Shown here: in pieces, positions 1 to 64,000 of the stretch | Layout of the letters: the number at the start of each line of letters is the position of its first letter | Position numbering within the stretch: position 1 is the first letter of the stretch | Assembly: GCF_015277775.1 (NCBI RefSeq) | Contig: NZ_CP063849.1 | Span: 3,658,001-3,722,000, forward strand | DNA: 64,000 bases | From: Paludibaculum fermentans | Lineage (GTDB): Bacteria; Acidobacteriota; Terriglobia; Bryobacterales; Bryobacteraceae | Reading direction: 5' to 3' | The notes under the pieces: model-generated | What the model was told of the DNA's origin: nothing | Database searches by the model: none | Seen by the model: the letters and a program-made list of their open reading frames with translations, nothing else | Position numbers and translations under genes: made by a program

Positions 1-34
1 CTCGCAAAGCGCGCCGGTCCGGTGCTCGATCGCC

Positions 35-280
35 TTACGACTGGTCGCGCGTCTGCCGGTCCAGCCGGTTCACATAGCGCAGCAGCAGGGCGCTGCCCGC
101 AAACAGTAATCCGGACAACACAGCCCCCGGCACGGCCGCCTCATGATGGCCGGCCAGGTAAGTTTCGACAGAGGCCATCAGCATCCAGATCTGCACCACC
201 AGGATCACGACAATCAGCGCCAGCGCGCCGTTGATCCCCTTCAGACTTCTGCGCCGCAGGGGCGATTCGCCGTCCGTCAT
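35..280 (-). CDS. Small two-helix membrane protein (DUF6755-like) of the nitrate reductase cluster
   Basis: The 81-residue product has a charged N-terminus and two hydrophobic segments, at about residues 18-38 and 48-70, with a basic C-terminal tail. It starts 4 bp after the Rieske gene stop on the same strand, so it is almost certainly co-transcribed with it. Small proteins of this shape are annotated as DUF6755 next to Rieske subunits; that assignment is from memory of the family, not from a search. A plausible role is a membrane anchor or accessory subunit of the electron-transfer complex, which is inference. The gene is the last of the cluster inside the window. Confidence 0.7.
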   Translation of the reverse strand: MTDGESPLRRRSLKGINGALALIVVILVVQIWMLMASVETYLAGHHEAAVPGAVLSGLLFAGSALLLRYVNRLDRQTRDQS

Positions 281-284
281 GGCG

Positions 285-803
285 CTAGGACTCCTCTCCG
301 GTGGTCATTCCAATCGCCACCAGTTCGCTGCCGCGCCGCTCCAGTTCCACCCTGGGCAAAGGCCTGGGTGGAGGACCCTGCAACACGCGCCCGTCCTCGA
401 TGGAGAAGTAGCCTTCGTGGCACGGGCACTCCAGCCGGTTGTGCTTCGCCGAGTACAGCACCGCGCACGACAGGTGGGTGCACTTCTGGCTGTAGGCCAC
501 GAACTTCTGCTCGCCGACGCGCACCAGCAGGCAGTTGTCCTGCGGCGTCGGATACTGGAAGACCTTGGCACTGCCCACGGCCAGCCCGTCGGCGCCATTC
601 ACGACCAGCGCCGGAAAGGCCGCCTGCCGCCGGCTGAGCAGGTTCTTCGCCACCAGCCACAGTTGGCCGGCGAACATGGCGAAGCTCGTCAATGTGAGGA
701 ACCGCGTGAACTGCCTGCGCTCGACAAAGCTCGACTCGCCGGACCGGACCGAGAACTCCTCGCTCCACAACCGCTGCTTCGGGCACTCCTTCTGCTGGCT
801 CAT
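285..803 (-). CDS. Rieske [2Fe-2S] protein with N-terminal membrane anchor
   Basis: The 172-residue product has a twin-arginine-like stretch (ERRQFTRF, residues 28-35) followed by a hydrophobic helix to about residue 50. A Rieske fold comes next. The cluster ligands are clear: C108-x-H110 and C126-x2-H129. The extra cysteines C113 and C128 are in the positions of the structural disulfide of bc1-type Rieske proteins, which favours a high-potential cluster. The start ATG at 803 overlaps the stop of the upstream ferredoxin gene (ATGA), so translation is probably coupled. Longer readings upstream are only shadow of that gene. Likely role: membrane-anchored electron carrier for the molybdoenzyme encoded upstream. 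It could instead serve a separate quinol oxidase branch. Confidence 0.87.
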
Positions 804-1378
804 TCCTCTCCTTCCCAGATGGCATCCGCCACATCCACACTCATCACCGGCTCCGACGCCGGCAGCATGTAATGAACCTTCGTCCGCACCACCTGCCCGC
901 CAAAGTGAAACTCGTTGGACGCACGCTCGCGCCGCTTCTGCGCGGCCTGCTCCGCCGGCACGTACATCAGCGCCTGGCTGGGGCAGACCGTGGCGCACAT
1001 GGGCCGCTTGCCGATGCTGGTGCGGTCGTAGCACATGTCGCACTTCATCATCAGTTCCATCTCGGCGAACACATTCGGCACGCCGAAGGGACAGGCCAGC
1101 ACGCAGTTGGAGCAGCCGATGCAGCGCGGCTTCAACGCCGTCCTCACGATGCCGTCCTCGCCCTTCTTGATCGCGTCCGCCGGACACACCTGCGCGCACG
1201 TGGGATCCTCGCAATGCATGCAGACCATGGGCGCCGTGGCGATCGTGTTGGGCCTATCGATGAAGTCCAGGTGGATCATCGAGACGCCGCGGTGCGTGCC
1301 GCACTCCGCACAGGCGCTCACGCAGGACTGGCAGCCGATGCAGCGCGACGGGTCGACGTAGAACTCATAGCCGAACAT
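800..1378 (-). CDS. Ferredoxin-type electron-transfer subunit with four [4Fe-4S] motifs (NrfC/DmsB-like)
   Basis: The 192-residue product has no signal peptide. It carries four cysteine groups typical of molybdoenzyme beta subunits: C13-x2-C-x2-C-x3-C, a second group [15 protein letters not shown], a third [12 protein letters not shown], and a fourth pair CDMC with CATVCP. The length and order match the DmsB/NrfC/PsrB group, which passes electrons between a membrane subunit and a Mo-bisMGD catalytic subunit. The gene lies 3 bp after the catalytic gene and overlaps the Rieske gene by 4 bp. The first cluster lacks the usual proline after its last cysteine. Cytoplasmic location is inferred from the lack of an export signal in both this protein and the catalytic subunit. 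Confidence 0.88.
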
Positions 1379-1381
1379 GGC

Positions 1382-3574
1382 TCACTGGCCTCCCTGCGGA
1401 CCCGCTGCCTTCTCGATGCGGCAGGCAGAGACCTTGAACTCTGGGATCTTGCTGCGCGGATCCAGCGTCCGGTGCGTCAATCGGTTCGCACTCTTGCGGC
1501 CGGGCCAGTGGTAGGGGATGAAGACCGTATCGGGCCGGATGGTGCGCACCACCATGGCCTGCACCGTGATGGAACTCCGGCGGGTGGTCACCGTCACCCA
1601 GTCGTCGTTCAGGATCCCATGCCGCTCGGCGAGCTTGGGATGAACCTCCACTTTGGGATTCGGGTACTGATCGACCAGCGCTCCAATGCGGCGGGTCTGT
1701 GCTCCGGAAAGGTACTGGCTGACGACGCGGCCGGTCGTCAGGAAGGTGGGGAAGTCATCGGCCACGGGATCGCCGCTGGGCCGGACCTCCGCCACCAGGA
1801 ACCGCGCCCGTCCATCGGGATGCAGGAACTTGCCGCCCTCAAAGAACCGAGGCGTGCCCGGATGATCCAGCGTGGGGCACGGCCAGAAGATGCCCATCTC
1901 CTTCTCGATGCGCTCGTAGGTGATGCCGTAGTAATCCGCATGGCCGCCGCGCGAGGCCTCGCGCAGCTCATCGAAAATCTCCCGCGTCGACTCGAACGGG
2001 AAGTACTGCCCCTTGCCCAGGCGGCGCGCCAGATCCACCACAATGGCGCTGTCGCCGCGCGCCTGTCCCGGCGGATCCACGGCTTTGTTGATCTTGATGA
2101 CGCGGCCTTCGCCGCTGCCCACGACGCCCTCTTCCTCCTCCTGCAGGCTGCCCGCGAGCACGACGTCGGCGTGATGCGCGGTCTCGGAGAGGAAGAAATC
2201 CACGACGCAGAAGAACTCGAGCTTCTCCAGGGCAGCTCGTGTGTACTCGCTGTCCGGCAGCGACACCAGCGGGTTGAAGCACATCGAAAACAGCGCCTTG
2301 ATCTCGCCGCGGTGGATCGCTTCCATGATCTCCACCGCGCTGTAGCCCGCCTGCGGGATCTCCTCCGGAGTGATGCCCCAGACCTTCGCTACGTGCTCGC
2401 GCGCCGCCGGATCCGCGATGTGCCGCTGGCCCGGCAACTGGTCGCACTTCTGCCCGTGCTCACGGCCGCCCTGCCCGTTGCCCTGCCCCGTGATCATGTT
2501 CGGACCGGCGCCTTCCCGTCCGATATTGCCGGTCGCCAGGCAAAGATTGACCAGCGCCAGGCAGTTCTCCACGCCATGCGAGTGATGCTCGATGCCGCGG
2601 GCATGCAGGGCCATGGCCCGCTCCGCCATGCCGAACCACTGGGCCGCCTTCTCGATGTCTTCCGGACGCACTCCCGTCACGTCGGCGGCCCGGCGCGGAT
2701 CCCAGGCCTTCACATACTCGGCCACCTGGTCGAACCCGTTCGTGTGGTTCTCGATGAACTCCAGGTCCGCCAGGCCATCGCGCACAATCACGTGGAGCAT
2801 GGCCGAGAACAACGCCGTGTCCGTGCCGGGCCGCACAGGCAGATACAGATCCGCATTGCGTGTAATGGGTGTCATGCGCGGGTCGGCGACAATCAGCCGG
2901 CCACCGTTGTCGCGCATGCGCCACAGATAGTCGGTCGTGATGGGGAAGCACTCGCCGACGTTCGCACCGGCCACCAGCACCACCTGGGCCTTCGGGATGT
3001 CTTCCCACGGGTTCGGATTGCGGTCGACGCCCAACGCCAGTTTGTAGGCCGTACCGGCCGATACCATGCACAAGCGGCCGTTGTAGTCGATGTGCCGTGT
3101 GCCCAGCGCCACGCGCGCGAATTTCCCCAACAGGTAAGATTTCTCGGTGATGAGCGAGGCTCCGCCGTAGACGGCCACCGAGTCCTTGCCGTACTTCGCC
3201 TGGATCTCCTGCAGCCGCCGCGCCGTCAGGCTCATCGCCTCTTCCCAGCCGGCCTCTCGAAATCCGCTGTCGGTGCGGATCAGTGGAGCCAGCAACCGGT
3301 CCGGGTGCGCGCTTTGCATGTAGCGCCGTACACCTTTGGGACACAGCATGCCGCGATTGAACGGAAACTCCTCCCAGGGCTCAAACCCGGTCACCTGGTT
3401 GTCGCGCACCTTCAACTGAATGCCGCACTGCTGCCCGCAAAAGCAGCAATGCGTCTTCACCAGTTTCTCCGGACCCTTCAGCGATTCCCCTTGCCAGCCG
3501 CCGGGCGGAACGTACTTCAGGTGCGGTCCGTACTGCTCGGTCAGTGCCTCAACGGATTGCGGAGGCTTGGCCAT
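1382..3574 (-). CDS. Molybdopterin (bisMGD) oxidoreductase, nitrate reductase-like catalytic subunit
   Basis: The 730-residue product begins with a [4Fe-4S] site, C43-x2-C46-x3-C50 and C78 (NRGMLCPKG), as in NapA/NasA/NarB. The segment DYNGRLCMVSA (around residue 169) matches the cysteine Mo-ligand region of the Nap/Nas group (typically NSRLCMSSA) better than the formate dehydrogenase motif. The C-terminal part has the molydopterin dinucleotide-binding fold. No Tat signal is present, so a cytoplasmic enzyme is expected. It overlaps the upstream NarK-like gene by 26 bp. The substrate is most likely nitrate because of the motif and the NarK-type partner, but other Mo/W substrates cannot be excluded from sequence alone. 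No chaperone or nitrite reductase gene is present in the window. Confidence 0.83.
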   Translation of the reverse strand: MAKPPQSVEALTEQYGPHLKYVPPGGWQGESLKGPEKLVKTHCCFCGQQCGIQLKVRDNQVTGFEPWEEFPFNRGMLCPKGVRRYMQSAHPDRLLAPLIRTDSGFREAGWEEAMSLTARRLQEIQAKYGKDSVAVYGGASLITEKSYLLGKFARVALGTRHIDYNGRLCMVSAGTAYKLALGVDRNPNPWEDIPKAQVVLVAGANVGECFPITTDYLWRMRDNGGRLIVADPRMTPITRNADLYLPVRPGTDTALFSAMLHVIVRDGLADLEFIENHTNGFDQVAEYVKAWDPRRAADVTGVRPEDIEKAAQWFGMAERAMALHARGIEHHSHGVENCLALVNLCLATGNIGREGAGPNMITGQGNGQGGREHGQKCDQLPGQRHIADPAAREHVAKVWGITPEEIPQAGYSAVEIMEAIHRGEIKALFSMCFNPLVSLPDSEYTRAALEKLEFFCVVDFFLSETAHHADVVLAGSLQEEEEGVVGSGEGRVIKINKAVDPPGQARGDSAIVVDLARRLGKGQYFPFESTREIFDELREASRGGHADYYGITYERIEKEMGIFWPCPTLDHPGTPRFFEGGKFLHPDGRARFLVAEVRPSGDPVADDFPTFLTTGRVVSQYLSGAQTRRIGALVDQYPNPKVEVHPKLAERHGILNDDWVTVTTRRSSITVQAMVVRTIRPDTVFIPYHWPGRKSANRLTHRTLDPRSKIPEFKVSACRIEKAAGPQGGQ

Positions 3575-5801
3575 GCGCGTTCTCCTTCACTCTCATCTGC
3601 ACCGTCGCCAGGGTCTTGCGCTTGCACGGCGGGCAGACCGCCTGCCAGTGCGACGAGCCGTCCTTCGACGTATAGTCGAACCCCAGTTGCGGCAGCACCG
3701 TCTTCAAGTCCTCAATGTGCATTTTCGAAGCGAATCGCTGCCCGCAACGGAGGCAGTGCGACCCCTCATCCTCGTCTCCGGCCTGCTGGTAGACCTTCAC
3801 GCCCAACTGCGCCGGGCGCTGGAAGATGTGGAAGAACTTCCCGAACGGCAGGTACAGCAGCGCGCCGATCACGCTGATGGCGTGGATCACGGCCAGGAAG
3901 CCGTAGAACGCGCCGCGGAACCAGAGCGTGGAGACCGTCAGCGCCAGGCCCGTGACGGAGATCGCGAAGAGCAGAGCCAGGGGCAGGAAGTCCGCGGCCA
4001 TTGTCTCCAGCGCGAGCGCGCCTTCGTCCTTCATCCGCCGCCCCAGCGAGAGCGCGATTCCGCCCAGCACCAGGACCGCCGAGAAATCGAGCCCATGAAA
4101 CAGGACCCAGGCCATCAGCGAACGCGCGGGCATCGTGCCCACCGGGAAGCCGAACAGCCAAGTGATGTAGGTCATCTGATCGTCGGGATGCGATGTAAAA
4201 TTGACCCAGCCGAACACCAGGGGAAACGTGATGGCGGCCGCGGATAAGCAGCCCCAGAACAGCATCTGGTGCATCCACCAGCGCGTCCGGCTGCGCTTTG
4301 CGATGAACTTCTGCGCGATCAGGTGGGTGCCCGCGGTCTGCGTGACCAGGGCCAAAGTCTTCAGCCAACCGCGCGACCGCGCCAGTTCCAGGCTCCGCTG
4401 CCAGTAGCGCTTCGTGGGCGGCTTCTGCAGCCATACCGCGTAGTGGAAGGTCACGCCGAACGTGGCGAAAATGACGGCAAACGTGTAAACCACCAGGGCC
4501 GCGTCGAAGTTCTGGAGATTCCTGGAGCCGATGACAATCGAGGCAACCAGTAGCCCCGTCACCGCCACGGCCCACGCTCCGGCACGCAGTTGATCGGCTC
4601 GCCGCGCAAAGTCCGGCTGCAGGTTCAGTTCCAGCGCCTGCTGGCGGGGAATGAAGACCCGCAGGTTCAGGAACCACAGCAGTAGCGAGGTCGCGGCCAA
4701 CAGCACGAAGCCGGGCCAAACGACGCCCACCGAGTCGCGAAAGCGGCCCAGCAGGAGAGGAGGAAAGAATCCGCCCAGTCCGCCCATGGCGCCCACCAGG
4801 CCGGTTACCGTGGCGGTGTTTCCTGGGAAATATTGCGGCACCAGCTTGAAGACCGCTCCGTTGCCTAACCCCAGCAGCGCCGCGCAGCCCAGCGCGCCTA
4901 CGGTGAACGGCACCATCGACGGCCACGCCAATAGCAGCGCGAATGGCACGATGCCGAGGAAGACGCCCCACAGCACGCGGGCGCCGCCCAACCGGTCTGC
5001 CAATGCACCGCCCACCGGACGCAGCAACGTCGCCAGCACCACGAAGCCAGCCGCCCGGAATCCCGCATTCGCCGGAGCCAGCCCGAAGTCGTCCTTCAAC
5101 AGCGACGGCAGATAGATGGAGAACGCCACAAAGCCGCCGAAGGTGAGGAAGTAGAACAGCGACAGAACCCAGGCCAGCGGCTCCTTCGTGAGGATCTGGA
5201 CCATCGGCCCCAGTCCCTTTATGTTCGGCACGAACGCAGGCGCATTCCGAGCCAGCATCCAGAAGGCCACCGACCACACCACCAGCAGGGCCGAGATTCC
5301 ATAGATGAAGTTGGCGCGGCCGATCATCGCGGCCAGCACGGGTCCCAGGAAGACCACCGCCGACTGGCCCATGTTGCCCATCCCATATAGCCCCAGCGCC
5401 GTGCCCTGCCGTTCCGCCGCAAACCACTTGGAGACGAACCCGACGCCCACTGAGAAGGACGATCCAGCCACACCAACAAAGAAGCCCGAGGCCAGCAGCC
5501 CGTTATATGTGGACACATTGGCCAGCACCGCGCCCGCTCCGGCGGAGGCGAGGAACAGCACCGTAAACACCACCCGGCCGCCAAAACGGTCTGTCAGCAT
5601 GCCCAGAGGAATGCGCCCGAGGGAGCCTAGCAACACCGGCACGGCCACGATCAGCGACGTCTGTGTCGCCGTCAGGTGAAACTGCTGCCGGTATGCCGGC
5701 GCGAACGAACTGACGATACCCCACACGGCGAAGCACAGGAAAAACGAGATTGTGCCCAGCCACAACTGAAGCTTTTGCGAACTGCTCTCCGAATCGCTCA
5801 A
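3549..5801 (-). CDS. NarK-type MFS transporter fused to a cytochrome b-like membrane domain
   Basis: The product has about 750 residues, against about 400-450 for ordinary NarK. The N-terminal 400 residues are an MFS transporter with the MLTDRFGGR loop and NarK-like helices. The C-terminal part holds a second block of about five or six helices with histidines well placed for haem (FHYAVW, GTHLIAQ, MHQMLFW, FHGLDF, VIHAIS, KFFHIFQ). This pattern recalls NarI/DsrM/HdrE-type cytochrome b. A tail with two CxxC pairs (HCLRCG and VCPPCK) ends the protein. The TTG at 5801 is preferred because GGGAGGA lies five bases upstream. The ATG at 5840 lacks a Shine-Dalgarno and abuts a palindrome. It heads the nitrate reductase-like operon and probably combines transport with quinol oxidation. 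Confidence 0.75.
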   Translation of the reverse strand: MSDSESSSQKLQLWLGTISFFLCFAVWGIVSSFAPAYRQQFHLTATQTSLIVAVPVLLGSLGRIPLGMLTDRFGGRVVFTVLFLASAGAGAVLANVSTYNGLLASGFFVGVAGSSFSVGVGFVSKWFAAERQGTALGLYGMGNMGQSAVVFLGPVLAAMIGRANFIYGISALLVVWSVAFWMLARNAPAFVPNIKGLGPMVQILTKEPLAWVLSLFYFLTFGGFVAFSIYLPSLLKDDFGLAPANAGFRAAGFVVLATLLRPVGGALADRLGGARVLWGVFLGIVPFALLLAWPSMVPFTVGALGCAALLGLGNGAVFKLVPQYFPGNTATVTGLVGAMGGLGGFFPPLLLGRFRDSVGVVWPGFVLLAATSLLLWFLNLRVFIPRQQALELNLQPDFARRADQLRAGAWAVAVTGLLVASIVIGSRNLQNFDAALVVYTFAVIFATFGVTFHYAVWLQKPPTKRYWQRSLELARSRGWLKTLALVTQTAGTHLIAQKFIAKRSRTRWWMHQMLFWGCLSAAAITFPLVFGWVNFTSHPDDQMTYITWLFGFPVGTMPARSLMAWVLFHGLDFSAVLVLGGIALSLGRRMKDEGALALETMAADFLPLALLFAISVTGLALTVSTLWFRGAFYGFLAVIHAISVIGALLYLPFGKFFHIFQRPAQLGVKVYQQAGDEDEGSHCLRCGQRFASKMHIEDLKTVLPQLGFDYTSKDGSSHWQAVCPPCKRKTLATVQMRVKENAHGQASAIR

Positions 5802-5851
5802 GCAATCCTCCCTCTCACGCTGCATCTTGGCATGCGCCATCGGGCCGGGTC

Positions 5852-5867
5852 GGTGACAAAAGTCACC
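5852..5867. promoter_or_regulatory. Perfect palindrome GGTGAC-N4-GTCACC, probable regulator site of the nitrate operon
   Basis: The two 6-bp arms are perfect and separated by AAAA. The half-site spacing fits a CRP/FNR-superfamily dimer (GTGA-N6-TCAC). The site lies about 50 bp before the preferred TTG start of the NarK fusion. The same core stands upstream of the RIC gene at 6698-6711. Whether it activates or represses cannot be told, because the -10 element is not clear. Confidence 0.6.
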
Positions 5868-5929
5868 CCGCGATTAAACCTATACCAATTCGTCCAGAAA
5901 AGAAACCAGACTCACGGATTGGCTTCAGC

Positions 5930-6640
5930 TCAGCGCCGTTCCAAGGCAATGGCACGCGGAAATAGAATGTTGTTTTCCAGATGAATATGCACGTGGAGGT
6001 CAGCTTCCAACGCCTGCAGACCGTCGAACAGCATCCGTACCGTGGTGCACGCGTAGGAGGGTAATTCGTAGTTGTTGGTCAAGGTCCGCAGTTCCACCAG
6101 GGCCTCGCCGGCGCCCTCATGCTCGCGCTCCATCATCGCGATGGGGTTGCCGATGGAGCCAAACGGAACCGGCGGCATGGGCTGGCCCTGCGCTTCCGCG
6201 TCGGCATACCTGGCGATGAACGGGAAGAGGATCTGCTCTTCCTTGTTGATGTGTGCTTCCAGTTCGCTACGCAGTCCGTCATACACCGTCGCCATGCGCG
6301 ACAGCGTCTGCGGATCGCGCCCGCCATGAACCCGCAACACTTTCTCCATGCGCGCGCCGACGGCCGGCAGTTCCTGCCTCAGATACTCGTGATGGGTGGC
6401 GATGATGTGCCGCGCCAGCTCACCCAGGGGCGCGTTCTGCCAGTCGCGGTCGCCGCCGCCTACATGGAGCGACTGCTCGATCTCCTGCATCACGGCCGCG
6501 GGATCCAGTCCCTTGGCCGAGCAGGCAGCCCCAATCGCCTGTTTGCCGCCGCAGCAGTAGTCCAGGCCGTAGCGTTCCAGGGTCCTCACCGCCACCAGGG
6601 AGGTTGCGGCGATGTCAGCTAAAGTCGTCGTGGTAGTCAT
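5930..6640 (-). CDS. ric: Iron-sulfur cluster repair di-iron protein (RIC/ScdA/YtfE/DnrN family)
   Basis: The 236-residue product has the N-terminal ScdA_N segment with the diagnostic DYCCGG motif. A four-helix haemerythrin-like domain follows, with metal-binding residues in THHEYLR, HINKEEQILFP, EREHEGAG and HIHLENNILFP. The family repairs iron-sulfur clusters damaged by nitric oxide or oxidants and is cytoplasmic. The ATG at 6640 is chosen because GAGGA lies just upstream; an in-frame ATG at 6670 would add ten residues without a ribosome-binding site. A GTGAC-N4-GTCAC palindrome sits about 60 bp upstream, matching the one before the nitrate operon. This supports joint control during nitrate or NO metabolism. 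Confidence 0.92.
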   Translation of the reverse strand: MTTTTTLADIAATSLVAVRTLERYGLDYCCGGKQAIGAACSAKGLDPAAVMQEIEQSLHVGGGDRDWQNAPLGELARHIIATHHEYLRQELPAVGARMEKVLRVHGGRDPQTLSRMATVYDGLRSELEAHINKEEQILFPFIARYADAEAQGQPMPPVPFGSIGNPIAMMEREHEGAGEALVELRTLTNNYELPSYACTTVRMLFDGLQALEADLHVHIHLENNILFPRAIALERR

Positions 6641-6697
6641 TGAATTCCTCAGAATCTCTTTCTGAAGCAATCATGACTATAAAATCCAGGTAAGTCG

Positions 6698-6711
6698 GTG
6701 ACGCAAGTCAC
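6698..6711. promoter_or_regulatory. Palindrome GTGAC-N4-GTCAC upstream of ric
   Basis: Perfect 5-bp arms flank GCAA. On the minus strand the centre lies about 64 bp before the ric start. Candidate -10 boxes (TATAGT at 6676-6681 or CATGAT at 6670-6675) lie downstream. With the second box, the palindrome centre would fall at -41.5, the class II position of FNR-type activators. The core is identical to that of the site at 5852-5867. Confidence 0.55.
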
Positions 6712-6776
6712 ACGCGCCGAATTCGACGAAAAAACTTACCGGATCCTGACAGTGCGGCCCTGAGAGAGCGGGACTC

Positions 6777-7187
6777 CTACGCCTTCCACTTGTAATAGAA
6801 GAAGGTCATCGGTACCTTCCCCGTATTCACAATGCCGTGGACTTTGTTCCCCGCGCAGTACATCATCGATCCGGCCGCCACCTTCGTCACCTTGCCGCCG
6901 ACGGTGATTTCCCCGGTCCCTTCCGTCACCAGCACGAACTCCTCTTCCGGATGCTCATGCGGAGGATGCGGCTGCATGCCGGCCTTCAGTTGCAGGCTGC
7001 CCGAGGTCATCGACTTCAACTGGTCCGTCGGACCCTCGAAGTAGATGCGGTGGTCGCCAAACGGCTCCTTCACCAGCTTCGCCTGGGCGGGGTTCAGCGC
7101 GGCATCCGGCAGCTTCCCTGCGCCTTGCGCGGCGGCAAAGGGGGCCAGGAAGGCAGCGGCTTTGAAGAGGTCACGGCGTTTGGGCAT
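6777..7187 (-). CDS. Secreted cupin-domain protein with Tat-type signal
   Basis: The 136-residue product begins MPKRRDLFKAAAFLAPFAAA, a twin-arginine-type signal peptide. The rest is a single cupin barrel. Motif 1 supplies HEHPEEEF (two histidines and a glutamate for a metal), and the second motif supplies the histidine of NKVHGIVN. The enzyme or binding role is unknown; small periplasmic cupins of this type are common in Acidobacteriota. It lies 6 bp after the stop of the M28 peptidase gene and is probably co-transcribed with it. Metal binding is inferred from the conserved ligands. Confidence 0.78.
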   Translation of the reverse strand: MPKRRDLFKAAAFLAPFAAAQGAGKLPDAALNPAQAKLVKEPFGDHRIYFEGPTDQLKSMTSGSLQLKAGMQPHPPHEHPEEEFVLVTEGTGEITVGGKVTKVAAGSMMYCAGNKVHGIVNTGKVPMTFFYYKWKA

Positions 7188-7193
7188 CGGGAA

Positions 7194-8063
7194 TCAGGGC
7201 TCCAGTCTTTTCAGGGTTTCCAGCACGACGCTCCCCACCGTTTGCAGGCTGGAGGCGCTCAACTTATCCATCGTGTCCTGGTTCGTGTGCCACCAGGAAT
7301 TGTCCGGACCATACTCGAAATCGATCAGGTCGAGGGCACGCACGCCTTTGCGCAGGAACGGCATGTGATCGTCTTCAATCGCCCCTTCCACACCGTCGAA
7401 ATGCTTGGCCTGGCCCATCTGCGAGGCCACCTGCCAGACGATGCTGCGCAGAACTTCAGAAGAGTACTGCTCACGCACCAGATGCAGATCGCGGTCGCCG
7501 ACCATGTCCACGTTGATCAACGCGGCCATCTTGCCCAGCGTGCCGTCCGCGGCCCACTTGTCGGCCAGGTGCCGCGAGCCATACACCGAATCCGTGGCGG
7601 TCCAGTCCTTCACCGCCTCCTCACCGTCGAAGAACACCAGGTAGACATCGTTCCTCAGCGGGACGCTCTTGAGGGCAACGGCCATCTCCAACAGCAGGCC
7701 AGCGGAGGATCCGCCGTCGTTCGCCCCGGCAAAGGGAAAGGAAAAACGCTTGGTATCGTAATGCCCGCTCACGGCGACGATCTTGCCGCTCTGCCCGGTC
7801 CGTTTGGCGATGATATTCTTCATCACGATGGGTCCCGCGGGCGTCTTGGCTGTGAAGACGTCTTCCACCACCGTCCAGCCGGCTGCCTTCAATTGGGCGG
7901 TGATATAGTCCTGAGCCTTCTTGATCGCCGGAGTACCCGAGGGACGCGGGCCCAATGCCACGAGAGCCTTGGTCTGGTCGTAGGCGCGTTGACCTGAGAA
8001 TTCCGCCGCCATCAGCGGCAGGGCAAGAATCAGACAGGCCAGCACTCGGTGGGAACGTTGCAT
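7194..8063 (-). CDS. Secreted M28 zinc peptidase, glutaminyl-cyclase-like
   Basis: The start at 8063 (MQRSHRVLACLILALPLMA) gives a proper signal peptide; an upstream ATG at 8165 would add a non-signal extension that reaches into the methyltransferase gene. The 289-residue product shows M28 ligands in order: SGHYDTK, GANDGGSSAG, FFDGEEA, NVDMVGDRD and a late histidine in WWHTNQDT. The segment DHMPFLRKGV plus LIDFEYGP resembles glutaminyl-peptide cyclotransferases, so it may cyclise N-terminal glutamine or act as an aminopeptidase. The start is preceded by a CGCTACACTGA element rather than a strong ribosome-binding site. Confidence 0.8.
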   Translation of the reverse strand: MQRSHRVLACLILALPLMAAEFSGQRAYDQTKALVALGPRPSGTPAIKKAQDYITAQLKAAGWTVVEDVFTAKTPAGPIVMKNIIAKRTGQSGKIVAVSGHYDTKRFSFPFAGANDGGSSAGLLLEMAVALKSVPLRNDVYLVFFDGEEAVKDWTATDSVYGSRHLADKWAADGTLGKMAALINVDMVGDRDLHLVREQYSSEVLRSIVWQVASQMGQAKHFDGVEGAIEDDHMPFLRKGVRALDLIDFEYGPDNSWWHTNQDTMDKLSASSLQTVGSVVLETLKRLEP

Positions 8064-8072
8064 CCAGATATC

Positions 8073-8078
8073 AGTGTA
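8073..8078 (-). promoter_or_regulatory. Candidate -10 box TACACT of the M28 peptidase gene
   Basis: On the minus strand the sequence reads CGCTACACTGA, nine bases before the ATG at 8063, with no clear Shine-Dalgarno between. Nearly the same string precedes the aminotransferase gene at 49210. It implies a very short or absent leader. Confidence 0.4.
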
Positions 8079-8122
8079 GCGGGGGCAGGCCAAGGCGCGA
8101 AACCTGTACGCGCCAACCATAA

Positions 8123-8830
8123 TCAGGCACGTGAGAAACGGCCCGCAGGCTTCACCGCCACGCACCGGTAGCCCAGCGTGAAGTTCTTCTCTTTGTCCAA
8201 ACCCTCAAACAGCGGCAGCACCAGCGCCAACGGCAGGAAGAACACGGCCGGAATCAACTTGAGCGGACCCGGAAAGAACTGCAGCCCGCTCAACAAACGC
8301 CGCGCCACCAGCCGGAAATATCCACCCGCCGGTTCCAGCGTCTGTACCTCCAGACCGGCCTCCGCGAACAGATACGCCAATCCGTGCTTCGTATACCGGA
8401 AGAAGTCGTGCGGCGACTGGTGCACTTCCCACTCATGCGGAGCCACGATCAACAGCAGCCCGCCGGGCTTCAGCACCCGCGCTATCTCGCGCAGCGCCTG
8501 CTTCGGCTCTTTCAGGTGCTCCAGCGTGACGATGTTCAGCGAGCCGTCAAACGTGTCATCCCGGAACGGCAGCCGATTCAGGTCAGCGATCGCGTCCAAC
8601 TCGCCATAGTCCCAGGCCGTGTCGCCAACGCCGAGGTCGACACCCGTATACCGATGCTGCCGGAAATAGCTGGAGTACTGCCCTTCCCCCGCGCCCGCAT
8701 CCAGCACCCGCGATCCGGCCGGCAGACGCGCGGCCAGCTCGTTCACCGCGTCCTCGATCATGGCTTCGAAGGAGTAGATGTACCGCCGAAGCCCGCCTGG
8801 CAACACGCGCCGGGCCGTCTCGTACCTCAT
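8123..8830 (-). CDS. Class I SAM-dependent methyltransferase
   Basis: The 235-residue product has motif I VLDAGAGEGQYSS and the later motifs LNIVTLEHL and VLKPGGLLLIVAP, the Methyltransf_11 pattern. Hydrophobic residues near the C-terminus (about 185-210) may form a membrane-associated helix. It overlaps the preceding zinc-ribbon methyltransferase gene by 4 bp, and a GT2 glycosyltransferase lies further upstream on the same strand. This setting suggests surface glycan or lipid modification. The substrate is unknown. Confidence 0.82.
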   Translation of the reverse strand: MRYETARRVLPGGLRRYIYSFEAMIEDAVNELAARLPAGSRVLDAGAGEGQYSSYFRQHRYTGVDLGVGDTAWDYGELDAIADLNRLPFRDDTFDGSLNIVTLEHLKEPKQALREIARVLKPGGLLLIVAPHEWEVHQSPHDFFRYTKHGLAYLFAEAGLEVQTLEPAGGYFRLVARRLLSGLQFFPGPLKLIPAVFFLPLALVLPLFEGLDKEKNFTLGYRCVAVKPAGRFSRA

Positions 8831-9792
8831 GCCTTGCGCTTCGCCTCGATCATGATGCTGGCGCCGCAGCGGCAGGCCGCCTCCAGCATGGTGAGAGGGA
8901 TCGAAGCCAGCACTAGCGCGAAGTAAGCCATGTCCTTCAGCAGCTTCACCCGTGGAGTATCCTGCACTCCGCGAATCCGCCTGGACATCGGGTCCAGCCC
9001 CAGCGCCAGCGTGGTTGCCAGGCCCGCCGGGTTATCGCGCAACGAGAAGTGTTTGCGCCGCACCACTTCAAACCCGCAGTAGTCCAGCAGGTTGATCAGG
9101 TCCTGCTCCTTGAAATCGATCAGGTGGCGCGGGATGTCCAGGCCGTTCCAGTTCTCGCCGAACAACAGGAACTGCCAGCTCGCCGCATTCGGCACCTGCA
9201 CCACCAGGCGGCCATCCGGCTGCAACAGGCGGTGCGCCGCGTTCAGATAAGCCGACGGATCGTACAGGTGCTCCAGTACGTGGAACATCGTAATCGTCCG
9301 GAACGAGCCCGGCCGGAACGGAGCCCTCGGCAGCGCGCCGCAGGCCACCGGAACACCATTGCTCGACCACGCCACGGACGCCGCATTCACTGAGAAGTCC
9401 AGACCGACGATCTGGTTCTGCGGAAGGTTCAGTTCCCGCAGGAACAGCCCGCCGCCGCAGCCAACATCCAGGACAGGAGCAGTGCCCTCGCACGACTCCA
9501 GGGCCTTGCGCACGAACCGCACGTGATCCCGCAGGACGAACCGGCGCCAGAACTCCGCCAGCCGGTCGGCCGTGTCGCCGCCCGGGTCATACCAGTAGTT
9601 CTCCGGGTAGTATTGGTGGATCTCATCGGGTTCCGGCCACGGATATAGCCGGATCAGCTTGCACTCGCGGCACTCCACAACCAGGAACACCTTGTCCGTG
9701 GTGTTGTAGAGCTTGTCGGTGCCGTGACACAGCGTGCGCATCTGGGCCGACCCGCAGGCGGGGCAGGAGTCGAACTCGGTGGTCGCCGACAG
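8827..9792 (-). CDS. SAM-dependent methyltransferase with N-terminal zinc ribbon
   Basis: A CPAC...CREC zinc ribbon is followed by a Rossmann methyltransferase (VLDVGCGGGLFLREL, MFHVLEHLYDP, LLQPDGRLVVQVP) and a C-terminal hydrophobic stretch. The start is uncertain. No ATG, GTG or TTG lies between the upstream glycosyltransferase stop and the CPAC motif. The first downstream ATG, at 9741, would cut off half of the zinc ribbon, and an ATG at 10092 would overlap the glycosyltransferase gene by 295 bp with a Pro/Glu-rich tail that looks like shadow coding. The listed start is the CTG at 9792, the only near-cognate codon that keeps the ribbon and avoids the overlap. Function: probably methyl transfer to a sugar or lipid; acceptor unknown. 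Confidence 0.7.
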   Translation of the reverse strand: MSATTEFDSCPACGSAQMRTLCHGTDKLYNTTDKVFLVVECRECKLIRLYPWPEPDEIHQYYPENYWYDPGGDTADRLAEFWRRFVLRDHVRFVRKALESCEGTAPVLDVGCGGGLFLRELNLPQNQIVGLDFSVNAASVAWSSNGVPVACGALPRAPFRPGSFRTITMFHVLEHLYDPSAYLNAAHRLLQPDGRLVVQVPNAASWQFLLFGENWNGLDIPRHLIDFKEQDLINLLDYCGFEVVRRKHFSLRDNPAGLATTLALGLDPMSRRIRGVQDTPRVKLLKDMAYFALVLASIPLTMLEAACRCGASIMIEAKRKA

Positions 9793-9797
9793 ATCGC

Positions 9798-10871
9798 CTA
9801 CGGCTGGTTCGGCGCTGCCACCTTCTGGCTCAACTCTTTCAGCGAAATGCGGTGGCTTAGGATCAACTGGTGCACCTGGCTCGGGCTCAGCCGGTGCAGC
9901 GGTTTCAACGCGCGGCGCTTCCTCAGGGTCGACGGCAGCATTTGGAGTGCTTGCCAGTCCCCCTTCAGTAACGCCAAAAAGGCTTTCAGTTTGCTCGACG
10001 GGCTCTGGAACCGGCTGATTTCCCCCCGTTTCCGGAGGGCTGCCCACAGTCCGGCGAGAAGCCTTGCGAGATAGTACGCGCCGTTTCGCCACAGAAGACT
10101 ACCAGGAAATAGTTTAACGGCTAATAGCAGCCGGTTGCGCTCGATCAGTGTAATTCGCAGGGGGTTGAGTTGGCCCAAGGTTGCCCCGCGATGATGCCGC
10201 ACCCGCGCGTACGGCGTATAAATCGAGCGATAGCCACAGATACGGGCGCGCAGCCCGAGTTCCGCATCATCTCCGTACGCAAAAAGATCTTCATCAAAGG
10301 CGCCGATGGTGTTGAGCATCGACTTGCGGTACATGCAGGCGCACCCGTCCGGCCAAAGTACCTCTTCCACCTGGTCGTACTGGCCCTGGTCGAGTTCTCC
10401 GGTCCCCCGGCCCCGGTTCTGTCCGTCCGGATAGATCAGGTGACCCACTTTATCGATAATGCGGGGATCCTCGTGAACCAGGATCTTGGAAGCAGCCATC
10501 CCGACGCCCGGATCCGCAAAGACGGAGAGAAGGGCCACCAGCCATCCTGGATCCGCCTCCGCGTCGTTGTTCAGCAAAGCGACAAACTCGCCCCGGGCGG
10601 CGGCAATGCCCTGGTTGTTGGCGCCGCAGAAGCCGCGGTTCTCCCGGTTCTCGATTAGCGTGAGGGGGTATGGAGCGCTGCGTGTGAACGCCTGGATGTA
10701 CTGGACGGAATCGTCCGTCGAGCCGTTGTCCACCACGATGACTTCAAAGGGAACGCCCTGGTCGCGGGCGAGACTGGCGAGACATTCCGCCAGCAGCGCG
10801 CGGCGGTTCCAGTTGACGATAACGACGGAGACAAACCCTGCGGGAAGTTGCTCCAAGCCTTGGAATGACAA
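9798..10871 (-). CDS. Family 2 glycosyltransferase
   Basis: The 357-residue product opens with the GT2 core SVVIVNWNRR, VIVVDNGSTDDS and a DxD-like LLNNDAEADPGW, followed by the acceptor region DEDLFAYGDDAELGLRAR. This is the rhamnosyltransferase-like GT2 pattern. A C-terminal helix-rich part of about 100 residues follows. The start is a TTG at 10871 preceded by TATGAT eight bases upstream and no Shine-Dalgarno. It is divergent from the RodZ-like gene with only 34 bp between them. It probably forms an operon with the two methyltransferases downstream for surface glycan synthesis. Confidence 0.82.
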   Translation of the reverse strand: MSFQGLEQLPAGFVSVVIVNWNRRALLAECLASLARDQGVPFEVIVVDNGSTDDSVQYIQAFTRSAPYPLTLIENRENRGFCGANNQGIAAARGEFVALLNNDAEADPGWLVALLSVFADPGVGMAASKILVHEDPRIIDKVGHLIYPDGQNRGRGTGELDQGQYDQVEEVLWPDGCACMYRKSMLNTIGAFDEDLFAYGDDAELGLRARICGYRSIYTPYARVRHHRGATLGQLNPLRITLIERNRLLLAVKLFPGSLLWRNGAYYLARLLAGLWAALRKRGEISRFQSPSSKLKAFLALLKGDWQALQMLPSTLRKRRALKPLHRLSPSQVHQLILSHRISLKELSQKVAAPNQP

Positions 10872-10879
10872 CGTGTTGT

Positions 10880-10885
10880 ATCATA
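10880..10885 (-). promoter_or_regulatory. Candidate -10 box TATGAT of the GT2 gene
   Basis: On the minus strand TATGAT lies eight bases before the TTG start at 10871. Only 34 bp separate this gene from the divergent RodZ-like gene, so the promoter must be very close to the start codon. Confidence 0.4.
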
Positions 10886-10905
10886 CCATTCAGGCATCCT
10901 ATTCC

Positions 10906-11817
10906 ATGCCGAGCTTGGGCCAAAAGCTCCGTCAGGAGCGCGAAAAACGCGGGTTGACCATTGAGCAATTGTCCGCTCAAACGCGCATCAATGTACAGTA
11001 TTTTCAGTACATTGAGGCCGATGACATCGCGTCCCTGCCAGGTGGATTCTTCTACCGCAGCTTCGTCCGCCAGTACGCCCGCCTGATGGAACTGCCGGAG
11101 TCGGATTACCAGGGCGAACTCGATCGCAGCCTGGCCGACGAATCGGCCCAATCCGCGGGCCGCACTACGGCTCTGCCCGACAAGGCGATTGAAGTTCCAC
11201 CCATCCCGACCGGCCGTTTCGATACCGCCCTCGAAATGCGGCGCTGGGTCTGGCGGCTGGGCATTCTGGCCCTGGTCATGGCGCTTTGCTCCGGGGTCTA
11301 TACTTTCTGGCAGCGCTGGCGGGTACAGCACGAAGAAGAGCGGATAGCCGCCGCAAGAACTGAGACGGTGGCCCCTAAGCCTGTCGAGAAGCAGCAGCCG
11401 GCCGCGGTCCAACCCGCTCCGCCAGTAACTGCGCCGGAACCGCAACAGGCACCCGTGGAGCCGCCGCCGGCGCCCATCCAGGCATCCATCATTCCCGCCG
11501 CCCCCGAGGCGCCAGCCAGCGGCGCAGTGAGGTTGATCATCCGCGCAACGGAAATGACCTGGGTCGCGGTCTGGCAGGGGGACAAGCAGCTCTTTGCCGA
11601 TGTGATCCGCGCCGGAGAAACCCGCGGCTTCGGTTCGCCCAACCAGTTGAGGATCCGCCTGGGCAATGCAGGCGGCGTCCAGATGGAGTGGAACGGCAAG
11701 CCAGTCGATCAGGTGGGCCCCAAAGGACAAGTGCGGACGGTTGAGTTCCGCACGGATGGCTACACCGTGATTCAGCCTCCGCCTCCGGCCGCGCCCAAAC
11801 CCGACGGGCAGGTTTAG
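10906..11817 (+). CDS. RodZ-like protein: HTH domain, one TM helix, DUF4115
   Basis: The 303-residue product starts MPSLGQKLRQERE and has an HTH_25 domain (residues 1-75: LTIEQLSAQTRI, then FFYRSFVRQYARLM). A single transmembrane helix lies at about residues 112-132 (LGILALVMALCSGVYTFW). A Pro/Ala/Glu-rich linker and a C-terminal DUF4115 beta domain (VRLIIRATEMTWVAVWQGDK) follow. This is the architecture of RodZ, which links MreB to the elongation machinery. The ATG at 10906 is chosen because upstream sequence has no homology and would cover the divergent glycosyltransferase start. Confidence 0.85.
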   Translation: MPSLGQKLRQEREKRGLTIEQLSAQTRINVQYFQYIEADDIASLPGGFFYRSFVRQYARLMELPESDYQGELDRSLADESAQSAGRTTALPDKAIEVPPIPTGRFDTALEMRRWVWRLGILALVMALCSGVYTFWQRWRVQHEEERIAAARTETVAPKPVEKQQPAAVQPAPPVTAPEPQQAPVEPPPAPIQASIIPAAPEAPASGAVRLIIRATEMTWVAVWQGDKQLFADVIRAGETRGFGSPNQLRIRLGNAGGVQMEWNGKPVDQVGPKGQVRTVEFRTDGYTVIQPPPPAAPKPDGQV

Positions 11818-11839
11818 GCTGCTGAGCGCCGGATTCGCT

Positions 11840-11845
11840 TAGAAT
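11840..11845 (+). promoter_or_regulatory. Candidate -10 box TAGAAT directly before the winged-helix regulator
   Basis: The box lies exactly six bases before the ATG at 11852 with no Shine-Dalgarno, which is the geometry of a leaderless transcript. Confidence 0.4.
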
Positions 11846-11851
11846 CACTTC

Positions 11852-13144
11852 ATGAGATTTCCCCCGGCTCCTGGTGCAGACCCTGCCGCACCCGCGACAG
11901 CCGGTCCTTCCGAAACCACCAGCACGCTGCAGGCGGCGGTGGAGCGGATTCTCGCCAGTCAGGCCTTCGAGCGCACCCATCGCCTCTCCCTCCTGCTGCG
12001 TTACCTCACTGATCACAGCACCAGCGGCGACACCGCCGGACTGAAGGAACCCATCATCGGCCAACGCGTCTTCGGCCGGCCTGCCGACTACATTGCCTCG
12101 GACGACAACATCGTCCGCTCCAATGTGCGCCAGCTCCGCATGAAGCTGGAGGAGTACTACGCGTCTGAGGGCGAGAAGGATCCGTGGCGCATCACCGTGC
12201 CCAAGGGCTCCTATCTCCTCAAACTGGAACCCGCCGTCCAGGCCGCGCCGCCCGTCCGCCTGGTCCGCCCGTGGCGGCTGCCCGACCTCATTACCGTGCC
12301 CGCGGTTCTGTTCGCCGTCGTCGCCCTCGTGTGGTGGGTGCGCTCCCTGGGCCCGCAACCGAAAGACTGCCTTTTGAGTCTCTTACGGCCCGGGCCTGGC
12401 CAGCGCCTGCTGGTCGTCGGCTCCGATGCGAATGTCCAGCTCTATGTCCGGCTGGCCAAACGCCGGGTCACCCTGCAGGAGTACATCGATGGCCGCTACC
12501 GGCAGGCGGGCAATCTGCCGCCCGGCATCGATCAAGCGATGTTTTCCTCCCTGCTGGCCAGCCGCTCTGTGACGGAAACCATCTTCCTGAACATCCTGCC
12601 CGAGTTCGCCCGAGCCCTGCCCACCACCTCGCTCTCCGTCCTCGCAGCCGATTCCATCACTCCGCGCGACTTCGATCACGACAACGCCGTGCTCATCTCC
12701 GGCCCTTTCGGCAATCCGTGGGTGCAGATGTTCGACCGCGACCTGAACTTCCAGATCGAGGCGAACGAAGAGGTGACCTCCGCCTGGGTTCACAACCGGA
12801 AACCCATCGCCGGCGAGCAGGAGTTTTACCGCAACTACACCGACGCCAGCAAGACCATCGTCTGCTACGCCCGCCTGGCCTATCTGCCTGGTCCCCGGCC
12901 GGGCTCCCACATCATCCTCACCGGAGGTCCCCACCACGCCTCCACCCAGGCTGCCGGCCAATTCCTGACGAGGGAAGACTCCCTTGAGTCCATCCGCCGC
13001 CAACTCCACATCCACCGCTCCGAGCCCGTGCCGTGGTTCGAGGCTGTCGTCGAGAGCCGCACCCTGAGCCTGGACCCTATCTCGATGCGGATTGTGGCCA
13101 TTCGACGGGTGGAATCCGCCAACGCCGCCGAATCACTGCGTTAA
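11852..13144 (+). CDS. Membrane-anchored winged-helix-like regulator of the acidobacterial type
   Basis: The 430-residue product has an N-terminal DNA-binding-like domain (about residues 25-125) with the family words LLRYLTDHS, GQRVFGRPADYIASDDNIVRS, LRMKLEEYY and PKGSYLLKL. A single TM helix follows at about residues 148-168. The C-terminal domain of about 260 residues has no recognised fold; it may be periplasmic. Proteins with this N-terminal domain are abundant in Acidobacteriota and act as one-component regulators by analogy with CadC/ToxR, which is inference. It is followed on the same strand by a perfect 10-bp inverted repeat and the Oar-like receptor gene, a likely target. Confidence 0.72.
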   Translation: MRFPPAPGADPAAPATAGPSETTSTLQAAVERILASQAFERTHRLSLLLRYLTDHSTSGDTAGLKEPIIGQRVFGRPADYIASDDNIVRSNVRQLRMKLEEYYASEGEKDPWRITVPKGSYLLKLEPAVQAAPPVRLVRPWRLPDLITVPAVLFAVVALVWWVRSLGPQPKDCLLSLLRPGPGQRLLVVGSDANVQLYVRLAKRRVTLQEYIDGRYRQAGNLPPGIDQAMFSSLLASRSVTETIFLNILPEFARALPTTSLSVLAADSITPRDFDHDNAVLISGPFGNPWVQMFDRDLNFQIEANEEVTSAWVHNRKPIAGEQEFYRNYTDASKTIVCYARLAYLPGPRPGSHIILTGGPHHASTQAAGQFLTREDSLESIRRQLHIHRSEPVPWFEAVVESRTLSLDPISMRIVAIRRVESANAAESLR

Positions 13145-13151
13145 CGGTCGC

Positions 13152-13179
13152 GTTTTGCCAGGGAAATCACTGGCAAAAC
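13152..13179. promoter_or_regulatory. Perfect 10-bp inverted repeat with 8-bp spacer
   Basis: The arms GTTTTGCCAG and CTGGCAAAAC are perfect. The element starts 7 bp after the regulator stop and ends 90 bp before the TonB receptor start. It could be a terminator hairpin for the regulator gene, although no U-run follows, or an operator for the receptor operon. Confidence 0.5.
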
Positions 13180-13269
13180 ACTGAATTTTCAATTCCTTAG
13201 ACCGCATAGTGAGGACGGGCTTGCGCGGGCCTGCCGCGCCGCCACTACGAATGCTCGTCCGGAGTCACC

Positions 13270-16200
13270 ATGCAACACCCCCCGTCTGCCTCGCGGCTCA
13301 GTCCAGCCGTCACGCTGTTTCGATGGCCAGCCGCTCTTCTCTTTGCTCTTTCTTTGCTCCTGATTCCGCTTCCCCGGTTGCTGGGCCAGACCTCTACTGG
13401 TGAGATTTCGGTCAACATCTCAGACGCCTCTGGAGCGCTGGTGCCCGGCGCAACCGTGACGGTCACCGGTTCTGAGACCGGCAACCTGCTGCGTACCTTA
13501 ACCACCAACGAACGTGGAACGGCCACCATTCCTTTGCTGCCTCCGGGCAGCTACGACATCGCCGTGAACATGCAGGGGTTCAAATCGGCCGTGCGGAAGG
13601 CCGTCACGGTCAGCGCCGGTTCCATCCTCAGCCTGCCCATCCAGCTCGAAACCGGCAGTTCGTCGGAGTCGATCACCGTCAGCGGCGAGGCGCCGCTGCT
13701 CGAAGAGAAATCCGCCACCCTGGGCCAGGTCGTCAGTGAGCAGCAGATCCAGACCCTGCCGCTGAATGGACGCAACTACCTCAGCCTGGCCAACTTGACC
13801 CCGGGGGCGATTCCCTCTTCCGGTTCCCGCGACCAGACCTTCTCGGCCTATGGCAACACCGGGCTGCAGAACGCGTTTCTGCTCGACGGCGCGCGCAACG
13901 AGAACTACCTGCGCGGCCTCGACAATCGCGCCCGCGACATGATCCGGCCTCCGCTGGATGCCCTGGCCGAGTTCACCGTCCAAACCAGCAACACCTCGGC
14001 CGAGTTTGGGGCCGCCGCGGGCGGCGTGGTCAGCGCGGTCACCAAGACCGGCACCAACACCATCCACGGTTCGGCCTACGAGTTCCTGCGCAACGATAAC
14101 CTCGACGCCATCAACTACTTCGCCCTGGCCGGCTCGAAACCGCTGCTGGTGCGCAATCAGTACGGCGGCTCGCTGGGCGGGCCCATTATCAAGGACAAGC
14201 TCTGGGCCTTCGGCGCGTACGAAGGAGTCCACAATCGCAGTGAGGGCGCGGCCACCTCAACGATCCCCACGCCCGCCCAGCGCTCGGGCAGCTACGGCTC
14301 AACGGCGGTCTACGACCCGGCCACGACGCGTGTCAATCCGGCCGGCTCGGGTTACATTCGCGACCTGTTCCCTAACAACACCATCCCCGGTAATCGCATC
14401 AACGCGCTGGGCCAGCGCATGATGAACCTCTATCCCGTTTCCAACGTCGACGGTTCGCCCAGCCTCTTCAAGTCGCTGGCTCCGCAACGCCAGGATTCCA
14501 AGAATGCCGTCGCGCGGGGCGACTACCAGGCCTCCAGCCGCGACTCCATCTTCGCCCGTTATTCCATCGCGCGCAGTTCGCTGCTGGCCGCCTCTCCCCT
14601 GGCCCAGCCGGCTCAATCCGCCGCCGATCGCAATATCGACTCCACCAGCGCGGGCGTGGGCTATACCCGCACCATCAGCCCGACCCTGGTCAACGAGTTC
14701 CGGTTCACCTGGACCACCATCAACATGCACCAGGATTCGACGCTCGCCCGCGACGAGATCATCCCGGGGTCGCTCGATCCGCGCGTCACCTCCGGCATCC
14801 CGGTTTTCAATGTCTCCGGGTATGCCAGCCTGGGCAGCCAGCCCGGCTGCTGCGGCAACAGCCCGCTACAGAAGACCTCGGGCGTCTGGGATTGGTCGGA
14901 CAACATCTCCAAGTCCTTTGGCGCCCATGTCTTTAAGTTCGGCACCGAGTTCATGCTCATCCGCCCTTCGACGTTCGCAACCAGCAACGGGCGCAGCAGT
15001 TTCGGCTTCAGCGGGGTCTTCACGCAGAACCCGCAAGCCCGCTCCGGCACCGGCAGCCCCGTGGCCGACCTGCTGCTGGGCAGCGCCAACTCGCTGACAA
15101 CAGGCACCATCGCCGAAGCGATCGAGCGCGGCTGGTTCGGCTCCGGCTACTTCCAGGATCAGTGGACCGTCAGCCGCCAGCTCACCCTGAACTTCGGCAT
15201 CCGCTATGAGTACTCGTCGCCTTACATCGAAACGCAGAACCGCATGGCGAACTTCGTGCTCGACCTGGGCGACCCGCTCTACGGCCAGCTCATCCAGGCC
15301 GGCAACGCCGCCCGGCCACGAGCGCTCAGCGACCGCGACCTGAACAACTGGGCGCCCCGCATCGGCTTCGCCTGGCGCAGCAACCGGGTGAAGGATCTGG
15401 TGGTTCGAGGCTCCTACGGCATCTTCTACGGCCAGGACCAGGGCACGGGCGTCACCAACCGAATGACCAGCAACCCGCCGTCGTTCGGCTACGGCGCGCA
15501 GACCATCAGCAGCGATCAGCTCTTTCCTTCCAGTGGTTTCGTACTGGTGGATGGGGCCACCATCCCCCGCCCCACCCCCATCAAGCCAGCCGACTTCGTC
15601 CTGAATCCCACGGCAACGGCGACGCTGGTGAGCTGGCCCGAGCGGCCCAAGACGCCCTACGTCCAGCAGTGGAGCCTCAGCCTGCAGAAGCAGTTGCCGA
15701 TGAATCTGTTGGCCGAGGTCAACTATGTGGGCAACCACGGCGTTCAACTGTTCGGCATCGGTGAGGGCAACCAGCCGCTGACGTTGGGCTCGACCACCGT
15801 CGTCTCACGGCGGCCGCTGGCGCAGTACACACGCGTCTCGGTGAAGGCCCTGGGCAACTGGAACATGAGCAGCTACAACGGCATCTCGGCCAAGCTGGAG
15901 CGCCGCTTTGGAGCCGGCCTGAGCCTGCTGACCACGTTTACCTATGGCCATGCCCTGGACTACCAGAACGCGGCATTGGACCTCTGTGATGGCTGCGGCA
16001 GCGGCGGCACGATCCAGGACAACTACAATCGCAAGGCCAACTACGCATCGTCAGATAACGATGTGACGATGCGTTATGTCTTTGCCGGCAGTTTCGAGAC
16101 GCCGTTCGGCAAAGGGAAGCCGTTCCTGTCGCAGAACAAGGCCGCCGCCGCGGCTCTGGGCGGTTGGCGCGTCGCAGCGATTTTCCAGACCCAGACAGGC

Positions 16201-16599
16201 TTAGCCTTGACGCCCGGACTTTCGTTTGACAGCGCCAACGCCGGCACCACCTCGCGGCCCAACCGGACATGCGACGGCAACATCAGCGGCGGAACCGCTC
16301 AACGCTGGTTCGACACCTCCTGCTTCAGCGTCCCCACCTCGTATGTCTTTGGAAACTCGGGCCGCAACGTACTGCGCGCGCCGGGTGTCCAGACCGTCGA
16401 CCTCAGCCTGCAGCGCGACTTCCGGCTGAGACCCGACCATCCGCAGATCCTGCAATTCCGGGCGGAAGGCTTCAATTCTCTAAACCATCCGCAGCTCGGC
16501 GCACCCGGCCTGACCGTGGGCAATGCGACCTATGGGGTCATCACCGGAACCGCCTCCGACAACCGCCAAATCCAGCTTGGACTGAGGTTTACATTCTAG
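13270..16599 (+). CDS. Oar-like TonB-dependent receptor with carboxypeptidase-regulatory domain
   Basis: The 1109-residue product begins with a signal peptide, hydrophobic at about residues 18-38 and ending LLGQ. A beta-sandwich regulatory domain follows (GEISVNISDASGALVPG to IPLLPPGSYDIAV). The plug region contains LPLNGRNYLSLANLTPG, and a long outer-membrane barrel ends in GLRFTF with a terminal aromatic residue. This is the standard acidobacterial Oar-like receptor, thought to import large substrates with TonB energy. GGAG lies six bases before the ATG. A sulfatase gene follows after 2 bp, so the pair probably handles a sulfated glycan. No SusD-like gene is present. Confidence 0.9.
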   Translation: MQHPPSASRLSPAVTLFRWPAALLFALSLLLIPLPRLLGQTSTGEISVNISDASGALVPGATVTVTGSETGNLLRTLTTNERGTATIPLLPPGSYDIAVNMQGFKSAVRKAVTVSAGSILSLPIQLETGSSSESITVSGEAPLLEEKSATLGQVVSEQQIQTLPLNGRNYLSLANLTPGAIPSSGSRDQTFSAYGNTGLQNAFLLDGARNENYLRGLDNRARDMIRPPLDALAEFTVQTSNTSAEFGAAAGGVVSAVTKTGTNTIHGSAYEFLRNDNLDAINYFALAGSKPLLVRNQYGGSLGGPIIKDKLWAFGAYEGVHNRSEGAATSTIPTPAQRSGSYGSTAVYDPATTRVNPAGSGYIRDLFPNNTIPGNRINALGQRMMNLYPVSNVDGSPSLFKSLAPQRQDSKNAVARGDYQASSRDSIFARYSIARSSLLAASPLAQPAQSAADRNIDSTSAGVGYTRTISPTLVNEFRFTWTTINMHQDSTLARDEIIPGSLDPRVTSGIPVFNVSGYASLGSQPGCCGNSPLQKTSGVWDWSDNISKSFGAHVFKFGTEFMLIRPSTFATSNGRSSFGFSGVFTQNPQARSGTGSPVADLLLGSANSLTTGTIAEAIERGWFGSGYFQDQWTVSRQLTLNFGIRYEYSSPYIETQNRMANFVLDLGDPLYGQLIQAGNAARPRALSDRDLNNWAPRIGFAWRSNRVKDLVVRGSYGIFYGQDQGTGVTNRMTSNPPSFGYGAQTISSDQLFPSSGFVLVDGATIPRPTPIKPADFVLNPTATATLVSWPERPKTPYVQQWSLSLQKQLPMNLLAEVNYVGNHGVQLFGIGEGNQPLTLGSTTVVSRRPLAQYTRVSVKALGNWNMSSYNGISAKLERRFGAGLSLLTTFTYGHALDYQNAALDLCDGCGSGGTIQDNYNRKANYASSDNDVTMRYVFAGSFETPFGKGKPFLSQNKAAAAALGGWRVAAIFQTQTGLALTPGLSFDSANAGTTSRPNRTCDGNISGGTAQRWFDTSCFSVPTSYVFGNSGRNVLRAPGVQTVDLSLQRDFRLRPDHPQILQFRAEGFNSLNHPQLGAPGLTVGNATYGVITGTASDNRQIQLGLRFTF

Positions 16600-16601
16600 T
16601 G

Positions 16602-17972
16602 ATGCCGGATCAACTATCCCGCCGGGCGCTGCTGGGCAGTGCCGTGACCGCCCTGGAGGTGTCGGCCCAGCGGCCGGCGCCCGCGGGCAAACCAAACATC
16701 ATCGTCATGATGTTCGACGATCTTGGCGTCCGCGACTTCGGTTTTCTGGGCGCCAGGGACCTGCAGACGCCCAACATCGACAAACTGGCCGCGGGCGGAA
16801 CCACCTTCACAAACTGGTACTCCTGCGCGCCGGTGTGCGCGCCGGCCAGGGGCGCCCTGATGACGGGGCGGTATCCGCTGCGGAACGGAGTCTCCGGCAA
16901 CGGCCGGCCGTTGCCGCCCAGCGAGAAGACCATTGCCACCGTGCTTAAAAGCGGTGGATACAATACGGGACTGTGCGGCAAGTGGCATCTGGGCAGCACG
17001 CCGGAGACGGTGCCGAACGCGCATGGCTTCGATTCGTTCTATGGCTTCCTGGAGGGCTGTGTCGACTACTATTCGCATCGCTTCTACTGGGGCGAGCCCA
17101 AGCGGGCAAACTTCCACGATCTGTGGCGCAACCGCCAGGAGATCTTCGAGGACGGCCGCTATCTCACTGAACGGATAGGGGAAGAGGCGGTCGGCTTCAT
17201 CCGCCAGCGGCGGCAGCAGCCGTTCTTTCTGTACACCGCATTCAATGCCGTGCACTACCCGATGCACGCGCCGCAGAAGTACCTCGACCGCTTCCCGAAC
17301 CTGCCGCCGGAGCGCAGGATGTATGCCGCCATGCTGTCGGCTGCGGACGACCAGATCGGCGCCATGGTGTCAGCCCTGGAGAGCACCGGCCAGCGCGAGC
17401 GGACTTTACTATTCCTGGTTGGAGATAACGGAGCCACGACGGAACGCCGGGCGGGCCTGGGCCAGAATCTCGCGTCGGCCGGCCACAATCTGCCGTTCCG
17501 GGGCTACAAATTCAGTACCTTCGACGGCGGTATGCACGTGCCGGCGCTGATGAACTGGCCGGGGCATATTCCGGCGGGCAAACAACTGAGCCAACTGGCG
17601 TTGACCGCGGACATCCTGCCCACCATCTGCCATGCGGCGGGGGTGGATCCGCCCGCCGACCGAAAGCTGGACGGCAAGAACCTGTGGCCCATCCTGACGG
17701 CCGGAGCGGCCTCCCAGCATGAGTTCATTGCCTGGGCGGAGGGTCCGCAGCTCGCCATCCGGAAAGGAAAGTGGAAGCTGGTGCTGAACGGCGTCACGCA
17801 CGACGGCACGCCCGAAGGCCAGAAGCCGCTGGAGGGTGAGGACGCCGTCTTCCTATCAAACCTGGAGGTGGATCCGGGGGAAAGCCGCAACCTGCGCCGG
17901 GAGAATCCGGTGGTGGTGGACGAGCTCCAGACCGTCCTGATGCGGTGGCGGAAGGAAGTGGAGACGCAGTAA
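16602..17972 (+). CDS. Family S1 sulfatase with Tat-type signal
   Basis: The 456-residue product starts MPDQLSRRALLGSAV, a twin-arginine-like signal. Sulfatase motifs are clear: NIIVMMFDDLGVRDFG (metal aspartates), CAPARGALMTGRYP (the CxPxR core in which the cysteine becomes formylglycine), GKWHLG and LVGDNGATTE. It begins 2 bp after the receptor stop, so it is probably translated from the same message. A sulfate-ester hydrolase of polysaccharide is likely; the exact sugar is unknown. A GTG at 16599 is an alternative start one codon upstream. Confidence 0.88.
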   Translation: MPDQLSRRALLGSAVTALEVSAQRPAPAGKPNIIVMMFDDLGVRDFGFLGARDLQTPNIDKLAAGGTTFTNWYSCAPVCAPARGALMTGRYPLRNGVSGNGRPLPPSEKTIATVLKSGGYNTGLCGKWHLGSTPETVPNAHGFDSFYGFLEGCVDYYSHRFYWGEPKRANFHDLWRNRQEIFEDGRYLTERIGEEAVGFIRQRRQQPFFLYTAFNAVHYPMHAPQKYLDRFPNLPPERRMYAAMLSAADDQIGAMVSALESTGQRERTLLFLVGDNGATTERRAGLGQNLASAGHNLPFRGYKFSTFDGGMHVPALMNWPGHIPAGKQLSQLALTADILPTICHAAGVDPPADRKLDGKNLWPILTAGAASQHEFIAWAEGPQLAIRKGKWKLVLNGVTHDGTPEGQKPLEGEDAVFLSNLEVDPGESRNLRRENPVVVDELQTVLMRWRKEVETQ

Positions 17973-17985
17973 GCGTCCTGGGCGA

Positions 17986-18642
17986 TTAGCGGCTGCGTTC
18001 GCGAGAGACCGCAGCCGCCTTCATGGCGACCTTCTGGCGGTCTTTTTCCAGCCGTAGCAGCTCCGAACGGCGGCGTTCCTTGATGCTTTCGTCAATGAGG
18101 TGCCAGAACTTGCGCGCGTAGTCGGCCGCGGAGGCGAGGGCGAAGATCATGGTGCCCCACAGGCAGAAGTTCGCCGGTCCGAGAAGCCAGCGATGATCCT
18201 CAGCGGCTAGGGTCAAGGAGATAGCTACCACCTGGGTGACCATCTTCGTCTTGCCCAGATCGCTGGCCTGGATTGTATAGCCTTCACTGGCGGCAATGCT
18301 GCGCAGCCCGGAGACGGCAAACTCACGGCCGATGATGAGCACGGCCATCCAGCCAGGTACGCGATGCACCTGGACCAACGAGATCAAGGCAGCTGAAATC
18401 AACAGCTTATCGGCGATGGGGTCGAGCAGCATGCCCACCGTGGTGATCTGGTTCCAACGGCGCGCCAGGTAGCCGTCGAGCAGGTCTGTGAACGCTGCAG
18501 CCAGAAAGATGAGCAGGGCAACGATGTCGTTGGTGAGGTTGTAGCCGAAGATCTGGTAGACGGAATCGTCCTGAACCAGCACAGCCACCAACATGGGCAC
18601 GAAGAAGATCCGCAGCAGCGTGAGTGCGTTAGGGATATTCAT
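17986..18642 (-). CDS. pgsA: CDP-diacylglycerol-glycerol-3-phosphate 3-phosphatidyltransferase
   Basis: The 218-residue product has the CDP-alcohol phosphatidyltransferase signature D-G-x2-A-R-x8-G-x3-D-x3-D, seen in DGYLARRWNQITTVGMLLDP followed by IADK. It has about five hydrophobic helices and starts MNIPNALTLLRIF, typical of PgsA. The enzyme makes phosphatidylglycerophosphate in the inner membrane. GGTGAAGG lies just upstream of the ATG. The basic, charged C-terminal tail of about 40 residues is longer than in Escherichia coli PgsA. It is convergent with the sulfatase gene, 13 bp apart. Confidence 0.92.
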   Translation of the reverse strand: MNIPNALTLLRIFFVPMLVAVLVQDDSVYQIFGYNLTNDIVALLIFLAAAFTDLLDGYLARRWNQITTVGMLLDPIADKLLISAALISLVQVHRVPGWMAVLIIGREFAVSGLRSIAASEGYTIQASDLGKTKMVTQVVAISLTLAAEDHRWLLGPANFCLWGTMIFALASAADYARKFWHLIDESIKERRRSELLRLEKDRQKVAMKAAAVSRERSR

Positions 18643-18897
18643 CAGCCTTCACCCAAGATAAACCAATCCGTGGCAGACACCAACAGATTGGATGGCTTTC
18701 TCCTGGCGCGCGTTCCAGGATCACGACCGGCAGCACCGCAAGAATAAGCAAGGGAGCTTAGAGTCCACAAACGAATGAAGGAGGCGCTGCGGCCTGTGGA
18801 AATCGACGAGCTCGCAAATCGAGTGTTTACAACTACTTCACAGGAGTTCCAAGCGAAATCCACAACGTTTTCCACAGGCCTTGGAAAACGGCGAGAA
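18643..18897. other. Intergenic region between pgsA and hflX with three inverted repeats
   Basis: No convincing gene was found. Inverted repeats are present at 18663-18691 (CCAATC/GATTGG), 18701-18720 (TCCTGG/CCAGGA, 8-nt loop) and 18866-18890 (CGTTTTCCA/TGGAAAACG, 7-nt loop). The last lies 7 bp beyond the hflX stop and may end that transcript, though it has no U-run. The first two would fall in the pgsA leader if hflX read-through or a local promoter makes one. Confidence 0.4.
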
Positions 18898-20223
18898 TCA
18901 GACGAAAGGTGCTGTGTCTCGTACAGTTTGAGCCACCTTGTATTGAGCAACGCGCCTTAGGACGGAGGCCGAAACTTCGGCTTCCACCTCACAATAGTCG
19001 GCCAGATAGCGCTCCGAGGTGACTCTGGCAAACTCGTGGAGCAGGTGAACGACGCCCAAATCCGTGACGGGGATGTGGAAGGTGGCGAACTCGATGGGGT
19101 CCTCGGGCAGCATCCGGTCGATCAGTTCGAGAAGATCGTCGACGCCGTCGCCGTTGTGGGCGGAGACTGAGACGCAGGGGGCGCCGCCGGCCTCGCCGGA
19201 GAGACGCCGCAGCAGGGTGGCCGGGCTTTCGCTGGTACCGCCCAGCAGGTCAGCCTTGTTCAGCACGAGAATCTGGGGGGTGTTCTCCGCCCCGATCTCA
19301 TTCAAAACGCGGCGTACGTGAGAAGAATGCCCGGCGGCGGCAGCGGAAGACGCGTCGACGACGTGCAGCAGGATGGCTGCCTCGGTGACCTCTTCCAGCG
19401 TGGCGCGAAAAGCCTGTACAAGCGTAGTAGGAAGCTGCCGGATGAAGCCGACCGTATCGCTGAGCAGGATGCGGCGGCGGCTGGGCAACTGGACCTGCCG
19501 CACCGTGGGGTCGAGCGTGGCGAACATGCGTGCGTCGGCCAGCACCCCGGCGCCGGTCAAGCGATTGAAAAGCGTGGACTTCCCCGCGTTCGTGTAGCCC
19601 ACGAGGGCGAGCGTCTGCAGCGGCACGGCCTGGCGCAGGCGGCGCTGGATGCCGCGCGAGCCGCGCACAGACTCGAGGTCGTGCTGGATCCGCTTGATGC
19701 GGTGATGGATGCGGCGGCGATCGGTCTCGAGCTTCGTTTCGCCGGGACCGCGGGTACCAATGCCGGCACCGAGCCGGGACATGGCTATGCCCTTGCCGGT
19801 GAGGCGCGGCAGCAGGTAGTTGAGCTGGGCGAGTTCCACCTGCAACTGCCCTTCCCGGGTCCGGGCACGATGAGCAAAGATGTCCAGAATCAACTGGGTA
19901 CGGTCCACTACCCGGCAATCCAGAGACCGTTCCAGATTGCGCTGCTGGGTGCCGCCCAATTCGTGGTCGACGATGACCACATCGACGTCCATCGCCTTGA
20001 CCACGGAGCGCAGTTCGTCGAGTTTGCCAGAGCCGATGAGGGTGGCTTGATCAAACGTGGCGCGGCTCTGCAGGATCTTTTCGATGATCTGCGCCCCGGC
20101 ACTTTCGGCCAGGGTCGCGAGTTCTTGAAGAGACTCTTCCGGTTCAGGAGCGTCCGGCTCTCTTTTGCGTCCGGTTAACTCCACGGCCACCAGAATGGCC
20201 CGCTCTCGGTTTTGGTCAGGCAA
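18898..20223 (-). CDS. hflX: GTPase HflX
   Basis: The 441-residue product has the HflX N-terminal domain (GSGKLDELRSVV, HELGGTQQRNLE), the glycine-rich linker GAGIGTRGPGETKLETDRR, and a GTPase domain with G1 GYTNAGKST, G3 DTVGF and G4 NKAD. HflX is a ribosome-associated GTPase involved in rescue of stalled or damaged ribosomes. The start is a TTG at 20223, with GGAGGG about 12 bases upstream inside the hfq tail. It follows hfq by 8 bp. An hfq-hflX pair is a conserved arrangement in many bacteria. Confidence 0.94.
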   Translation of the reverse strand: MPDQNRERAILVAVELTGRKREPDAPEPEESLQELATLAESAGAQIIEKILQSRATFDQATLIGSGKLDELRSVVKAMDVDVVIVDHELGGTQQRNLERSLDCRVVDRTQLILDIFAHRARTREGQLQVELAQLNYLLPRLTGKGIAMSRLGAGIGTRGPGETKLETDRRRIHHRIKRIQHDLESVRGSRGIQRRLRQAVPLQTLALVGYTNAGKSTLFNRLTGAGVLADARMFATLDPTVRQVQLPSRRRILLSDTVGFIRQLPTTLVQAFRATLEEVTEAAILLHVVDASSAAAAGHSSHVRRVLNEIGAENTPQILVLNKADLLGGTSESPATLLRRLSGEAGGAPCVSVSAHNGDGVDDLLELIDRMLPEDPIEFATFHIPVTDLGVVHLLHEFARVTSERYLADYCEVEAEVSASVLRRVAQYKVAQTVRDTAPFV

Positions 20224-20231
20224 CGAGTGTG

Positions 20232-20570
20232 TCAGCCCTCCGAACCGTCATTGGCTGGGGCCGCGGGAACGCCGGGCGCACCAGTGGATTGAGACGGATG
20301 ACCGGACAGGGTGTGAGCCGGCTTCGAGATCACGACGGTGGAAATGGCGTGCTTGAAGATCAGCTGTTCCTGATTGTTGGTTTCCAGGATGACCGAATAC
20401 TTATCGAAGCTTTTGATACGGCCTGAGAGCTTAACACCGCTCATGAGGTAGATGGTCAGGAAGGTCTTTTCCTTCCTGGCATTGTTCAGGAATGCTTCCT
20501 GTATGTTTTGAGCCTGCTTCTCAGCGCCGGGCCGCTTGGGGCCCAATGGGGCCTTTCTCATTTCGTCCAT
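20232..20570 (-). CDS. hfq: RNA chaperone Hfq
   Basis: The 112-residue product has the Sm1 region ([38 protein letters not shown]) and the Sm2 motif FKHAIST, where the usual tyrosine is phenylalanine. The N-terminal 20 residues and a Pro/Ala/Ser-rich C-terminal tail of about 25 residues extend the core. The start ATG at 20570 is preceded by GGGAGGGG with good spacing; an ORF extension upstream lacks similarity. Hfq hexamers help small RNAs pair with targets, so this organism probably uses sRNA regulation. Confidence 0.93.
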
Positions 20571-20865
20571 ATTGTTTTGCCCCTCCCTTCTCTGCCTGCA
20601 AATTGCGTGACCGTTCCGAGGATCTACGCTGGGCCTGGGGACTGCACCCATCAAGGCACAAATCACCCATGCCACTTGGCCCATCGCACTGGCCGGATCG
20701 AGGTTCCGCCGTTCGATTGGGCTGCCCATGAGTGTAATCCCGATTGCAAGGATCGGGCAAGTGCCTCATGCCGAAAGGGGTTTCGGCTCCGGGCCGATTG
20801 GTCATGGAACCCGTCCGGCGAAAGGGCCCACCGGAGACCGCCCGGGTTGCGGTACATTCTGGTTG
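20571..20865. other. Divergent intergenic region between hfq and the CDF gene, with nested inverted repeats
   Basis: A perfect 7-bp stem with a GGGG loop lies at 20770-20787 (GCCGAAA/TTTCGGC). A second pair, CTCCGG at 20787-20792 and CCGGAG at 20831-20836, encloses a further GCC/GGC pairing. They would lie in a CDF leader if transcription starts upstream. An open frame begins at 20728, but its sequence is not like a CDF N-terminus. No known riboswitch consensus was recognised. Confidence 0.35.
20853..20858 (+). promoter_or_regulatory. Candidate -10 box TACATT before the CDF gene
   Basis: It lies seven bases before the GTG at 20866, with no Shine-Dalgarno, and so fits leaderless expression and that choice of start. 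Confidence 0.35.
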
Positions 20866-21762
20866 GTGGCGCAAGCGGAAGATCTCGGCAAGAAGGTATC
20901 GATTCTCAGCATGGGGGTCAGCGGCGGCCTCGCCGTGGCCAAACTGCTGGCCGGCTGGCTGGGCGGCTCGAATTCCGTTCTGGCGGATGGCGTCGAGAGC
21001 GCAGGCGATGTGCTCGCTTCGGGATTCATCCTGCTGGGCCTGAGTGTCGCCGCCCGGCCGCCCGACGACAACCATCCCTATGGACATGGGCGCTTTGAGA
21101 CTCTCACCGGCCTGGGTGTCGGGCTAGCGCTGGCCGCGGTGGGTGCGCTGATCACCTGGCATTCGCTGCAAAACATTGGCGCCGCGCACACTCCGCCCAA
21201 GTTCTACGCAGTCTGGCCGCTAATTGCCAGCGTGATTCTGAAGGCCACGCTTTCCACCTACAAGTTCAAAGTGGGACGCAGCATCGGCAGTTCCGCGATC
21301 GTGGCCGACGCCTGGAACGACACCGTCGACATCCTGTCCGGCACAGTGGCACTGATTGCCCTCTCCCTGACGCTATACGATCCGGTACGCTTTCTGGCGG
21401 CGGACCACTACGGCGGCGCGGCAGTGGGTTTGATCGTCATTGTACTGGGCCTGCAGGTGGTGCGGGAGACCTCGCTCACCCTGATGGACACCATGCCGGA
21501 CGACGGCCGGATGAACGATATCCGCAAATCGGCGATCTCGGTGAAGGGAGCGTTGGACGTGGAGAAGTGCTACGCGCGCAAAACCGGACTGCGGTACCAC
21601 GTGGACCTCCACCTGGAAGTGGATCCCGATTTGAGCGTGCGGCGCGGCCACTCGATTGCGGAGGAGGTTCGTAACAAGGTGAAGGCCGATCTGCCCTGGG
21701 TGGCGGACGTGCTCGTTCACGTGGAACCCTATGGGGAAAGGGACTGGCATGGAGAATCTTGA
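20866..21762 (+). CDS. Cation diffusion facilitator (CDF) family metal efflux transporter
   Basis: The product of about 298 residues has the CDF pattern: NSVLADGVESAGDVLAS in helix II, HPYGHGRFETL in the loop, and ADAWNDTVDILSG in helix V with the DxxxD metal residues. The C-terminal cytoplasmic domain has HVDLHLEVD and VLVHVEP. The family exports zinc, cobalt, manganese or iron by proton antiport; the N/D residues alone do not fix the metal. The GTG at 20866 is chosen because CDF proteins start close to the first helix. A longer frame from 20728 adds a non-homologous, Gly/Pro-rich 46 residues. It overlaps polX by 14 bp. Confidence 0.85.
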   Translation: MAQAEDLGKKVSILSMGVSGGLAVAKLLAGWLGGSNSVLADGVESAGDVLASGFILLGLSVAARPPDDNHPYGHGRFETLTGLGVGLALAAVGALITWHSLQNIGAAHTPPKFYAVWPLIASVILKATLSTYKFKVGRSIGSSAIVADAWNDTVDILSGTVALIALSLTLYDPVRFLAADHYGGAAVGLIVIVLGLQVVRETSLTLMDTMPDDGRMNDIRKSAISVKGALDVEKCYARKTGLRYHVDLHLEVDPDLSVRRGHSIAEEVRNKVKADLPWVADVLVHVEPYGERDWHGES

Positions 21763-23452
21763 GATTGCACGGATGTTGGCCGAGACCGGCGACCTGATGG
21801 AGATCGGCGGGGAAGACGGGTTTCGCATTCGCAGCTACAGGAACGCGGCCAGCGTGATTGAGGGCTACCCGGAGAGAATTGCGGACATCCTGAATGATCC
21901 GGCGCGCAAGGTGACGGACATCCAGGGGATCGGCAAGGGGATCGCGGAGGCGCTGAAGGAGATCGTGACGCGCGGTTCGTTCGCGCGGCGCGACGAGATG
22001 CTGGAGAAGTATCCTCCGACGGCGCTGGAGATGCTCCGGATCCAGGGACTGGGGCCGAAGACGGTGCGCACGCTGTGGGAACACTTCCGGGTGAGTACGC
22101 TGGAAGACCTGGAGCGGCTCTGCCGCGAGCACAAACTGCAGGATCTGCCGCGCATGGGCGCGAAGCTGGAAGACAAGATCCTGAAAGGGATCAGCCAGTA
22201 CCGCCAGAGCGCCGGCCGCTTCCTGTTGAACTACGCGTCGGCCGCGGCCGAGGAACTGGGTGAGTATCTGGGTGCGACGCCGGCGGGCAGTTTCCGGCGC
22301 GGCCGGGAGACCGTAGGCGACCTGGACCTGCTGGTCACCGGGGAGAATGCGGAAGCGGCGCTGGCAAAGTTCGTCCAGCATCCCAGGGTGCACGACGTGC
22401 TGGGCCAGGGTACGACGAAGGCGTCGGCGTTGTTCGGCCTGGAAGGGCTGCAGGTGGACGTGCGGGCCGTCCCGGCGGAGAGCTACGGCGCGGCGCTGCA
22501 GTATTTCACGGGCAACAAGGAACACAATGTCGCGCTGCGGCAACGGGCCCAGAAGATGGGCCTGACGCTGAACGAGTACGGGCTGTTCAAGGTGAGCGAC
22601 GAGACGCGGGTGGCCGGCGCGACCGAAGAAGAGATCTACGAGGCGCTGGGATTGGCCTGGATCCCGCCCGAGATGCGGGAGAACCAGGGCGAGATCGAGG
22701 CGGCCGAAAAGCGGCAGTTGCCCGAGTTGATCGAACTGGAAGACCTGCGGGGCGACCTGCACATGCATACCCGCGAGAGTGACGGCCGGGCCACCATGGA
22801 AGAGATGGCCGAGGCAGCCAAGGCGATGGGTTATGAGTACATTGCCATCACGGACCATTCCAAGGCGCTGGCGATGGCCAACGGGTTGGACGAGGCCCGC
22901 GCGGTGCAGTTCGCGGCCCAGGTGCGCGAGTTCAATAAAGAGGATCGCGGCATCCGCATCTTCTCCGGGTTGGAGTGCGACATCCTGCGCGACGGCCGGA
23001 TGGATTTGAGCGAGGACGCGCTAGCCGAGTTGGACTGGGTGGTGGCGAGCGTCCATGGCTACATGAACATCGAAACCCCAGAGATGACCGACCGGCTGCT
23101 GCGCTGCATGGAGAGCCCGTCCGTGAAGGTCCTGGGGCATCCCACGGGCCGGGTCCTGCTGCACCGCGAGGCCTACACCTACGACTTTGATCGTGTGGCG
23201 GGCGAGGCGGCGAAGCGGGGCGTGTGGATGGAGGTCAACGCGAGTCCGGAGCGGCTGGACCTGTCGGCCAACCTGCTGCGGCGCGCCAAGGCATTGGGCG
23301 TGAAGTTCACCATCTCGACGGACGCCCACCACCCGAAGCATCTGGCGAATATGAAGTACGGCGTGAAGATGGCGCGGCGCGGCTGGCTGACGAAGGACGA
23401 CGTCATGAACACCCGCGGCGTTGCGAAGTTCGCCGCCGCAGTGCGGAAATAG
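21749..23452 (+). CDS. polX: DNA polymerase/3'-5' exonuclease PolX
   Basis: The 567-residue product has helix-hairpin-helix motifs ([24 protein letters not shown]) and a family X nucleotidyltransferase core ([19 protein letters not shown] with two catalytic aspartates, and LQVDVRAVP with the third). A C-terminal PHP phosphoesterase domain follows ([46 protein letters not shown]). This is the usual bacterial PolX layout, active in DNA repair. The ATG at 21749 is preferred to one at 21731 because GGGGAAAGGGA precedes it. The start lies inside the end of the CDF gene. Confidence 0.95.
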
Positions 23453-23457
23453 AACGT

Positions 23458-23988
23458 ATGCCCATGAAACTGATTTCATCTGAGAAGCTGCTGGACACTC
23501 CGATTTTCCGCGTCACGATGGACCACGCCCTGGATCCGGATGGATTCGAGATCAAGCGGGCCATTGTGCAGCATGACGGCTCGGCCGTGATCATGCCGGT
23601 GGACGAGAAGGGGCGGGTGCTGCTGGTGCGGCAATACCGGCTGCCGGCCCGGAAGTATTTGTGGGAGCTCTCGGCCGGCCGGCTGGATCCGGGTGAGACG
23701 CCGCTGCAGGCCGCCAAGAGGGAACTGATTGAAGAGACCGGCTACCGCGCCAAGAAGTGGACGAAGCTGACGAAGTTCTACCCCAGCCCGGGTTTTGTGG
23801 CCGAAGCAATGACGATTTACGTCGCCCAGGAGTTGAAGGCGGGCGCGGCGACGCCGATGGACGACGAGCGCATCGAGTGCGGCTGGTTCACCTGGAAGCA
23901 GATGGGCGAGATGATCGAGAAGGGCGAGATCTGCGACGCGAAGACTCTCATCGGCTGGAGTCTGTGGAAGCTGCGCGGCAAGAAGTGA
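23458..23988 (+). CDS. Nudix hydrolase, ADP-ribose pyrophosphatase-like
   Basis: The 176-residue product has a complete Nudix box, G-x5-E-x7-R-E-L-x-E-E-x-G, in GRLDPGETPLQAAKRELIEE plus TGY. LVRQYRLPARKYLWELSAGR before it is typical of the ADP-ribose/NudF group. It starts 5 bp after polX, with an alternative ATG two codons later, and probably shares the polX transcript. The likely role is hydrolysis of ADP-ribose or a related nucleoside diphosphate. Confidence 0.88.
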   Translation: MPMKLISSEKLLDTPIFRVTMDHALDPDGFEIKRAIVQHDGSAVIMPVDEKGRVLLVRQYRLPARKYLWELSAGRLDPGETPLQAAKRELIEETGYRAKKWTKLTKFYPSPGFVAEAMTIYVAQELKAGAATPMDDERIECGWFTWKQMGEMIEKGEICDAKTLIGWSLWKLRGKK

Positions 23989-23995
23989 TTTGCAG

Positions 23996-24038
23996 GAGCG
24001 CAGGCCGCGGGTGCTGAGCAGCCCCGCAGCCCGCGCTC
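23996..24038. terminator. Hairpin between convergent Nudix and rdgB genes
   Basis: A long imperfect stem is framed by GAGCGC (23996-24001) and GCGCTC (24033-24038), with an inner GCGGG-GCT/AGC-CCCGC stem and a GAGC loop. It fills the gap between two convergent genes and could act as a terminator in both directions, though the U-run is weak. Confidence 0.5.
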
Positions 24039-24041
24039 AGA

Positions 24042-24629
24042 TTACATCTTCGAAATAAAGGCGAGCATGGCCTTCAGGGCCTGGCCGCGGTGGCTGACCG
24101 ACATTTTCTTCTCTTCGCTCGCCTCTCCGAAAGTGGAGTTGAAGGGCGGGTAAAAGAAGTGGGGGTCGTAGCCGAAGCCGTTCGGGCCGGCCGGTTCGTC
24201 CAGGATGATGCCTTCGACTTCACCCTTGAACATGCCCACGAGCTCGCCCTTGCGCGCCAGAGCGATGACGCAGACAAAGCGGGCGATGCGGTCGTCCTGA
24301 TCGCGCAGATTCTCGATCAGCAGGCGATTATTGGCCTCGTCGGTGCCTTCGGGGCTGTAGCGGGCGGAGAGCACGCCGGGCGCGCAGTCGAGGGCGTCCA
24401 CTTCCAGGCCGGAGTCGTCGGCAAAGACGAGATCGTCCGTGTGCTTGGAGTAGTGGAGCGCCTTCTTGATGGCGTTCTCGTCAAACGATTCCCCGTCTTC
24501 GACGGCGGGTGGAACCGACTTCATGTTCTCGAGCAGTTGGATGTCGATCTCCGGGTAGCCGAAGTGGGCGGCGGCCATGTGGAATTCACGGACCTTCCCG
24601 GAGTTAGTAGTTGCGCAGCGAATGATCAT
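24042..24629 (-). CDS. rdgB: Non-canonical purine NTP pyrophosphatase RdgB/HAM1
   Basis: The 195-residue product starts [16 protein letters not shown] and contains [48 protein letters not shown] and [12 protein letters not shown], all standard RdgB motifs. It removes dITP, XTP and related nucleotides from the pool. The ATG overlaps the rph stop by 4 bp (ATGA). The rph-rdgB order is common and often co-transcribed. Confidence 0.95.
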
Positions 24630-25345
24630 TTTCCTTGTATGGCGGCCTTCTGCAGCTCGAAGAGCTCGGCCAGGCCTTTGCGGGCCAGGGCGATCATCTC
24701 GAGCAGGCGGTCGTCCTTGAAACTCAGTTTTTCCGCGGTGGCCTGGAGTTCGACGAACTCGCCGGCGCCGGTCATGACGACGTTCATGTCGACCTCGGCG
24801 GCGGAGTCCTCTTCGTAGCAGAGGTCGAGCAGGCTGGCGCCTTTCACGACCCCGACGCTGGTGGCGGCGATGAGATCCTTGAGCGGGTTGCGCTTGAGGA
24901 CGCCGAATTCCAGCAGCTTTTTCACGGCGAGGGCCAGGGCGACATAGCCGCCGGTGATGGCCGCGGTACGCGTACCGCCGTCGGCCTGGATGACGTCGCA
25001 ATCGATGACGACGGTGCGCTCGCCCAGGGCTTCCATGTCGACCACGGAGCGCAGGGAGCGGCCGATGAGCCGCTGGATCTCGTGGGTCCGGCCGGACTGT
25101 TTGCCTTTGGTGATCTCGCGCGGGGTACGCTCCGCCGTGGCGCGCGGCAGCATGGCGTATTCCGCTGTGACCCAACCGCGGCCGGAGTTGCGGAGGAACG
25201 AGGGCAGGCTGTCCTCGACACTCGCGGCGCACAGCACACGGGTATGGCCGACCTCAATGAGAGCCGAACCTTCGGCGGTCATCAGGTAGTTCGTCTGAAT
25301 CTTGACGGGCCGGAGTTGGTCCGGCTGCCGCTTATCACTGCGCAT
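24626..25345 (-). CDS. rph: Ribonuclease PH
   Basis: The 239-residue product has [35 protein letters not shown] and [19 protein letters not shown], the phosphate-binding and catalytic regions of RNase PH. The enzyme trims tRNA 3' ends by phosphorolysis. GGAAGGA lies seven to eight bases before the ATG. It is followed by rdgB with a 4-bp overlap and preceded by a 46-aa membrane protein gene 15 bp upstream. Confidence 0.95.
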
Positions 25346-25360
25346 AGTTGGGTCCTTCCG

Positions 25361-25501
25361 CTAAGAACGTGCTAGGGAAAAGTACATTACGAGACAAACC
25401 AGGACAAGAATCGACCCTATGAGGATAAGGCAGCCCACGGCGCCCGGGTTCTTCGGTCCGGCTGGTGTTTTCTTCCCGCCCGCCGGCTTAATCTTCGCCA
25501 T
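25361..25501 (-). CDS. 46-aa single-pass membrane protein upstream of rph
   Basis: Read directly from the sequence. The product starts MAKIKPAGGKKTPAGPKNPG, then has one hydrophobic helix (about residues 21-43, GCLILIGSILVLVCLVMYF) and ends LARS. The Lys/Pro/Gly-rich head followed by a helix is not what a random frame would give. It ends 15 bp before rph on the same strand and starts 37 bp after the neighbouring gene's stop. There is no recognised family and the role is unknown. A positive-inside topology would place the basic head in the cytoplasm. Confidence 0.6.
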   Translation of the reverse strand: MAKIKPAGGKKTPAGPKNPGAVGCLILIGSILVLVCLVMYFSLARS

Positions 25502-25537
25502 ACGGACTCTATGGTACCTAAGGGGGCGGTCCCGGGC

Positions 25538-27469
25538 CTACTTTAACGCGACGGCCGCCGCGCGGAAGAACTCGGCCAGCGCCTTGAGCGATGCCGCCTC
25601 GAGGTCTTTCAGCGTGATAGCGACCACCAGGCGGGCACGCTGCTCCAGCGCCATCTGGGTGGCCAGGAACTGGGCGCGGTGATAGTCGGCGGTATAGCCA
25701 GCCTCAGGAATCTTTTCAGCTTTTTCGCTGAGCAGGACGGTGGACAGGCAGCGCCCGTGGCCGATGATCATCTCGTGGAAGGAGTGGTTCATGGCCGGCC
25801 CTTCGTAGACGTCGACGGGGATCTTTAGACGGGCTCGGAAGAGATCGGCGGCCGCTTTATCGAGCACCTTGCGCAGGGCGATGCCGGACGCCGAATAGCG
25901 GGTATCGCCGAAGAACGTCAGTTCGCCGTACTCGATGGTGCGGGCGGCGGAGAGCTGCCGCAACAGCGCGGCGTAGGCGGAGGGTGCATCGCGATCGGCC
26001 AGTTCGACGCCGCAGGGCAACCGGTCGTAGTGCAGGGTGATGCCGCCGCGCCATTTGATCTGGCGGGGCGATTCCTTGAGTTGCTTCCACTCGGGCGTCT
26101 TCTCGATGCCGCCCTGGAACAGGCCGTTCTGGTAGAGCGGGTTGGTAATGGATTTGTAGAGTTCGACGCTGGGCTGGGTGACGAAGTTCATCTTGCGCAG
26201 CCAGGCCAGCCCGAAGACCACGTAGTGGATGGTCTGCATGTAGAAGGACAGGGGCTTGTCCTTCGGAATCGTGAGAATGGCCAGCGGATAGCCGGCACGC
26301 TTGAGCAGCGCCATCTTCTGGCGCTCGAAGGCGGGCTCCCCCTGGCGCTCCACCACGAGGAAGACGCGGTCCTGCCGGGCGTCCTTCGGCGGCTGGTAGT
26401 CGGCCATTCGGGCGGGCTCGCCGATGATGATCTTGATGCCGAGTTCCTCGCTCTTGCCGAGGCTCTCCTCGAAGTTCTGCTTGGTCCACAGGGCGGCGGC
26501 GGCCAGGGATTTGGAGAGGAGGAGGGTGACTTTGTCGCGGCCTTCGGTTCCCTGCTGCTGCAGGAAGGACGACAACGACCAGGCCGTGTGGATCTGCTGC
26601 TCGTCGAGCTGGGTGCCGGCGATCCATTGCTGCAGATCGACACCGGCGAGTCCGAGTGGATAGAGGCTGCCGCGCGTGAGAGGCGCGCTGTGGCGGCCGG
26701 CGGTGCTGTTGCCGTTATCGAGCTGGAGTTCCACCTTGCGGTAGCCGCGCGGGCCGGCGAACTGGTCGAGCAGCGAGCCGGGCAGCGTCATGTAGACGAA
26801 GTTCGGACGGGAGTCCAGCTTGTACTTTTCGTAGAGCTTGGCCAGTTTTTCGAGGTTGACCACGGGCTCGTAGGAAGTCATGCCCATGGCCATGCCCACG
26901 ATGAGGGAGGACTGGAGGGCATCTTTGAGCGAGCCCTTGGATCGCTTGGTGATATCGGCCAGGATCGCCTTCAACTTGGCGGGGTCGGTCGAGTCGAGGA
27001 CGTAGCACTTGGGGCCCTTGGCCAGCAGGCCGGCCGCGTTGTACATCGACTTGTCCTCGGCCGAGCCGCCCATGCCGGCCCAGATCAGGAACTTCAGCGG
27101 CTTGCCGTGCGTCTGTTTGATGGCGGCGCGAATGGCGTCGAGTTCGGCCTGGACGGTGCCGGGCCATTCAGGGTGCTGGGCGGCGAGCCAGGCCAGGTGA
27201 AGAACGCCGAGGCTGTTCTTGGTGACCTTGCCGTCAGGGGTGGTTTCCATGCCGATGCGGACAAACGGGCTGCGGGCGGCATCCAGGACGTCGAAGCCTT
27301 TGCGGCGGGCTTTGGCGTCGATGGCCTGCAATTTGGAGAGAATCCGGTCTTCGGCGAAGCGTGCGGCGTGGACGGCGGAGGAAGGAAGATCGTGGAAGAG
27401 GGCAAGATTCACGTTCTGGTTGTAGCACAGTCTCACGTGGACAGAAGCGTAATGATATGGTTTGGACAT
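25538..27469 (-). CDS. Glucose-6-phosphate isomerase-like (SIS domain) protein
   Basis: The 643-residue product shows GPI-like blocks: FLIWAGMGGSAEDKSMYNAA resembles the GIGGS phosphate loop, SSLIVGMAMGMTSYEPV the second SIS region, and HEMIIGHGRC a later active-site-like segment. It is longer and more divergent than bacterial Pgi (about 550 residues), and some canonical words are missing, so activity is uncertain. The ATG at 27469 overlaps the ATG of the divergent lipoprotein gene. Internal GTG codons at 27436 or 27412 are alternative starts that would free the promoter region. The upstream extension of the frame has no similarity. Confidence 0.62.
   Translation of the reverse strand: MSKPYHYASVHVRLCYNQNVNLALFHDLPSSAVHAARFAEDRILSKLQAIDAKARRKGFDVLDAARSPFVRIGMETTPDGKVTKNSLGVLHLAWLAAQHPEWPGTVQAELDAIRAAIKQTHGKPLKFLIWAGMGGSAEDKSMYNAAGLLAKGPKCYVLDSTDPAKLKAILADITKRSKGSLKDALQSSLIVGMAMGMTSYEPVVNLEKLAKLYEKYKLDSRPNFVYMTLPGSLLDQFAGPRGYRKVELQLDNGNSTAGRHSAPLTRGSLYPLGLAGVDLQQWIAGTQLDEQQIHTAWSLSSFLQQQGTEGRDKVTLLLSKSLAAAALWTKQNFEESLGKSEELGIKIIIGEPARMADYQPPKDARQDRVFLVVERQGEPAFERQKMALLKRAGYPLAILTIPKDKPLSFYMQTIHYVVFGLAWLRKMNFVTQPSVELYKSITNPLYQNGLFQGGIEKTPEWKQLKESPRQIKWRGGITLHYDRLPCGVELADRDAPSAYAALLRQLSAARTIEYGELTFFGDTRYSASGIALRKVLDKAAADLFRARLKIPVDVYEGPAMNHSFHEMIIGHGRCLSTVLLSEKAEKIPEAGYTADYHRAQFLATQMALEQRARLVVAITLKDLEAASLKALAEFFRAAAVALK
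27456..27461 (+). promoter_or_regulatory. Candidate -10 box TATGGT before the lipoprotein gene
   Basis: It lies six bases before the ATG at 27468, with no Shine-Dalgarno. It falls inside the first codons of the divergent GPI-like gene if that gene starts at 27469. Confidence 0.3.
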
Positions 27470-27890
27470 GAGAGTTCCGGCAGGGTTATGGCTGTGCGCG
27501 GCGGCGCTGATCCTGGGCGCCTGCACGAGCCTGCCGCATAAGCCGCTGATTCCCGTGCCTCCCTTGCAACTGGGCTCGGACTGGAAGCGGATGGGTGTGG
27601 AAACGCCGGCCGTGACCGGCGTGCCCGCGAGTTTGCAGCCGCTCAAGCCGCTGCAATGGGTGAGGACCAGCTACCGGCAGTTGGATCGCAGGGTGCAGGT
27701 GCAGGTATTCGGCATGCCCACGGAGGCTTCGGCGTTCGAGGCGCGCCAGAAGTGGCGCAGCGAGGAACGCTCCACGGCGTTCCACAAGAGCAACCTATTT
27801 GTCGTCTGTTCGTCTGAGACGGAGGCGATGGCGAATTTGCTGGAGTTCACCAAACTGGTGGAGAACGAATGGCTGCGAGGCGGACGGTAG
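27468..27890 (+). CDS. Small lipoprotein, function unknown
   Basis: The 140-residue product starts MRVPAGLWLCAAALILGACT, a signal peptide with the lipobox LGAC, so it should be lipidated and exported. The mature part has no recognised domain. The segment FGMPTEASAFEARQKWRSEE suggests a small alpha/beta fold. It overlaps the start of the transglutaminase gene by 22 bp and is probably co-expressed with it. Its function is not known. Confidence 0.72.
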   Translation: MRVPAGLWLCAAALILGACTSLPHKPLIPVPPLQLGSDWKRMGVETPAVTGVPASLQPLKPLQWVRTSYRQLDRRVQVQVFGMPTEASAFEARQKWRSEERSTAFHKSNLFVVCSSETEAMANLLEFTKLVENEWLRGGR

Positions 27891-30040
27891 GATTCGAAGA
27901 GAGCGCGATCCGGCGGTTTTTCGAAGCATCCCTGCTGGGCATGCTGTTGAGCGGATACTGCGCGCTGCTGCTGGGCCAGGGCCTGAACGGCGGAGCTGTC
28001 GACGCGCCTAGCGCCGCGCTGGCCGGCATGGCACTGGTGCTGCGCGTCTTCCTGGTGGCCGGCTGGTGGAAGGTGAACGTGGCCTCACGCTGGGTGACGG
28101 CGGTCACCCTGCTCTACATCGGTTTTTATCCGGTCGACTACCTGTACATCTCCCGCGACTTCCTGCGCGCCACGGTCCACATGGTGTTCTTTGTGGCCAT
28201 CGTGAAGGTATTGACGGCCACCCGGCCGCGCGACTTCTTTTTCCTGAAGATCATCGCGTTTCTGGAACTGCTGGCAGCCTCCATCCTGTCCACGAATCTC
28301 ACGTTCTTCGTCTTTCTCACGTTGTTCCTGCTGTGTACGGTGGCGACCTTCGCCAGCACGGAGATCCTGAAAGCGCGCGAGGGCCGGAAGCTGGTCACCC
28401 TGGGGATTGGCGCCTTCGGGAAAAGGCTCGGCTGGATTACCGGCCTGACCACGACGGGCATCCTGTTCGTCACCATGGCGCTGTTCTTCGTGCTGCCGCG
28501 TACCGCGCGGGCGGCGTTGGAACGGCTGCTGCCGGGGCGGCAAAGCGTATCGGGCTTCGCCAGCGAGGTGACGCTGGGGCAGGTGGGTGAGATCCGCCGG
28601 CAGAGTACGGTGGTGATGCATGTCCGGTTTGAAGACGGTTACAACCCGCCCAGCCTGAAGTGGCGCGGCAGCGCCTTGTCGGAGTTCAACAACTGGAAGT
28701 GGTACAACACGCGCAGTGCCGGACGCGAATTGCGTCCGGAGATGGGTTTGCTCAAGCTGGCGGACGACGAGCACCTGCAGCAGAGCTACAAGCGGGTGAC
28801 CTACGAGGTGGTGCTGAACTCGCCCGGCGGGGATTCCATCTTTGTGGCGGGTACGCCGGAGTACTTGCGTGTGCCGTCCAAACTGGTACTGGAGATGCCA
28901 AACGGCAGCTTCCGCGTTCCGTTCATCGACCCGGACGGCTTCCGGTATGTGGTGCACGCGTCTTTTGGCTGGCAGCCGCTGAACACCCGGATGGCGGGCG
29001 GGCCGCGGTTGTCGGCGGCTGCCCATGCGGCGCTGGAACGATTGCCGGAGAACGACCGGAATTTCCACCTCCGCCTGCCGCCCCTCGACAAGCGGGTGAC
29101 GGCGTTGGCCCAAGCGATCACCGCGGGCGCCAAAACGGATGCGGAGCGGGCGCGGGCGATCGAACAGTACCTGAGGAACAACTTTCGCTACTCGCTGACG
29201 CCGCTGGAACACGAAGTGGAGGATCCGCTGGCGACCTTCCTGTTCGAGCGCCGGCAGGGGCATTGCGAGTACTTCGCCTCGGCCATGGCTGTGATGCTGC
29301 GCGCCGTCTGGGTGCCGTCCCGGGTGGCCACGGGCTTCCAGAGCGGCAGCTACAACCCCCTGAGCGGATGGAGTGTGATCCGCGCCTCCGATGCCCACAG
29401 TTGGGTGGAGGCCTTCATCCCCGGCCAAGGCTGGACGACCTTTGATCCGACTCCTTCCGACCCGAACCTGGCGGCCGGCGGCCCGCTTTCGCAGCTCGCG
29501 CTGTGGTCCGACGCCGTTGAGATGTTCTGGCAGGAGTGGGTGCTGGGTTACGATCTGGACCGGCAGTTGACGCTGGCGTTGCGCATGGAACAGTCGCGGC
29601 ACCGGCTGAGTCTCGACTGGCTATCGCCCTTTTGGCACAGCCTCTCCAAAGCGACACAAGGGGCCACATCTGTTAACCCGCGCGCCTACGCCGGCGTGTT
29701 CATCGCGATTGTGTGCCTGGTGATGCTGGCGGTCTGCTGGCCGCGCATCCGGGCGTGGCGCATCCGCTGGGTGGGCCGCAATCGCCTGCTGCGCGGGGAG
29801 GCCGATTCGCACGACGCCGCTCTGATCTACCTGGAGATGCTGAAGCAACTGAAGCGGCGGGGGGTGGAGAAACCGCCGTCGTGGACGCCCTCGGAGTTCG
29901 CCCGCAGCGTCAGGAGCGAGGGGCTGGCGGAGATCGTGAAAGAGTTCACGGCCGTCTACAATGCGCTGCGGTTCGGTGGACGCAAGGACGACGCGGCCCG
30001 CCTGGCTACCTTGCTGGAGCAAATCGAACATCTGCCATAA
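27869..30040 (+). CDS. TgpA-type membrane transglutaminase-like protein (DUF3488, DUF4129)
   Basis: The 723-residue product has about six N-terminal helices (residues 15-215), a periplasmic transglutaminase-like domain, a further TM helix near residue 610 and a C-terminal DUF4129-like tail. The catalytic triad is visible as C466 in GHCEYFAS, H510 in DAHSWVEAF and D526 in TTFDPTPSD. TgpA proteins are inner-membrane enzymes with a periplasmic active site whose substrates are mostly unknown. A MoxR/DUF58 pair usually sits beside tgpA; neither is in this window. Confidence 0.87.
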   Translation: MAARRTVGFEESAIRRFFEASLLGMLLSGYCALLLGQGLNGGAVDAPSAALAGMALVLRVFLVAGWWKVNVASRWVTAVTLLYIGFYPVDYLYISRDFLRATVHMVFFVAIVKVLTATRPRDFFFLKIIAFLELLAASILSTNLTFFVFLTLFLLCTVATFASTEILKAREGRKLVTLGIGAFGKRLGWITGLTTTGILFVTMALFFVLPRTARAALERLLPGRQSVSGFASEVTLGQVGEIRRQSTVVMHVRFEDGYNPPSLKWRGSALSEFNNWKWYNTRSAGRELRPEMGLLKLADDEHLQQSYKRVTYEVVLNSPGGDSIFVAGTPEYLRVPSKLVLEMPNGSFRVPFIDPDGFRYVVHASFGWQPLNTRMAGGPRLSAAAHAALERLPENDRNFHLRLPPLDKRVTALAQAITAGAKTDAERARAIEQYLRNNFRYSLTPLEHEVEDPLATFLFERRQGHCEYFASAMAVMLRAVWVPSRVATGFQSGSYNPLSGWSVIRASDAHSWVEAFIPGQGWTTFDPTPSDPNLAAGGPLSQLALWSDAVEMFWQEWVLGYDLDRQLTLALRMEQSRHRLSLDWLSPFWHSLSKATQGATSVNPRAYAGVFIAIVCLVMLAVCWPRIRAWRIRWVGRNRLLRGEADSHDAALIYLEMLKQLKRRGVEKPPSWTPSEFARSVRSEGLAEIVKEFTAVYNALRFGGRKDDAARLATLLEQIEHLP

Positions 30041-30041
30041 T
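30036..30041 (+). promoter_or_regulatory. Candidate -10 box CATAAT before the DUF1080 gene
   Basis: The box straddles the transglutaminase stop codon and ends seven bases before the ATG at 30049, with no Shine-Dalgarno between. Confidence 0.3.
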
Positions 30042-30048
30042 TCGTTCG

Positions 30049-31005
30049 ATGACCCGCTCACTTCTGCTCATCCTCCTCACTATGCTGGGACTCTCGGCTC
30101 AGGACACGAATTTCGACGGCCGCTGGAACATCCACGTCAAGACTCCGCGCGGCCGGATGTGGTGGCTGGAGGTCCAGGGTTCGGCATCCGGCAAGCTGCA
30201 CGGCTCTTTTGTCGGCGCACCCGGCGGACAGGTGGACGTCATCCAGGACATGAAGATCGAGAAGGGTGAGCTGAGCTTCCGCTTCGAGAATCATGCCTCC
30301 AGCCGGGACGCGAAGAGCCCCATTGTGAAGCAGGTCTACCGGGCCAAACTGGCGGGCGGGCAACTAAATGGCACGCGGGAGGAAGAGGTTTCCGGCAAGG
30401 CGTCGCCGGTTCTCACATGGACGGGTGTGCGCGCTCCGGTGATCAATGAGCACGACGACGGCCGCTGGAAGGCCGGGCGGACGGTGGCGCTGTTTGACGG
30501 CAAGAGCCTGGCGGGCTGGCGGCAACTGCTGGCTTCCGAACCCGGCTGGTATGTCGAAGGCGGCGTGCTGAAGAACAAGGACAAGGCGTCGGATCTGCTG
30601 AGCGATGCCAAGTTCTGGAATTTCGAGGTCAAGCTCGAATACCGCTACGCGAAGGGATCGAATAGCGGCATGGCGCTGCGGGGCCGCTATGAGATCCAGA
30701 TCTTCGACAACTTTGGGGCGGCTCCGGATTGGCACGGCAATGGGGCGCTGTACAGCCGCATCGCACCCAGCACGAACGCCAGTAAGGCGCCGGGTGAGTG
30801 GCAGACGCTGACGGCTCGCCTTGTCGGCCGGGAGCTGACTGTCGTTCTGAACGGGGTCAAGGTGATCGATCGAAAGGACGTAGTTGGCCCCACGGCCATG
30901 TGCATGGACGCTGACGAGGACAAACCGGGCCCGCTAATGTTACAGGGCGATCACGGTCCGGTTGAATTCCGGAAAGTGGAAGTGACTGAGTTGCAACTAC
31001 GTTGA
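30049..31005 (+). CDS. Secreted DUF1080 (3-keto-disaccharide hydrolase-like) protein
   Basis: The 318-residue product has a signal peptide (MTRSLLLILLTMLGLSAQ). An N-terminal beta domain spans about residues 20-130 and the DUF1080 jelly-roll fills the rest: ALFDGKSLAGW, SNSGMALRGRYEIQIFD and MLQGDHGPVEFRKVEV. DUF1080 members hydrolyse or bind 3-keto-glycosides after C3 oxidation by Gfo/Idh enzymes. The extra N-terminal domain is unlike the shorter DUF1080 protein at 59221-59985. A longer frame upstream only shadows the transglutaminase gene. Confidence 0.82.
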   Translation: MTRSLLLILLTMLGLSAQDTNFDGRWNIHVKTPRGRMWWLEVQGSASGKLHGSFVGAPGGQVDVIQDMKIEKGELSFRFENHASSRDAKSPIVKQVYRAKLAGGQLNGTREEEVSGKASPVLTWTGVRAPVINEHDDGRWKAGRTVALFDGKSLAGWRQLLASEPGWYVEGGVLKNKDKASDLLSDAKFWNFEVKLEYRYAKGSNSGMALRGRYEIQIFDNFGAAPDWHGNGALYSRIAPSTNASKAPGEWQTLTARLVGRELTVVLNGVKVIDRKDVVGPTAMCMDADEDKPGPLMLQGDHGPVEFRKVEVTELQLR

Positions 31006-31104
31006 ACACGCGCCGCTCGGGATAGTTGCGGCCTGGCCGGTCCAAACGAGAGGCAAAGAGGAGACGAAACGGAGGGGCATCCGACCGGGGGGTGCCTGAT
31101 CGGT

Positions 31105-31113
31105 TGCTATAAT
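31105..31113 (+). promoter_or_regulatory. Extended -10 promoter (TGC-TATAAT) of the hopanoid operon
   Basis: A perfect TATAAT at 31108-31113 with an upstream TGC extension stands 16 bp before the ispH ATG. The -35 region is poor (CCGGGG at 17-bp spacing), as usual for extended -10 promoters. The expected start leaves a leader of only about ten bases. The 124-bp gap from 31006 to 31129 holds nothing else recognisable. Confidence 0.6.
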
Positions 31114-31129
31114 GAGCTAAGTCTCTTTT

Positions 31130-32131
31130 ATGCAGAACAACGGAAGCGCTGGGAAGAAGGTTATCCTTCTGCGTCCACGGGGATTTTGCGCCGGTGTCGT
31201 TCGAGCGATCGATGTCGTAAAAATCGCCTTGGACGTGTATGGAGCGCCGATCTACGTACGCAAGGAGATCGTGCATAACCGCCATGTGGTGGAAGAGTTG
31301 AAGGGTTTGGGCGCCATCTTCGTGGACGACCTCCACGAAGTGCCGGCCGGTAACCGCTTGATCTTCAGCGCGCATGGGGTGTCCCCCGCGGTTCGTAGCG
31401 AGGCGAAGGAACGGCAATTGGAAGTGATCGACGCCACCTGCCCGCTAGTGACCAAGGTCCATCTGGAAGCCGTGAAGTTCGCCCGCCAGGGTTACGGAAT
31501 TCTCCTGATCGGGCACAAGGAACACGAAGAGATCGAAGGCACCTACGGCGAGGCGCCGAAGAATACCTTCATCATCCAGACCGAGGCGGACGCTGAGGCA
31601 GTCCAAGTCCCCAATCCCGACCGGGTTTGTTTCCTCACGCAGACGACGCTGAGCCTGGACGAAACACGCGGAATCATCGAGATCCTGCGGCGGCGCTTCC
31701 CCAAGGTGGAAGGCCCCAAGTCGCAGGATATCTGTTACGCCACTGAAAACCGCCAGATGGCGGTGAAGGCGGTGGCCCCGCTTTGCCAGTTGCTGCTGGT
31801 GGTGGGTTCGCAGAACAGTTCCAACTCGAAACGGTTGGTGGAAGTCTGCGGGAAAACGGGCGTCCCGGCCTACCTGATCGACGATAAGTCGTTCCTGAAA
31901 GAGGAATGGCTGCAAGGTGTGAACACGGTTTCCGTGACTGCTGGTGCGTCAGCGCCTGAGAATCTGGTTCAGGATCTGATCCAGTACCTCATGGACCGCG
32001 GCTTCGGCACGATGGAAGAGATGGACATCGTCGACGAGGATGTACGCTTCCAACTGCCGCATGAACTGCAGGGGGGAATGGTCAAACTGACCACGATCAC
32101 CACTTCCACGGCGGCGCCGGCCACGATATGA
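31130..32131 (+). CDS. ispH: 4-hydroxy-3-methylbut-2-enyl diphosphate reductase IspH
   Basis: The 333-residue product has the cluster cysteines in RGFCAGVVRA, DATCPLVTKVH and DICYATENRQ, plus SAHGVSP and VGSQNSSNSKRL. IspH carries out the last step of the MEP pathway, giving isopentenyl and dimethylallyl diphosphate in the cytoplasm. It overlaps the squalene-hopene cyclase gene by 4 bp (ATGA), so precursor supply and hopanoid synthesis are translationally linked. Residues beyond about 305 form an unconserved Thr/Ala-rich tail. Confidence 0.94.
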   Translation: MQNNGSAGKKVILLRPRGFCAGVVRAIDVVKIALDVYGAPIYVRKEIVHNRHVVEELKGLGAIFVDDLHEVPAGNRLIFSAHGVSPAVRSEAKERQLEVIDATCPLVTKVHLEAVKFARQGYGILLIGHKEHEEIEGTYGEAPKNTFIIQTEADAEAVQVPNPDRVCFLTQTTLSLDETRGIIEILRRRFPKVEGPKSQDICYATENRQMAVKAVAPLCQLLLVVGSQNSSNSKRLVEVCGKTGVPAYLIDDKSFLKEEWLQGVNTVSVTAGASAPENLVQDLIQYLMDRGFGTMEEMDIVDEDVRFQLPHELQGGMVKLTTITTSTAAPATI

Positions 32132-34071
32132 GCCCAGGATTGCAGGTAGAGGACGCATTACTCACCGCCTCGGCGAAAGCCGCGCGGAGCGCCTCTGAAT
32201 ACCTGCTCTCCCGACAGGATCCAGCCGGCTACTGGTGGGGCGACCTCACGGCCGACTCCACACTGGAGTCGGACTGGCTGCTGCTGCTGCTCTGGCTGCA
32301 TCCTCCGAAGAACGGGCAGTGGGTGCCTCCGGACCGTGCAAAAGTCGACCGCGCGGTCGCGTCGATCCTCGCCCGGCAGAACGCAGACGGCGGATTCGCG
32401 ATTTTCGCCAAGGGCCCCTCGGAATGCAGCGCCAGCGTGAAGGCGTATTTCGCACTGAAGCTGGCGGGACTAGGGGTGGACGACACCCGGATGTCGCGCC
32501 TGCGGGAGCGAATCCTGAGCCTGGGCGGAATCCAGGCCGCCAACAGCTACGTCAAGATCAACATGGCGCTGTTCGGATTGTTCCCGCGCCAGCATGTACC
32601 CAGCGTTCCGCCGGAGATCATGCTGCTGCCGGCCAATCTGCTGTACGAAATGTCCTCCTGGACCAGGGCTATTGTCGTGCCCCTGTCCATTGTGCAGGCC
32701 AACACGCTGGGCAAGCCGCGGCCGGTGCCGGACGGGTTCGACCTGAGCGAGTTGTTCAAACCGGGTGCGGACATCACCTTCCACAAGGCCGACTCGTTCT
32801 TCTCCTGGAAGAACGGCTTCCTGATGGCGGACAAACTGGTGAAGGTTTGGGAGCGTCAAGCTCCGGGCAGCATCCGGGCGAAGGCGATTGGTAAGGCGAA
32901 GGACTGGATTTTAGAACGTTTCCGTCACTCGGAGGGCCTCGCCGCCATCTATCCAAGCATGCAGTACGCCATCATGGCGTTGGACTCGCTTGGATACACA
33001 GCAGATTCGCCGGAACGGGTTGAGGCGCAGAAGCAGTTTGACGCCCTGTTGGTGGACGACGGCAAACGATTCTTCTTCCAGCCCTGTTTTTCACCGGTTT
33101 GGGATACGGCCATCGCCGCTTACTCCTTGGGAGTAGGGGGTTTTGCGCCGGACGACCGGATGAAGCAGTGCGGCGACTGGCTGTTGTCGAAGGAAGTCCG
33201 CCAGAAGGGCGACTGGAGCGTCAAGCGGCCGGACACGCAGCCGTCCGGCTGGTATTTCGAGTTCGCGAACGAGTTTTACCCCGACATCGACGATACTGCC
33301 ATGGTTTTGCTGGCCCTCTGGCACACGAGATCGAGCCGGCAAGGTGAGTTTGATGCGGCGGCGGGCCGGGCCATTGACTGGCTGCTGGCGATGCAGAGCA
33401 AGGACGGCGGGTGGGCCGCGTTCGATGTCGATAACGACACACACAGCCTGAGCGAAGTACCCTTCGCCGACCACAACGCGATGCTGGATCCGACCTGCCC
33501 GGATATCACCGGGCGGGTACTGGAAGCGCTGTGTTTGTGGGGCGTGAGCCAGGATTCGCCGGCGGTGCGCCGCGGCGTGCAGTATCTGCGGAAATCGCAG
33601 GAACCAGACGGCAGTTGGTATGGCCGCTGGGGTGTCGACTACATTTACGGTACGTTCCTGGCCCTGCGTGGGCTGCGGGCGGCTGGCTACGACGAGCGCG
33701 AGGCGGAAGTCTTGCGCGCCGGTGAGTGGCTTCGTTCCGTTCAAAATGCCGACGGCGGCTGGGGTGAGAGCTGTGAGAGCTACGCCCGGAACACGTTTGT
33801 GGGGGCGGAGAGTACCGCTTCCCAAACGGCGTGGGCCGTGCTCGGCTTGCTGGCGGGCGGTGATACGACAAGCGAGAGTGTTCACCTGGGCATCGATTTC
33901 CTGGTTCGGAACCAGCGCCCGGACGGAGGGTGGGACGAGGATCTGGCGACGGGAACGGGTTTTCCGCGGGTCTTCTACCTCACCTATCATCTTTACCGTC
34001 ATTCGTTCCCGGCTCTGGCGTTAGCGGAATATATGAAAATAAAAGGCGGAAGAGGCGCCGGACACCCATGA
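32128..34071 (+). CDS. shc: Squalene-hopene cyclase
   Basis: The 647-residue product has the catalytic DxDD acid in YPDIDDTAMVLLAL and repeated QW motifs (QSKDGGWAAFD, QEPDGSWYGRWG, QNADGGWGES, QRPDGGWDED). Length and layout match bacterial SHC (hpnF). The enzyme cyclises squalene to hopene in the membrane interface. It follows ispH with a 4-bp overlap and precedes hpnA by 82 bp. Confidence 0.96.
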   Translation: MSPGLQVEDALLTASAKAARSASEYLLSRQDPAGYWWGDLTADSTLESDWLLLLLWLHPPKNGQWVPPDRAKVDRAVASILARQNADGGFAIFAKGPSECSASVKAYFALKLAGLGVDDTRMSRLRERILSLGGIQAANSYVKINMALFGLFPRQHVPSVPPEIMLLPANLLYEMSSWTRAIVVPLSIVQANTLGKPRPVPDGFDLSELFKPGADITFHKADSFFSWKNGFLMADKLVKVWERQAPGSIRAKAIGKAKDWILERFRHSEGLAAIYPSMQYAIMALDSLGYTADSPERVEAQKQFDALLVDDGKRFFFQPCFSPVWDTAIAAYSLGVGGFAPDDRMKQCGDWLLSKEVRQKGDWSVKRPDTQPSGWYFEFANEFYPDIDDTAMVLLALWHTRSSRQGEFDAAAGRAIDWLLAMQSKDGGWAAFDVDNDTHSLSEVPFADHNAMLDPTCPDITGRVLEALCLWGVSQDSPAVRRGVQYLRKSQEPDGSWYGRWGVDYIYGTFLALRGLRAAGYDEREAEVLRAGEWLRSVQNADGGWGESCESYARNTFVGAESTASQTAWAVLGLLAGGDTTSESVHLGIDFLVRNQRPDGGWDEDLATGTGFPRVFYLTYHLYRHSFPALALAEYMKIKGGRGAGHP

Positions 34072-34095
34072 AGGTGACTGCGTCCCGGCCGCGCG

Positions 34096-34116
34096 GCGGC
34101 GCAAGGAAGGCGCCGC
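34096..34116 (+). other. GC-rich hairpin between shc and hpnA
   Basis: The arms GCGGCGC and GCGCCGC form a 7-bp stem with a 7-nt AAGGAAG loop, inside the 82-bp gap. It lacks a U-run, so it may be an RNA-stability or processing element rather than a terminator. A 17-codon frame over the shc stop is not convincing. Confidence 0.4.
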
Positions 34117-34153
34117 GGTAGCCAATGGGGTCTGATCTTAGCGAGGCGAAAGC

Positions 34154-35128
34154 TTGAAGCCGGCGTTAGTGACTGGCGCTTCGGGGTTTCTCGGCTGGCA
34201 CGTGGCAAACGGGCTGGTCGAGCGAGGCATTCCCGTGCGTGCGATGGCTCGTAAACCGGAGAATCTGCGGGGGTTGGACGTCGAAATCGTGCCGGGTGAC
34301 CTGCGCGACGCGGATTCGCTGCGCAGGGCTGTCAACGGCTGCAGCCTGGTGTTCCATGTGGCTGCGGATTACCGGTTGTGGGTAAAGAATCCGCAGGAGA
34401 TGTACGACTCCAACGTATCCGGGACGAGGAATCTGCTGGGCGCGGCCCGGAAAGCGGGCGTCGAGCGCGTCGTCTACACCAGTACGGTGGGCTGCATTGG
34501 CTTTGTTCCGGGCGGGTTGGGCAACGAGACAACACCCGTGACCCTGGAAGACATGACCGGGCACTACAAGCGGTCGAAATTCCTGGCTGAACAGGAAGCC
34601 CTGCGGTTCGCGCAGGAAGGCTTCCCGGTGGTCATTGTGAATCCCACCGCGCCCGTTGGCGATCACGACGTGAAACCGACGCCGACCGGGCAGACGATTG
34701 TGGATTTCCTGGCCGGACGAATCCCCGCGTTTGTGGATACGGGTTTGAACATCGTCGACGCGCGGGAGACTGCCGAAGGACATTGGCTGGCGTGCGAACG
34801 AGGCAAGTCCGGAGAACGGTACATCCTTGGCAGCGAGAACCTGACGCTGGAGCAGATCCTGGGCAAGCTGGCGGCCATCAGCGGCAAGACCGCGCCCAAG
34901 ACGAGAATTCCGTGGGTGGTTGCCCTGGTGGCCGGCGCGTTTTCAACGGCTTGGGCGAATATCAGCGGGGTGGCTCCGCGCGTTCCACTGGACGCTGTCC
35001 GGATGGCCCGAAAGAGAATGTGGGTGAGTTGCGCCAAGGCAGAGCGGGAGTTGGGGTTCCGTCCCTCGGGCGCCGATCTGGCTCTGCGCAAGGCTGTGAC
35101 CTGGTTTGAGGCAAATGGCTACTGTTGA
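34154..35128 (+). CDS. hpnA: Hopanoid-associated NAD-dependent sugar epimerase HpnA
   Basis: The 324-residue product is an extended short-chain dehydrogenase: TGASGFLGWHV is the NAD loop, YTSTVGCIGF holds the serine region, and the catalytic Y-x3-K lies in HYKRSKFLAE. The GASGFLG start with PTAPVGDHDVKPTPTG matches HpnA-type proteins. It probably acts on the hopanoid side chain or head group, but its reaction is not established. The start is TTG at 34154, with GAGGCG upstream. It overlaps hpnG by 14 bp. Confidence 0.88.
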   Translation: MKPALVTGASGFLGWHVANGLVERGIPVRAMARKPENLRGLDVEIVPGDLRDADSLRRAVNGCSLVFHVAADYRLWVKNPQEMYDSNVSGTRNLLGAARKAGVERVVYTSTVGCIGFVPGGLGNETTPVTLEDMTGHYKRSKFLAEQEALRFAQEGFPVVIVNPTAPVGDHDVKPTPTGQTIVDFLAGRIPAFVDTGLNIVDARETAEGHWLACERGKSGERYILGSENLTLEQILGKLAAISGKTAPKTRIPWVVALVAGAFSTAWANISGVAPRVPLDAVRMARKRMWVSCAKAERELGFRPSGADLALRKAVTWFEANGYC

Positions 35129-35831
35129 CGGCAATCCAATTGTGGCGATCGCCGCCGAAGCCCGCGAGTTTGAAGGGCTGCTCAGGCACGCGTCCTCGTT
35201 GTCGGAACTCGACTGGCCGGTGCAGTTTGCCAGGCGAGCCGAGATCGGCGGTGCGTCGTGGATCCTCTCGGCCAATGGCCCAGGTCCCAGGCTGGCCGGA
35301 GAAGCGGCGGAACTGGCCGCCCGGCAGTGCGAGCCTCGGGCGTTCATCAGTACAGGATTCTGCGGGGCTTTGGACCCCGCGTTGGATGCGTGCCAGGTTT
35401 TTGTCGCCTCCAGCGTGGACGCCAGGGACCAGGGCCGCCAGTTCGATTCGAATCCGACGAATGTGGATGCGCCGCATGCACAGGGCCGACTGCTGTCGGT
35501 GGACCGGGTGGCGGTGACAGCCGCCGAGAAAGCCGCCTTATGGGCGGAAGGATCTTCCGTTGTCGAGATGGAAGCCGCCGCTGTTGCAGATCGGGCGGAA
35601 AGATCGGAAACTCCGTTTTATTGCATCCGCGTCGTAAGTGATACAGCCCGCGATGAGATGCCACTCGATTTCAACTTGTACCGCGACCCGGATGGTCGCT
35701 TTTCGCGCGGACGCATCGTGGCCGCCGCACTAATGCGGCCCGCCTGTTTCGCCGGGCTGATCCGCCTGGACGCCCACTGCCGCCGCGCTTCCACGAATTT
35801 GGGGGATTTCCTTGCCGACTGCCGATTCTAA
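35115..35831 (+). CDS. hpnG: Hopanoid-associated nucleoside phosphorylase HpnG
   Basis: The 238-residue product has the nucleoside phosphorylase/MTAN pattern: AAEAREFEGLL, NGPGPRLA, STGFCGALDP and SSVVEMEAAAVA. HpnG removes adenine from adenosylhopane to give ribosylhopane. Its partner HpnH, which makes adenosylhopane, is not in this window and should be elsewhere in the genome. The ATG at 35115 has GAGG upstream and lies within the hpnA end. The downstream dehydrogenase gene starts 20 bp before the stop. Confidence 0.84.
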   Translation: MATVDGNPIVAIAAEAREFEGLLRHASSLSELDWPVQFARRAEIGGASWILSANGPGPRLAGEAAELAARQCEPRAFISTGFCGALDPALDACQVFVASSVDARDQGRQFDSNPTNVDAPHAQGRLLSVDRVAVTAAEKAALWAEGSSVVEMEAAAVADRAERSETPFYCIRVVSDTARDEMPLDFNLYRDPDGRFSRGRIVAAALMRPACFAGLIRLDAHCRRASTNLGDFLADCRF

Positions 35832-36912
35832 AGTGAACGGTTCTCCCAACGGCACGATGATGGCCGCCGTTTATACCGGCCAGGGCCACATTAGTGTGGA
35901 GCCCGTACCCGTGCCTCAGATCGGACCTGGAGAGATTCTGGTTCGAGTGGAGGCCTGTGGCATCTGCCACACGGATTTGAAGAAGGTGGAGCATGACCTG
36001 CTGCCGCCGCCGCGGATCTACGGGCATGAGTCCGCTGGTGTAGTTGTACAGGTGGGTGAAGGTGTTACCAAGTACCGTACAGGCGATCGCGTAATCGCTT
36101 TCCACCACATTCCTTGTAAGAAATGTTTTTATTGCTCGAAGAAACTGTACGCACAGTGCGAAACTTACAAGAGGGTCGGCATTACGGCCGGGTTTGAGCC
36201 TGCCGGCGGCGGATTCTCCCAGTACATCCGGGTGATGGATTGGATTGTTCGCGACGGGGTCGAATTGATCCCTGAGGGTGTGTCGTTCGAGGTCGCAAGT
36301 TTCGTTGAGCCCGTGAATACCTGCCTGAAGGCGGTCGTGGAGATGAATCCGCAACCCGGGGATGTGGTGCTGGTTCAGGGCCAGGGGCCGATTGGGCTAT
36401 TGTTTACCATGCTGGTGAAGCGGACTGGGGCCACCGTACTGGCAACGGACGCGATTCCAGAACGTCTGGCGCTGTCCCGCAAGTTCGGGGCGTCTGAATC
36501 GTGGGATCCGCGCACGGAGGATGTTGCGCGGTTATGTAAGGCATTGACGGAGGGTCGCGGCGTGGACCAGGTATTCGTCGCCGCCTCGGCCAAAGGGATT
36601 GTCGATCAGGCGATAGCCTCATCGCGTCCTGGAGGCAAAATCTTGCTGTTTGCGCAGACCAGTGACACGGAAAGAATCGAACTCTCCGGCGCTGACATCT
36701 GCAAGTTGGAGCGGACGCTGTTAGGGTGTTACAGCGCTTCGGTCGATCTTCAGGCCGAGTCCGCACGATTGGTATTTAGCGGGGATTTGCCAGTGGAAGA
36801 TTTGGTTTCTCACAGACTTCCGCTCTCTGAGATCCGGGAAGGCATTGTCCTGGCGTTGCATCCGGACGGCAAATCGTTGAAAATAATGGTTCAGCCACAG
36901 AGGTTGTCTTAA
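35812..36912 (+). CDS. Zinc-dependent MDR alcohol dehydrogenase 1 in the hopanoid operon
   Basis: The 366-residue product has the MDR catalytic zinc ligands CGICHTD and YGHESAG and a structural-zinc-like loop CKKCFYCSKKLYAQC. The nucleotide-binding fold is around VLVQGQGPIGLLF. The start is a TTG at 35812 with GGGGGA eight bases upstream, inside the hpnG end. Substrate unknown. Its position between hpnG and hpnC suggests oxidation or reduction of a hopanoid side chain such as ribosylhopane, which is inference. The related gene follows immediately. Confidence 0.82.
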   Translation: MPTADSKVNGSPNGTMMAAVYTGQGHISVEPVPVPQIGPGEILVRVEACGICHTDLKKVEHDLLPPPRIYGHESAGVVVQVGEGVTKYRTGDRVIAFHHIPCKKCFYCSKKLYAQCETYKRVGITAGFEPAGGGFSQYIRVMDWIVRDGVELIPEGVSFEVASFVEPVNTCLKAVVEMNPQPGDVVLVQGQGPIGLLFTMLVKRTGATVLATDAIPERLALSRKFGASESWDPRTEDVARLCKALTEGRGVDQVFVAASAKGIVDQAIASSRPGGKILLFAQTSDTERIELSGADICKLERTLLGCYSASVDLQAESARLVFSGDLPVEDLVSHRLPLSEIREGIVLALHPDGKSLKIMVQPQRLS

Positions 36913-37953
36913 GTGAACAAGCAGATGATGGCCGCCGTGCTCTACGGGCGTGAACAGGTGCGCGTAGAACAGGTGTCCGTGCCTCAAATTGAAAAAGGCG
37001 ACGTGCTCGTGCGCGTGCGGGCCGCACTCACGTGCGGTACCGACGTGAAGGTTTTCCGTCGCGGGTATCACGCAAAAATGATCGTCCCGCCGGCCCTGTT
37101 CGGACATGAGTTGGCGGGCGACATCGTCGCCGTAGGCGAGCATGTGGAAGGCTTCCACGCGGGTCAGCGCGTCGTGGCAGCTAACTCAGCGCCCTGCCTG
37201 AACTGTTTCTATTGCCGCAAAGGTCTGGAGAATCTCTGCGAGGACCTGTTGTTCAACAACGGGGCCTACGCGGAGTTCATTCGTATTCCCGCCCGTATCG
37301 TCCAGCGGAACCTCTACGAGATTCCCGGTCATCTGGGTTACCCCGATGCCGCACTGATCGAGCCGCTGGCTTGCGTCTTAAAGGGACTGGAAGAGACCCA
37401 TGTGCGCCCCGGCGACAACGTCGTGGTGATTGGACAGGGTCCGATCGGACTGATGTTCGTCCGCCTCGCAAAAGTCTACGGCGCCAGGGTGATTGCCCTG
37501 GGCCGCCGCACTTCCCAACTCGATCGCGCCCTCCGCATGGGCGCGCACGATGCCCTGCTCAATACCGACGCCGAGGATGTCATGCGCCAGGTGCGCGGGC
37601 TCACCGGCGGCTATGGCGCCGATGTCGTCATCGAAGCGGTGGGCAACCCGGAAACCTGGGAACTCGCCGTCCGCCTGCTGCGCCGTGGAGGCACCGCCCA
37701 GTTCTTCGGCGGCTGTCCCAGCGATACGCGCATTATGCTCGAGACGCAGGTCCTGCACTATAGCGAAATCAAGTGCGTGGCCAGTTTCCACCACACGCCT
37801 TCCTACATCCGCAAAGCTCTCGACATCGTCAGCCGCGGCGACATCACCGCCCGTGATTTCGTCAACCGGGAAGAGCCGCTCACCAACCTGCTCGAAGTGA
37901 TGCGCCACCTGATGAGCCACAACGGCCACATGAAGACGGCGATCATTCCCTAA
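36913..37953 (+). CDS. Zinc-dependent MDR alcohol dehydrogenase 2 in the hopanoid operon
   Basis: The 346-residue product has the zinc loop APCLNCFYCRKGLENLC, the catalytic-zinc regions LTCGTDVK and FGHELAG, and the Rossmann segment VVVIGQGPIGLMFV. It starts with GTG directly after the stop of the preceding dehydrogenase gene. The two proteins share the family fold but are clearly different sequences, so they are paralogues or subunits rather than a recent duplication. The sorbitol-dehydrogenase-like loop pattern fits a polyol or sugar alcohol substrate. Role in hopanoid side-chain chemistry is inferred only from position. Confidence 0.82.
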   Translation: MNKQMMAAVLYGREQVRVEQVSVPQIEKGDVLVRVRAALTCGTDVKVFRRGYHAKMIVPPALFGHELAGDIVAVGEHVEGFHAGQRVVAANSAPCLNCFYCRKGLENLCEDLLFNNGAYAEFIRIPARIVQRNLYEIPGHLGYPDAALIEPLACVLKGLEETHVRPGDNVVVIGQGPIGLMFVRLAKVYGARVIALGRRTSQLDRALRMGAHDALLNTDAEDVMRQVRGLTGGYGADVVIEAVGNPETWELAVRLLRRGGTAQFFGGCPSDTRIMLETQVLHYSEIKCVASFHHTPSYIRKALDIVSRGDITARDFVNREEPLTNLLEVMRHLMSHNGHMKTAIIP

Positions 37954-38011
37954 GGCTGTTGCGATCAGCGTGCAACTGCAACCCGTAGAGTTTCTGAAAT
38001 CGCAGGAAGCC

Positions 38012-38887
38012 ATGACAAAAGCCTGGTCCACCGACCAGGCTTTGTCGTATACACACTGGCTGGCGACCCACCACTACGAGAACTTCAACGTGGTGAGCTT
38101 CCTGCTGCCCAAGCACCTGCACCAGGATTTCTACAACGTGTACTCGTTCTGCCGCTGGTCAGACGACCTGGGCGATGAGATTGGCGACACACAGGAGAGC
38201 CTGCGCCTGCTCAATTGGTGGCGCGGCGAGTTGCGCGGCCTGTACGAAGGCGTCAAACCTACCCATCCTGTATTCGTCGCGCTTGCTTTGACCATCGAGC
38301 GGCACGAACTACCCATCGACCCGTTCGACAATCTACTTACAGCGTTCATCCAGGACCAGACAGTCACCCGCTACGACGACTGGGCCGGGGTCATGGACTA
38401 CTGCGTCAACTCCGCGAATCCCGTGGGCCGCCTGGTGCTGATGTTGTGCGGTTATCGGGACGAAGAGCGGTTCCGCCTCTCGGATGCCACCTGCTCCGCC
38501 CTGCAGCTAGCCAACTTCTGGCAGGACGTCACGGTGGACCTCAAGAAGGATCGCGTCTACCTGCCGCTGGACCTGTTCCGCAAGCACGGCTACACAGAGG
38601 AGGAGTTGTTCGCGCACAGGAACACCCCGGCCTTCCGCAAAGTGATGGTGGAAGCGGTGGACTACGCGCAGCAGCTGTTTGAGACCGGCCTGCCGCTGGT
38701 GGGCAAGCTGGACCGCCGCCTGGCGCTGGACATCGACCTCTTCAGCCGCGGCGGGATGAAGGTACTGGACAAGATCCGGGCGCAAGACTACGACGTATTG
38801 AAAGGACGGCCCGTGGTTTCGAAGCCAGAGCGGGTGGTGCTGCTGCTGCGCAGCCTGCTGCGCGCGGCCGTGTCGAAAGCCGCATGA
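38012..38887 (+). CDS. hpnC: Hydroxysqualene synthase HpnC
   Basis: The product of about 291 residues is a trans-isoprenyl diphosphate synthase-like protein: HHYENFNVVSFLLP is typical of HpnC, FCRWSDDLGDEIGD is the first Asp-rich motif and FWQDVTVDLKKDR the second. HpnC converts presqualene diphosphate to hydroxysqualene in the HpnCDE route. The ATG at 38012 is preferred because AGGAAG precedes it; a GTG at 37970 would add 14 residues. It overlaps hpnD by 4 bp. Confidence 0.92.
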   Translation: MTKAWSTDQALSYTHWLATHHYENFNVVSFLLPKHLHQDFYNVYSFCRWSDDLGDEIGDTQESLRLLNWWRGELRGLYEGVKPTHPVFVALALTIERHELPIDPFDNLLTAFIQDQTVTRYDDWAGVMDYCVNSANPVGRLVLMLCGYRDEERFRLSDATCSALQLANFWQDVTVDLKKDRVYLPLDLFRKHGYTEEELFAHRNTPAFRKVMVEAVDYAQQLFETGLPLVGKLDRRLALDIDLFSRGGMKVLDKIRAQDYDVLKGRPVVSKPERVVLLLRSLLRAAVSKAA

Positions 38888-39729
38888 GCCGTCTGGCCGC
38901 GTCCTATGCCCATTGCGTCGCAGTCGCTCGCGCACGGGCCAAGAACTTCTACTACTCGTTCCTCGTCCTGCCGGAAGAGAAGCGGCTCGCCATGTGCGCC
39001 ATTTACGCCTTCATGCGCGAATGCGACGACCTCAGTGATGAAGCCGGAGCGAGCCTGTCGAACATCGCCGGCTGGCGCGCGCAGATGGTGCAGACGCTCA
39101 CCGGTCCGCCCGCCGATCATCCTGTCTGGCCCGCTTTTCAGGATGTGGTCCGCAAGTATCGCGTCCCTGCCCAGTATTTCCACGAGATGATCGACGGCGT
39201 CTCCAGCGACCTGGAGCCGCGCAAGGTGGAGACATTCGACGAGCTCTACCGCTACTGCTACCTCGTGGCCTCGGTGGTGGGTTTGACCACGATTCACATT
39301 TTCGGGTTCGACGATCCGCGCGCGCTGGCGCTGGCGGAGAAGTGCGGCATCGCGTTCCAGCTTACGAACATCATCCGCGACGTCCGCGAGGACGCGGTCA
39401 ACCAGCGGGTGTACCTGCCGTCCGAGGACCTGGCGCGCTTCGGGGTGACGCCCGAAGCACTGGCTGGCCCCGTGACGACTCCGGAGATCCGCCAACTGCT
39501 GGAGTTCGAAGGGGCACGGGCGCAGCGCTACTACGCGGAGTCAAGGCCGTTGATCGCGATGATGCGGGAAGACAGCCAGCCGGCGCTGTGGGCGCTCATC
39601 GAGATCTACTCGCAACTGCTGAACCGCATCCAGCAGCGCGGCTACGACGTGATGCCTGGCAAGATCCGACTGTCGACCTCAGAGAAAATGACGGTGCTGG
39701 CCCGCGCCTGGCTGCGCCGCTTGTTCTAG
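38884..39729 (+). CDS. hpnD: Presqualene diphosphate synthase HpnD
   Basis: The 281-residue product has AKNFYYSFLVLPEEKR, the Asp-rich FMRECDDLSDEAG, and the second motif LTNIIRDVREDAVNQRVYLP, all standard for HpnD. It joins two farnesyl diphosphates to presqualene diphosphate, the step before HpnC. The ATG overlaps the hpnC stop (ATGA). An MFS gene begins 45 bp downstream. Confidence 0.94.
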   Translation: MSRLAASYAHCVAVARARAKNFYYSFLVLPEEKRLAMCAIYAFMRECDDLSDEAGASLSNIAGWRAQMVQTLTGPPADHPVWPAFQDVVRKYRVPAQYFHEMIDGVSSDLEPRKVETFDELYRYCYLVASVVGLTTIHIFGFDDPRALALAEKCGIAFQLTNIIRDVREDAVNQRVYLPSEDLARFGVTPEALAGPVTTPEIRQLLEFEGARAQRYYAESRPLIAMMREDSQPALWALIEIYSQLLNRIQQRGYDVMPGKIRLSTSEKMTVLARAWLRRLF

Positions 39730-39774
39730 CCTGAACCCGGAATGCCGCTGGCTGCGTTCCAATAGGATATGTCC

Positions 39775-40971
39775 ATGCGCCGCCTGGCGGACTGGCTGGG
39801 GATTAATCGCGCCGCTCTTGGCGTGCTCGTCGTCGTGGGCGGGCTCGGTCTCTCAGAGGAGATCTGGCGGAACTTCCTTTCCATCTACCTCAACGTGAAG
39901 ACCGGCGACCTGGCGAAGGCCGTCGGCTACATGGGCATCTACTCCTTCCTGGAGAATCTCGTGGAGGGGCTGGGCTACTTCCTGGGCGGGACCTTCGCGC
40001 ACCGCCTGGGTCCGCGCGTGGCGCTGGCGATCTCCGCCGTGCCGATGACGGTGGGGTTCACTTTGCTGCTGTCGCTGCACCAGCCATGGGCCATCGTGAT
40101 CGGAGCGCTGCTGTTGACCAGTTGGGATCCGCTGTCGGTCCCCGCAACGTTCGAGGTGGTGGGCAGCGAAGTCGCGGCCAACCGCCGGAACATCGCCTTC
40201 TCCGTGCAGAGCATCCAGAAGCGGATCCCTAAGATTATCGGTCCGCTGATCGGTGGCGTGGTCTTTGCGATCGGGTACTGGGCGAATCTCTGGCTGGCGG
40301 TGGGCGTACTGGCCGCATCGGTGATCGCACAGATCACCCTGCTGGGCCGCATGAAGCCGATGCCGGAGCCCGATCCCATGCCGGCCCGCCAGGTGCTCGC
40401 CTCCATCCCGCCGGACCTGAAGCGCCTGCTGACGGCCGAGATCTTTCTTCGCTGGGGCGACTGGTTCGTACGAGATTTCGCCGCCCTGTATGTGGTGGCG
40501 GTGTTGGGCCGCACTCCGGCCGAGTACGGCCTGCTGGCCTCGCTGACCGCCTTCACCTCACTACTTACCTACATTCCTGTCGGCAAGCTGGCCGACCGCT
40601 CTTCCAGCATGAAGCCGTTCATTGGAATCACGTTTGTCCTGTTCACGCTGTTCCCGTTCTCGTTGACGCTGCTGCCGAAGACCGGGCTGCCGATCATGAC
40701 AGCACTCTGCATTACGTTCGTCCTGAACGGTTTGCGCGAGATTGGAGAACCGGCCCGGAAGGCAGCCATCACGGCTGGAATGCCGCCGCGCATCCGGGCA
40801 CGCGCCGTGGGTCTCTACTGGGGGCTGCGATCGCTTTTCTTCTGCCCTGCCCCACTGGCGGCGGTCTGGCTGTGGAGACACGTCGGCCCCGAATGGACCT
40901 TTCTCACCGGAGGCGCGATTGGCCTCTGCGGGACGGCCTGGTTCCTACTGCGAGTGCGGCTAGCAAAATAG
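39775..40971 (+). CDS. MFS transporter at the end of the hopanoid operon
   Basis: The 398-residue product has about 12 hydrophobic helices and MFS loops such as FAHRLGPRVALA and KLADRSSSMKPF. The start at 39775 is preferred because AGGA lies seven bases before it; the ATG at 39769 is too close to that site. It lies 45 bp after hpnD on the same strand and may be co-transcribed. The substrate is unknown. Known hopanoid export uses the RND-like HpnN, so a hopanoid role would be new and is speculative. It overlaps the convergent YfhO-like gene by 68 bp. Confidence 0.8.
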   Translation: MRRLADWLGINRAALGVLVVVGGLGLSEEIWRNFLSIYLNVKTGDLAKAVGYMGIYSFLENLVEGLGYFLGGTFAHRLGPRVALAISAVPMTVGFTLLLSLHQPWAIVIGALLLTSWDPLSVPATFEVVGSEVAANRRNIAFSVQSIQKRIPKIIGPLIGGVVFAIGYWANLWLAVGVLAASVIAQITLLGRMKPMPEPDPMPARQVLASIPPDLKRLLTAEIFLRWGDWFVRDFAALYVVAVLGRTPAEYGLLASLTAFTSLLTYIPVGKLADRSSSMKPFIGITFVLFTLFPFSLTLLPKTGLPIMTALCITFVLNGLREIGEPARKAAITAGMPPRIRARAVGLYWGLRSLFFCPAPLAAVWLWRHVGPEWTFLTGGAIGLCGTAWFLLRVRLAK

Positions 40972-43107
40972 CGCCCAGCGCAAAAAGGGCCGGGCCGCGG
41001 TAGACGGCCCTGGGCCGGTAGTTCAATTCGACCTGGGATGTGCCAGCCTCGACGACGATGCCCTGCAGGCCCGCGTATGCGGCCAGGATGCCGGCGGCCC
41101 TGCCGTTGACGGACGCGATCCAGTTGGGATCGTTCTCCTGTGAGACCACCAGGAGCGAGCGGCAGGGCGAGTCGGCCTGGATGAGCCAGCGCGATGAGAT
41201 CCGCTCGACGATGCGGGCTGAGCCGCCTTCACAGGAGCCCAGTGGCACCGGCGCTGCGGTCACAGCTACCTTTTTGACGTCGAGACCTCCAAACTTCAGC
41301 AGATTCCAGAGTTCAGCTGAGTCTCGCGCCTGCGCCGTCTCGTGTACCAACCGGACCATCGGCACCGCGCGTGGGTTCTCGAAGACCTGCCAACCCGCCG
41401 CGCCTGTGAACACCGGCTCGCCGAGCCCTCTGGGCGTCGTTCTGCTGATGAAGTAGCGAGCCGAGAGCAGGTCAATGAAGCGTTCCGCTCCAAAGAGAGT
41501 AAAGACATCCGAGGTGATGCCGCAATAGCCGCGCGTCTGCTCGATGCCTTCCCAATCGCCGAGATTGAAGGGGACTTCGGCGGGATCGGCATGAACCCGG
41601 CCTGCGCCTCCGCGGCTCTTCACAAACTGCGCCGCGTCGTGAATACCGCTCAACGAAGGGAGGAGAGTCCATTGCTCGCGATGTTTGAAATGCTGATTCG
41701 CATGGCCGCTGAGTTCCATGATGAGCACGAAAGCGAGCAGCCCCTGGAAGAGTCCCTGGCCGATGAGACGCCGCCGCCGCAAAGCACCGAGTGCGCTGAG
41801 AGCCAGGCAGCCCATGGCCAGCCACGAGAGACGCTCATACGCGCTGCTCTGCTCCGGCCGGATGCCCTGAGCGAGGGCCACGAAGAGCAGGATGAACCCG
41901 CCCAGCGCACAGACACTCTTCGCGAGCCTGCCGAGGTGGGCGCGGTGAAAACGCAGGGCGTCCCAGCCGATGGCCGTCAATGCCGACAGGGCCAGGGTAT
42001 TCACGACCACGGCGGCGGCCGGCATGCGGGCCTTCTCGACGAACGGAAGCAGGGCGTACGCCAGTCCGTGGACAAGGCTGAATCCCCCCAACGCAAAGAC
42101 GAAGCCGCCCACGGCCATCACGGCCAGGATCCGGACGTTCTGCCGTTTCCATCGCCGCCACACGGCCCACAGGGCCAAGGTCAGAGCCGTCACGCCGACA
42201 TACGGGCTGACGTGTGCGAACGAGTCGCGCAAGACCAGCCCGAGGACAGACTGCGGCGTCAGCGAATGATTCTCGTGAACGAGATACGGGACCTTCTGCG
42301 CCCACTCCACGGGGTTCTCACTGCCGACCCAGCGCAGGGCCCGGCGGCCATACTCCATGGCGGGTAAAATCTGCGGAGCCCCAATCAGGCCGCTGAATAC
42401 CGCGCAGCACACCACGGCGGCCAGGCCGCGCCGCCATCCCGTGCGCGAACGGAAGCACTCAGAGAACCAAAGGCCGCCTAGCACGAGGGTCATGAAGACC
42501 GGCACCTGATGATGGCCGCCCAGCCAGCCGAGTCCGAGCATCGCGCCCGACCAGGCTGCATTGCGGAAGAGATGCCCGGTGCGTGTGTAGCGGAAGTAGA
42601 ACAGCAGCGTCAGGGGAGCCGGCAAAGCCGAGTTCAGCATCTGCACCCAGTCGGTTGAACCCGCGTAGCCGCCTAGCGTCCAGACTGCGGCTCCTGCCAA
42701 CGAAGCGGGCAGGCTGCAGCGCAGTTCGCGGCAGAGGAGGTAACCGGCCAGGGCAGCCAGAAGTGGATGAAGACGAACTGCCAATGCAGGGTCTTCAGAG
42801 CGAACAGCCCGTCCTTCAAAGGCACCAGCGCGGCCAGCACGGTGACCGGATGCAGAACGCCCGGCTGGCTCTGGCCGATCAGGGACTGCCCGGCCCAATG
42901 GTAAGGATCCCACAGCGGCACGTGCCCGGAGTGCCACTCGCGCGCCTGGACGGCCATCCAGGGCAGCACCTGATTCACCATGTCCGGCGAATCGGCAAAC
43001 GTGTACTGCGATGAAAGGATGAGTTTCCAGTACACGAGCACCAGGGCGCCGGCACACACTACCGCCGCCAGCAGGAAGGTGGCCCAGGTCTGCCGCCGCA
43101 GATCCAT
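40904..43107 (-). pseudogene. YfhO-like multi-pass membrane protein, interrupted by a frameshift
   Basis: The N-terminal part (43107 down to about 42762) reads MDLRRQTWATFLLAA and on to LYWK-type YfhO words, TFADSPDMVNQ, LWDPYHWAG and QPGVLHPVTVL. From about 42760 the coherent protein continues in another frame (LAALAGYLLCREL, GGYAGSTDW, LGGHHQVPVFM). Re-reading one base at 42760 gives HFLAALAGYLL, so a single C seems to be missing from a CC pair. The joined protein would be about 735 residues with many helices and a C-terminal soluble part. YfhO proteins act in glycosylation of lipoteichoic or related polymers; here the role is unknown. It is either a real lesion or a sequencing error. Confidence 0.72.
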
Positions 43108-43160
43108 TCAGTTGATGCCGTCCCAATGAGGAATGCCCAGGGCGGAGCGGCGGCCAGAAG

Positions 43161-44354
43161 CTACCAGCGAAGTTTGAGATCGTGCGTCCACTTCTCTTCG
43201 GATTTCATCATCTCATCCCACGTCACTTCGCGGTTCTTGTAGGCGGCTGTGCGGCCGAGAATGGCGGTCAGGTTGCTCCTGATCGATTCCTCGTAGTTGT
43301 AGATCGGCTGGCCCGCTTTGACGGCGGCAATGAACAGCTTGACGTTCTCGACGGCTCCGCCTTTGAATGTGTCGTCCTTCTCCGCGCCCATCCAATTGTT
43401 CTTGCCGGCGATGCGCAGCATGCCGCCGTAGTGCGTATCCGCACAGCCGTCAATGCCGACGATGCGCACGCAGAGGTCGCTGTAGCCGCCATTCAACTGA
43501 TGCGAACTGAAGTCGGCCTGCACGCCATTGGGATAGAAGAACTGGACGAGGAAATGATCCCAGGCGTCGCCCGCGTCATACGCCGTGCCCGACCAGTCGG
43601 TCCGCCCGCCGCTGCCATAAGCCTTCACGGGGTGCCCTTGCAGGAACCAGTTGGCGACGTCGATCACGTGGATGTTCTGCTCCACGATGATGTCGCCGCC
43701 CAGCACCTTGTCCATGTAGAAATTGGACATGCGGCGCTGGCCCGGTTCCATGCCCGGCGTGCCCTTGTCCTTCGACGGGCGGCTGGCATAGTAGTAGACC
43801 TGCGCAAAGGCCGGCTTGCCAATGTCGCCGCGGAAGATGCGAGTGGCGGCTTCTTTGTACACCTCTCGCACGCGCGTCTGGAAATCGACATAGAACGTCA
43901 GCTTCTTCTGGCGGGCCCTGTCGCCGCTGGCCAGCACGCTCTTGCAGCCGGGCACATCGACAGCCATGGGTTTCGCCATGTAGACGTGTTTGCCCGCGTC
44001 GACGCCCCACTTCGCCTGCTCGGCGTGGAAGTAAGTGGGCGTCTCGATGACAATCGCATCGAGCTTGGACTCCGCCAACTGCTTGCCGGAATCCGGCCCG
44101 TAGTACGACCGCGAATTCTCAACCTTGAACTTCGCCTGAGTCGACTCCAGGTTCGCTTTCACCACGTCGGCCAGCGCGACCACGCGAGCCCCTGTGTACT
44201 CCACAAAGAACGGAGCGATCCAGTTGCCGCGGCCGCCGCAGCCGATCAGGCCCACTTCCACGGTGGAATTCGCCTGGTAGCCGAAGGCTGTCTCCGGTTT
44301 GAGGATCATCAGGCCCGCGCCGGCCGCCTTCAGGAAATCTCGTCTCTCACTCAT
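43161..44354 (-). CDS. Tat-exported Gfo/Idh/MocA family oxidoreductase
   Basis: The 397-residue product starts MSERRDFLKAAGAGLMILKP, a clear twin-arginine signal. An NAD(P)-binding Rossmann fold follows (VGLIGCGGRGNW) and then the family active-site region MAKPMAVDVPGC (Lys-Pro) and EQNIHVIDVANWFL. Exported Gfo/Idh proteins keep their cofactor tightly bound and oxidise or interconvert sugars. GGGAGG lies six bases before the ATG at 44354. It sits between the DUF5107/TPR gene and the YfhO-like gene on one strand, so a carbohydrate role is likely. A possible step is C3 oxidation of glycosides ahead of DUF1080 proteins (inference). Confidence 0.87.
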   Translation of the reverse strand: MSERRDFLKAAGAGLMILKPETAFGYQANSTVEVGLIGCGGRGNWIAPFFVEYTGARVVALADVVKANLESTQAKFKVENSRSYYGPDSGKQLAESKLDAIVIETPTYFHAEQAKWGVDAGKHVYMAKPMAVDVPGCKSVLASGDRARQKKLTFYVDFQTRVREVYKEAATRIFRGDIGKPAFAQVYYYASRPSKDKGTPGMEPGQRRMSNFYMDKVLGGDIIVEQNIHVIDVANWFLQGHPVKAYGSGGRTDWSGTAYDAGDAWDHFLVQFFYPNGVQADFSSHQLNGGYSDLCVRIVGIDGCADTHYGGMLRIAGKNNWMGAEKDDTFKGGAVENVKLFIAAVKAGQPIYNYEESIRSNLTAILGRTAAYKNREVTWDEMMKSEEKWTHDLKLRW

Positions 44355-44420
44355 GAGCGCCTCCCGGAATTGATTGCGCATCACACTGGAGCCCGCCATC
44401 CGGGTCCCAGCGCTTCGCGG

Positions 44421-47400
44421 TTATTCTGTCATGCCTTCCAGGCGGGCGCGAGCCTCCAGCAGGTAGCCGTTCAGCTCAACTGCTTTCTGGAACTCCGCCT
44501 TCGCCTTGACCTTATCGCCGAGCCCCAGATGTCCGAGTCCGGCCACGTAGTGCGCCTGCGCCGATCGCAACCGCGGCGACCGCTGCTCTCCGAACTTGGC
44601 AAAGAACTCATTGCCTGGGGTGCGCTGCATGGCACGGTTGGCCGCATCCACCAGGGACTGGAACAGCACCTTGGCGCGGGCGGTCTCGCCGAGTTTCTGC
44701 AGCGAGAGGGCCTGGTAGTAGACCAGGGCAGCGCCGCCATCCACGGTCGGACGCGGATTCTCGTCGTTGCCCATCAGTTCGGCGGCCGATTCACGCCAGG
44801 CCTTCTGCGCCTCTGCTGGCTTGCCGAGCGCGGCCAGGGCCGCACCGGCGTTGTACAACGTCTCAGGGGCGCGTCCACCGCGATAGGCGCGCGTCACTTC
44901 GATGTTCTCCGGATACTTGATCGCGTTCTGGTAGTCTTCCAGCGCACCGGCGTAGTTCTTCGCCTTCATCTTCTGATGGCCGCGTAGGACCAGGGCATCG
45001 GTCCAGGTGTCCTGCACATTGAAGCGGGCTCCGCCTTCCCAAAGATGGAAGTGCCGCTGACGCATCACCGCCACGGCGTCGTCGTACTTGCCGGCCAGCA
45101 CCTGCAGGGTCACCAGGCGGGAGGTTGTGTCGTCGCGCTTCTCCACCGTCTGCCGGTGTGATTCCAGCATCTGCAGCCGCTTGGCGACCGGGCTCTGCGA
45201 GAACTCGTACAGGCGGTCGAGCTCAAACAGATAAAGGGAGTCGCTGCCGTTGAGCGAGATCGCCTTCTCCAGGCCACTAATGGCCTGCGGCACGCCGTTG
45301 GCTTCCCGGGCATATGCCACGGATAGATTCCGCCAGGCGATCGCCATCGACGGATCCAGTTCGACAGTCTTCTTCCACTGCGCCACCGCCTCGGCCGGTT
45401 GACGATCGAACAGCAGGTTGCCGAGATAGTAGCGCGGCCTCGGGTCCTGCGGGTTCGCATTGATCGCCGCGTAAAGGGCGTCCATCGCTTCCACCTGGAA
45501 CGGGAACACGTAGTCGTAGGGCAGCGCCGAACCCTTTTTGTAGTGGACCAGCGCCGTATCCTTCTGGCCTTGCCGCTCGGTCAGCATACCGCGGTAGTAA
45601 TGCACCATCGGCGACTTCGAGGGCATGCGATCCAGCAGCATCTCTGCCTCGCGATAGAGTCCGCCGTTGATGCACGACACCACCAGCTCCAACCCTTCAG
45701 ACGGCTGCTGCTGGCTCACCGTGAAGAGCTCGCTGAGGTCGGAGAAGCCGCGCATGTCGATGGGATCGATCGCCCGCAGGGTCTTGCGCACTTCGCCCGA
45801 TTCCCCGCCCCGGCCCTGGTGCAGCAGGATCAACGCCTTCAGCCAGAGCGCCGGAGTGTTCGTCGCGTTCATCACCAGCGAACGATCCAGGTAGGCTATG
45901 GCTTCATCCAGCTTGTCCTGGCGGCCCTTGATCTGGGCCACATGGAAGTAAGCGGCCGAGCGCCAGGCGGAATCCCACGCCGCGCGCTGCAGCCAGTCCT
46001 CCGCTTCTTTGAGGCGGCCCTGGGACTCCAGCGCGACACCGAGGTAATAGAGGGCGTCCGCATCCTTGGCCCGGGTGTAGTTCTGCTGGACGCGGCCCGC
46101 CGCGATGCGCAAGTGCTTTTCAGCCTCGGCAAACTGGCCGCGCTTGATGCACAGAATGCCCAGTGCGGTGCGGTTCCGGATGTCGCTGGGATCGCGCTTG
46201 ATGGCTTCCAGGTAGTACGGATCCGGCTCGAGCGCCGGGCTGTGGAACTGTTCCAGCCGCAGGCCTGCGAGATACAGTTCCTCGGTCGACTTCGTCTTCT
46301 CCGGCGTATCCGGCGGATGCACCGGCTCGGGCATCGGCAGCTTCTTGCGCTCCACGGGCTGATAGGAGACCAAGTCCCGCCCATTCGCGCGCAGCACGAT
46401 CCGCAGCTCGGTCTCTTTCACGCCGGCAGGCAGCGGGAACTCCTGGATCAGCGGATTCGCCGGATCCAGGTCCTTCACCGCCGACCACAGCTCCTTCTCG
46501 CCCGCCATCACCAAGGCCTTGGCCTGCGGGAACTTCTGTGTCGTGTAGAAGCCGGCCTTCACCTGCCCGTTCTTCACTTCCAGGTTCACAGCCGCTTCGC
46601 GCGTCGCATTCTTCGCCCCACCGATGTTGCGGAACGGATACCAGTACTGCTTCAGCGTCTTGGTTTCGTACGGCTTCAGCCAGCTGTAGTCGGGCTGGTT
46701 GTCGCTCCAGCCGCCGACCATCAGTTCAAGATACGGCCCATCCGTGTCGCTGAGGATCTTGTCCCACAACCGGCCGCCCGGACCGGTGCCCCAGGTGAAG
46801 AACTTCTTGCCCGGCACCTGGTAGTGATCGGCCAAATGCATGGTGCCGGCCTGCTTGCCGTAGTCGTAGCCGGCCAGCCAGTCGTCGTCCTCATTCCAGG
46901 CGAACATCGAGATGGCGCTGGGATGGTTCTTCCACATGCTGACGTCGACGCCCTTGGTGAAGTCCACTCCGGCGTAGACGCCATCGGCGATGGGCCAGCG
47001 CGAGAACTCCCGCTTGGCATGTTGCGTGGCAAACTGGGTCGCGGGCGGGAAGATCACCTGATAGTCGTCGTTCGTATGTACGGCGACGTTCGCGAAGTAG
47101 AGCAGCGAGTTCTGGACCGGCGCCGTATTCAGCGCGGTGACCTGAGCCTCCAGCACGCTCGAGCCAGGCCGCAGCGTCAGGCCGACAGCCCAGCGCATGC
47201 GGTCGCGCAATTCCAACTCACCGACATACACGGTCTTGGAGCCGTCCGCGTTCTCCTTGGTCTTGTAGAGCACCGGCATGAAGCTCGAGGCCCGGTGATG
47301 ATGCGGGATGTTCCATTCCACGCCGCCGCTGATCCAAGCGCCCAACATGCCGATGAGCGCCGGCTTGATCACCGACTGCTTGTAGAAGAAGTTGTAGCCG

Positions 47401-47714
47401 TTGGTCTTGTCCACGGCCTCGAAGATGCGCCCGCCCAACTCAGGCAGCACGCAGACCTTCACATACTCGTTCTCCAGGCAGACCTCGGTGTAGCTCTTGT
47501 CCTGTTTCACATCCGTCAGGCTGTCGTACATCGGGTAGGGATATACGAGGCCCTTGGCGCCCTGATACGTACGGCCCGTATAGAAGAATGGGTTCACGTC
47601 CGGCGGTCCAGCCACATAGGTGGGGATGTTCACCTTGAGCTCAGTGACCGTCACCTGTGCCAGGGCGGACGAGCACAACAGGAGAATGACTGCGGCACAA
47701 CGAATCAGCGACAT
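44421..47714 (-). CDS. Secreted DUF5107 and TPR-repeat protein
   Basis: The 1097-residue product begins with a signal peptide (MSLIRCAAVILLLCSSALAQ). The N-terminal DUF5107 beta-sandwich is like galactose mutarotase, with VCVLPELGGRIFEAVDKTNG, GGVEWNIPHHHRASS and a repeat-rich middle. From about residue 490 to the end lie many tetratricopeptide repeats (for example EAEKHLRIAAG and LGKPAEAQKAWRES). The DUF5107 half probably binds or acts on carbohydrate and the TPR half offers a scaffold. GAGGA and a TATACT box precede the start. It stands between a sulfatase and a Gfo/Idh gene on the same strand. Confidence 0.85.
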   Translation of the reverse strand: MSLIRCAAVILLLCSSALAQVTVTELKVNIPTYVAGPPDVNPFFYTGRTYQGAKGLVYPYPMYDSLTDVKQDKSYTEVCLENEYVKVCVLPELGGRIFEAVDKTNGYNFFYKQSVIKPALIGMLGAWISGGVEWNIPHHHRASSFMPVLYKTKENADGSKTVYVGELELRDRMRWAVGLTLRPGSSVLEAQVTALNTAPVQNSLLYFANVAVHTNDDYQVIFPPATQFATQHAKREFSRWPIADGVYAGVDFTKGVDVSMWKNHPSAISMFAWNEDDDWLAGYDYGKQAGTMHLADHYQVPGKKFFTWGTGPGGRLWDKILSDTDGPYLELMVGGWSDNQPDYSWLKPYETKTLKQYWYPFRNIGGAKNATREAAVNLEVKNGQVKAGFYTTQKFPQAKALVMAGEKELWSAVKDLDPANPLIQEFPLPAGVKETELRIVLRANGRDLVSYQPVERKKLPMPEPVHPPDTPEKTKSTEELYLAGLRLEQFHSPALEPDPYYLEAIKRDPSDIRNRTALGILCIKRGQFAEAEKHLRIAAGRVQQNYTRAKDADALYYLGVALESQGRLKEAEDWLQRAAWDSAWRSAAYFHVAQIKGRQDKLDEAIAYLDRSLVMNATNTPALWLKALILLHQGRGGESGEVRKTLRAIDPIDMRGFSDLSELFTVSQQQPSEGLELVVSCINGGLYREAEMLLDRMPSKSPMVHYYRGMLTERQGQKDTALVHYKKGSALPYDYVFPFQVEAMDALYAAINANPQDPRPRYYLGNLLFDRQPAEAVAQWKKTVELDPSMAIAWRNLSVAYAREANGVPQAISGLEKAISLNGSDSLYLFELDRLYEFSQSPVAKRLQMLESHRQTVEKRDDTTSRLVTLQVLAGKYDDAVAVMRQRHFHLWEGGARFNVQDTWTDALVLRGHQKMKAKNYAGALEDYQNAIKYPENIEVTRAYRGGRAPETLYNAGAALAALGKPAEAQKAWRESAAELMGNDENPRPTVDGGAALVYYQALSLQKLGETARAKVLFQSLVDAANRAMQRTPGNEFFAKFGEQRSPRLRSAQAHYVAGLGHLGLGDKVKAKAEFQKAVELNGYLLEARARLEGMTE

Positions 47715-47735
47715 CAGATAAAAGTCCTCGGTAGC

Positions 47736-47741
47736 AGTATA
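47736..47741 (-). promoter_or_regulatory. Candidate -10 box TATACT of the DUF5107/TPR gene
   Basis: On the minus strand the box lies 21 bp before the ATG at 47714, with GAGGA between. The surrounding 60-bp gap is AT-rich compared with its neighbours. Confidence 0.4.
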
Positions 47742-47773
47742 TAGAGTTACAGATAAAAAGGTCGCGTCTGCGC

Positions 47774-49153
47774 TTACATGCCGGCGGGCAACTGCCCCGA
47801 GTCCAATGCATCCGACCACGCCTTGCGCCTGGTCCGCAGCGACTCCAGCATCGCGCGATGGGCCGCGTCCGCCGACAGATTGTGCTCCTCCAGCGGGTCC
47901 ACGTTCAGGTCGTACAACTCCTCGAACACCGGCGACTCCTGCGGATAGCGCGTATACTTCCAGCGCTCCGTCCGTATGCCGTCGGTTGGCGGGATCCAGC
48001 CGGCGGCCCGGAACTGATGCTCATAGAACCACTCCCGACGCCAGGCCGGAGACTGCCCCGCCAGCCAGGGCCGCAGCGACCGGCCCTGCATTTCGCCCGG
48101 TATCTTCACTCCGGCCAGATCCAGAATGGTGGGCGCCAGGTCCACATTGAGCGACATTGCGTCGACGCGCCGGCCCGCGGCGATCCCGGGCCCCTGCACA
48201 ATCAGCGGCACTCGAATCGACTCTTCGTGCATGAACCACTTACCGGCCAAGCCGTGCTCGCCCAGGTAGAAACCGTTGTCGCCCGTGTAGACCACAATCG
48301 TGTTCTCACGCAGGCCCAGCCTCTCCAGTTCGCCCAGGATCGTACCGACGGAACGATCCACTCCGCTGATCAAGCGGTAGTAACCCTTCACCGACTGCTG
48401 GAACAGCTCCGGCGTCGAGAACCGCACACCCCAACGGCGCCGCCCTTCCGAGCGTTGCACCGACAGCGGCAGCTTCGTGATCGACTCCGAATCCATGGTC
48501 TTCGGCACCGGCATGCGCTGGTTCGTATACAGCGCTGCATCCGCCGGATCGTAGAGGAACTGGCGCGGATCCTCATCCTGCACATGAGGCGCCTTGAAGC
48601 TCACGGAGAGGCAAAACGGCTCGTTCTGGTTGCAGGACTGCAGGAACTCCCGGGCTTGGCCCGTCATGATGGTGGTCAAGTGCGGACCGGGCTCGCCCTC
48701 TGGAAAGTACTTGCCCTGCCCCAGGAAACCGGCCCAGTAATCGAACGCCTCCCTGGGCGCGGGCGCTTTGTCCAAACCCCATTTGCCGATGAAGCCGGTC
48801 CTGTACCCCGCGTGACGCAAAGCCACTGGATAGATGCGATTCAGCTGCTCGGCGGTGAACTGCTTATTGAAGTCGGCCACGCCGTGACACCGCGCATACT
48901 GCCCCGTGAAGATGCTGGCGCGGGACGTGACACAGATCGCCGTCGTCACAAACTGCTTGCCGAAGGTCACGCCGCCCCTCGACAGACCATCGATATTCGG
49001 GGTCTGCACGATGCGATTGCCCATGCAGCCCAGCGAGTCCCAACGCTGGTCGTCGGTCAGCAGAAAGAGGATGTTCGGCCGCTTCCGGCCCTGCAGGGCA
49101 AGCATGGATGGTGCGGCGAGGAAGGCTCTGCGGGATGTCGTCACGCCAGCCAT
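47774..49153 (-). CDS. Family S1 sulfatase with CxTSR active site and Tat-type signal
   Basis: The 459-residue product starts MAGVTTSRRAFLAAPSMLA, a twin-arginine signal. Sulfatase motifs include NILFLLTDDQRWDSLG, the cysteine site CVTSRASIFTGQY, GKWGLDKAP, SFKAPHVQDEDP and YTGDNGFYLGEHG. The cysteine motif has threonine at the usual proline place (C-x-T-S-R), a variant of the formylglycine-generating motif; whether it is modified is not known. It shares strand and spacing with the DUF5107 gene downstream. It is divergent from the aminotransferase gene at 49210. Confidence 0.88.
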   Translation of the reverse strand: MAGVTTSRRAFLAAPSMLALQGRKRPNILFLLTDDQRWDSLGCMGNRIVQTPNIDGLSRGGVTFGKQFVTTAICVTSRASIFTGQYARCHGVADFNKQFTAEQLNRIYPVALRHAGYRTGFIGKWGLDKAPAPREAFDYWAGFLGQGKYFPEGEPGPHLTTIMTGQAREFLQSCNQNEPFCLSVSFKAPHVQDEDPRQFLYDPADAALYTNQRMPVPKTMDSESITKLPLSVQRSEGRRRWGVRFSTPELFQQSVKGYYRLISGVDRSVGTILGELERLGLRENTIVVYTGDNGFYLGEHGLAGKWFMHEESIRVPLIVQGPGIAAGRRVDAMSLNVDLAPTILDLAGVKIPGEMQGRSLRPWLAGQSPAWRREWFYEHQFRAAGWIPPTDGIRTERWKYTRYPQESPVFEELYDLNVDPLEEHNLSADAAHRAMLESLRTRRKAWSDALDSGQLPAGM

Positions 49154-49195
49154 CTTATGCGAATCGGAGCGCTCGGGCAGCCGGTTCCACCGCGC

Positions 49196-49201
49196 TACAC
49201 T
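49196..49201 (+). promoter_or_regulatory. Candidate -10 box TACACT of the aminotransferase gene
   Basis: GCGCTACACTGA lies eight bases before the ATG at 49210, without a Shine-Dalgarno. It matches the element at 8073-8078. Confidence 0.4.
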
Positions 49202-49209
49202 GAAATTCC

Positions 49210-50457
49210 ATGAACAGGCGTCACCTCCTGGCCAGTTCCCTGTTTGGCCTCACTGCGCTCCCTGCCGCCGATTCCGGCCTGAAACCGCTGCCCGACGCCG
49301 CGTTGCGCTCCTCCGACCCGGAGCAATACTGGCTGCGCATCCGGAACGAACAGTTCTACCTGCCGGAGTGGCGCACCTTCCTCAATAACGGCAGCCTCGG
49401 CGTCGCACCACGGCCCGTTATCCAGGCAGTGGAAGAGTTCCTGGAGCGCGGCGCCGGCCTCATCAGCGACGAGTATCCGCGTTGGGGCTACGAAACCCTC
49501 GACCCCGAGCGCACCGAGATGGCCGAGTTCCTGGGCTGCAAGAAGGACGAACTCGCTTTCGTCCACAATGCGACGGAAGGCCTCAGCACGATCGCCGCCG
49601 GACTCGATCTCAAGGCTGGCGACGAAGTGGTGATGACCGACCTCGAGCACCCCAGCGGCAAGGCCGGTTGGGCCGTCCGCGCCCAACGCCACGGGGTCGT
49701 GGTCCGCGAAGTACCCATCCCCCTGCCGCCCAAAAGCTCCGCGCAGCTCGCGGATGTGATGATCTCGGCCATCGGACCGCGCACGAAGGTCCTGTTCTTC
49801 AGCGGGATCCTCAGCCCCACGGGCACCATCATGCCCGTGCGTCAGATCTGCGACGCCGCGCGCGCGAAAGGCGTACTTACCGTCGTCGACGGCGCCCACA
49901 TGAATGGCCAGATCCCGGTGAAGCTCTCCGAACTCGGCTGCGACTTCTACGCCGGCAGTCCCCACAAGTGGATGTTCGCGCCCGCGGGCAGCGGCATCCT
50001 CTATATCCGCGAAGAGAACCTCGACCGCCTGTGGCCCACCATTGTCACCGGCGATTGGGACAACAAAAGCAGCAAGGCCGCGCGGTTCATGAAGGTCGGC
50101 ACCAACAACAGGGGCATCGTTGTCGGCATGATGGCCGGGCTCCGCTTCCTCAAGCAACTGGGCCCGGAGAACGTGTACGCCCGCATCCACGACCTCGCCA
50201 TTCTCAACTACAAGATGGCGGCGGCGCGCCCGTATCTCGAAATCTACAGCAGCGCCGATCCGTCGCTTTACGGATCCCTGGTGACCATCGGCTTCCGCGG
50301 GGCCAAGCTCGACGACCTCTTCCGCAAGGCTCGCGAACGCAAGATCTGGATCTATGGCGCCGAGCGCATGCGGATTTCGACGCACATCCACACCCGGCCG
50401 CAGGACCTGGAAGCCTACTACGCATTGGTCGACGAAGTGGTCGGCCGCAAAGCCTGA
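49210..50457 (+). CDS. Exported class V aminotransferase-fold PLP enzyme
   Basis: The 415-residue product starts MNRRHLLASSLFGLTALPAA, a twin-arginine-like signal peptide. The rest is an aminotransferase class V fold (isopenicillin N epimerase/cysteine desulfurase-like): HNATEGLSTIA, TDLEHPSGKAGW, VVDGAHMNGQIPV with the PLP aspartate-like residue, and the Schiff-base lysine in AGSPHKWMFAPAG. It should be a periplasmic PLP enzyme, comparable in concept to PvdN of Pseudomonas, but the substrate is unknown. It is followed by an M28 peptidase gene 72 bp downstream. Confidence 0.83.
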   Translation: MNRRHLLASSLFGLTALPAADSGLKPLPDAALRSSDPEQYWLRIRNEQFYLPEWRTFLNNGSLGVAPRPVIQAVEEFLERGAGLISDEYPRWGYETLDPERTEMAEFLGCKKDELAFVHNATEGLSTIAAGLDLKAGDEVVMTDLEHPSGKAGWAVRAQRHGVVVREVPIPLPPKSSAQLADVMISAIGPRTKVLFFSGILSPTGTIMPVRQICDAARAKGVLTVVDGAHMNGQIPVKLSELGCDFYAGSPHKWMFAPAGSGILYIREENLDRLWPTIVTGDWDNKSSKAARFMKVGTNNRGIVVGMMAGLRFLKQLGPENVYARIHDLAILNYKMAAARPYLEIYSSADPSLYGSLVTIGFRGAKLDDLFRKARERKIWIYGAERMRISTHIHTRPQDLEAYYALVDEVVGRKA

Positions 50458-50529
50458 GAGAGCCTGGCGGGTGCTATCGAAAGTCGCGCCAGGAGATTCA
50501 GGCCCGGATGCTACATTGAAGGGGTTCCC

Positions 50530-51990
50530 ATGCGATACCTGCTCGTCCTGGCCCTCACGGCCTCCTTATTCGCGGCCCAGCCGCTGAGCCCCGCCGAAGA
50601 AGCCCTGCTCGCCCCCATCACCGCGAACGTCCTCAAGGGACACATCTCTTTTCTTGCTTCCGACGCGCTGGAGGGCCGCGACACGCCGTCGAAGGGCCTT
50701 GATGTCGCCGCCGAATACATCGCCTCGCAGTTCCGCCGCTACGGGCTCGAGCCGGCCGGTGACGAGGGGTATTTCCAGACCGCAGCTTATGTGAACGTCA
50801 CACAACCGGCGGAAGGGCTGGAAGTTACGCTCACGTCCGGCGGGAAGACCTGGAAGTCCGATAAGGAACACGTGATGATCTCCAGTTCCGGCGCGACCCA
50901 GGTGCAGGGCGCCACGGTGGTGAAAGTCACCATCACGGACGAGAATACGCCGCTGCCGGAGCGCTCCGCCGTCGAAGGCAAGGCGGTGATCCTCATCGCG
51001 CCGCAGCCCCGTTCTCGCGCCATGGTTCGCAAGCGCGAAAGTATCCTGGAACTGGGGCCCGCCATCGTCGTCACCGGCGGCTTCACCGGCTTTGGCCGGA
51101 CACGCCTGCGCGAAGCATCCGAGACGACGGGGCAGCGCCCGCCCATGATCACTACCAGCGATCCCGACTTCAATACGTTCGTCGCCTCGATAGACGCCGG
51201 CGCTACCCTCGACGCCGCCGTCCCCGCCCCGGTTCTGCAGCCGGTCAAACTCAAGAACATCATCGCCACCCTGCCGGGCAGCGATCCGGCGCTGAAAGAC
51301 ACCTACATCCTGCTCACCGCCCACTACGACCACATCGGTATCAGCCCGCGCGGAGAAGGTGATCGTCTCAACAACGGAGCCAACGACGACGCCAGCGGGG
51401 TGGCCACGGTGCTCGCCCTGGCCGAATCGTTCGCCCGGTCAGCAGCGCGGCCGAAGCGCACGCTGGTCTTCATGACCTACTTCGGTGAGGAAAAGGGACT
51501 GTTCGGCTCCCGCTACTACGGCAGCCACCCCGTCTTCCCGCTGGCCAAGACCATCGCCAACCTGAACTTTGAACACATGGGCCGCACCGACGACACCGAG
51601 GGTGACCGCACCGGCAAAATCACGGCCTCCGGCTTCGACTACACCTCGTTGGGCGAAGCTCTCAAGGAAGCAGGCAAAGCCACGGGCATCGAAGCCTGGA
51701 AACACGACACCAACAGCGACGAGTTCTTCGGCCGCAGCGACAACCAGTCCCTGGCCGACTCGGGCGTCCCCGCCATCACCGTCGCCGTTTCGTGGATCTT
51801 CCCCGACTACCATCGCCCTGGCGATCATTGGGAAAAGATCAACTATCCAAACATGGAGAAAGAAGTGCGCACCTGCGCGCTAGTGGCCGAGCGCATCGCC
51901 AACTCCTCCGAACCGGTGAAGTGGAACGAGTCGAACTCGAAGACGGCCAAGTATGTGGAAGCTTCGAAGAAACTCCACGCCACAAATTGA
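50530..51990 (+). CDS. Secreted M28 zinc aminopeptidase with inserted PA domain
   Basis: The 486-residue product has a signal peptide (MRYLLVLALTASLFAAQ). A PA-type insertion precedes the M28 core. Zinc ligands and catalytic residues are seen in LTAHYDHIG, NGANDDASGVAT, YFGEEKGLFGSRYY, NLNFEHMGRTDD and DYHRPGDHWEKI. GAAGGGG stands before the ATG, and TGCTACATTGA lies just upstream. The S9 peptidase gene converges on it, with 3 bp between stops. Likely role: extracellular peptide degradation. Confidence 0.9.
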   Translation: MRYLLVLALTASLFAAQPLSPAEEALLAPITANVLKGHISFLASDALEGRDTPSKGLDVAAEYIASQFRRYGLEPAGDEGYFQTAAYVNVTQPAEGLEVTLTSGGKTWKSDKEHVMISSSGATQVQGATVVKVTITDENTPLPERSAVEGKAVILIAPQPRSRAMVRKRESILELGPAIVVTGGFTGFGRTRLREASETTGQRPPMITTSDPDFNTFVASIDAGATLDAAVPAPVLQPVKLKNIIATLPGSDPALKDTYILLTAHYDHIGISPRGEGDRLNNGANDDASGVATVLALAESFARSAARPKRTLVFMTYFGEEKGLFGSRYYGSHPVFPLAKTIANLNFEHMGRTDDTEGDRTGKITASGFDYTSLGEALKEAGKATGIEAWKHDTNSDEFFGRSDNQSLADSGVPAITVAVSWIFPDYHRPGDHWEKINYPNMEKEVRTCALVAERIANSSEPVKWNESNSKTAKYVEASKKLHATN

Positions 51991-51993
51991 AGG

Positions 51994-54183
51994 CTACCGG
52001 GTGGCCGCTGGTGCGCCGCGCTCGTTCCTGGAATAGCGCTCGAAGAACTCCACCATTCTGAGCATGTGGTCCATGCGACGGCCCGGATTGCCTGACCGTG
52101 TCAGTTCGTGGCCTTCTCCCGGATAGCGGATGTACTCCACCGGCTTGCCCTGCTGCTCCAGCGCCCGGAACAGCATCTGGCTCTGCGTCGGACCTGTGCG
52201 GTAATCCGTGCTGGCATGCAGGATCAACAACGGAGTCTGGATCTTGCTCACATACGTCAGCGGCGACTCCGAGTCCAGAATCTTCCTGGCCTCCGGCTGC
52301 CAAGGGAAGCCGCCGAAGGCGCCCTGCACCAGCACGTAGGCATTCCCCTCCCCATAAAACGTCGACAGCTCATAGACCCCACGTTGCGCGGCCGCGGCCT
52401 TGAACCGGTTGTCATGGCCCACGATCCAGGCGGTCAAATACCCCGCATACGAACCACCCGTCAGAAACAGGCGATCCTTGTCCACCAACTGATTTGTCTT
52501 TACCGTCTCATCGAGAGCAGCCAGTACCTCGCCCGCCGGACCCGCGCCCCAGTTCCTGAAGTTGGCTTTGAGGAACGCCGCCCCATACCCACTGGAACCT
52601 CGCGGATTCGCATACACCACGCCGTAGCCCCATGCGCAAAACGTCTGGAACTCGTGCCACATCGAGAACTCACCCGGCCCCCACATCGCCGACGGCCCGC
52701 CGTGCATGTCGAGGACCCACGGATACTGTTTACCCTGCTCCGCGCCCTCCGGATTCATGACCCAATACTGCACCCTGCGCCCATCCGGCCGGGTCAGCCA
52801 CTTCTCCACCGGCTTCACAACAATCTTGCCGGCCAGCCAACTCTCATGTAAGTCCGTCAGCCGCCTGGCCTTGCCGCCCGGCTCCCTGAGATAGAGCTCG
52901 TTCGGGTTCTCCGCGCTCGTCAGGGCGTAGACGATCTTGCCCCCGCCGCATGCGAAGAGCTGCACCCCGTTGGGGGACTCGATGAGCATCTGCAGATGCC
53001 CGTCCCGAATCCGCAGGAGCGGAAAACCGCCGTGCCATCCACTGGTAAACAGAATGGAGCCATCCGAGTTGTAGGTGATGCCCTGTGGCGTGGCGTCCCA
53101 CTGCTCATTCAACAGCTTCAGCTCCTGGCCTTCCAGGTTCGTCAGCGCCAGCTTCGGCTGCGAGTAAACAAGGTCGGCGGGATCGGAAACCGTCACCAGC
53201 AACTGCCGTCCATCCGGCGTAAACCGGGCCAGTTGCCAGTTGTGTTTCTCGTCGTCCAGAATCGCGTGGTCGCCGTTACCCGCCGCGTCCATAAGCCGTA
53301 CTGCGCCCCGACGCAGGCGGTCCGGATGCTGCTTGGCTTCCGCAAACGAGCCGTACGCAATCAGCCGCCCGTCTGGAGACCACTGCGGATTGTTGTGCGG
53401 CAGGAATCCCTTTGTGATCTGCGTAACTTTGTTCTGCGCCGCCAGATCGACCACAAACAGTTGCGAAATGGTCATCTCGGGCGCCAAGCCCTGTTCGCCC
53501 AGGAAATTCATCCGGCTGATGACAGTCGGATTGTCCTTCTGCCCGTTCTTGTAGAGCCAGGCCCGGATCTGCGCCAGATCGCCATCCGGACGCGCCGCCT
53601 CCAGTTGCTCCTTTGTATACGCTTCGTACTCACGCCCCGGCCGTTCCAGGGAGTAGGGGGGGACGCCATCGAGCTTCGAGAGCGGAATCGCGCTGCTTAC
53701 CAGCAGGGCCTGTCCGTCCGGACGCCAAACTACACTTCCGGCACCCTGCTCCAGGCTGGTCACTGGCTGCGGCTCGCCGGGCGCATCCATCCTCAATAGA
53801 AAGACTTGCGGCTTCGGCTTGCTCTTCGTGTCTCCGCCCGCCGCATTGTCAGTCCGCAGGAATGCCAGCCACTTCCCATCGGAACTCAACTGCGGCGAAG
53901 AATCATTCCGGTTCCCGAACGTCAGTTGGATCGGTTGCGCGGCCGGGTCGTTGAGGTCGACCCGCCAGAGGTGAGTCCGGTATCCGTACTCGACCTCACC
54001 TTCCTTGCCTGCATCGGCAAACATCGAGCGAACACCATACACGGCGAACGCCCCGTTGGACGCCACATCCACCGCTGCCACCTGCCGGATCCTGAGAAGA
54101 TCGGCGGCCGAAATACGTGTTTTTGCCGCCGGTTGGCCAGTCAAAGGCACGAGTCCCAGGAGTAGGAGGCAGAGGAGTCGCAT
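51994..54183 (-). CDS. Secreted S9 family prolyl oligopeptidase-like peptidase
   Basis: The 729-residue product has a signal peptide (MRLLCLLLLGLVPLTGQ), an N-terminal beta-propeller of WD40/PD40 type to about residue 440, and a C-terminal alpha/beta hydrolase. The catalytic serine is in LTGGSYAGYLTAW, the aspartate in LILHASTDYRTGP and the histidine in YPGEGHEL. Such acylaminoacyl- or dipeptidyl-peptidases release small peptides outside the cytoplasm. A TAACAT box lies seven bases before the ATG at 54183. Confidence 0.9.
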   Translation of the reverse strand: MRLLCLLLLGLVPLTGQPAAKTRISAADLLRIRQVAAVDVASNGAFAVYGVRSMFADAGKEGEVEYGYRTHLWRVDLNDPAAQPIQLTFGNRNDSSPQLSSDGKWLAFLRTDNAAGGDTKSKPKPQVFLLRMDAPGEPQPVTSLEQGAGSVVWRPDGQALLVSSAIPLSKLDGVPPYSLERPGREYEAYTKEQLEAARPDGDLAQIRAWLYKNGQKDNPTVISRMNFLGEQGLAPEMTISQLFVVDLAAQNKVTQITKGFLPHNNPQWSPDGRLIAYGSFAEAKQHPDRLRRGAVRLMDAAGNGDHAILDDEKHNWQLARFTPDGRQLLVTVSDPADLVYSQPKLALTNLEGQELKLLNEQWDATPQGITYNSDGSILFTSGWHGGFPLLRIRDGHLQMLIESPNGVQLFACGGGKIVYALTSAENPNELYLREPGGKARRLTDLHESWLAGKIVVKPVEKWLTRPDGRRVQYWVMNPEGAEQGKQYPWVLDMHGGPSAMWGPGEFSMWHEFQTFCAWGYGVVYANPRGSSGYGAAFLKANFRNWGAGPAGEVLAALDETVKTNQLVDKDRLFLTGGSYAGYLTAWIVGHDNRFKAAAAQRGVYELSTFYGEGNAYVLVQGAFGGFPWQPEARKILDSESPLTYVSKIQTPLLILHASTDYRTGPTQSQMLFRALEQQGKPVEYIRYPGEGHELTRSGNPGRRMDHMLRMVEFFERYSRNERGAPAATR

Positions 54184-54190
54184 CTCTGCA

Positions 54191-54196
54191 ATGTTA
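54191..54196 (-). promoter_or_regulatory. Candidate -10 box TAACAT of the S9 peptidase gene
   Basis: It ends seven bases before the ATG at 54183. The gap of 34 bp to the divergent trp gene means both promoters overlap here. Confidence 0.35.
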
Positions 54197-54217
54197 ACCT
54201 AGAAGAACAGCCCTCCC

Positions 54218-56368
54218 ATGCGAACGCTTCGTTACACCTCTAAGAGCGGGATTGACGTGTCCCGTACGGTGTCACGGCTTCCGTTCAAGCGCGGCCTCGA
54301 CCATCTGCTGCGCGAACTGGATCACCACCGTGGCATCTATCTGTCCTCGGGTTATGAATACCCGGAGCGTTATGCCCGATGGGACATCGCCAGCCTCTGC
54401 CCGCCCCTCGAAATCACCGGCCGCGGCCGTGAGATCCAATTCCGTCCGCTGAACACACGCGGCCAGATGCTGGCCGAGATGCTGTATGCCGCCCTCAAGG
54501 ATCATCCGCACTGGGAGTCGTTTGGCCTGTCCGCCGGCCTGCTGCAGGGCCGCCTCAAGCCGCTGCCTGCCCTCTTTCCGGAAGAGGAGCGCAGCAAGCA
54601 GCCCTCCTGCTTCTCAGTCCTGCGCGCCCTGGTGGATGAATTCCGCAATCCCAAGGACACCCGGCTTTCGCTGGTCGGTGCTTTTGGCTACGACCTGCTG
54701 TTTCAGTTCGATCCCATCGAATTGAAGCTGCCGCGCAACGGCCACAAGGACCTGCACCTCTACTTCTGCGACGACATCTGCTTCATGGACCGCAAGCGCG
54801 AAGTCATTGAGCGCTATCAGTACGACTTCGACTTCGAATCCATCTCGACGCTCGGCCTTTCGCGCACCGCCGAAGAGATCCCGCCCGTCGCCGCCAGCGC
54901 TCCACTGGAGATCATCTCCGACCATGCACCCGAAGAGTACGCCGCCAAGGTCGAAACCGTACGCGGCGGCATGAAGCAGGGCGACTTTTATGAGGTCGTT
55001 CTTCGCCAGACATTCTCCGCCGGCTTTGAAGGCAGCCCGTCTGAATTATTCCAACGCATTCAGACCACCAGCCCCAGCCCCTACGAATTCCTGCTCCAGT
55101 TCGGAGACGAGCAACTCATCGGCGCCAGCCCCGAGATGTTCGTCCGCGTGGAAGGCCGCCGGGTGGAGACCTGCCCTATCTCCGGCACGGCCCGCCGCAC
55201 GGGCGATCCGCTGCGCGACCACGATCTGATCCGCGATCTGCTCAACTCACCCAAGGAAGAGTCAGAGCTGACGATGTGTACCGACGTCGACCGCAACGAC
55301 AAGTCGCGCGTCTGCGAGCCGGGCTCAGTCAAAGTCATCGGCCGCCGCCTGATCGAGCGCTACGCCGGCCTGTTTCACACAGTCGATCACGTCGAAGGCA
55401 CGCTGGCCGAAGGGTTCGATTCGCTCGACGCCTTCCTATCTCACATGTGGGCAGTCACCATGATCGGCGCACCCAAGAAGGCGGCCGCCCAGGCCATTGA
55501 GAATCTGGAAAAGAATGCGCGCGGCTGGTATGGCGGCGCGGTGGGTATGTTGTCGTTGAACGGCGACATGAACACCGGCATCCTCATCCGTACCGTTCAC
55601 CTTAAGAACGGCCTGGCCCGCTATCCCGTAGGCGCCACCCTTCTCTACGACTCCATCCCCGAAGCCGAAGAGCAGGAGACCCGGCTGAAGGCCACGGGCT
55701 TCTTCCGCTCCCTGCAGGTGAAGCCCAAAGCCGCTGCCGCCAGCGTGGAAACGGAAAACTACGGCCGCGGCATCAAGCTGCTCCTGGTCGATAACGACGA
55801 CTGTTTTATCCAGACCCTGGCCAACTACGCGCGCCAGACCGGAGCCGAGGTGGTCACCTACCGCAGCGGCTTCCCGCTCTCGCTGATCGCCGAGATCAAA
55901 CCGGACATTGTCATGATCTCCCCCGGGCCTGGCCGCCCGAACGACTTCAACGTGCCGCAGACCGCCCGCCACGCCGCCGCGCTCGGTATCCCCGTATTCG
56001 GGGTCTGCCTGGGCCTGCAGGGTATTGTGGAAGCCTGGGGCGGCGAACTGGGCGTGCTGCCTTACCCCATGCACGGCAAACCGTCGTGGGTGGAGCACCG
56101 CAATCTCGGTGTCTTCGAAGGACTTCCGCCGAAGGTCAAAGTCGGCCGCTACCACTCGCTCTACGCACTGCGCGACAAACTGCCTGCGTGCCTGGAGATC
56201 ACCGCCGAAAGCGAAGACGGCATCATCATGGGCGTTCGCCATCGCGACCTGCCCGTGGAAGCGGTACAGTTTCATCCCGAGAGCCTGCTCTCCACAGACG
56301 GTGAGCATGGCCTGCAGATGATCCGGAACATGGTCAAAATTTACGGGCGCGCCAAAGTAGCCCACTGA
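54218..56368 (+). CDS. trpE: Fused anthranilate synthase TrpE-TrpG
   Basis: The 716-residue product has the chorismate-binding component I (about 1-510; GDFYEVVLRQTF, LIGASPEMFVRVEG, ISGTARRTGDPL, DVDRNDKSRVCEPG) and a glutamine amidotransferase domain (about 525-716). The amidotransferase triad is visible: the cysteine in FGVCLGLQG and the His-Glu in VQFHPESL. It converts chorismate and glutamine to anthranilate. Fusion of the two subunits occurs in several lineages, so this is an unusual but known form; a PhzE-type enzyme is less likely without phenazine genes. There is no room for a leader-peptide attenuator in the 34-bp upstream gap. Confidence 0.9.
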   Translation: MRTLRYTSKSGIDVSRTVSRLPFKRGLDHLLRELDHHRGIYLSSGYEYPERYARWDIASLCPPLEITGRGREIQFRPLNTRGQMLAEMLYAALKDHPHWESFGLSAGLLQGRLKPLPALFPEEERSKQPSCFSVLRALVDEFRNPKDTRLSLVGAFGYDLLFQFDPIELKLPRNGHKDLHLYFCDDICFMDRKREVIERYQYDFDFESISTLGLSRTAEEIPPVAASAPLEIISDHAPEEYAAKVETVRGGMKQGDFYEVVLRQTFSAGFEGSPSELFQRIQTTSPSPYEFLLQFGDEQLIGASPEMFVRVEGRRVETCPISGTARRTGDPLRDHDLIRDLLNSPKEESELTMCTDVDRNDKSRVCEPGSVKVIGRRLIERYAGLFHTVDHVEGTLAEGFDSLDAFLSHMWAVTMIGAPKKAAAQAIENLEKNARGWYGGAVGMLSLNGDMNTGILIRTVHLKNGLARYPVGATLLYDSIPEAEEQETRLKATGFFRSLQVKPKAAAASVETENYGRGIKLLLVDNDDCFIQTLANYARQTGAEVVTYRSGFPLSLIAEIKPDIVMISPGPGRPNDFNVPQTARHAAALGIPVFGVCLGLQGIVEAWGGELGVLPYPMHGKPSWVEHRNLGVFEGLPPKVKVGRYHSLYALRDKLPACLEITAESEDGIIMGVRHRDLPVEAVQFHPESLLSTDGEHGLQMIRNMVKIYGRAKVAH

Positions 56369-56370
56369 CG

Positions 56371-56730
56371 ATGTACCGGCAGTTGTTGATCGGAATTATT
56401 GTGGGATGCACGGCCGCGGCCGTGACCTGTGCGCTTTATATGGATCTGTGCAGCCTGATTTTCCGCTGCGGCTGCGATCATATGTGGGGTGCCCGGGATG
56501 CCCATTGCAATGTGCACAGCCTCACCGGCAAACACTGTCCCTGGTGCAGCATCGGACAGGCCGGCCACGGCATCTTATTTGGTGTGGTCGTTGTGGCTCA
56601 GCTGGTGCTGGGCATCTTTCCACGACGCTGGAGTTGGGGCAAACGGCTGGCAACCGCGCTGGCTGCATTCCCCGTACTAGGCTGCGTGGAGGGCGTAACT
56701 CTAGGTTGGATCACTGGGTACTGGAACTAG
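56371..56730 (+). CDS. Small cysteine-rich membrane protein, function unknown
   Basis: The 119-residue product has TM helices at about residues 5-27 and 66-84, and probably a third at 92-112. Between the first two lies a loop with the metal-like pattern RCGCDH, AHCNVH and KHCPWCS, rich in Cys and His. It starts 2 bp after the trpE stop and is probably co-transcribed. No family was recognised. The Cys/His loop could bind a metal, an iron-sulfur cluster or form disulfides, which is inference. Confidence 0.65.
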   Translation: MYRQLLIGIIVGCTAAAVTCALYMDLCSLIFRCGCDHMWGARDAHCNVHSLTGKHCPWCSIGQAGHGILFGVVVVAQLVLGIFPRRWSWGKRLATALAAFPVLGCVEGVTLGWITGYWN

Positions 56731-56775
56731 GGTGCCATTGCGCCCTAAGGCAGAAGACTGAATACTGGAAAAACC

Positions 56776-56892
56776 ATGGACCTATCCGACGCCATCTACA
56801 TTCTCTTCCTCTTCATTTGCGCCTGGTTGGCCATGAACTGGGATTCCAACGGTGGCGGTGGTAAGCGCTCCCGCCTCCCCGTCATGTCCTGA
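56776..56892 (+). CDS. 38-aa single-helix membrane protein before hpnE
   Basis: Read directly from the sequence. The product starts MDLSDAIYILFLFICAWLAM, then NWDSNGGGGKRSRLPVMS. It has one hydrophobic helix (about residues 5-21) and a Gly-rich basic tail. GGAAAAACC precedes the ATG. It ends 2 bp before hpnE, which supports translational coupling. The role is unknown; it could be a small membrane partner of HpnE. Confidence 0.55.
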   Translation: MDLSDAIYILFLFICAWLAMNWDSNGGGGKRSRLPVMS

Positions 56893-56894
56893 AG

Positions 56895-58205
56895 ATGCCA
56901 AATGTTCTCGTGCTCGGCGGCGGTCTCGCCGGGCTTTCTGCTGCCGCGGCCCTCGGCCAATCCGGCCATCAGGTCACGGTCCTCGAAGCACGCCATTTCC
57001 TGGGTGGTCGCGCTACGTCCTATCCTCTGCCCGCCGACGAATCCGGCGAGGTGATCGACAACTGCCAGCACATTCTGCTGCGCTGCTGCGTCAACCTGCT
57101 CGATTTCTATCAGCGGCTCGGCGTCGAGCAGAGCATTCACTTCCATAAGGAATTCTTCTTCATCGAGCCCGGCGGGCGCACCTCCACGATGAAGGCCGGC
57201 ATCCTGCCCAAGCCGCTGCACTTCACCGGCTCGTTCGCAACCCTTCACTTCCTGTCGCTTTCCGACAAAATCGCCGTCGGCCGTGCCCTGCTCGCCATCC
57301 AGAGCGAGTGGCATACCCGCAAGGATCTTGACGCCATCACCATGCTCGACTGGCTCAAGGAAAAGCACCAGCCCGCCCAGGCCATTGAGCGTTTCTGGCG
57401 CCAGATCCTCGTCAGTTCCATCAACGAGGAACTCGACCGCATGGCCGCTTCCCATGGCTTCCAGGTCTTCTATCTCGGCTTTCTCGCCTCGTCCAACTCG
57501 TATCAGATGGGCGTCCCCGCCGTTCCGCTGGGTGAACTCTACTCGCAGGAGGCCTGGAAACGCATCCCTGGGGTCAACATCCGGTTCCGCACCCCAGTCA
57601 CCCGTATCGAATTCGAGGATGGCCTCGTCAAGGCGGCCTACTCCGGCGACGAGCGCTTCACGGCCGATCACTACATCTCCGCCCTGCCTTTTGAGCGTCT
57701 GGCCCTGCTGGCAACTCCGCTCAGCATCGATTACTCGCCGTTCGAGCATTCGCCCATCACCGGCATTCACCTGTGGTTCGACCGCCCGGTGACCGATCTG
57801 CCGCACGCCACCCTGCTCGATCGCACGCTCCAGTGGGCGTTCAACAAGCAGGATGGGCGCTATATCCAGTTGGTCGTGAGCGCCTCGCGCACTCTCACTG
57901 ATTTACCGCGAAACGAAGTGATCGATCTGGCCGTCCGAGAATTAAAGGAGTTCTTCCCTGCCGCGCAGAACGCGAAGCTTGTGAAAGCACACGTCGTGAA
58001 AGAGATTCGCGCCACCTTCTCCGCCAAACCCGGCCTGGAACTGCTGCGGCCCGAAGCCCGCACCAATGTCCCCAATCTCGTCCTGGCCGGTGACTGGACC
58101 CGCTCCGGCTGGCCGGCCACCATGGAAGGGGCCGTTCGTAGCGGCTACAAAGCGGCCGATGTCGTTTATCCGGCCGGAAGAGCCCTTCTGCCCGACATCG
58201 CTTAG
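56895..58205 (+). CDS. hpnE: Hydroxysqualene dehydroxylase HpnE
   Basis: The 436-residue product is an FAD-dependent amine-oxidase/phytoene-desaturase-like enzyme: dinucleotide loop VLGGGLAGLSAAAALG, then GGRATSYP, DNCQHILLRCCVNLLDFY and C-terminal VLAGDWTRSGWPATMEGAVRSG. The DNCQHILLRC block is characteristic of HpnE. It reduces hydroxysqualene to squalene, completing the HpnCDE route. It lies about 17 kb from hpnC and hpnD, separated by unrelated genes. Confidence 0.92.
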   Translation: MPNVLVLGGGLAGLSAAAALGQSGHQVTVLEARHFLGGRATSYPLPADESGEVIDNCQHILLRCCVNLLDFYQRLGVEQSIHFHKEFFFIEPGGRTSTMKAGILPKPLHFTGSFATLHFLSLSDKIAVGRALLAIQSEWHTRKDLDAITMLDWLKEKHQPAQAIERFWRQILVSSINEELDRMAASHGFQVFYLGFLASSNSYQMGVPAVPLGELYSQEAWKRIPGVNIRFRTPVTRIEFEDGLVKAAYSGDERFTADHYISALPFERLALLATPLSIDYSPFEHSPITGIHLWFDRPVTDLPHATLLDRTLQWAFNKQDGRYIQLVVSASRTLTDLPRNEVIDLAVRELKEFFPAAQNAKLVKAHVVKEIRATFSAKPGLELLRPEARTNVPNLVLAGDWTRSGWPATMEGAVRSGYKAADVVYPAGRALLPDIA

Positions 58206-58208
58206 AAT
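58203..58208 (+). promoter_or_regulatory. Candidate -10 box TAGAAT before the small beta-domain gene
   Basis: TAGAAT is repeated directly (58203-58214) up to the ATG at 58215. The first copy is six bases before the start codon, as in leaderless promoters. Confidence 0.4.
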
Positions 58209-58214
58209 TAGAAT

Positions 58215-58589
58215 ATGCGATCGCGTTTTCTCGCTCTGATGGCCCTGCTGGTCTTCGCCTTCCCTGTGTTGGCGGACCCACCCATGACTTCGCTGAAGAT
58301 CGAGGTCAAGACTTATACCGAGAAGCCCATCGATCGCGCCAGCGTGATCGTGAAGTTCTCGCCCGGACGGAACTACGTCAAGCTGGGTAAGCGGACGCAC
58401 ACTGCGTGGCAGATGAAGACCAACCAGGAAGGTGTGGCGAAGATCCCGCCGCTGCCCCAGGGCAACATCCTCATCCAGGTTATCGCCAAGGGCTACCAGA
58501 CGTTCGGCCAGACCTTCGAAGTCAATGAAGCTGAGCGCACCATCGAAGTGAAGCTGAACGCCCCACAGCCGCAGGTCAGCGCCCACTAG
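58215..58589 (+). CDS. Secreted carboxypeptidase-regulatory-like beta-sandwich protein
   Basis: The 124-residue product has a signal peptide (MRSRFLALMALLVFAFPVLA). The mature part resembles a CarboxypepD_reg-like domain (EKPIDRASVIVKF, NQEGVAKIPPLPQGNILIQV, AKGYQTFGQTFEV). It starts 10 bp after hpnE. Its stop overlaps the convergent cyclase gene by 4 bp. The role is unknown; it may bind sugar or the cell wall. Confidence 0.7.
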   Translation: MRSRFLALMALLVFAFPVLADPPMTSLKIEVKTYTEKPIDRASVIVKFSPGRNYVKLGKRTHTAWQMKTNQEGVAKIPPLPQGNILIQVIAKGYQTFGQTFEVNEAERTIEVKLNAPQPQVSAH

Positions 58590-59215
58590 GGCAATCGTCG
58601 AATCAAAGCACGGGCCGGCGATCCGTCCGAGCCCGGAATCAGCAAAGGCAGACACACCAGTTCGTACGAACCAGGCTCGATGTGTGTCAGCACCAGTCCC
58701 TCGATGACGTAGATCCCGGCGCCCAGCAGCGCCACATGGGTCTCCCGCAGGTCATTCTGGAAGCCGCCCACCGACAGGTAATCCACGCCCACCATCCTCA
58801 CTCGGGCAGCGGCCAGCTTCAGCGCCGCCTCTTCCGACACGTATACGAACTCTTCCACAAACCCCGTCTGCGTCAAGTACTCTCGTGAGTTCCGCGTCTT
58901 GAAAATCACCCGAGCGCCCGGCGGCAGATCATCCGGAACGTGCCGCGCCCGCACGGCCTGCGGGTCGTCCACTTCAATCACCACGGCCGGCCCCATCAGT
59001 TGATCCAGCGGCATGTGCTCCATGCTCACGCCATCGGCAAGAAAGTGGCGCGGCGCATCGACGTGCGTCCCGCTGTGAGCCGTCATGCCGAGCACGGTCA
59101 GATTGAACGGATCGCCCCGATCCAGGGACATGGTTTGTTCGACGCGGACAGGCGTATCGCCGGGCCACACGACCATGTCGCTCCGGATAGGCGTGGAGAT
59201 GTCGATCCAACTCAT
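58586..59215 (-). CDS. Cyclase family metal-dependent hydrolase (kynurenine formamidase-like)
   Basis: The 209-residue product has the metal motif HSGTHVDAPRHF, and SPMVVWPGDTP-like and VGVDYLSVGG regions typical of the cyclase/KynB family (PF04199). The family hydrolyses N-formylkynurenine or similar amides and esters. The nearby trpE gene gives only a weak hint at tryptophan chemistry. The second DUF1080 gene lies 5 bp upstream on this strand, so they may be co-transcribed. Confidence 0.82.
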   Translation of the reverse strand: MSWIDISTPIRSDMVVWPGDTPVRVEQTMSLDRGDPFNLTVLGMTAHSGTHVDAPRHFLADGVSMEHMPLDQLMGPAVVIEVDDPQAVRARHVPDDLPPGARVIFKTRNSREYLTQTGFVEEFVYVSEEAALKLAAARVRMVGVDYLSVGGFQNDLRETHVALLGAGIYVIEGLVLTHIEPGSYELVCLPLLIPGSDGSPARALIRRLP

Positions 59216-59220
59216 GCGGT

Positions 59221-59985
59221 TTAGCGTTCCGGGATCTCGCCCAGCGGACGCCAGTAGATGTTGCGGAAGGCCACCGGACCATGGTCGCCCTGCAGCATCA
59301 GCGGATTCGTAGCCGCTTCCGGAATCTCCATATGCGCCCGCGTGCCTTCCGGCACTTCCACATCCCGCTGCACTTCCACGCCGTTGAACATCACCAGCAG
59401 GAACCGTGCATTCTCCGTCTTCTTGCCGGAAGCATCGAACCGCGGAGCGCGGAACCAGATGTGATACCGCTGCCAGTTGCCGGGCGCCAGCATGGCATTC
59501 ACCTTTGGAGCGGAGCCGCCCACAGGCCGGTTATTGATCCAGCGGTGATAGACGGCCGCGCAGTCGCCAGTGGTCAGATCCTGCGATCCGAAGCTATCCA
59601 GAATCTGGATTTCATACAGCCCATGCAGGTACACACCGGAGTTCGCACCCTTGGGGATCATCCACTCGATGTAGAGTTCGATGTCGCCGAACTTCTGGTC
59701 GGTGACGAAGTTCTGCGTGCGGCCATTCTTCCCGTTCACCATACGGTCGCCCGCGCTACCGACGAAGGACAGCGCCTTCGGCGAGTACATACGGTCGAAG
59801 CGGATCCCGCGCGCCGCCACCCACTCGTGTGGCTTGGTGGGATCCATGGCGTGCCACCCTTCGAGGTTCGTCCCGTTCAACAGGGGCTTCCATCCCTCCT
59901 GGGTGAGGTAGGGTGCGTCCTGGGCCCACAGCCCGAGCGTCGCAACGAGGACGCCGGCGAAGAGAAGAAGACTGCGTCTGAACAT
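59221..59985 (-). CDS. Secreted DUF1080 (3-keto-disaccharide hydrolase-like) protein, single domain
   Basis: The 254-residue product has a signal peptide (MFRRSLLLFAGVLVATLGLWA) and a single DUF1080 jelly-roll (LLNGTNLEGWHAMD, GDIELYIEWMIPKGANSGV, LYEIQILDSFG, LMLQGDHGPVAFRNIYWRP). It lies 7 bp after the GH-like gene on this strand and is presumably expressed with it. The family hydrolyses 3-ketoglycosides; substrate binding has not been shown here. Confidence 0.85.
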   Translation of the reverse strand: MFRRSLLLFAGVLVATLGLWAQDAPYLTQEGWKPLLNGTNLEGWHAMDPTKPHEWVAARGIRFDRMYSPKALSFVGSAGDRMVNGKNGRTQNFVTDQKFGDIELYIEWMIPKGANSGVYLHGLYEIQILDSFGSQDLTTGDCAAVYHRWINNRPVGGSAPKVNAMLAPGNWQRYHIWFRAPRFDASGKKTENARFLLVMFNGVEVQRDVEVPEGTRAHMEIPEAATNPLMLQGDHGPVAFRNIYWRPLGEIPER

Positions 59986-59992
59986 GGGGACA

Positions 59993-62872
59993 TTATTTCA
60001 CGGCGCCGCCGGGAGGGGGAGCGCTTTCATTCGGCGGGGGCGCAGCCGGTGGAGGCGGTGGCGGGGGCACCTCGATCTGCACCGTCGCCACAAAATAGGG
60101 CCGGGCCTGCGCCGGGTCCGGATAGAACCAGCCGGAGCCCTCGTTGTTCAGAATCTCGAAGTAATACTGCAGGTCCCAATGCGGGTCGGTGTCCTCGGCC
60201 GTGAGTGAAAACAGCGCGTGCTGCGGCGGCGCATCCATCGCCTTCCAGACGGCCAACTGATTCAGCGGCCGGTAGTGCAGACGCACCGTCTTCACGTTGT
60301 TGAATGGGTATACCCGCAGCAGCAGTTGGATGGGCTTGCCGGCAAAAATCAACTTGGGCGCATTGTGCTCGATTGTGGGCTTGGCCACCGGATTCGGCCA
60401 CCGCTGCGGGATGGGCGGCGGGGCCGCGTTCTGGAGGATCAGTCCGCCATACTTCCAGGCCCCCTCCGGCATCGCCACATCCAATACGCCGGCCTGTGCC
60501 CTGACGACCTTCTCGTCCGCGGAACCGTCAGGTTTGATCAGCAGCGCCTTAAACTCCTCGCCCTTCACTTTGACCCGAAAGATCTGTCCGCCCGTCCCCT
60601 CAATCGAGTCCCCCAAGAGCAGATTCGCGGGTAGATTCCTGGGATCGCGGGCAACAGCCCGCACCTCCGCGTACGGCACCAGCGGCAGGGCGTTGGCCGT
60701 CAGACCCCCGGCTTGTACCCACCCGTAGCCTCGCTGCTCATCAAAAACCGTCTCCGGCGACACCGCTGCGAAGCCTGCCAGAACGTTGCTCTGCTCCACC
60801 GACCGGTTCTGCCGGTAGCTGTTCTCGCGCGCATCCTTCACGGGCCCACCGAAGTCGAACCCATAATCCGCCCGCCCGTACTTCTTCCAAAGTTCCACCC
60901 GCTCTTTCAGCGTCTGCACATCGTTTTGCGGGTAGGCAAGCTTATCCTTCCAATGGCCCACATCCTCGGGGCCGAAGGCCATCTCGCCGGGATAGAGTCC
61001 ATCAGTGAGTTTCACCAATTGCAGCCACACCAGCAGCGCACCGGACACCTCCCTTTGCGCCGCATAGAGCGCAGTCTCGTCATTCGTATGCTCAAACCAC
61101 ACCAGATGATCGGCCGCCATCTGCTTGCGCCCGTGATAGCGCGCCAGCAGCGTGAGGACGTCCAGATCCGGCTTCGTACCAGACCATTCCTTATGACCGT
61201 CCCCCAGTACAGCCTGCGCCCGTGCAACCGCCTGCTCCGTAGCCAGCGCGTACGAGTGGAAATGGTCCGCCGTCTGCACCGCCGTATGCTTGGCGGACCC
61301 GCGTCCCTCCAACCGGTTTCGTGCGTTCTCCTCGAACGACGCGACATAGCTCCAGTCGCTGGGCCGCACATCGGCATACGAATCAATCAGGCCGCCGGGG
61401 TTGATCTCCGGCCAGATGTACATATTCGGATCGGCGAGATGCACCGCCACGATCTCGTTCAACACCTTGCTGGCGTTCCGCGTGGCCTCAAAGACATCCT
61501 TCCCGGCCGCTCCGAAGCGCCGCTGGAACTCGTCCATCCACACCCGCTCAGACTCTTCGGGGTTGTAGCTGAGCCGCCCCCACAACAGGTAGAACAGCCA
61601 GTAGCGCTCCCACTCCCACTTCCAGAACACCCGGCCCTGCTGCGCCTCAGTGAAGACACCCCACTGGCCCGGACGATTGCCGAAGCCCTTCTGCGCCAGA
61701 GGCGGATCGATCTCGAAGCCGGCCGCGCCACTCATGGGAAACGTGGCAACCGCGCGCTTTACATACTCCGGATCGCCCCACATCAACAGCCGGTGTGAAC
61801 CCAATCCCCACAACTCCCAGTAGAACTGCCACAGCCGCGGCCGCTCGGAAACCGGCGGCTTCTCCAGGAAGTTCAGGAACGAGTAGTTGGGCCATGTCTC
61901 CGCCGGCGGATAGGGCCGCCCCAGATCCTCCGCCCAATACTTCGACGACAGCCGCAGCGGCACCTTCGCGTTCAGCGCGGCCTCCATCAGCCCGGACTGC
62001 ATGAGCCAGCCGCGCAGGTCCAATTGCACCAGCCGCCCTGTGTCCCGCAGGGCCTTGAACACATAGTCGCGATAGAACGCCACCTGCCGGTCCGCCGGAA
62101 TCCCAGACTCGCCATTCGTCCGCATCTGCACACTGCGGATCCCCGGGCATGCCTGCAGCACCATCTTCAACGCCGCGTACGAATACGGCCCGATGTTCTC
62201 CGGCGTCAGGCCCTCCACACTCGGCGTCATGCCGCGCTGGATATCGTGCTCCCAGACACCCAACGTGAAATCGATGCCGTACTCATTCGCGGTCTGGGCA
62301 ATGAACTTGAGCGTCTCCAGGTTCTTCGCCCGCTGCTCCGCCGTCACCCCCTTCGCACGCACCTGCGGGAACTCCGGCACCTCCACCCAGAACGGATACG
62401 GCGGGGCCAGGTAATCTGTCTGGTGCGCAAAGACGAGATTGAACCGGTTGTAGCGGTTCCGCGCCAGCATCTCGAAGAACGCGCGCCAGTGCTCGTGGTC
62501 GTAATACCAGCCGCGCTCCAATTCTTCGTTGTGCAGAAACCAGCGAATCCCGCGCATCTGGTTCGGCGGATCGACCTTCGCCGGAGCCAGGTGCCCCAAC
62601 CGCCGGATCTGCTCCGCCGCCTCCAGCAGCCCGTACATCAGCCCTCGCTGGCTGCCGCCCCGGATGATGTTCCCGGTGATGGAGAAGCCGTCCCCGGACA
62701 GCACCATTGAAAACTCAGTGAGAATCTGATTCCGTTCCGGAGCCAAGCCCCGCGCCTCGAGGGCCTTCCGGTACTCCGCCATGCCAAAGTCGAGCGGCCC
62801 CGCCGCCCACAGCCCTCCGCAGGCGGCCAGCAGGGCAATCGCGGTCTTGAAGAACCAGGAGGTGAGATGCAC
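59993..62872 (-). CDS. Large secreted glycoside hydrolase-like protein (GH20/GH67-type N-terminus)
   Basis: The 959-residue product has a signal peptide (TSWFFKTAIALLAACGGLWAAG). An N-terminal beta domain (GSQRGLMYGLLEAAEQIR) resembles the GH20b/GH67 N-domain, and a TIM-barrel-like middle follows (MRGIRWFLHNEE, RYNRFNLVFAHQTDYL, WEHDIQRGMTPS). The remainder is helical and beta-rich and ends in a Pro-rich tail. No classified catalytic pair was identified with confidence. The GTG at 62872 is preferred because GGAGG lies five bases upstream; an ATG at 62884 is part of TATAATG. It precedes the DUF1080 gene by 7 bp. Confidence 0.72.
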   Translation of the reverse strand: MHLTSWFFKTAIALLAACGGLWAAGPLDFGMAEYRKALEARGLAPERNQILTEFSMVLSGDGFSITGNIIRGGSQRGLMYGLLEAAEQIRRLGHLAPAKVDPPNQMRGIRWFLHNEELERGWYYDHEHWRAFFEMLARNRYNRFNLVFAHQTDYLAPPYPFWVEVPEFPQVRAKGVTAEQRAKNLETLKFIAQTANEYGIDFTLGVWEHDIQRGMTPSVEGLTPENIGPYSYAALKMVLQACPGIRSVQMRTNGESGIPADRQVAFYRDYVFKALRDTGRLVQLDLRGWLMQSGLMEAALNAKVPLRLSSKYWAEDLGRPYPPAETWPNYSFLNFLEKPPVSERPRLWQFYWELWGLGSHRLLMWGDPEYVKRAVATFPMSGAAGFEIDPPLAQKGFGNRPGQWGVFTEAQQGRVFWKWEWERYWLFYLLWGRLSYNPEESERVWMDEFQRRFGAAGKDVFEATRNASKVLNEIVAVHLADPNMYIWPEINPGGLIDSYADVRPSDWSYVASFEENARNRLEGRGSAKHTAVQTADHFHSYALATEQAVARAQAVLGDGHKEWSGTKPDLDVLTLLARYHGRKQMAADHLVWFEHTNDETALYAAQREVSGALLVWLQLVKLTDGLYPGEMAFGPEDVGHWKDKLAYPQNDVQTLKERVELWKKYGRADYGFDFGGPVKDARENSYRQNRSVEQSNVLAGFAAVSPETVFDEQRGYGWVQAGGLTANALPLVPYAEVRAVARDPRNLPANLLLGDSIEGTGGQIFRVKVKGEEFKALLIKPDGSADEKVVRAQAGVLDVAMPEGAWKYGGLILQNAAPPPIPQRWPNPVAKPTIEHNAPKLIFAGKPIQLLLRVYPFNNVKTVRLHYRPLNQLAVWKAMDAPPQHALFSLTAEDTDPHWDLQYYFEILNNEGSGWFYPDPAQARPYFVATVQIEVPPPPPPPAAPPPNESAPPPGGAVK

Positions 62873-62905
62873 GGCGGCCTCCATTATAACGGCGGATCCG
62901 AGCCC

Positions 62906-63010
62906 TCAGGCGGCCGGCACGAGGAGTGGAATTTCCGGATACTTCGCCAAAACATCCGTAAATTCGCCGTGAAGCAGCGCGGCAAATTGCTCGAATTCGG
63001 GAACCGGCAC
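62906..63010 (-). CDS. Possible 34-aa ORF or gene remnant
   Basis: A GTG-started frame gives a product beginning MPVPEFEQFAALLHGEFTDV. Its amino-acid texture is protein-like, and the same frame stays open for a few codons upstream. It has no signal or membrane segment and no recognised family, and could be the end of a degraded gene. The region 62873-63055 has nothing else clear. Confidence 0.25.
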   Translation of the reverse strand: MPVPEFEQFAALLHGEFTDVLAKYPEIPLLVPAA

Positions 63011-63055
63011 AACGCGCTCAGTGTCTCAATGCACAACGGTCAACATGGAGACGCC

Positions 63056-64000
63056 ATGCCTTTAAGTCTTTCCGTTGTGGCAGGTCCGCGCCCGGTCGAG
63101 GACTTGGCGGAACGGGATCTGCCCTGGCTCCCGTTCGCCGCCTGCCTGCTGGCCGGACTCGCCGCCGCAGCCCTCACCGCGCCCAGGCCGCAACCCGTCT
63201 CCGATCCAGCGGGCTGGACCATCTGGAAGGCACTCTTCGCCGTGGCGATCGCGGCGGGCGCCACCGCCCTCGTAGCAAGGCTCACCCTCCCCTACTTCAC
63301 CGCCTGTTCCGATGAGCAGGCCTCTGCCCTCGCTTGGAGATCCGCGGCCATCGGCGCATGGTTCGCCCCCATCGCGGCGATCGCCGCGCAGAACTCGCTG
63401 CTGGCGCTGCCGGTGGCATTTTTCTGCGGCCTGGCTGCGGGCCGCCTGTTGCGCGGCTCCGCGCGGCTCATCGCGGAACCGGGAGCCGCCGGGGATGACG
63501 AACCAGCCATCCTGTTCACCGCGCGCTATCCCAGCCAACTCACCCGTGAACTGGCTTACGCCGTCGCGGCGGCGGCCATCCTGGAATTCTCCGCGGCCTG
63601 CTCCGTTGGAGGCTACTTTCTGGCTGCCGCGATTCTGACAGGTACCGCAGCTTCGCTAATCGCTGCCTCGGCGCCGGATACGCAGGCCCCCCAGGAAGAC
63701 AGCCGCCCGTGGCTTCGCTTCCTGCTCCAGGCGAGCCTGGCCCTGGTGCTGGCCTGTTTCGCGCTGATCCCTCTGCCGGCTTTCCGCGCAGTCAGAAGCC
63801 ATAACGTGGCAGCCCGCGGGCCTGATGCGGCAGGCGGCCCATCCAATGCGGATCTCATCTCCGGAGCGATCCTTCTGGCCGACAGCCGGAATGCCGCCAA
63901 ACTCAGCATCCCTATCCCGCACGGCCGCGTGGGATCAGCCCGGCCTCGGGCAACCCCACCCTCGGTACTCGCCTTCTCCGGCCTCTACTGGATCCTCTCA
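63056..64000 (+). CDS. Multi-pass membrane protein, partial (continues past the window end)
   Basis: Read directly from the sequence; the frame is open to the last base. It starts MPLSLSVVAGPRPVEDLAER and, after about residue 20, has at least four hydrophobic segments: about 26-41, 58-76, 100-122 and 170-205, with another near 225-245. GGAG lies six bases before the ATG at 63056. A Pro/Ala/Gly-rich composition fits acidobacterial membrane proteins, but no family was recognised. The protein is cut at 315 residues. Confidence 0.6.
   Translation, partial: MPLSLSVVAGPRPVEDLAERDLPWLPFAACLLAGLAAAALTAPRPQPVSDPAGWTIWKALFAVAIAAGATALVARLTLPYFTACSDEQASALAWRSAAIGAWFAPIAAIAAQNSLLALPVAFFCGLAAGRLLRGSARLIAEPGAAGDDEPAILFTARYPSQLTRELAYAVAAAAILEFSAACSVGGYFLAAAILTGTAASLIAASAPDTQAPQEDSRPWLRFLLQASLALVLACFALIPLPAFRAVRSHNVAARGPDAAGGPSNADLISGAILLADSRNAAKLSIPIPHGRVGSARPRATPPSVLAFSGLYWILS

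Follow-up and report, generated by a model that had tools for sequence, protein, structure and literature searches.

The window analysed here, a stretch of 64,000 nucleotides from Paludibaculum fermentans, carries near its first position a tight operon on the minus strand. Open reading frames and profile searches give the order as a fusion of a NarK-type transporter with a cytochrome-b-like module, a NasC-like catalytic subunit, a ferredoxin, a Rieske protein and DUF6755 (Table 1). From the fusion to DUF6755 each gene overlaps the next or is separated from it by 3-4 bases, so that a single transcript is likely. The fusion reading frame (5840-3549) gives 763 aa from the ATG at 5840 or 750 aa from a TTG at 5801, the start used in the initial annotation. 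All these genes are on the minus strand, in the order given in the initial annotation, whose description of them as a nitrate-reductase-like module that includes a Rieske protein and a NarK-cytochrome b fusion holds; of the 'small membrane subunits' that it named in the plural, we found one, DUF6755. The operon ends with that gene. Past it, outside the window edge, is a gene whose translation, judged by eye, is prepilin peptidase-like.

Table 1. Features of the operon and its upstream region (positions in the window)
Feature	Position	Strand	Basis
DUF6755 (PF20540) small membrane protein, last operon gene	35..280	-	Pfam, E 8.2e-12
Rieske [2Fe-2S] protein, 172 aa	285..803	-	PF00355, E 1.4e-11
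Four-cluster ferredoxin, DmsB/FdnH type	800..1378	-	TIGR02951, 96.4 bits (cut-off 214.1)
NasC-like Mo-bis-MGD catalytic subunit, 730 aa	1382..3574	-	NF047855 (NasC), 798.8 bits, E 4.3e-240 (below the curated cut-off of 1100)
Cytochrome-b-like module, fusion residues 405-763	3549..4628	-	Model, conservation
NarK-type nitrate/nitrite MFS transporter, fusion residues 1-404	4629..5840	-	TIGR00886
Palindrome GTGACAAAAGTCAC, putative operator	5853..5866	.	Upstream of fusion
RIC/YtfE/ScdA iron-sulfur repair di-iron protein (ATG at 6640, end at 5930)	5930..6640	-	TIGR03652, 238.5 bits (above the cut-off of 204.7)
Palindrome GTGACGCAAGTCAC, putative operator	6698..6711	.	Upstream of RIC

Residues 25-357 of the fusion match the NarK profile TIGR00886 over positions 2-368 of its 368 (224.3 bits, E 2.4e-66). 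This is under the cut-off of 311.7, which is also missed by the other NarK of this genome (264.2) and by the fusion at another locus, L119 (236.1). R76 and R274, which we take to be the nitrate-binding arginines equivalent to E. coli R89 and R305, are invariant across an alignment of 30 fusions. The predicted model of the whole fusion has a pLDDT of 85.5. MFS_1 was the sole Pfam match to the fusion at E<=0.001; neither the NarI family nor an iron-sulfur domain was found in it by Pfam.

The cytochrome-b-like module comprises six long helices, which we read as transmembrane (AF2 model, pLDDT 88.9), and a C-terminal part formed by a CxxC...CPxC domain. 'His-rich', the term used for this block in the initial annotation, is loose: H524, H653 and H671 are invariant in the module alignment (111/111 rows, among the matches listed), and H582 is nearly so (104 rows, with K, N, R or D in the other seven). 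The replacement of H582 in those seven rows counts against the complex that we propose below. Loop 471-517 carries 9.4 K+R on average and loop 542-577 carries 1.5; from this charge pattern and the predicted helices, H524 and H671 would lie at the inner face and H582 and H653 at the outer face. The structure prediction that had been proposed for the fusion, read with the charge pattern, is consistent with paired histidines near both membrane faces. Residues 446-677 match QmoC weakly (32.7 bits, far below the cut-off of 300), and a fold search against PDB structures returned EtfD first of 489, also weakly (probability 1.00, E 0.014, TM 0.37), with receptors, i.e. noise, in the ranks after it. 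A Pfam search with an unfused module (L142) gave no match, and a sequence search for solved cytochromes b related to the module gave none; the sole solved relative by sequence was FHL subunit 6, matched weakly (E 0.46) by the C-terminal Cys domain. The lack of a sequence match to a solved cytochrome b, together with the weak fold match, counts against the quinol:nitrate complex that we favour below.

In the catalytic subunit the Mo ligand is Cys169, within an RLCM motif found in 104 of 105 alignment rows (among the matches listed); the odd row, with TLCM, matches the second Nas enzyme of this genome. At this site NapA has CM, the formate dehydrogenases compared have CH or CQ, and the Mo-ligand region as a whole matches NapA best. 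In unrooted trees, the enzymes of the cassette grouped as a single clade (100/100), which joined six references of NasC type (three NirB-linked, three from records without a gene table), and this combined group excluded FdhF at 100/100. The closest catalytic relatives in a plasmid collection, the cassette aside, were also NasC-type (38-48% identity). The NarG-type profile TIGR01580 reached 46.9 bits vs a cut-off of 1084 (25.4 bits in the genome search), and Pfam and family profiles found no Nap partner proteins in the operon. By phylogeny, the subunit is placed with NasC rather than with formate dehydrogenase or NapA. We give next to no credence to a formate dehydrogenase or other bis-MGD oxidoreductase in place of a nitrate reductase. 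The Fdh-alpha profile TIGR01591 does score 599.8, the top full-length solved relatives are formate dehydrogenases, and two FdhF references stand nearer the NasC group than NapA in a midpoint drawing of the unrooted tree, although such drawings disagree on whether formate dehydrogenase or NapA is nearer; against this are set the RLCM motif and its NapA-like surroundings, the exclusion of FdhF and the adjoining nitrate transporters. Formate dehydrogenase identity was itself rejected on the Mo-ligand motif and the trees. Inspection of the 730-aa translation by eye agreed with the initial annotation that the subunit is without an evident Tat signal.

The ferredoxin has 17 Cys conserved in 97/97 rows (among the matches listed) and no evident signal. 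In the Rieske protein an N-terminal RR-x-F motif precedes a hydrophobic anchor; among the matches listed, of which a few may be Rieske proteins from outside the cassette, R29 is kept in 97 of 98 rows, and R30 and the cluster boxes C-x-H-x-x-C...C-x-C-H in all 98. The protein is thus predicted to be of the exported type, as had been suggested. Its first solved relative is the arsenite oxidase small subunit, marginally ahead of a bc-type Rieske protein, and a genome search with it returned two further matches (43% and 42%). We saw no evident partner for it on the outer side, which counts against the complex proposed below; a genome search for cytochrome c gave 28 matches and was uninformative. 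Histidine pairs near both faces would be the ordinary NarI-type solution, and the initial annotation's view that the electron route across the membrane has to be unusual finds no support: the puzzle is the exported-type Rieske protein, not the electron crossing.

Arsenite oxidase AioAB is exported with the Tat signal of its Rieske subunit. In a similar manner, NasC and the ferredoxin might be exported on the Rieske Tat signal to form an outward-facing reductase, which the near-invariant twin arginine and the arsenite oxidase match, though by a hair, would favour. We think this very unlikely: a NarK or SLAC1 gene in 75/82 loci (among the matches listed) fits a cytoplasmic site best, the NasC relatives are taken as cytoplasmic, and the positive loop of the cytochrome module would be inside. 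Remote, in our judgement, is an exchange of electrons in either direction between the Rieske protein and a periplasmic carrier (cytochrome c or cupredoxin), possibly in a nitrite oxidase. An exported-type Rieske protein is present in 91/92 loci among the matches listed, and part of one report describes Streptomyces Nar1 as dependent on the bcc-aa3 supercomplex (PMC7931247). On the other side, in the neighbour clusters that were annotated, c-type cytochromes were limited to NrfHA and one adjacent to NarG in four loci, and NrfA and RIC neighbours indicate consumption of nitrite and NO.

The same gene set recurs in many other genomes, as the search proposed earlier for it showed: NasC, ferredoxin and Rieske genes each stand beside the cytochrome module in 91/92 loci with enough flank, as does a DUF6755 homologue found with an iterated profile (91/92), all among the matches listed. 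The loci span nine phyla by the titles of their sequence records. Of at least 524 confirmed loci, the best 80, ranked by likeness to this module, were named, and some loci repeat one genome (L046/L112, L058/L139 and L059/L155 are identical). In the plasmid collection, the cytochrome module occurred only in four Deinococcus plasmids, those with the cassette, where the public annotation calls the unfused cytochrome an 'MFS transporter', a label that would mask an electron-transfer subunit. Named isolates in which the cassette is unfused include Deinococcus wulumuqiensis and Lacipirellula limnantheis. Among the matches listed, 42 of the 110 modules examined are fused and 68 unfused, which is not a frequency because the loci were ranked by likeness. 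A single origin of the fusion was rejected, since the cytochrome-module tree forces three changes of fusion state; the NarK halves of the two acidobacterial groups are sisters in a rapidly built tree that drew a warning about long branches, and we therefore claim two events, not three, i.e. the fusion appears from these sequences to have arisen at least twice. NarK, fused or not, is found in 49/82 loci and an SLAC1 anion channel in 28/82 (among the matches listed), with both in two and neither in seven; this near mutual exclusion has a Fisher P of 7.5e-13 with kinship ignored.

RIC is present in 22/82 loci, among the matches listed. The palindrome GTGAC-N4-GTCAC, with one copy upstream of RIC and one upstream of the fusion, has 11 copies genome-wide, and of 22 occurrences over 110 loci, 11 precede RIC (6) or the fusion (5). 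The exact palindrome lies upstream of 5/37 usable fusions and 0/65 unfused genes, and therefore characterises only some of the fused loci. A third copy in the window (28094) is inside a reading frame read by eye as transglutaminase-like and looks accidental. The classical FNR box (TTGA-N6-TCAA, one mismatch) was found at neither promoter; TTGA-N6-TCAA occurs 17 times in the window vs 12.3 expected, and 7/100 shuffles reach 17.

The analysis shows gene content, conservation, domain identity, phylogeny and the presence of the palindrome; that quinol is the donor and nitrate the substrate, that the histidines bind haem, which side each part faces, that the subunits form a complex, that a regulator acts and that the role is respiratory are our inferences. 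Taken together, the operon probably encodes a membrane-bound, NarI-like quinol:nitrate complex of NasC type that reduces nitrate in the cytoplasm. The NarK half of the fusion would admit nitrate, and the cytochrome-b half would oxidise quinol close to the outer face. Two b haems, held by H582/H653 outside and H524/H671 inside, would carry electrons across to the four ferredoxin clusters and on to the Mo centre, where nitrate would be reduced to nitrite; the reaction would be electrogenic, like that of NarGHI. The Rieske protein may sit at the outer quinol/haem site, where it would either accept the first electron or give access to periplasmic carriers, and DUF6755 may be a structural or quinone-site subunit. 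RIC would repair NO damage, and a CRP/FNR-type regulator at GTGAC-N4-GTCAC would turn on both RIC and the operon. It is possible that the fusion couples import to quinol oxidation; 68 of the 110 modules, however, are separate genes. With such a fusion, channelling of substrate from import to reduction is directly testable. A bolder version, which we hold to be a long shot, is that the Rieske protein and the NarI-like dihaem cytochrome split the two quinol electrons at the outer face, sending one to the Rieske centre and the other across the membrane to NasC, like a Q-cycle made of unrelated parts, with the NarK fusion coupling entry to reduction by uniting import and electron delivery in a single polypeptide.

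The same complex could serve assimilation or redox balancing only, drawing on quinol instead of NADH and supplying nitrite to NirB elsewhere under aerobic or microoxic conditions. We consider this unlikely. The catalytic subunit clusters with NasC-type enzymes, and the genome search gave no NrfA above cut-off and no NirK; the sole nitrite reductase seen is the NirB of the second Nas locus, which leaves an assimilatory role open. Cultured holders of the cassette include Deinococcus, Sorangium and Herpetosiphon, which are aerobes and as such count against the respiratory reading. However, that NirB is accompanied by a NarK and a Nas enzyme of its own, and NirB is found in 0/82 cassette loci among the matches listed. 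NrfA and NrfH occur in 4/82 loci (among the matches listed), and also adjoin the module in L047 and lie near it in L119; these neighbours, together with RIC and genes of CRP/FNR type, are signs of hypoxic dissimilation. In favour of the assimilatory reading, Bradyrhizobium is known to have a NasC with a partner in NO detoxification (PMC4724949).

A membrane-bound version of a nitrate reductase of the cell interior appears to be present in many soil and water bacteria; in the literature searched we found no description of it. If this is correct, the nitrate reductase type now called 'assimilatory' takes a membrane-bound, energy-linked form in Acidobacteriota, Planctomycetota, Chloroflexota, Myxococcota and others, and gene surveys that equate nasC/narB with assimilation and only narG/napA with respiration would misread major soil and water groups.

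Among known systems, EtfD, QmoC and HdrE resemble the module through the weak EtfD fold match and the weak QmoC profile match, whereas the fusion has the C-terminal CxxC...CPxC in place of a Pfam iron-sulfur domain. In the haloarchaeal and Methanoperedens Nar systems, as far as parts of two reports describe them, a Rieske protein and a cytochrome b also serve a nitrate reductase (PMC4683180, PMC8301774), but the enzyme is NarG-type with a Tat signal and faces outward, and the haloarchaeal NarC shows homology to the cytochrome b of bc1 (PMC8301774). The parallel with pNar drawn in the initial annotation consequently fits poorly, given a catalytic subunit without an evident Tat signal and a module without a Pfam cytochrome match. 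The NasC of Paracoccus (NasC-NasG-NasB) and of B. bataviensis has, as here, a Rieske-type partner or adjacent gene (PMC3475470). In Paracoccus, however, the Rieske protein NasG/NirD links the NADH-linked NasB to NasC, and the part of PMC3475470 that covers these systems mentions neither an anchor of Tat type nor a cytochrome b or DUF6755.

The cytoplasmic NasC enzymes of Bacillota, Actinomycetota and Deinococcus form a well-supported common group with the cassette enzyme, but nirB or nirBD adjoins them in the three annotated loci read, and none of their plasmids has the cytochrome module. NarGHI combines a cytoplasmic Mo-bis-MGD subunit, a four-cluster iron-sulfur subunit and NarI, with His pairs near both faces, and has NarK nearby. 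The P. fermentans operon differs in its NasC-branch enzyme, in a cytochrome without a NarI Pfam match and in the added Rieske protein and DUF6755; it shares with NarGHI a Mo-bis-MGD enzyme that is probably cytoplasmic, the four-cluster iron-sulfur subunit and a NarK close at hand, and may share the His pairs near both faces.

The five genes of the cassette, from the NarK-cytochrome b fusion to DUF6755, overlap or are separated by gaps of 3-4 bases in this 9.5 Mb genome; they follow RIC in a minus-strand operon. Translations and family profile searches bore out the gene order and content that the initial annotation had given for positions 35-5801.

Features of the nitrate loci in this genome (window coordinates, except for L073)
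Feature	Position	Strand	Remark
RIC	6640-5930	minus	
NarK-cytochrome b fusion	5840-3549	minus	
NasC-like enzyme	3574-1382	minus	
Ferredoxin	1378-800	minus	
Rieske protein	803-285	minus	
DUF6755	280-35	minus	
Palindrome GTGAC-N4-GTCAC	5853-5866		upstream of fusion
Palindrome GTGAC-N4-GTCAC	6698-6711		upstream of RIC
Second nitrate locus (L073)	G000:C1:4538122-4545700		NarK, NirB, Nas-type enzyme, ferredoxin fused to DmsC-like anchor (PF04976)

The cytochrome-b-like module was present in at least 44 of the 297 genomes sampled from the phylum (all E ≤ 3.4e-76), a lower bound since at most three candidates were scored per genome. Scanning the genome collection yielded at least 524 confirmed relatives, and we retained the 80 best. 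Among these 80, the closest named relative was an Acidobacteria MAG (L076, 96% identical), and the record titles named Acidobacteriota, Planctomycetota, Armatimonadota, Chloroflexota, Myxococcota, Obscuribacterales (Melainabacteria) and, with one locus each, Gemmatimonadota and Verrucomicrobiota; most loci are MAGs, whose titles and binning can be wrong. Four Deinococcus plasmids with the module (H66-H69) add a ninth phylum. Combining 30 of 38 acidobacterial stretches with the 80 best of at least 524 relatives gave 110 module loci, 92 of them with at least 4.6 kb downstream of the module. A search for the same gene set in other genomes, which the initial annotation had proposed, found it in 91 of these 92: the NasC-like enzyme, ferredoxin and Rieske protein each in 91, and DUF6755 in 91 by iterated profile (61 by plain tblastn). 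Only L041 departs from this: the tail of its fusion is altered, and the 19 kb examined contain no cassette. The cassette is a real, widespread variant of membrane-bound nitrate reductase, for which we infer the steps from structure to function below.

To assess the substrate, we used the 82 loci with 6 kb downstream. NarK, fused copies included, was found in 49 and a relative of the SLAC1-family anion channels in 28 (L113, L062, L137 and 25 others; assigned with PF03595 on one representative), with both in two loci and neither in seven (Fisher P 7.5e-13 for exclusion, a value inflated by kinship of the loci). That these two anion transporters replace each other suggests nitrate or nitrite as the substrate. 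The SLAC1-family channel lies near a nitrate reductase, chiefly in loci that lack NarK, which also suggests that it acts as a bacterial nitrate/nitrite channel.

The Mo ligand of the NasC-like enzyme lies within an RLCM motif in 104 of 105 aligned sequences; the odd one, TLCM, matches the second Nas enzyme of this genome (L073). The solved relative that best matches this stretch is a periplasmic nitrate reductase, and the formate dehydrogenases compared have His after the Mo ligand, or Gln in one reference. In two trees on chosen subsets, the cassette enzymes formed a single clade (22 and 19 sequences, 100/100). The second, unrooted tree joined this clade to six NasC-type references at 100/100, with FdhF outside; in its midpoint drawing FdhF is nearer than the NapA/proteobacterial Nas group, the reverse of the first tree, which lacked the six references. 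Three of these references have gene tables and each adjoins nirB, whilst NirB was found in none of the 82 cassette loci.

Residues 25-357 of the 763-aa fusion are NarK-type (TIGR00886, 224 bits; cut-off 311.7). The whole-chain model (mean pLDDT 85.5, pTM 0.79) shows 12 long helices for the transporter and another six, which we read as transmembrane, for the module; a small domain with CxxC...CPxC follows at the C-terminus. The module modelled alone gave a mean pLDDT of 88.9. Searches with this fusion and an unfused module gave no Pfam match to the module, and a sequence search of solved structures gave no cytochrome relative. The top fold match, mycobacterial EtfD (prob 1.00, E 0.014, TM 0.37), is only a hint because unrelated receptors rank next. 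Across 111 aligned modules H524, H653, H671 and K668 are invariant, and H582 is present in 104 (otherwise K in three, N in two, R in one and D in one). A 12-helix MFS domain places the N-terminus of an attached module on the inner side; if the module does start there, H524 and H671 would lie at the inner face, and H582 and H653 at the outer face. Mean Lys+Arg content is 9.4 in loop 471-517 versus 1.5 in outer loop 542-577. The paired His that the initial annotation had sought would then form two pairs at opposite faces; by position this is the plan of NarI, and they would presumably ligate haem.

A twin arginine is present in 97-98 of 98 Rieske sequences, mostly followed by x-F-x-K/R-F-L, the usual sign of Tat insertion, and the Rieske cluster should therefore face outward. 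The NasC-like enzyme has no evident signal and probably remains inside. It could possibly be co-exported on the Rieske Tat signal, but this would leave the NarK and SLAC1 transporters without clear purpose. To our knowledge, a NarI-like cytochrome needs no Rieske protein. The Rieske protein could act as a relay at the quinol site, serve as a port for periplasmic carriers or form part of a site at which electrons are split.

Fusion to NarK was seen in 42 of the 110 modules, a few of which are truncated by a contig end and one of which (L087) has its transporter part split over two frames. The module tree needs three changes between the fused and unfused states, all forced by supported branches. 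The L119 fusion (Armatimonadetes) is independent because both halves have unfused nearest relatives; the NarK halves of the two acidobacterial fused groups are sisters, and these groups may represent one event. Fusion therefore arose at least twice, and is a lineage feature of the cassette. In L102 a single 1501-aa frame (2-4507) comprises NarK, a shortened module and NasC, which may be a real fusion or an assembly fault. The NarK ORFs of L044 (861-3227) and L050 (8447-10885) have some 400 extra N-terminal residues with no Pfam match, which may be non-coding read-through. Public annotation of the four Deinococcus plasmids calls the unfused module an 'MFS transporter'. The alignment of the 370-aa protein of L182 (7774-8886) with the module spans residues 30-364, so that no space remains for a transporter half.

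Of the 82 loci, four have NrfA and NrfH, 22 have RIC and five have an NnrS-like gene (PF05940, 24.5 bits; below the cut-off of 28); L047 likewise has NrfA/NrfH beside its module, and L119 has them nearby. Clustering of neighbouring genes over 118 loci showed CRP/FNR-family genes in 17. The palindrome GTGAC-N4-GTCAC has 11 copies in the genome versus six for the reversed pattern. Seven were read: the two in the window, a third flanked by a CRP/FNR-type gene on one side and a radical SAM gene (TIGR04053; L176) on the other, a fourth before a NapH-like ferredoxin gene (L177), with the regulator and NapH matches below their cut-offs, and three without such context. Over the 110 loci there are 22 copies, 11 of which precede RIC (six) or the fusion (five); the exact palindrome is ahead of only 5 of 37 usable fusions. 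We take GTGA-N6-TCAC to be a CRP-type site. The palindrome may mark a small regulon of RIC, the fusion, the radical SAM gene by the CRP/FNR-type gene and the NapH-like gene, and together with the Nrf, RIC, NnrS-like and CRP/FNR neighbours it favours hypoxic or NO-linked control. The NapH-like gene (L177, 1511-2749) is directly downstream of a nuoH gene.

This genome has no NrfA or NarG above cut-off and no NirK was found in it, yet it has a second locus with NirB, which counts against a simple respiratory role. Six of eight congeners have NrfA above cut-off and four have the fusion. Judged by sequence, the Nas-type enzyme of L073 is probably another membrane-tied Nas enzyme.

The open literature searched, which covered few subscription papers and no bioRxiv preprints and so is weak evidence, held no description of the five-gene set and no mention of DUF6755; as far as searched, the cassette is undescribed. 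Several known systems share elements with it, as far as the accessible parts of the papers show. On the Nas side, nasC of B. bataviensis has a Rieske gene alongside it and Paracoccus has a NasC-NasG-NasB chain (PMC3475470), and a MopB survey classes NasC/NasA as assimilatory (PMC10100899). Rieske/cytochrome b partners are found with archaeal Nar (PMC4683180, PMC8301774) and with Caldithrix Nap (PMC5317091). Related work also covers the Geobacter nar operons (PMC2700814), Nitrospina (PMC3578206), Deferribacter (PMC6896113) and a Melainabacteria NXR with cytochrome b6 and narK after it (PMC6349859).
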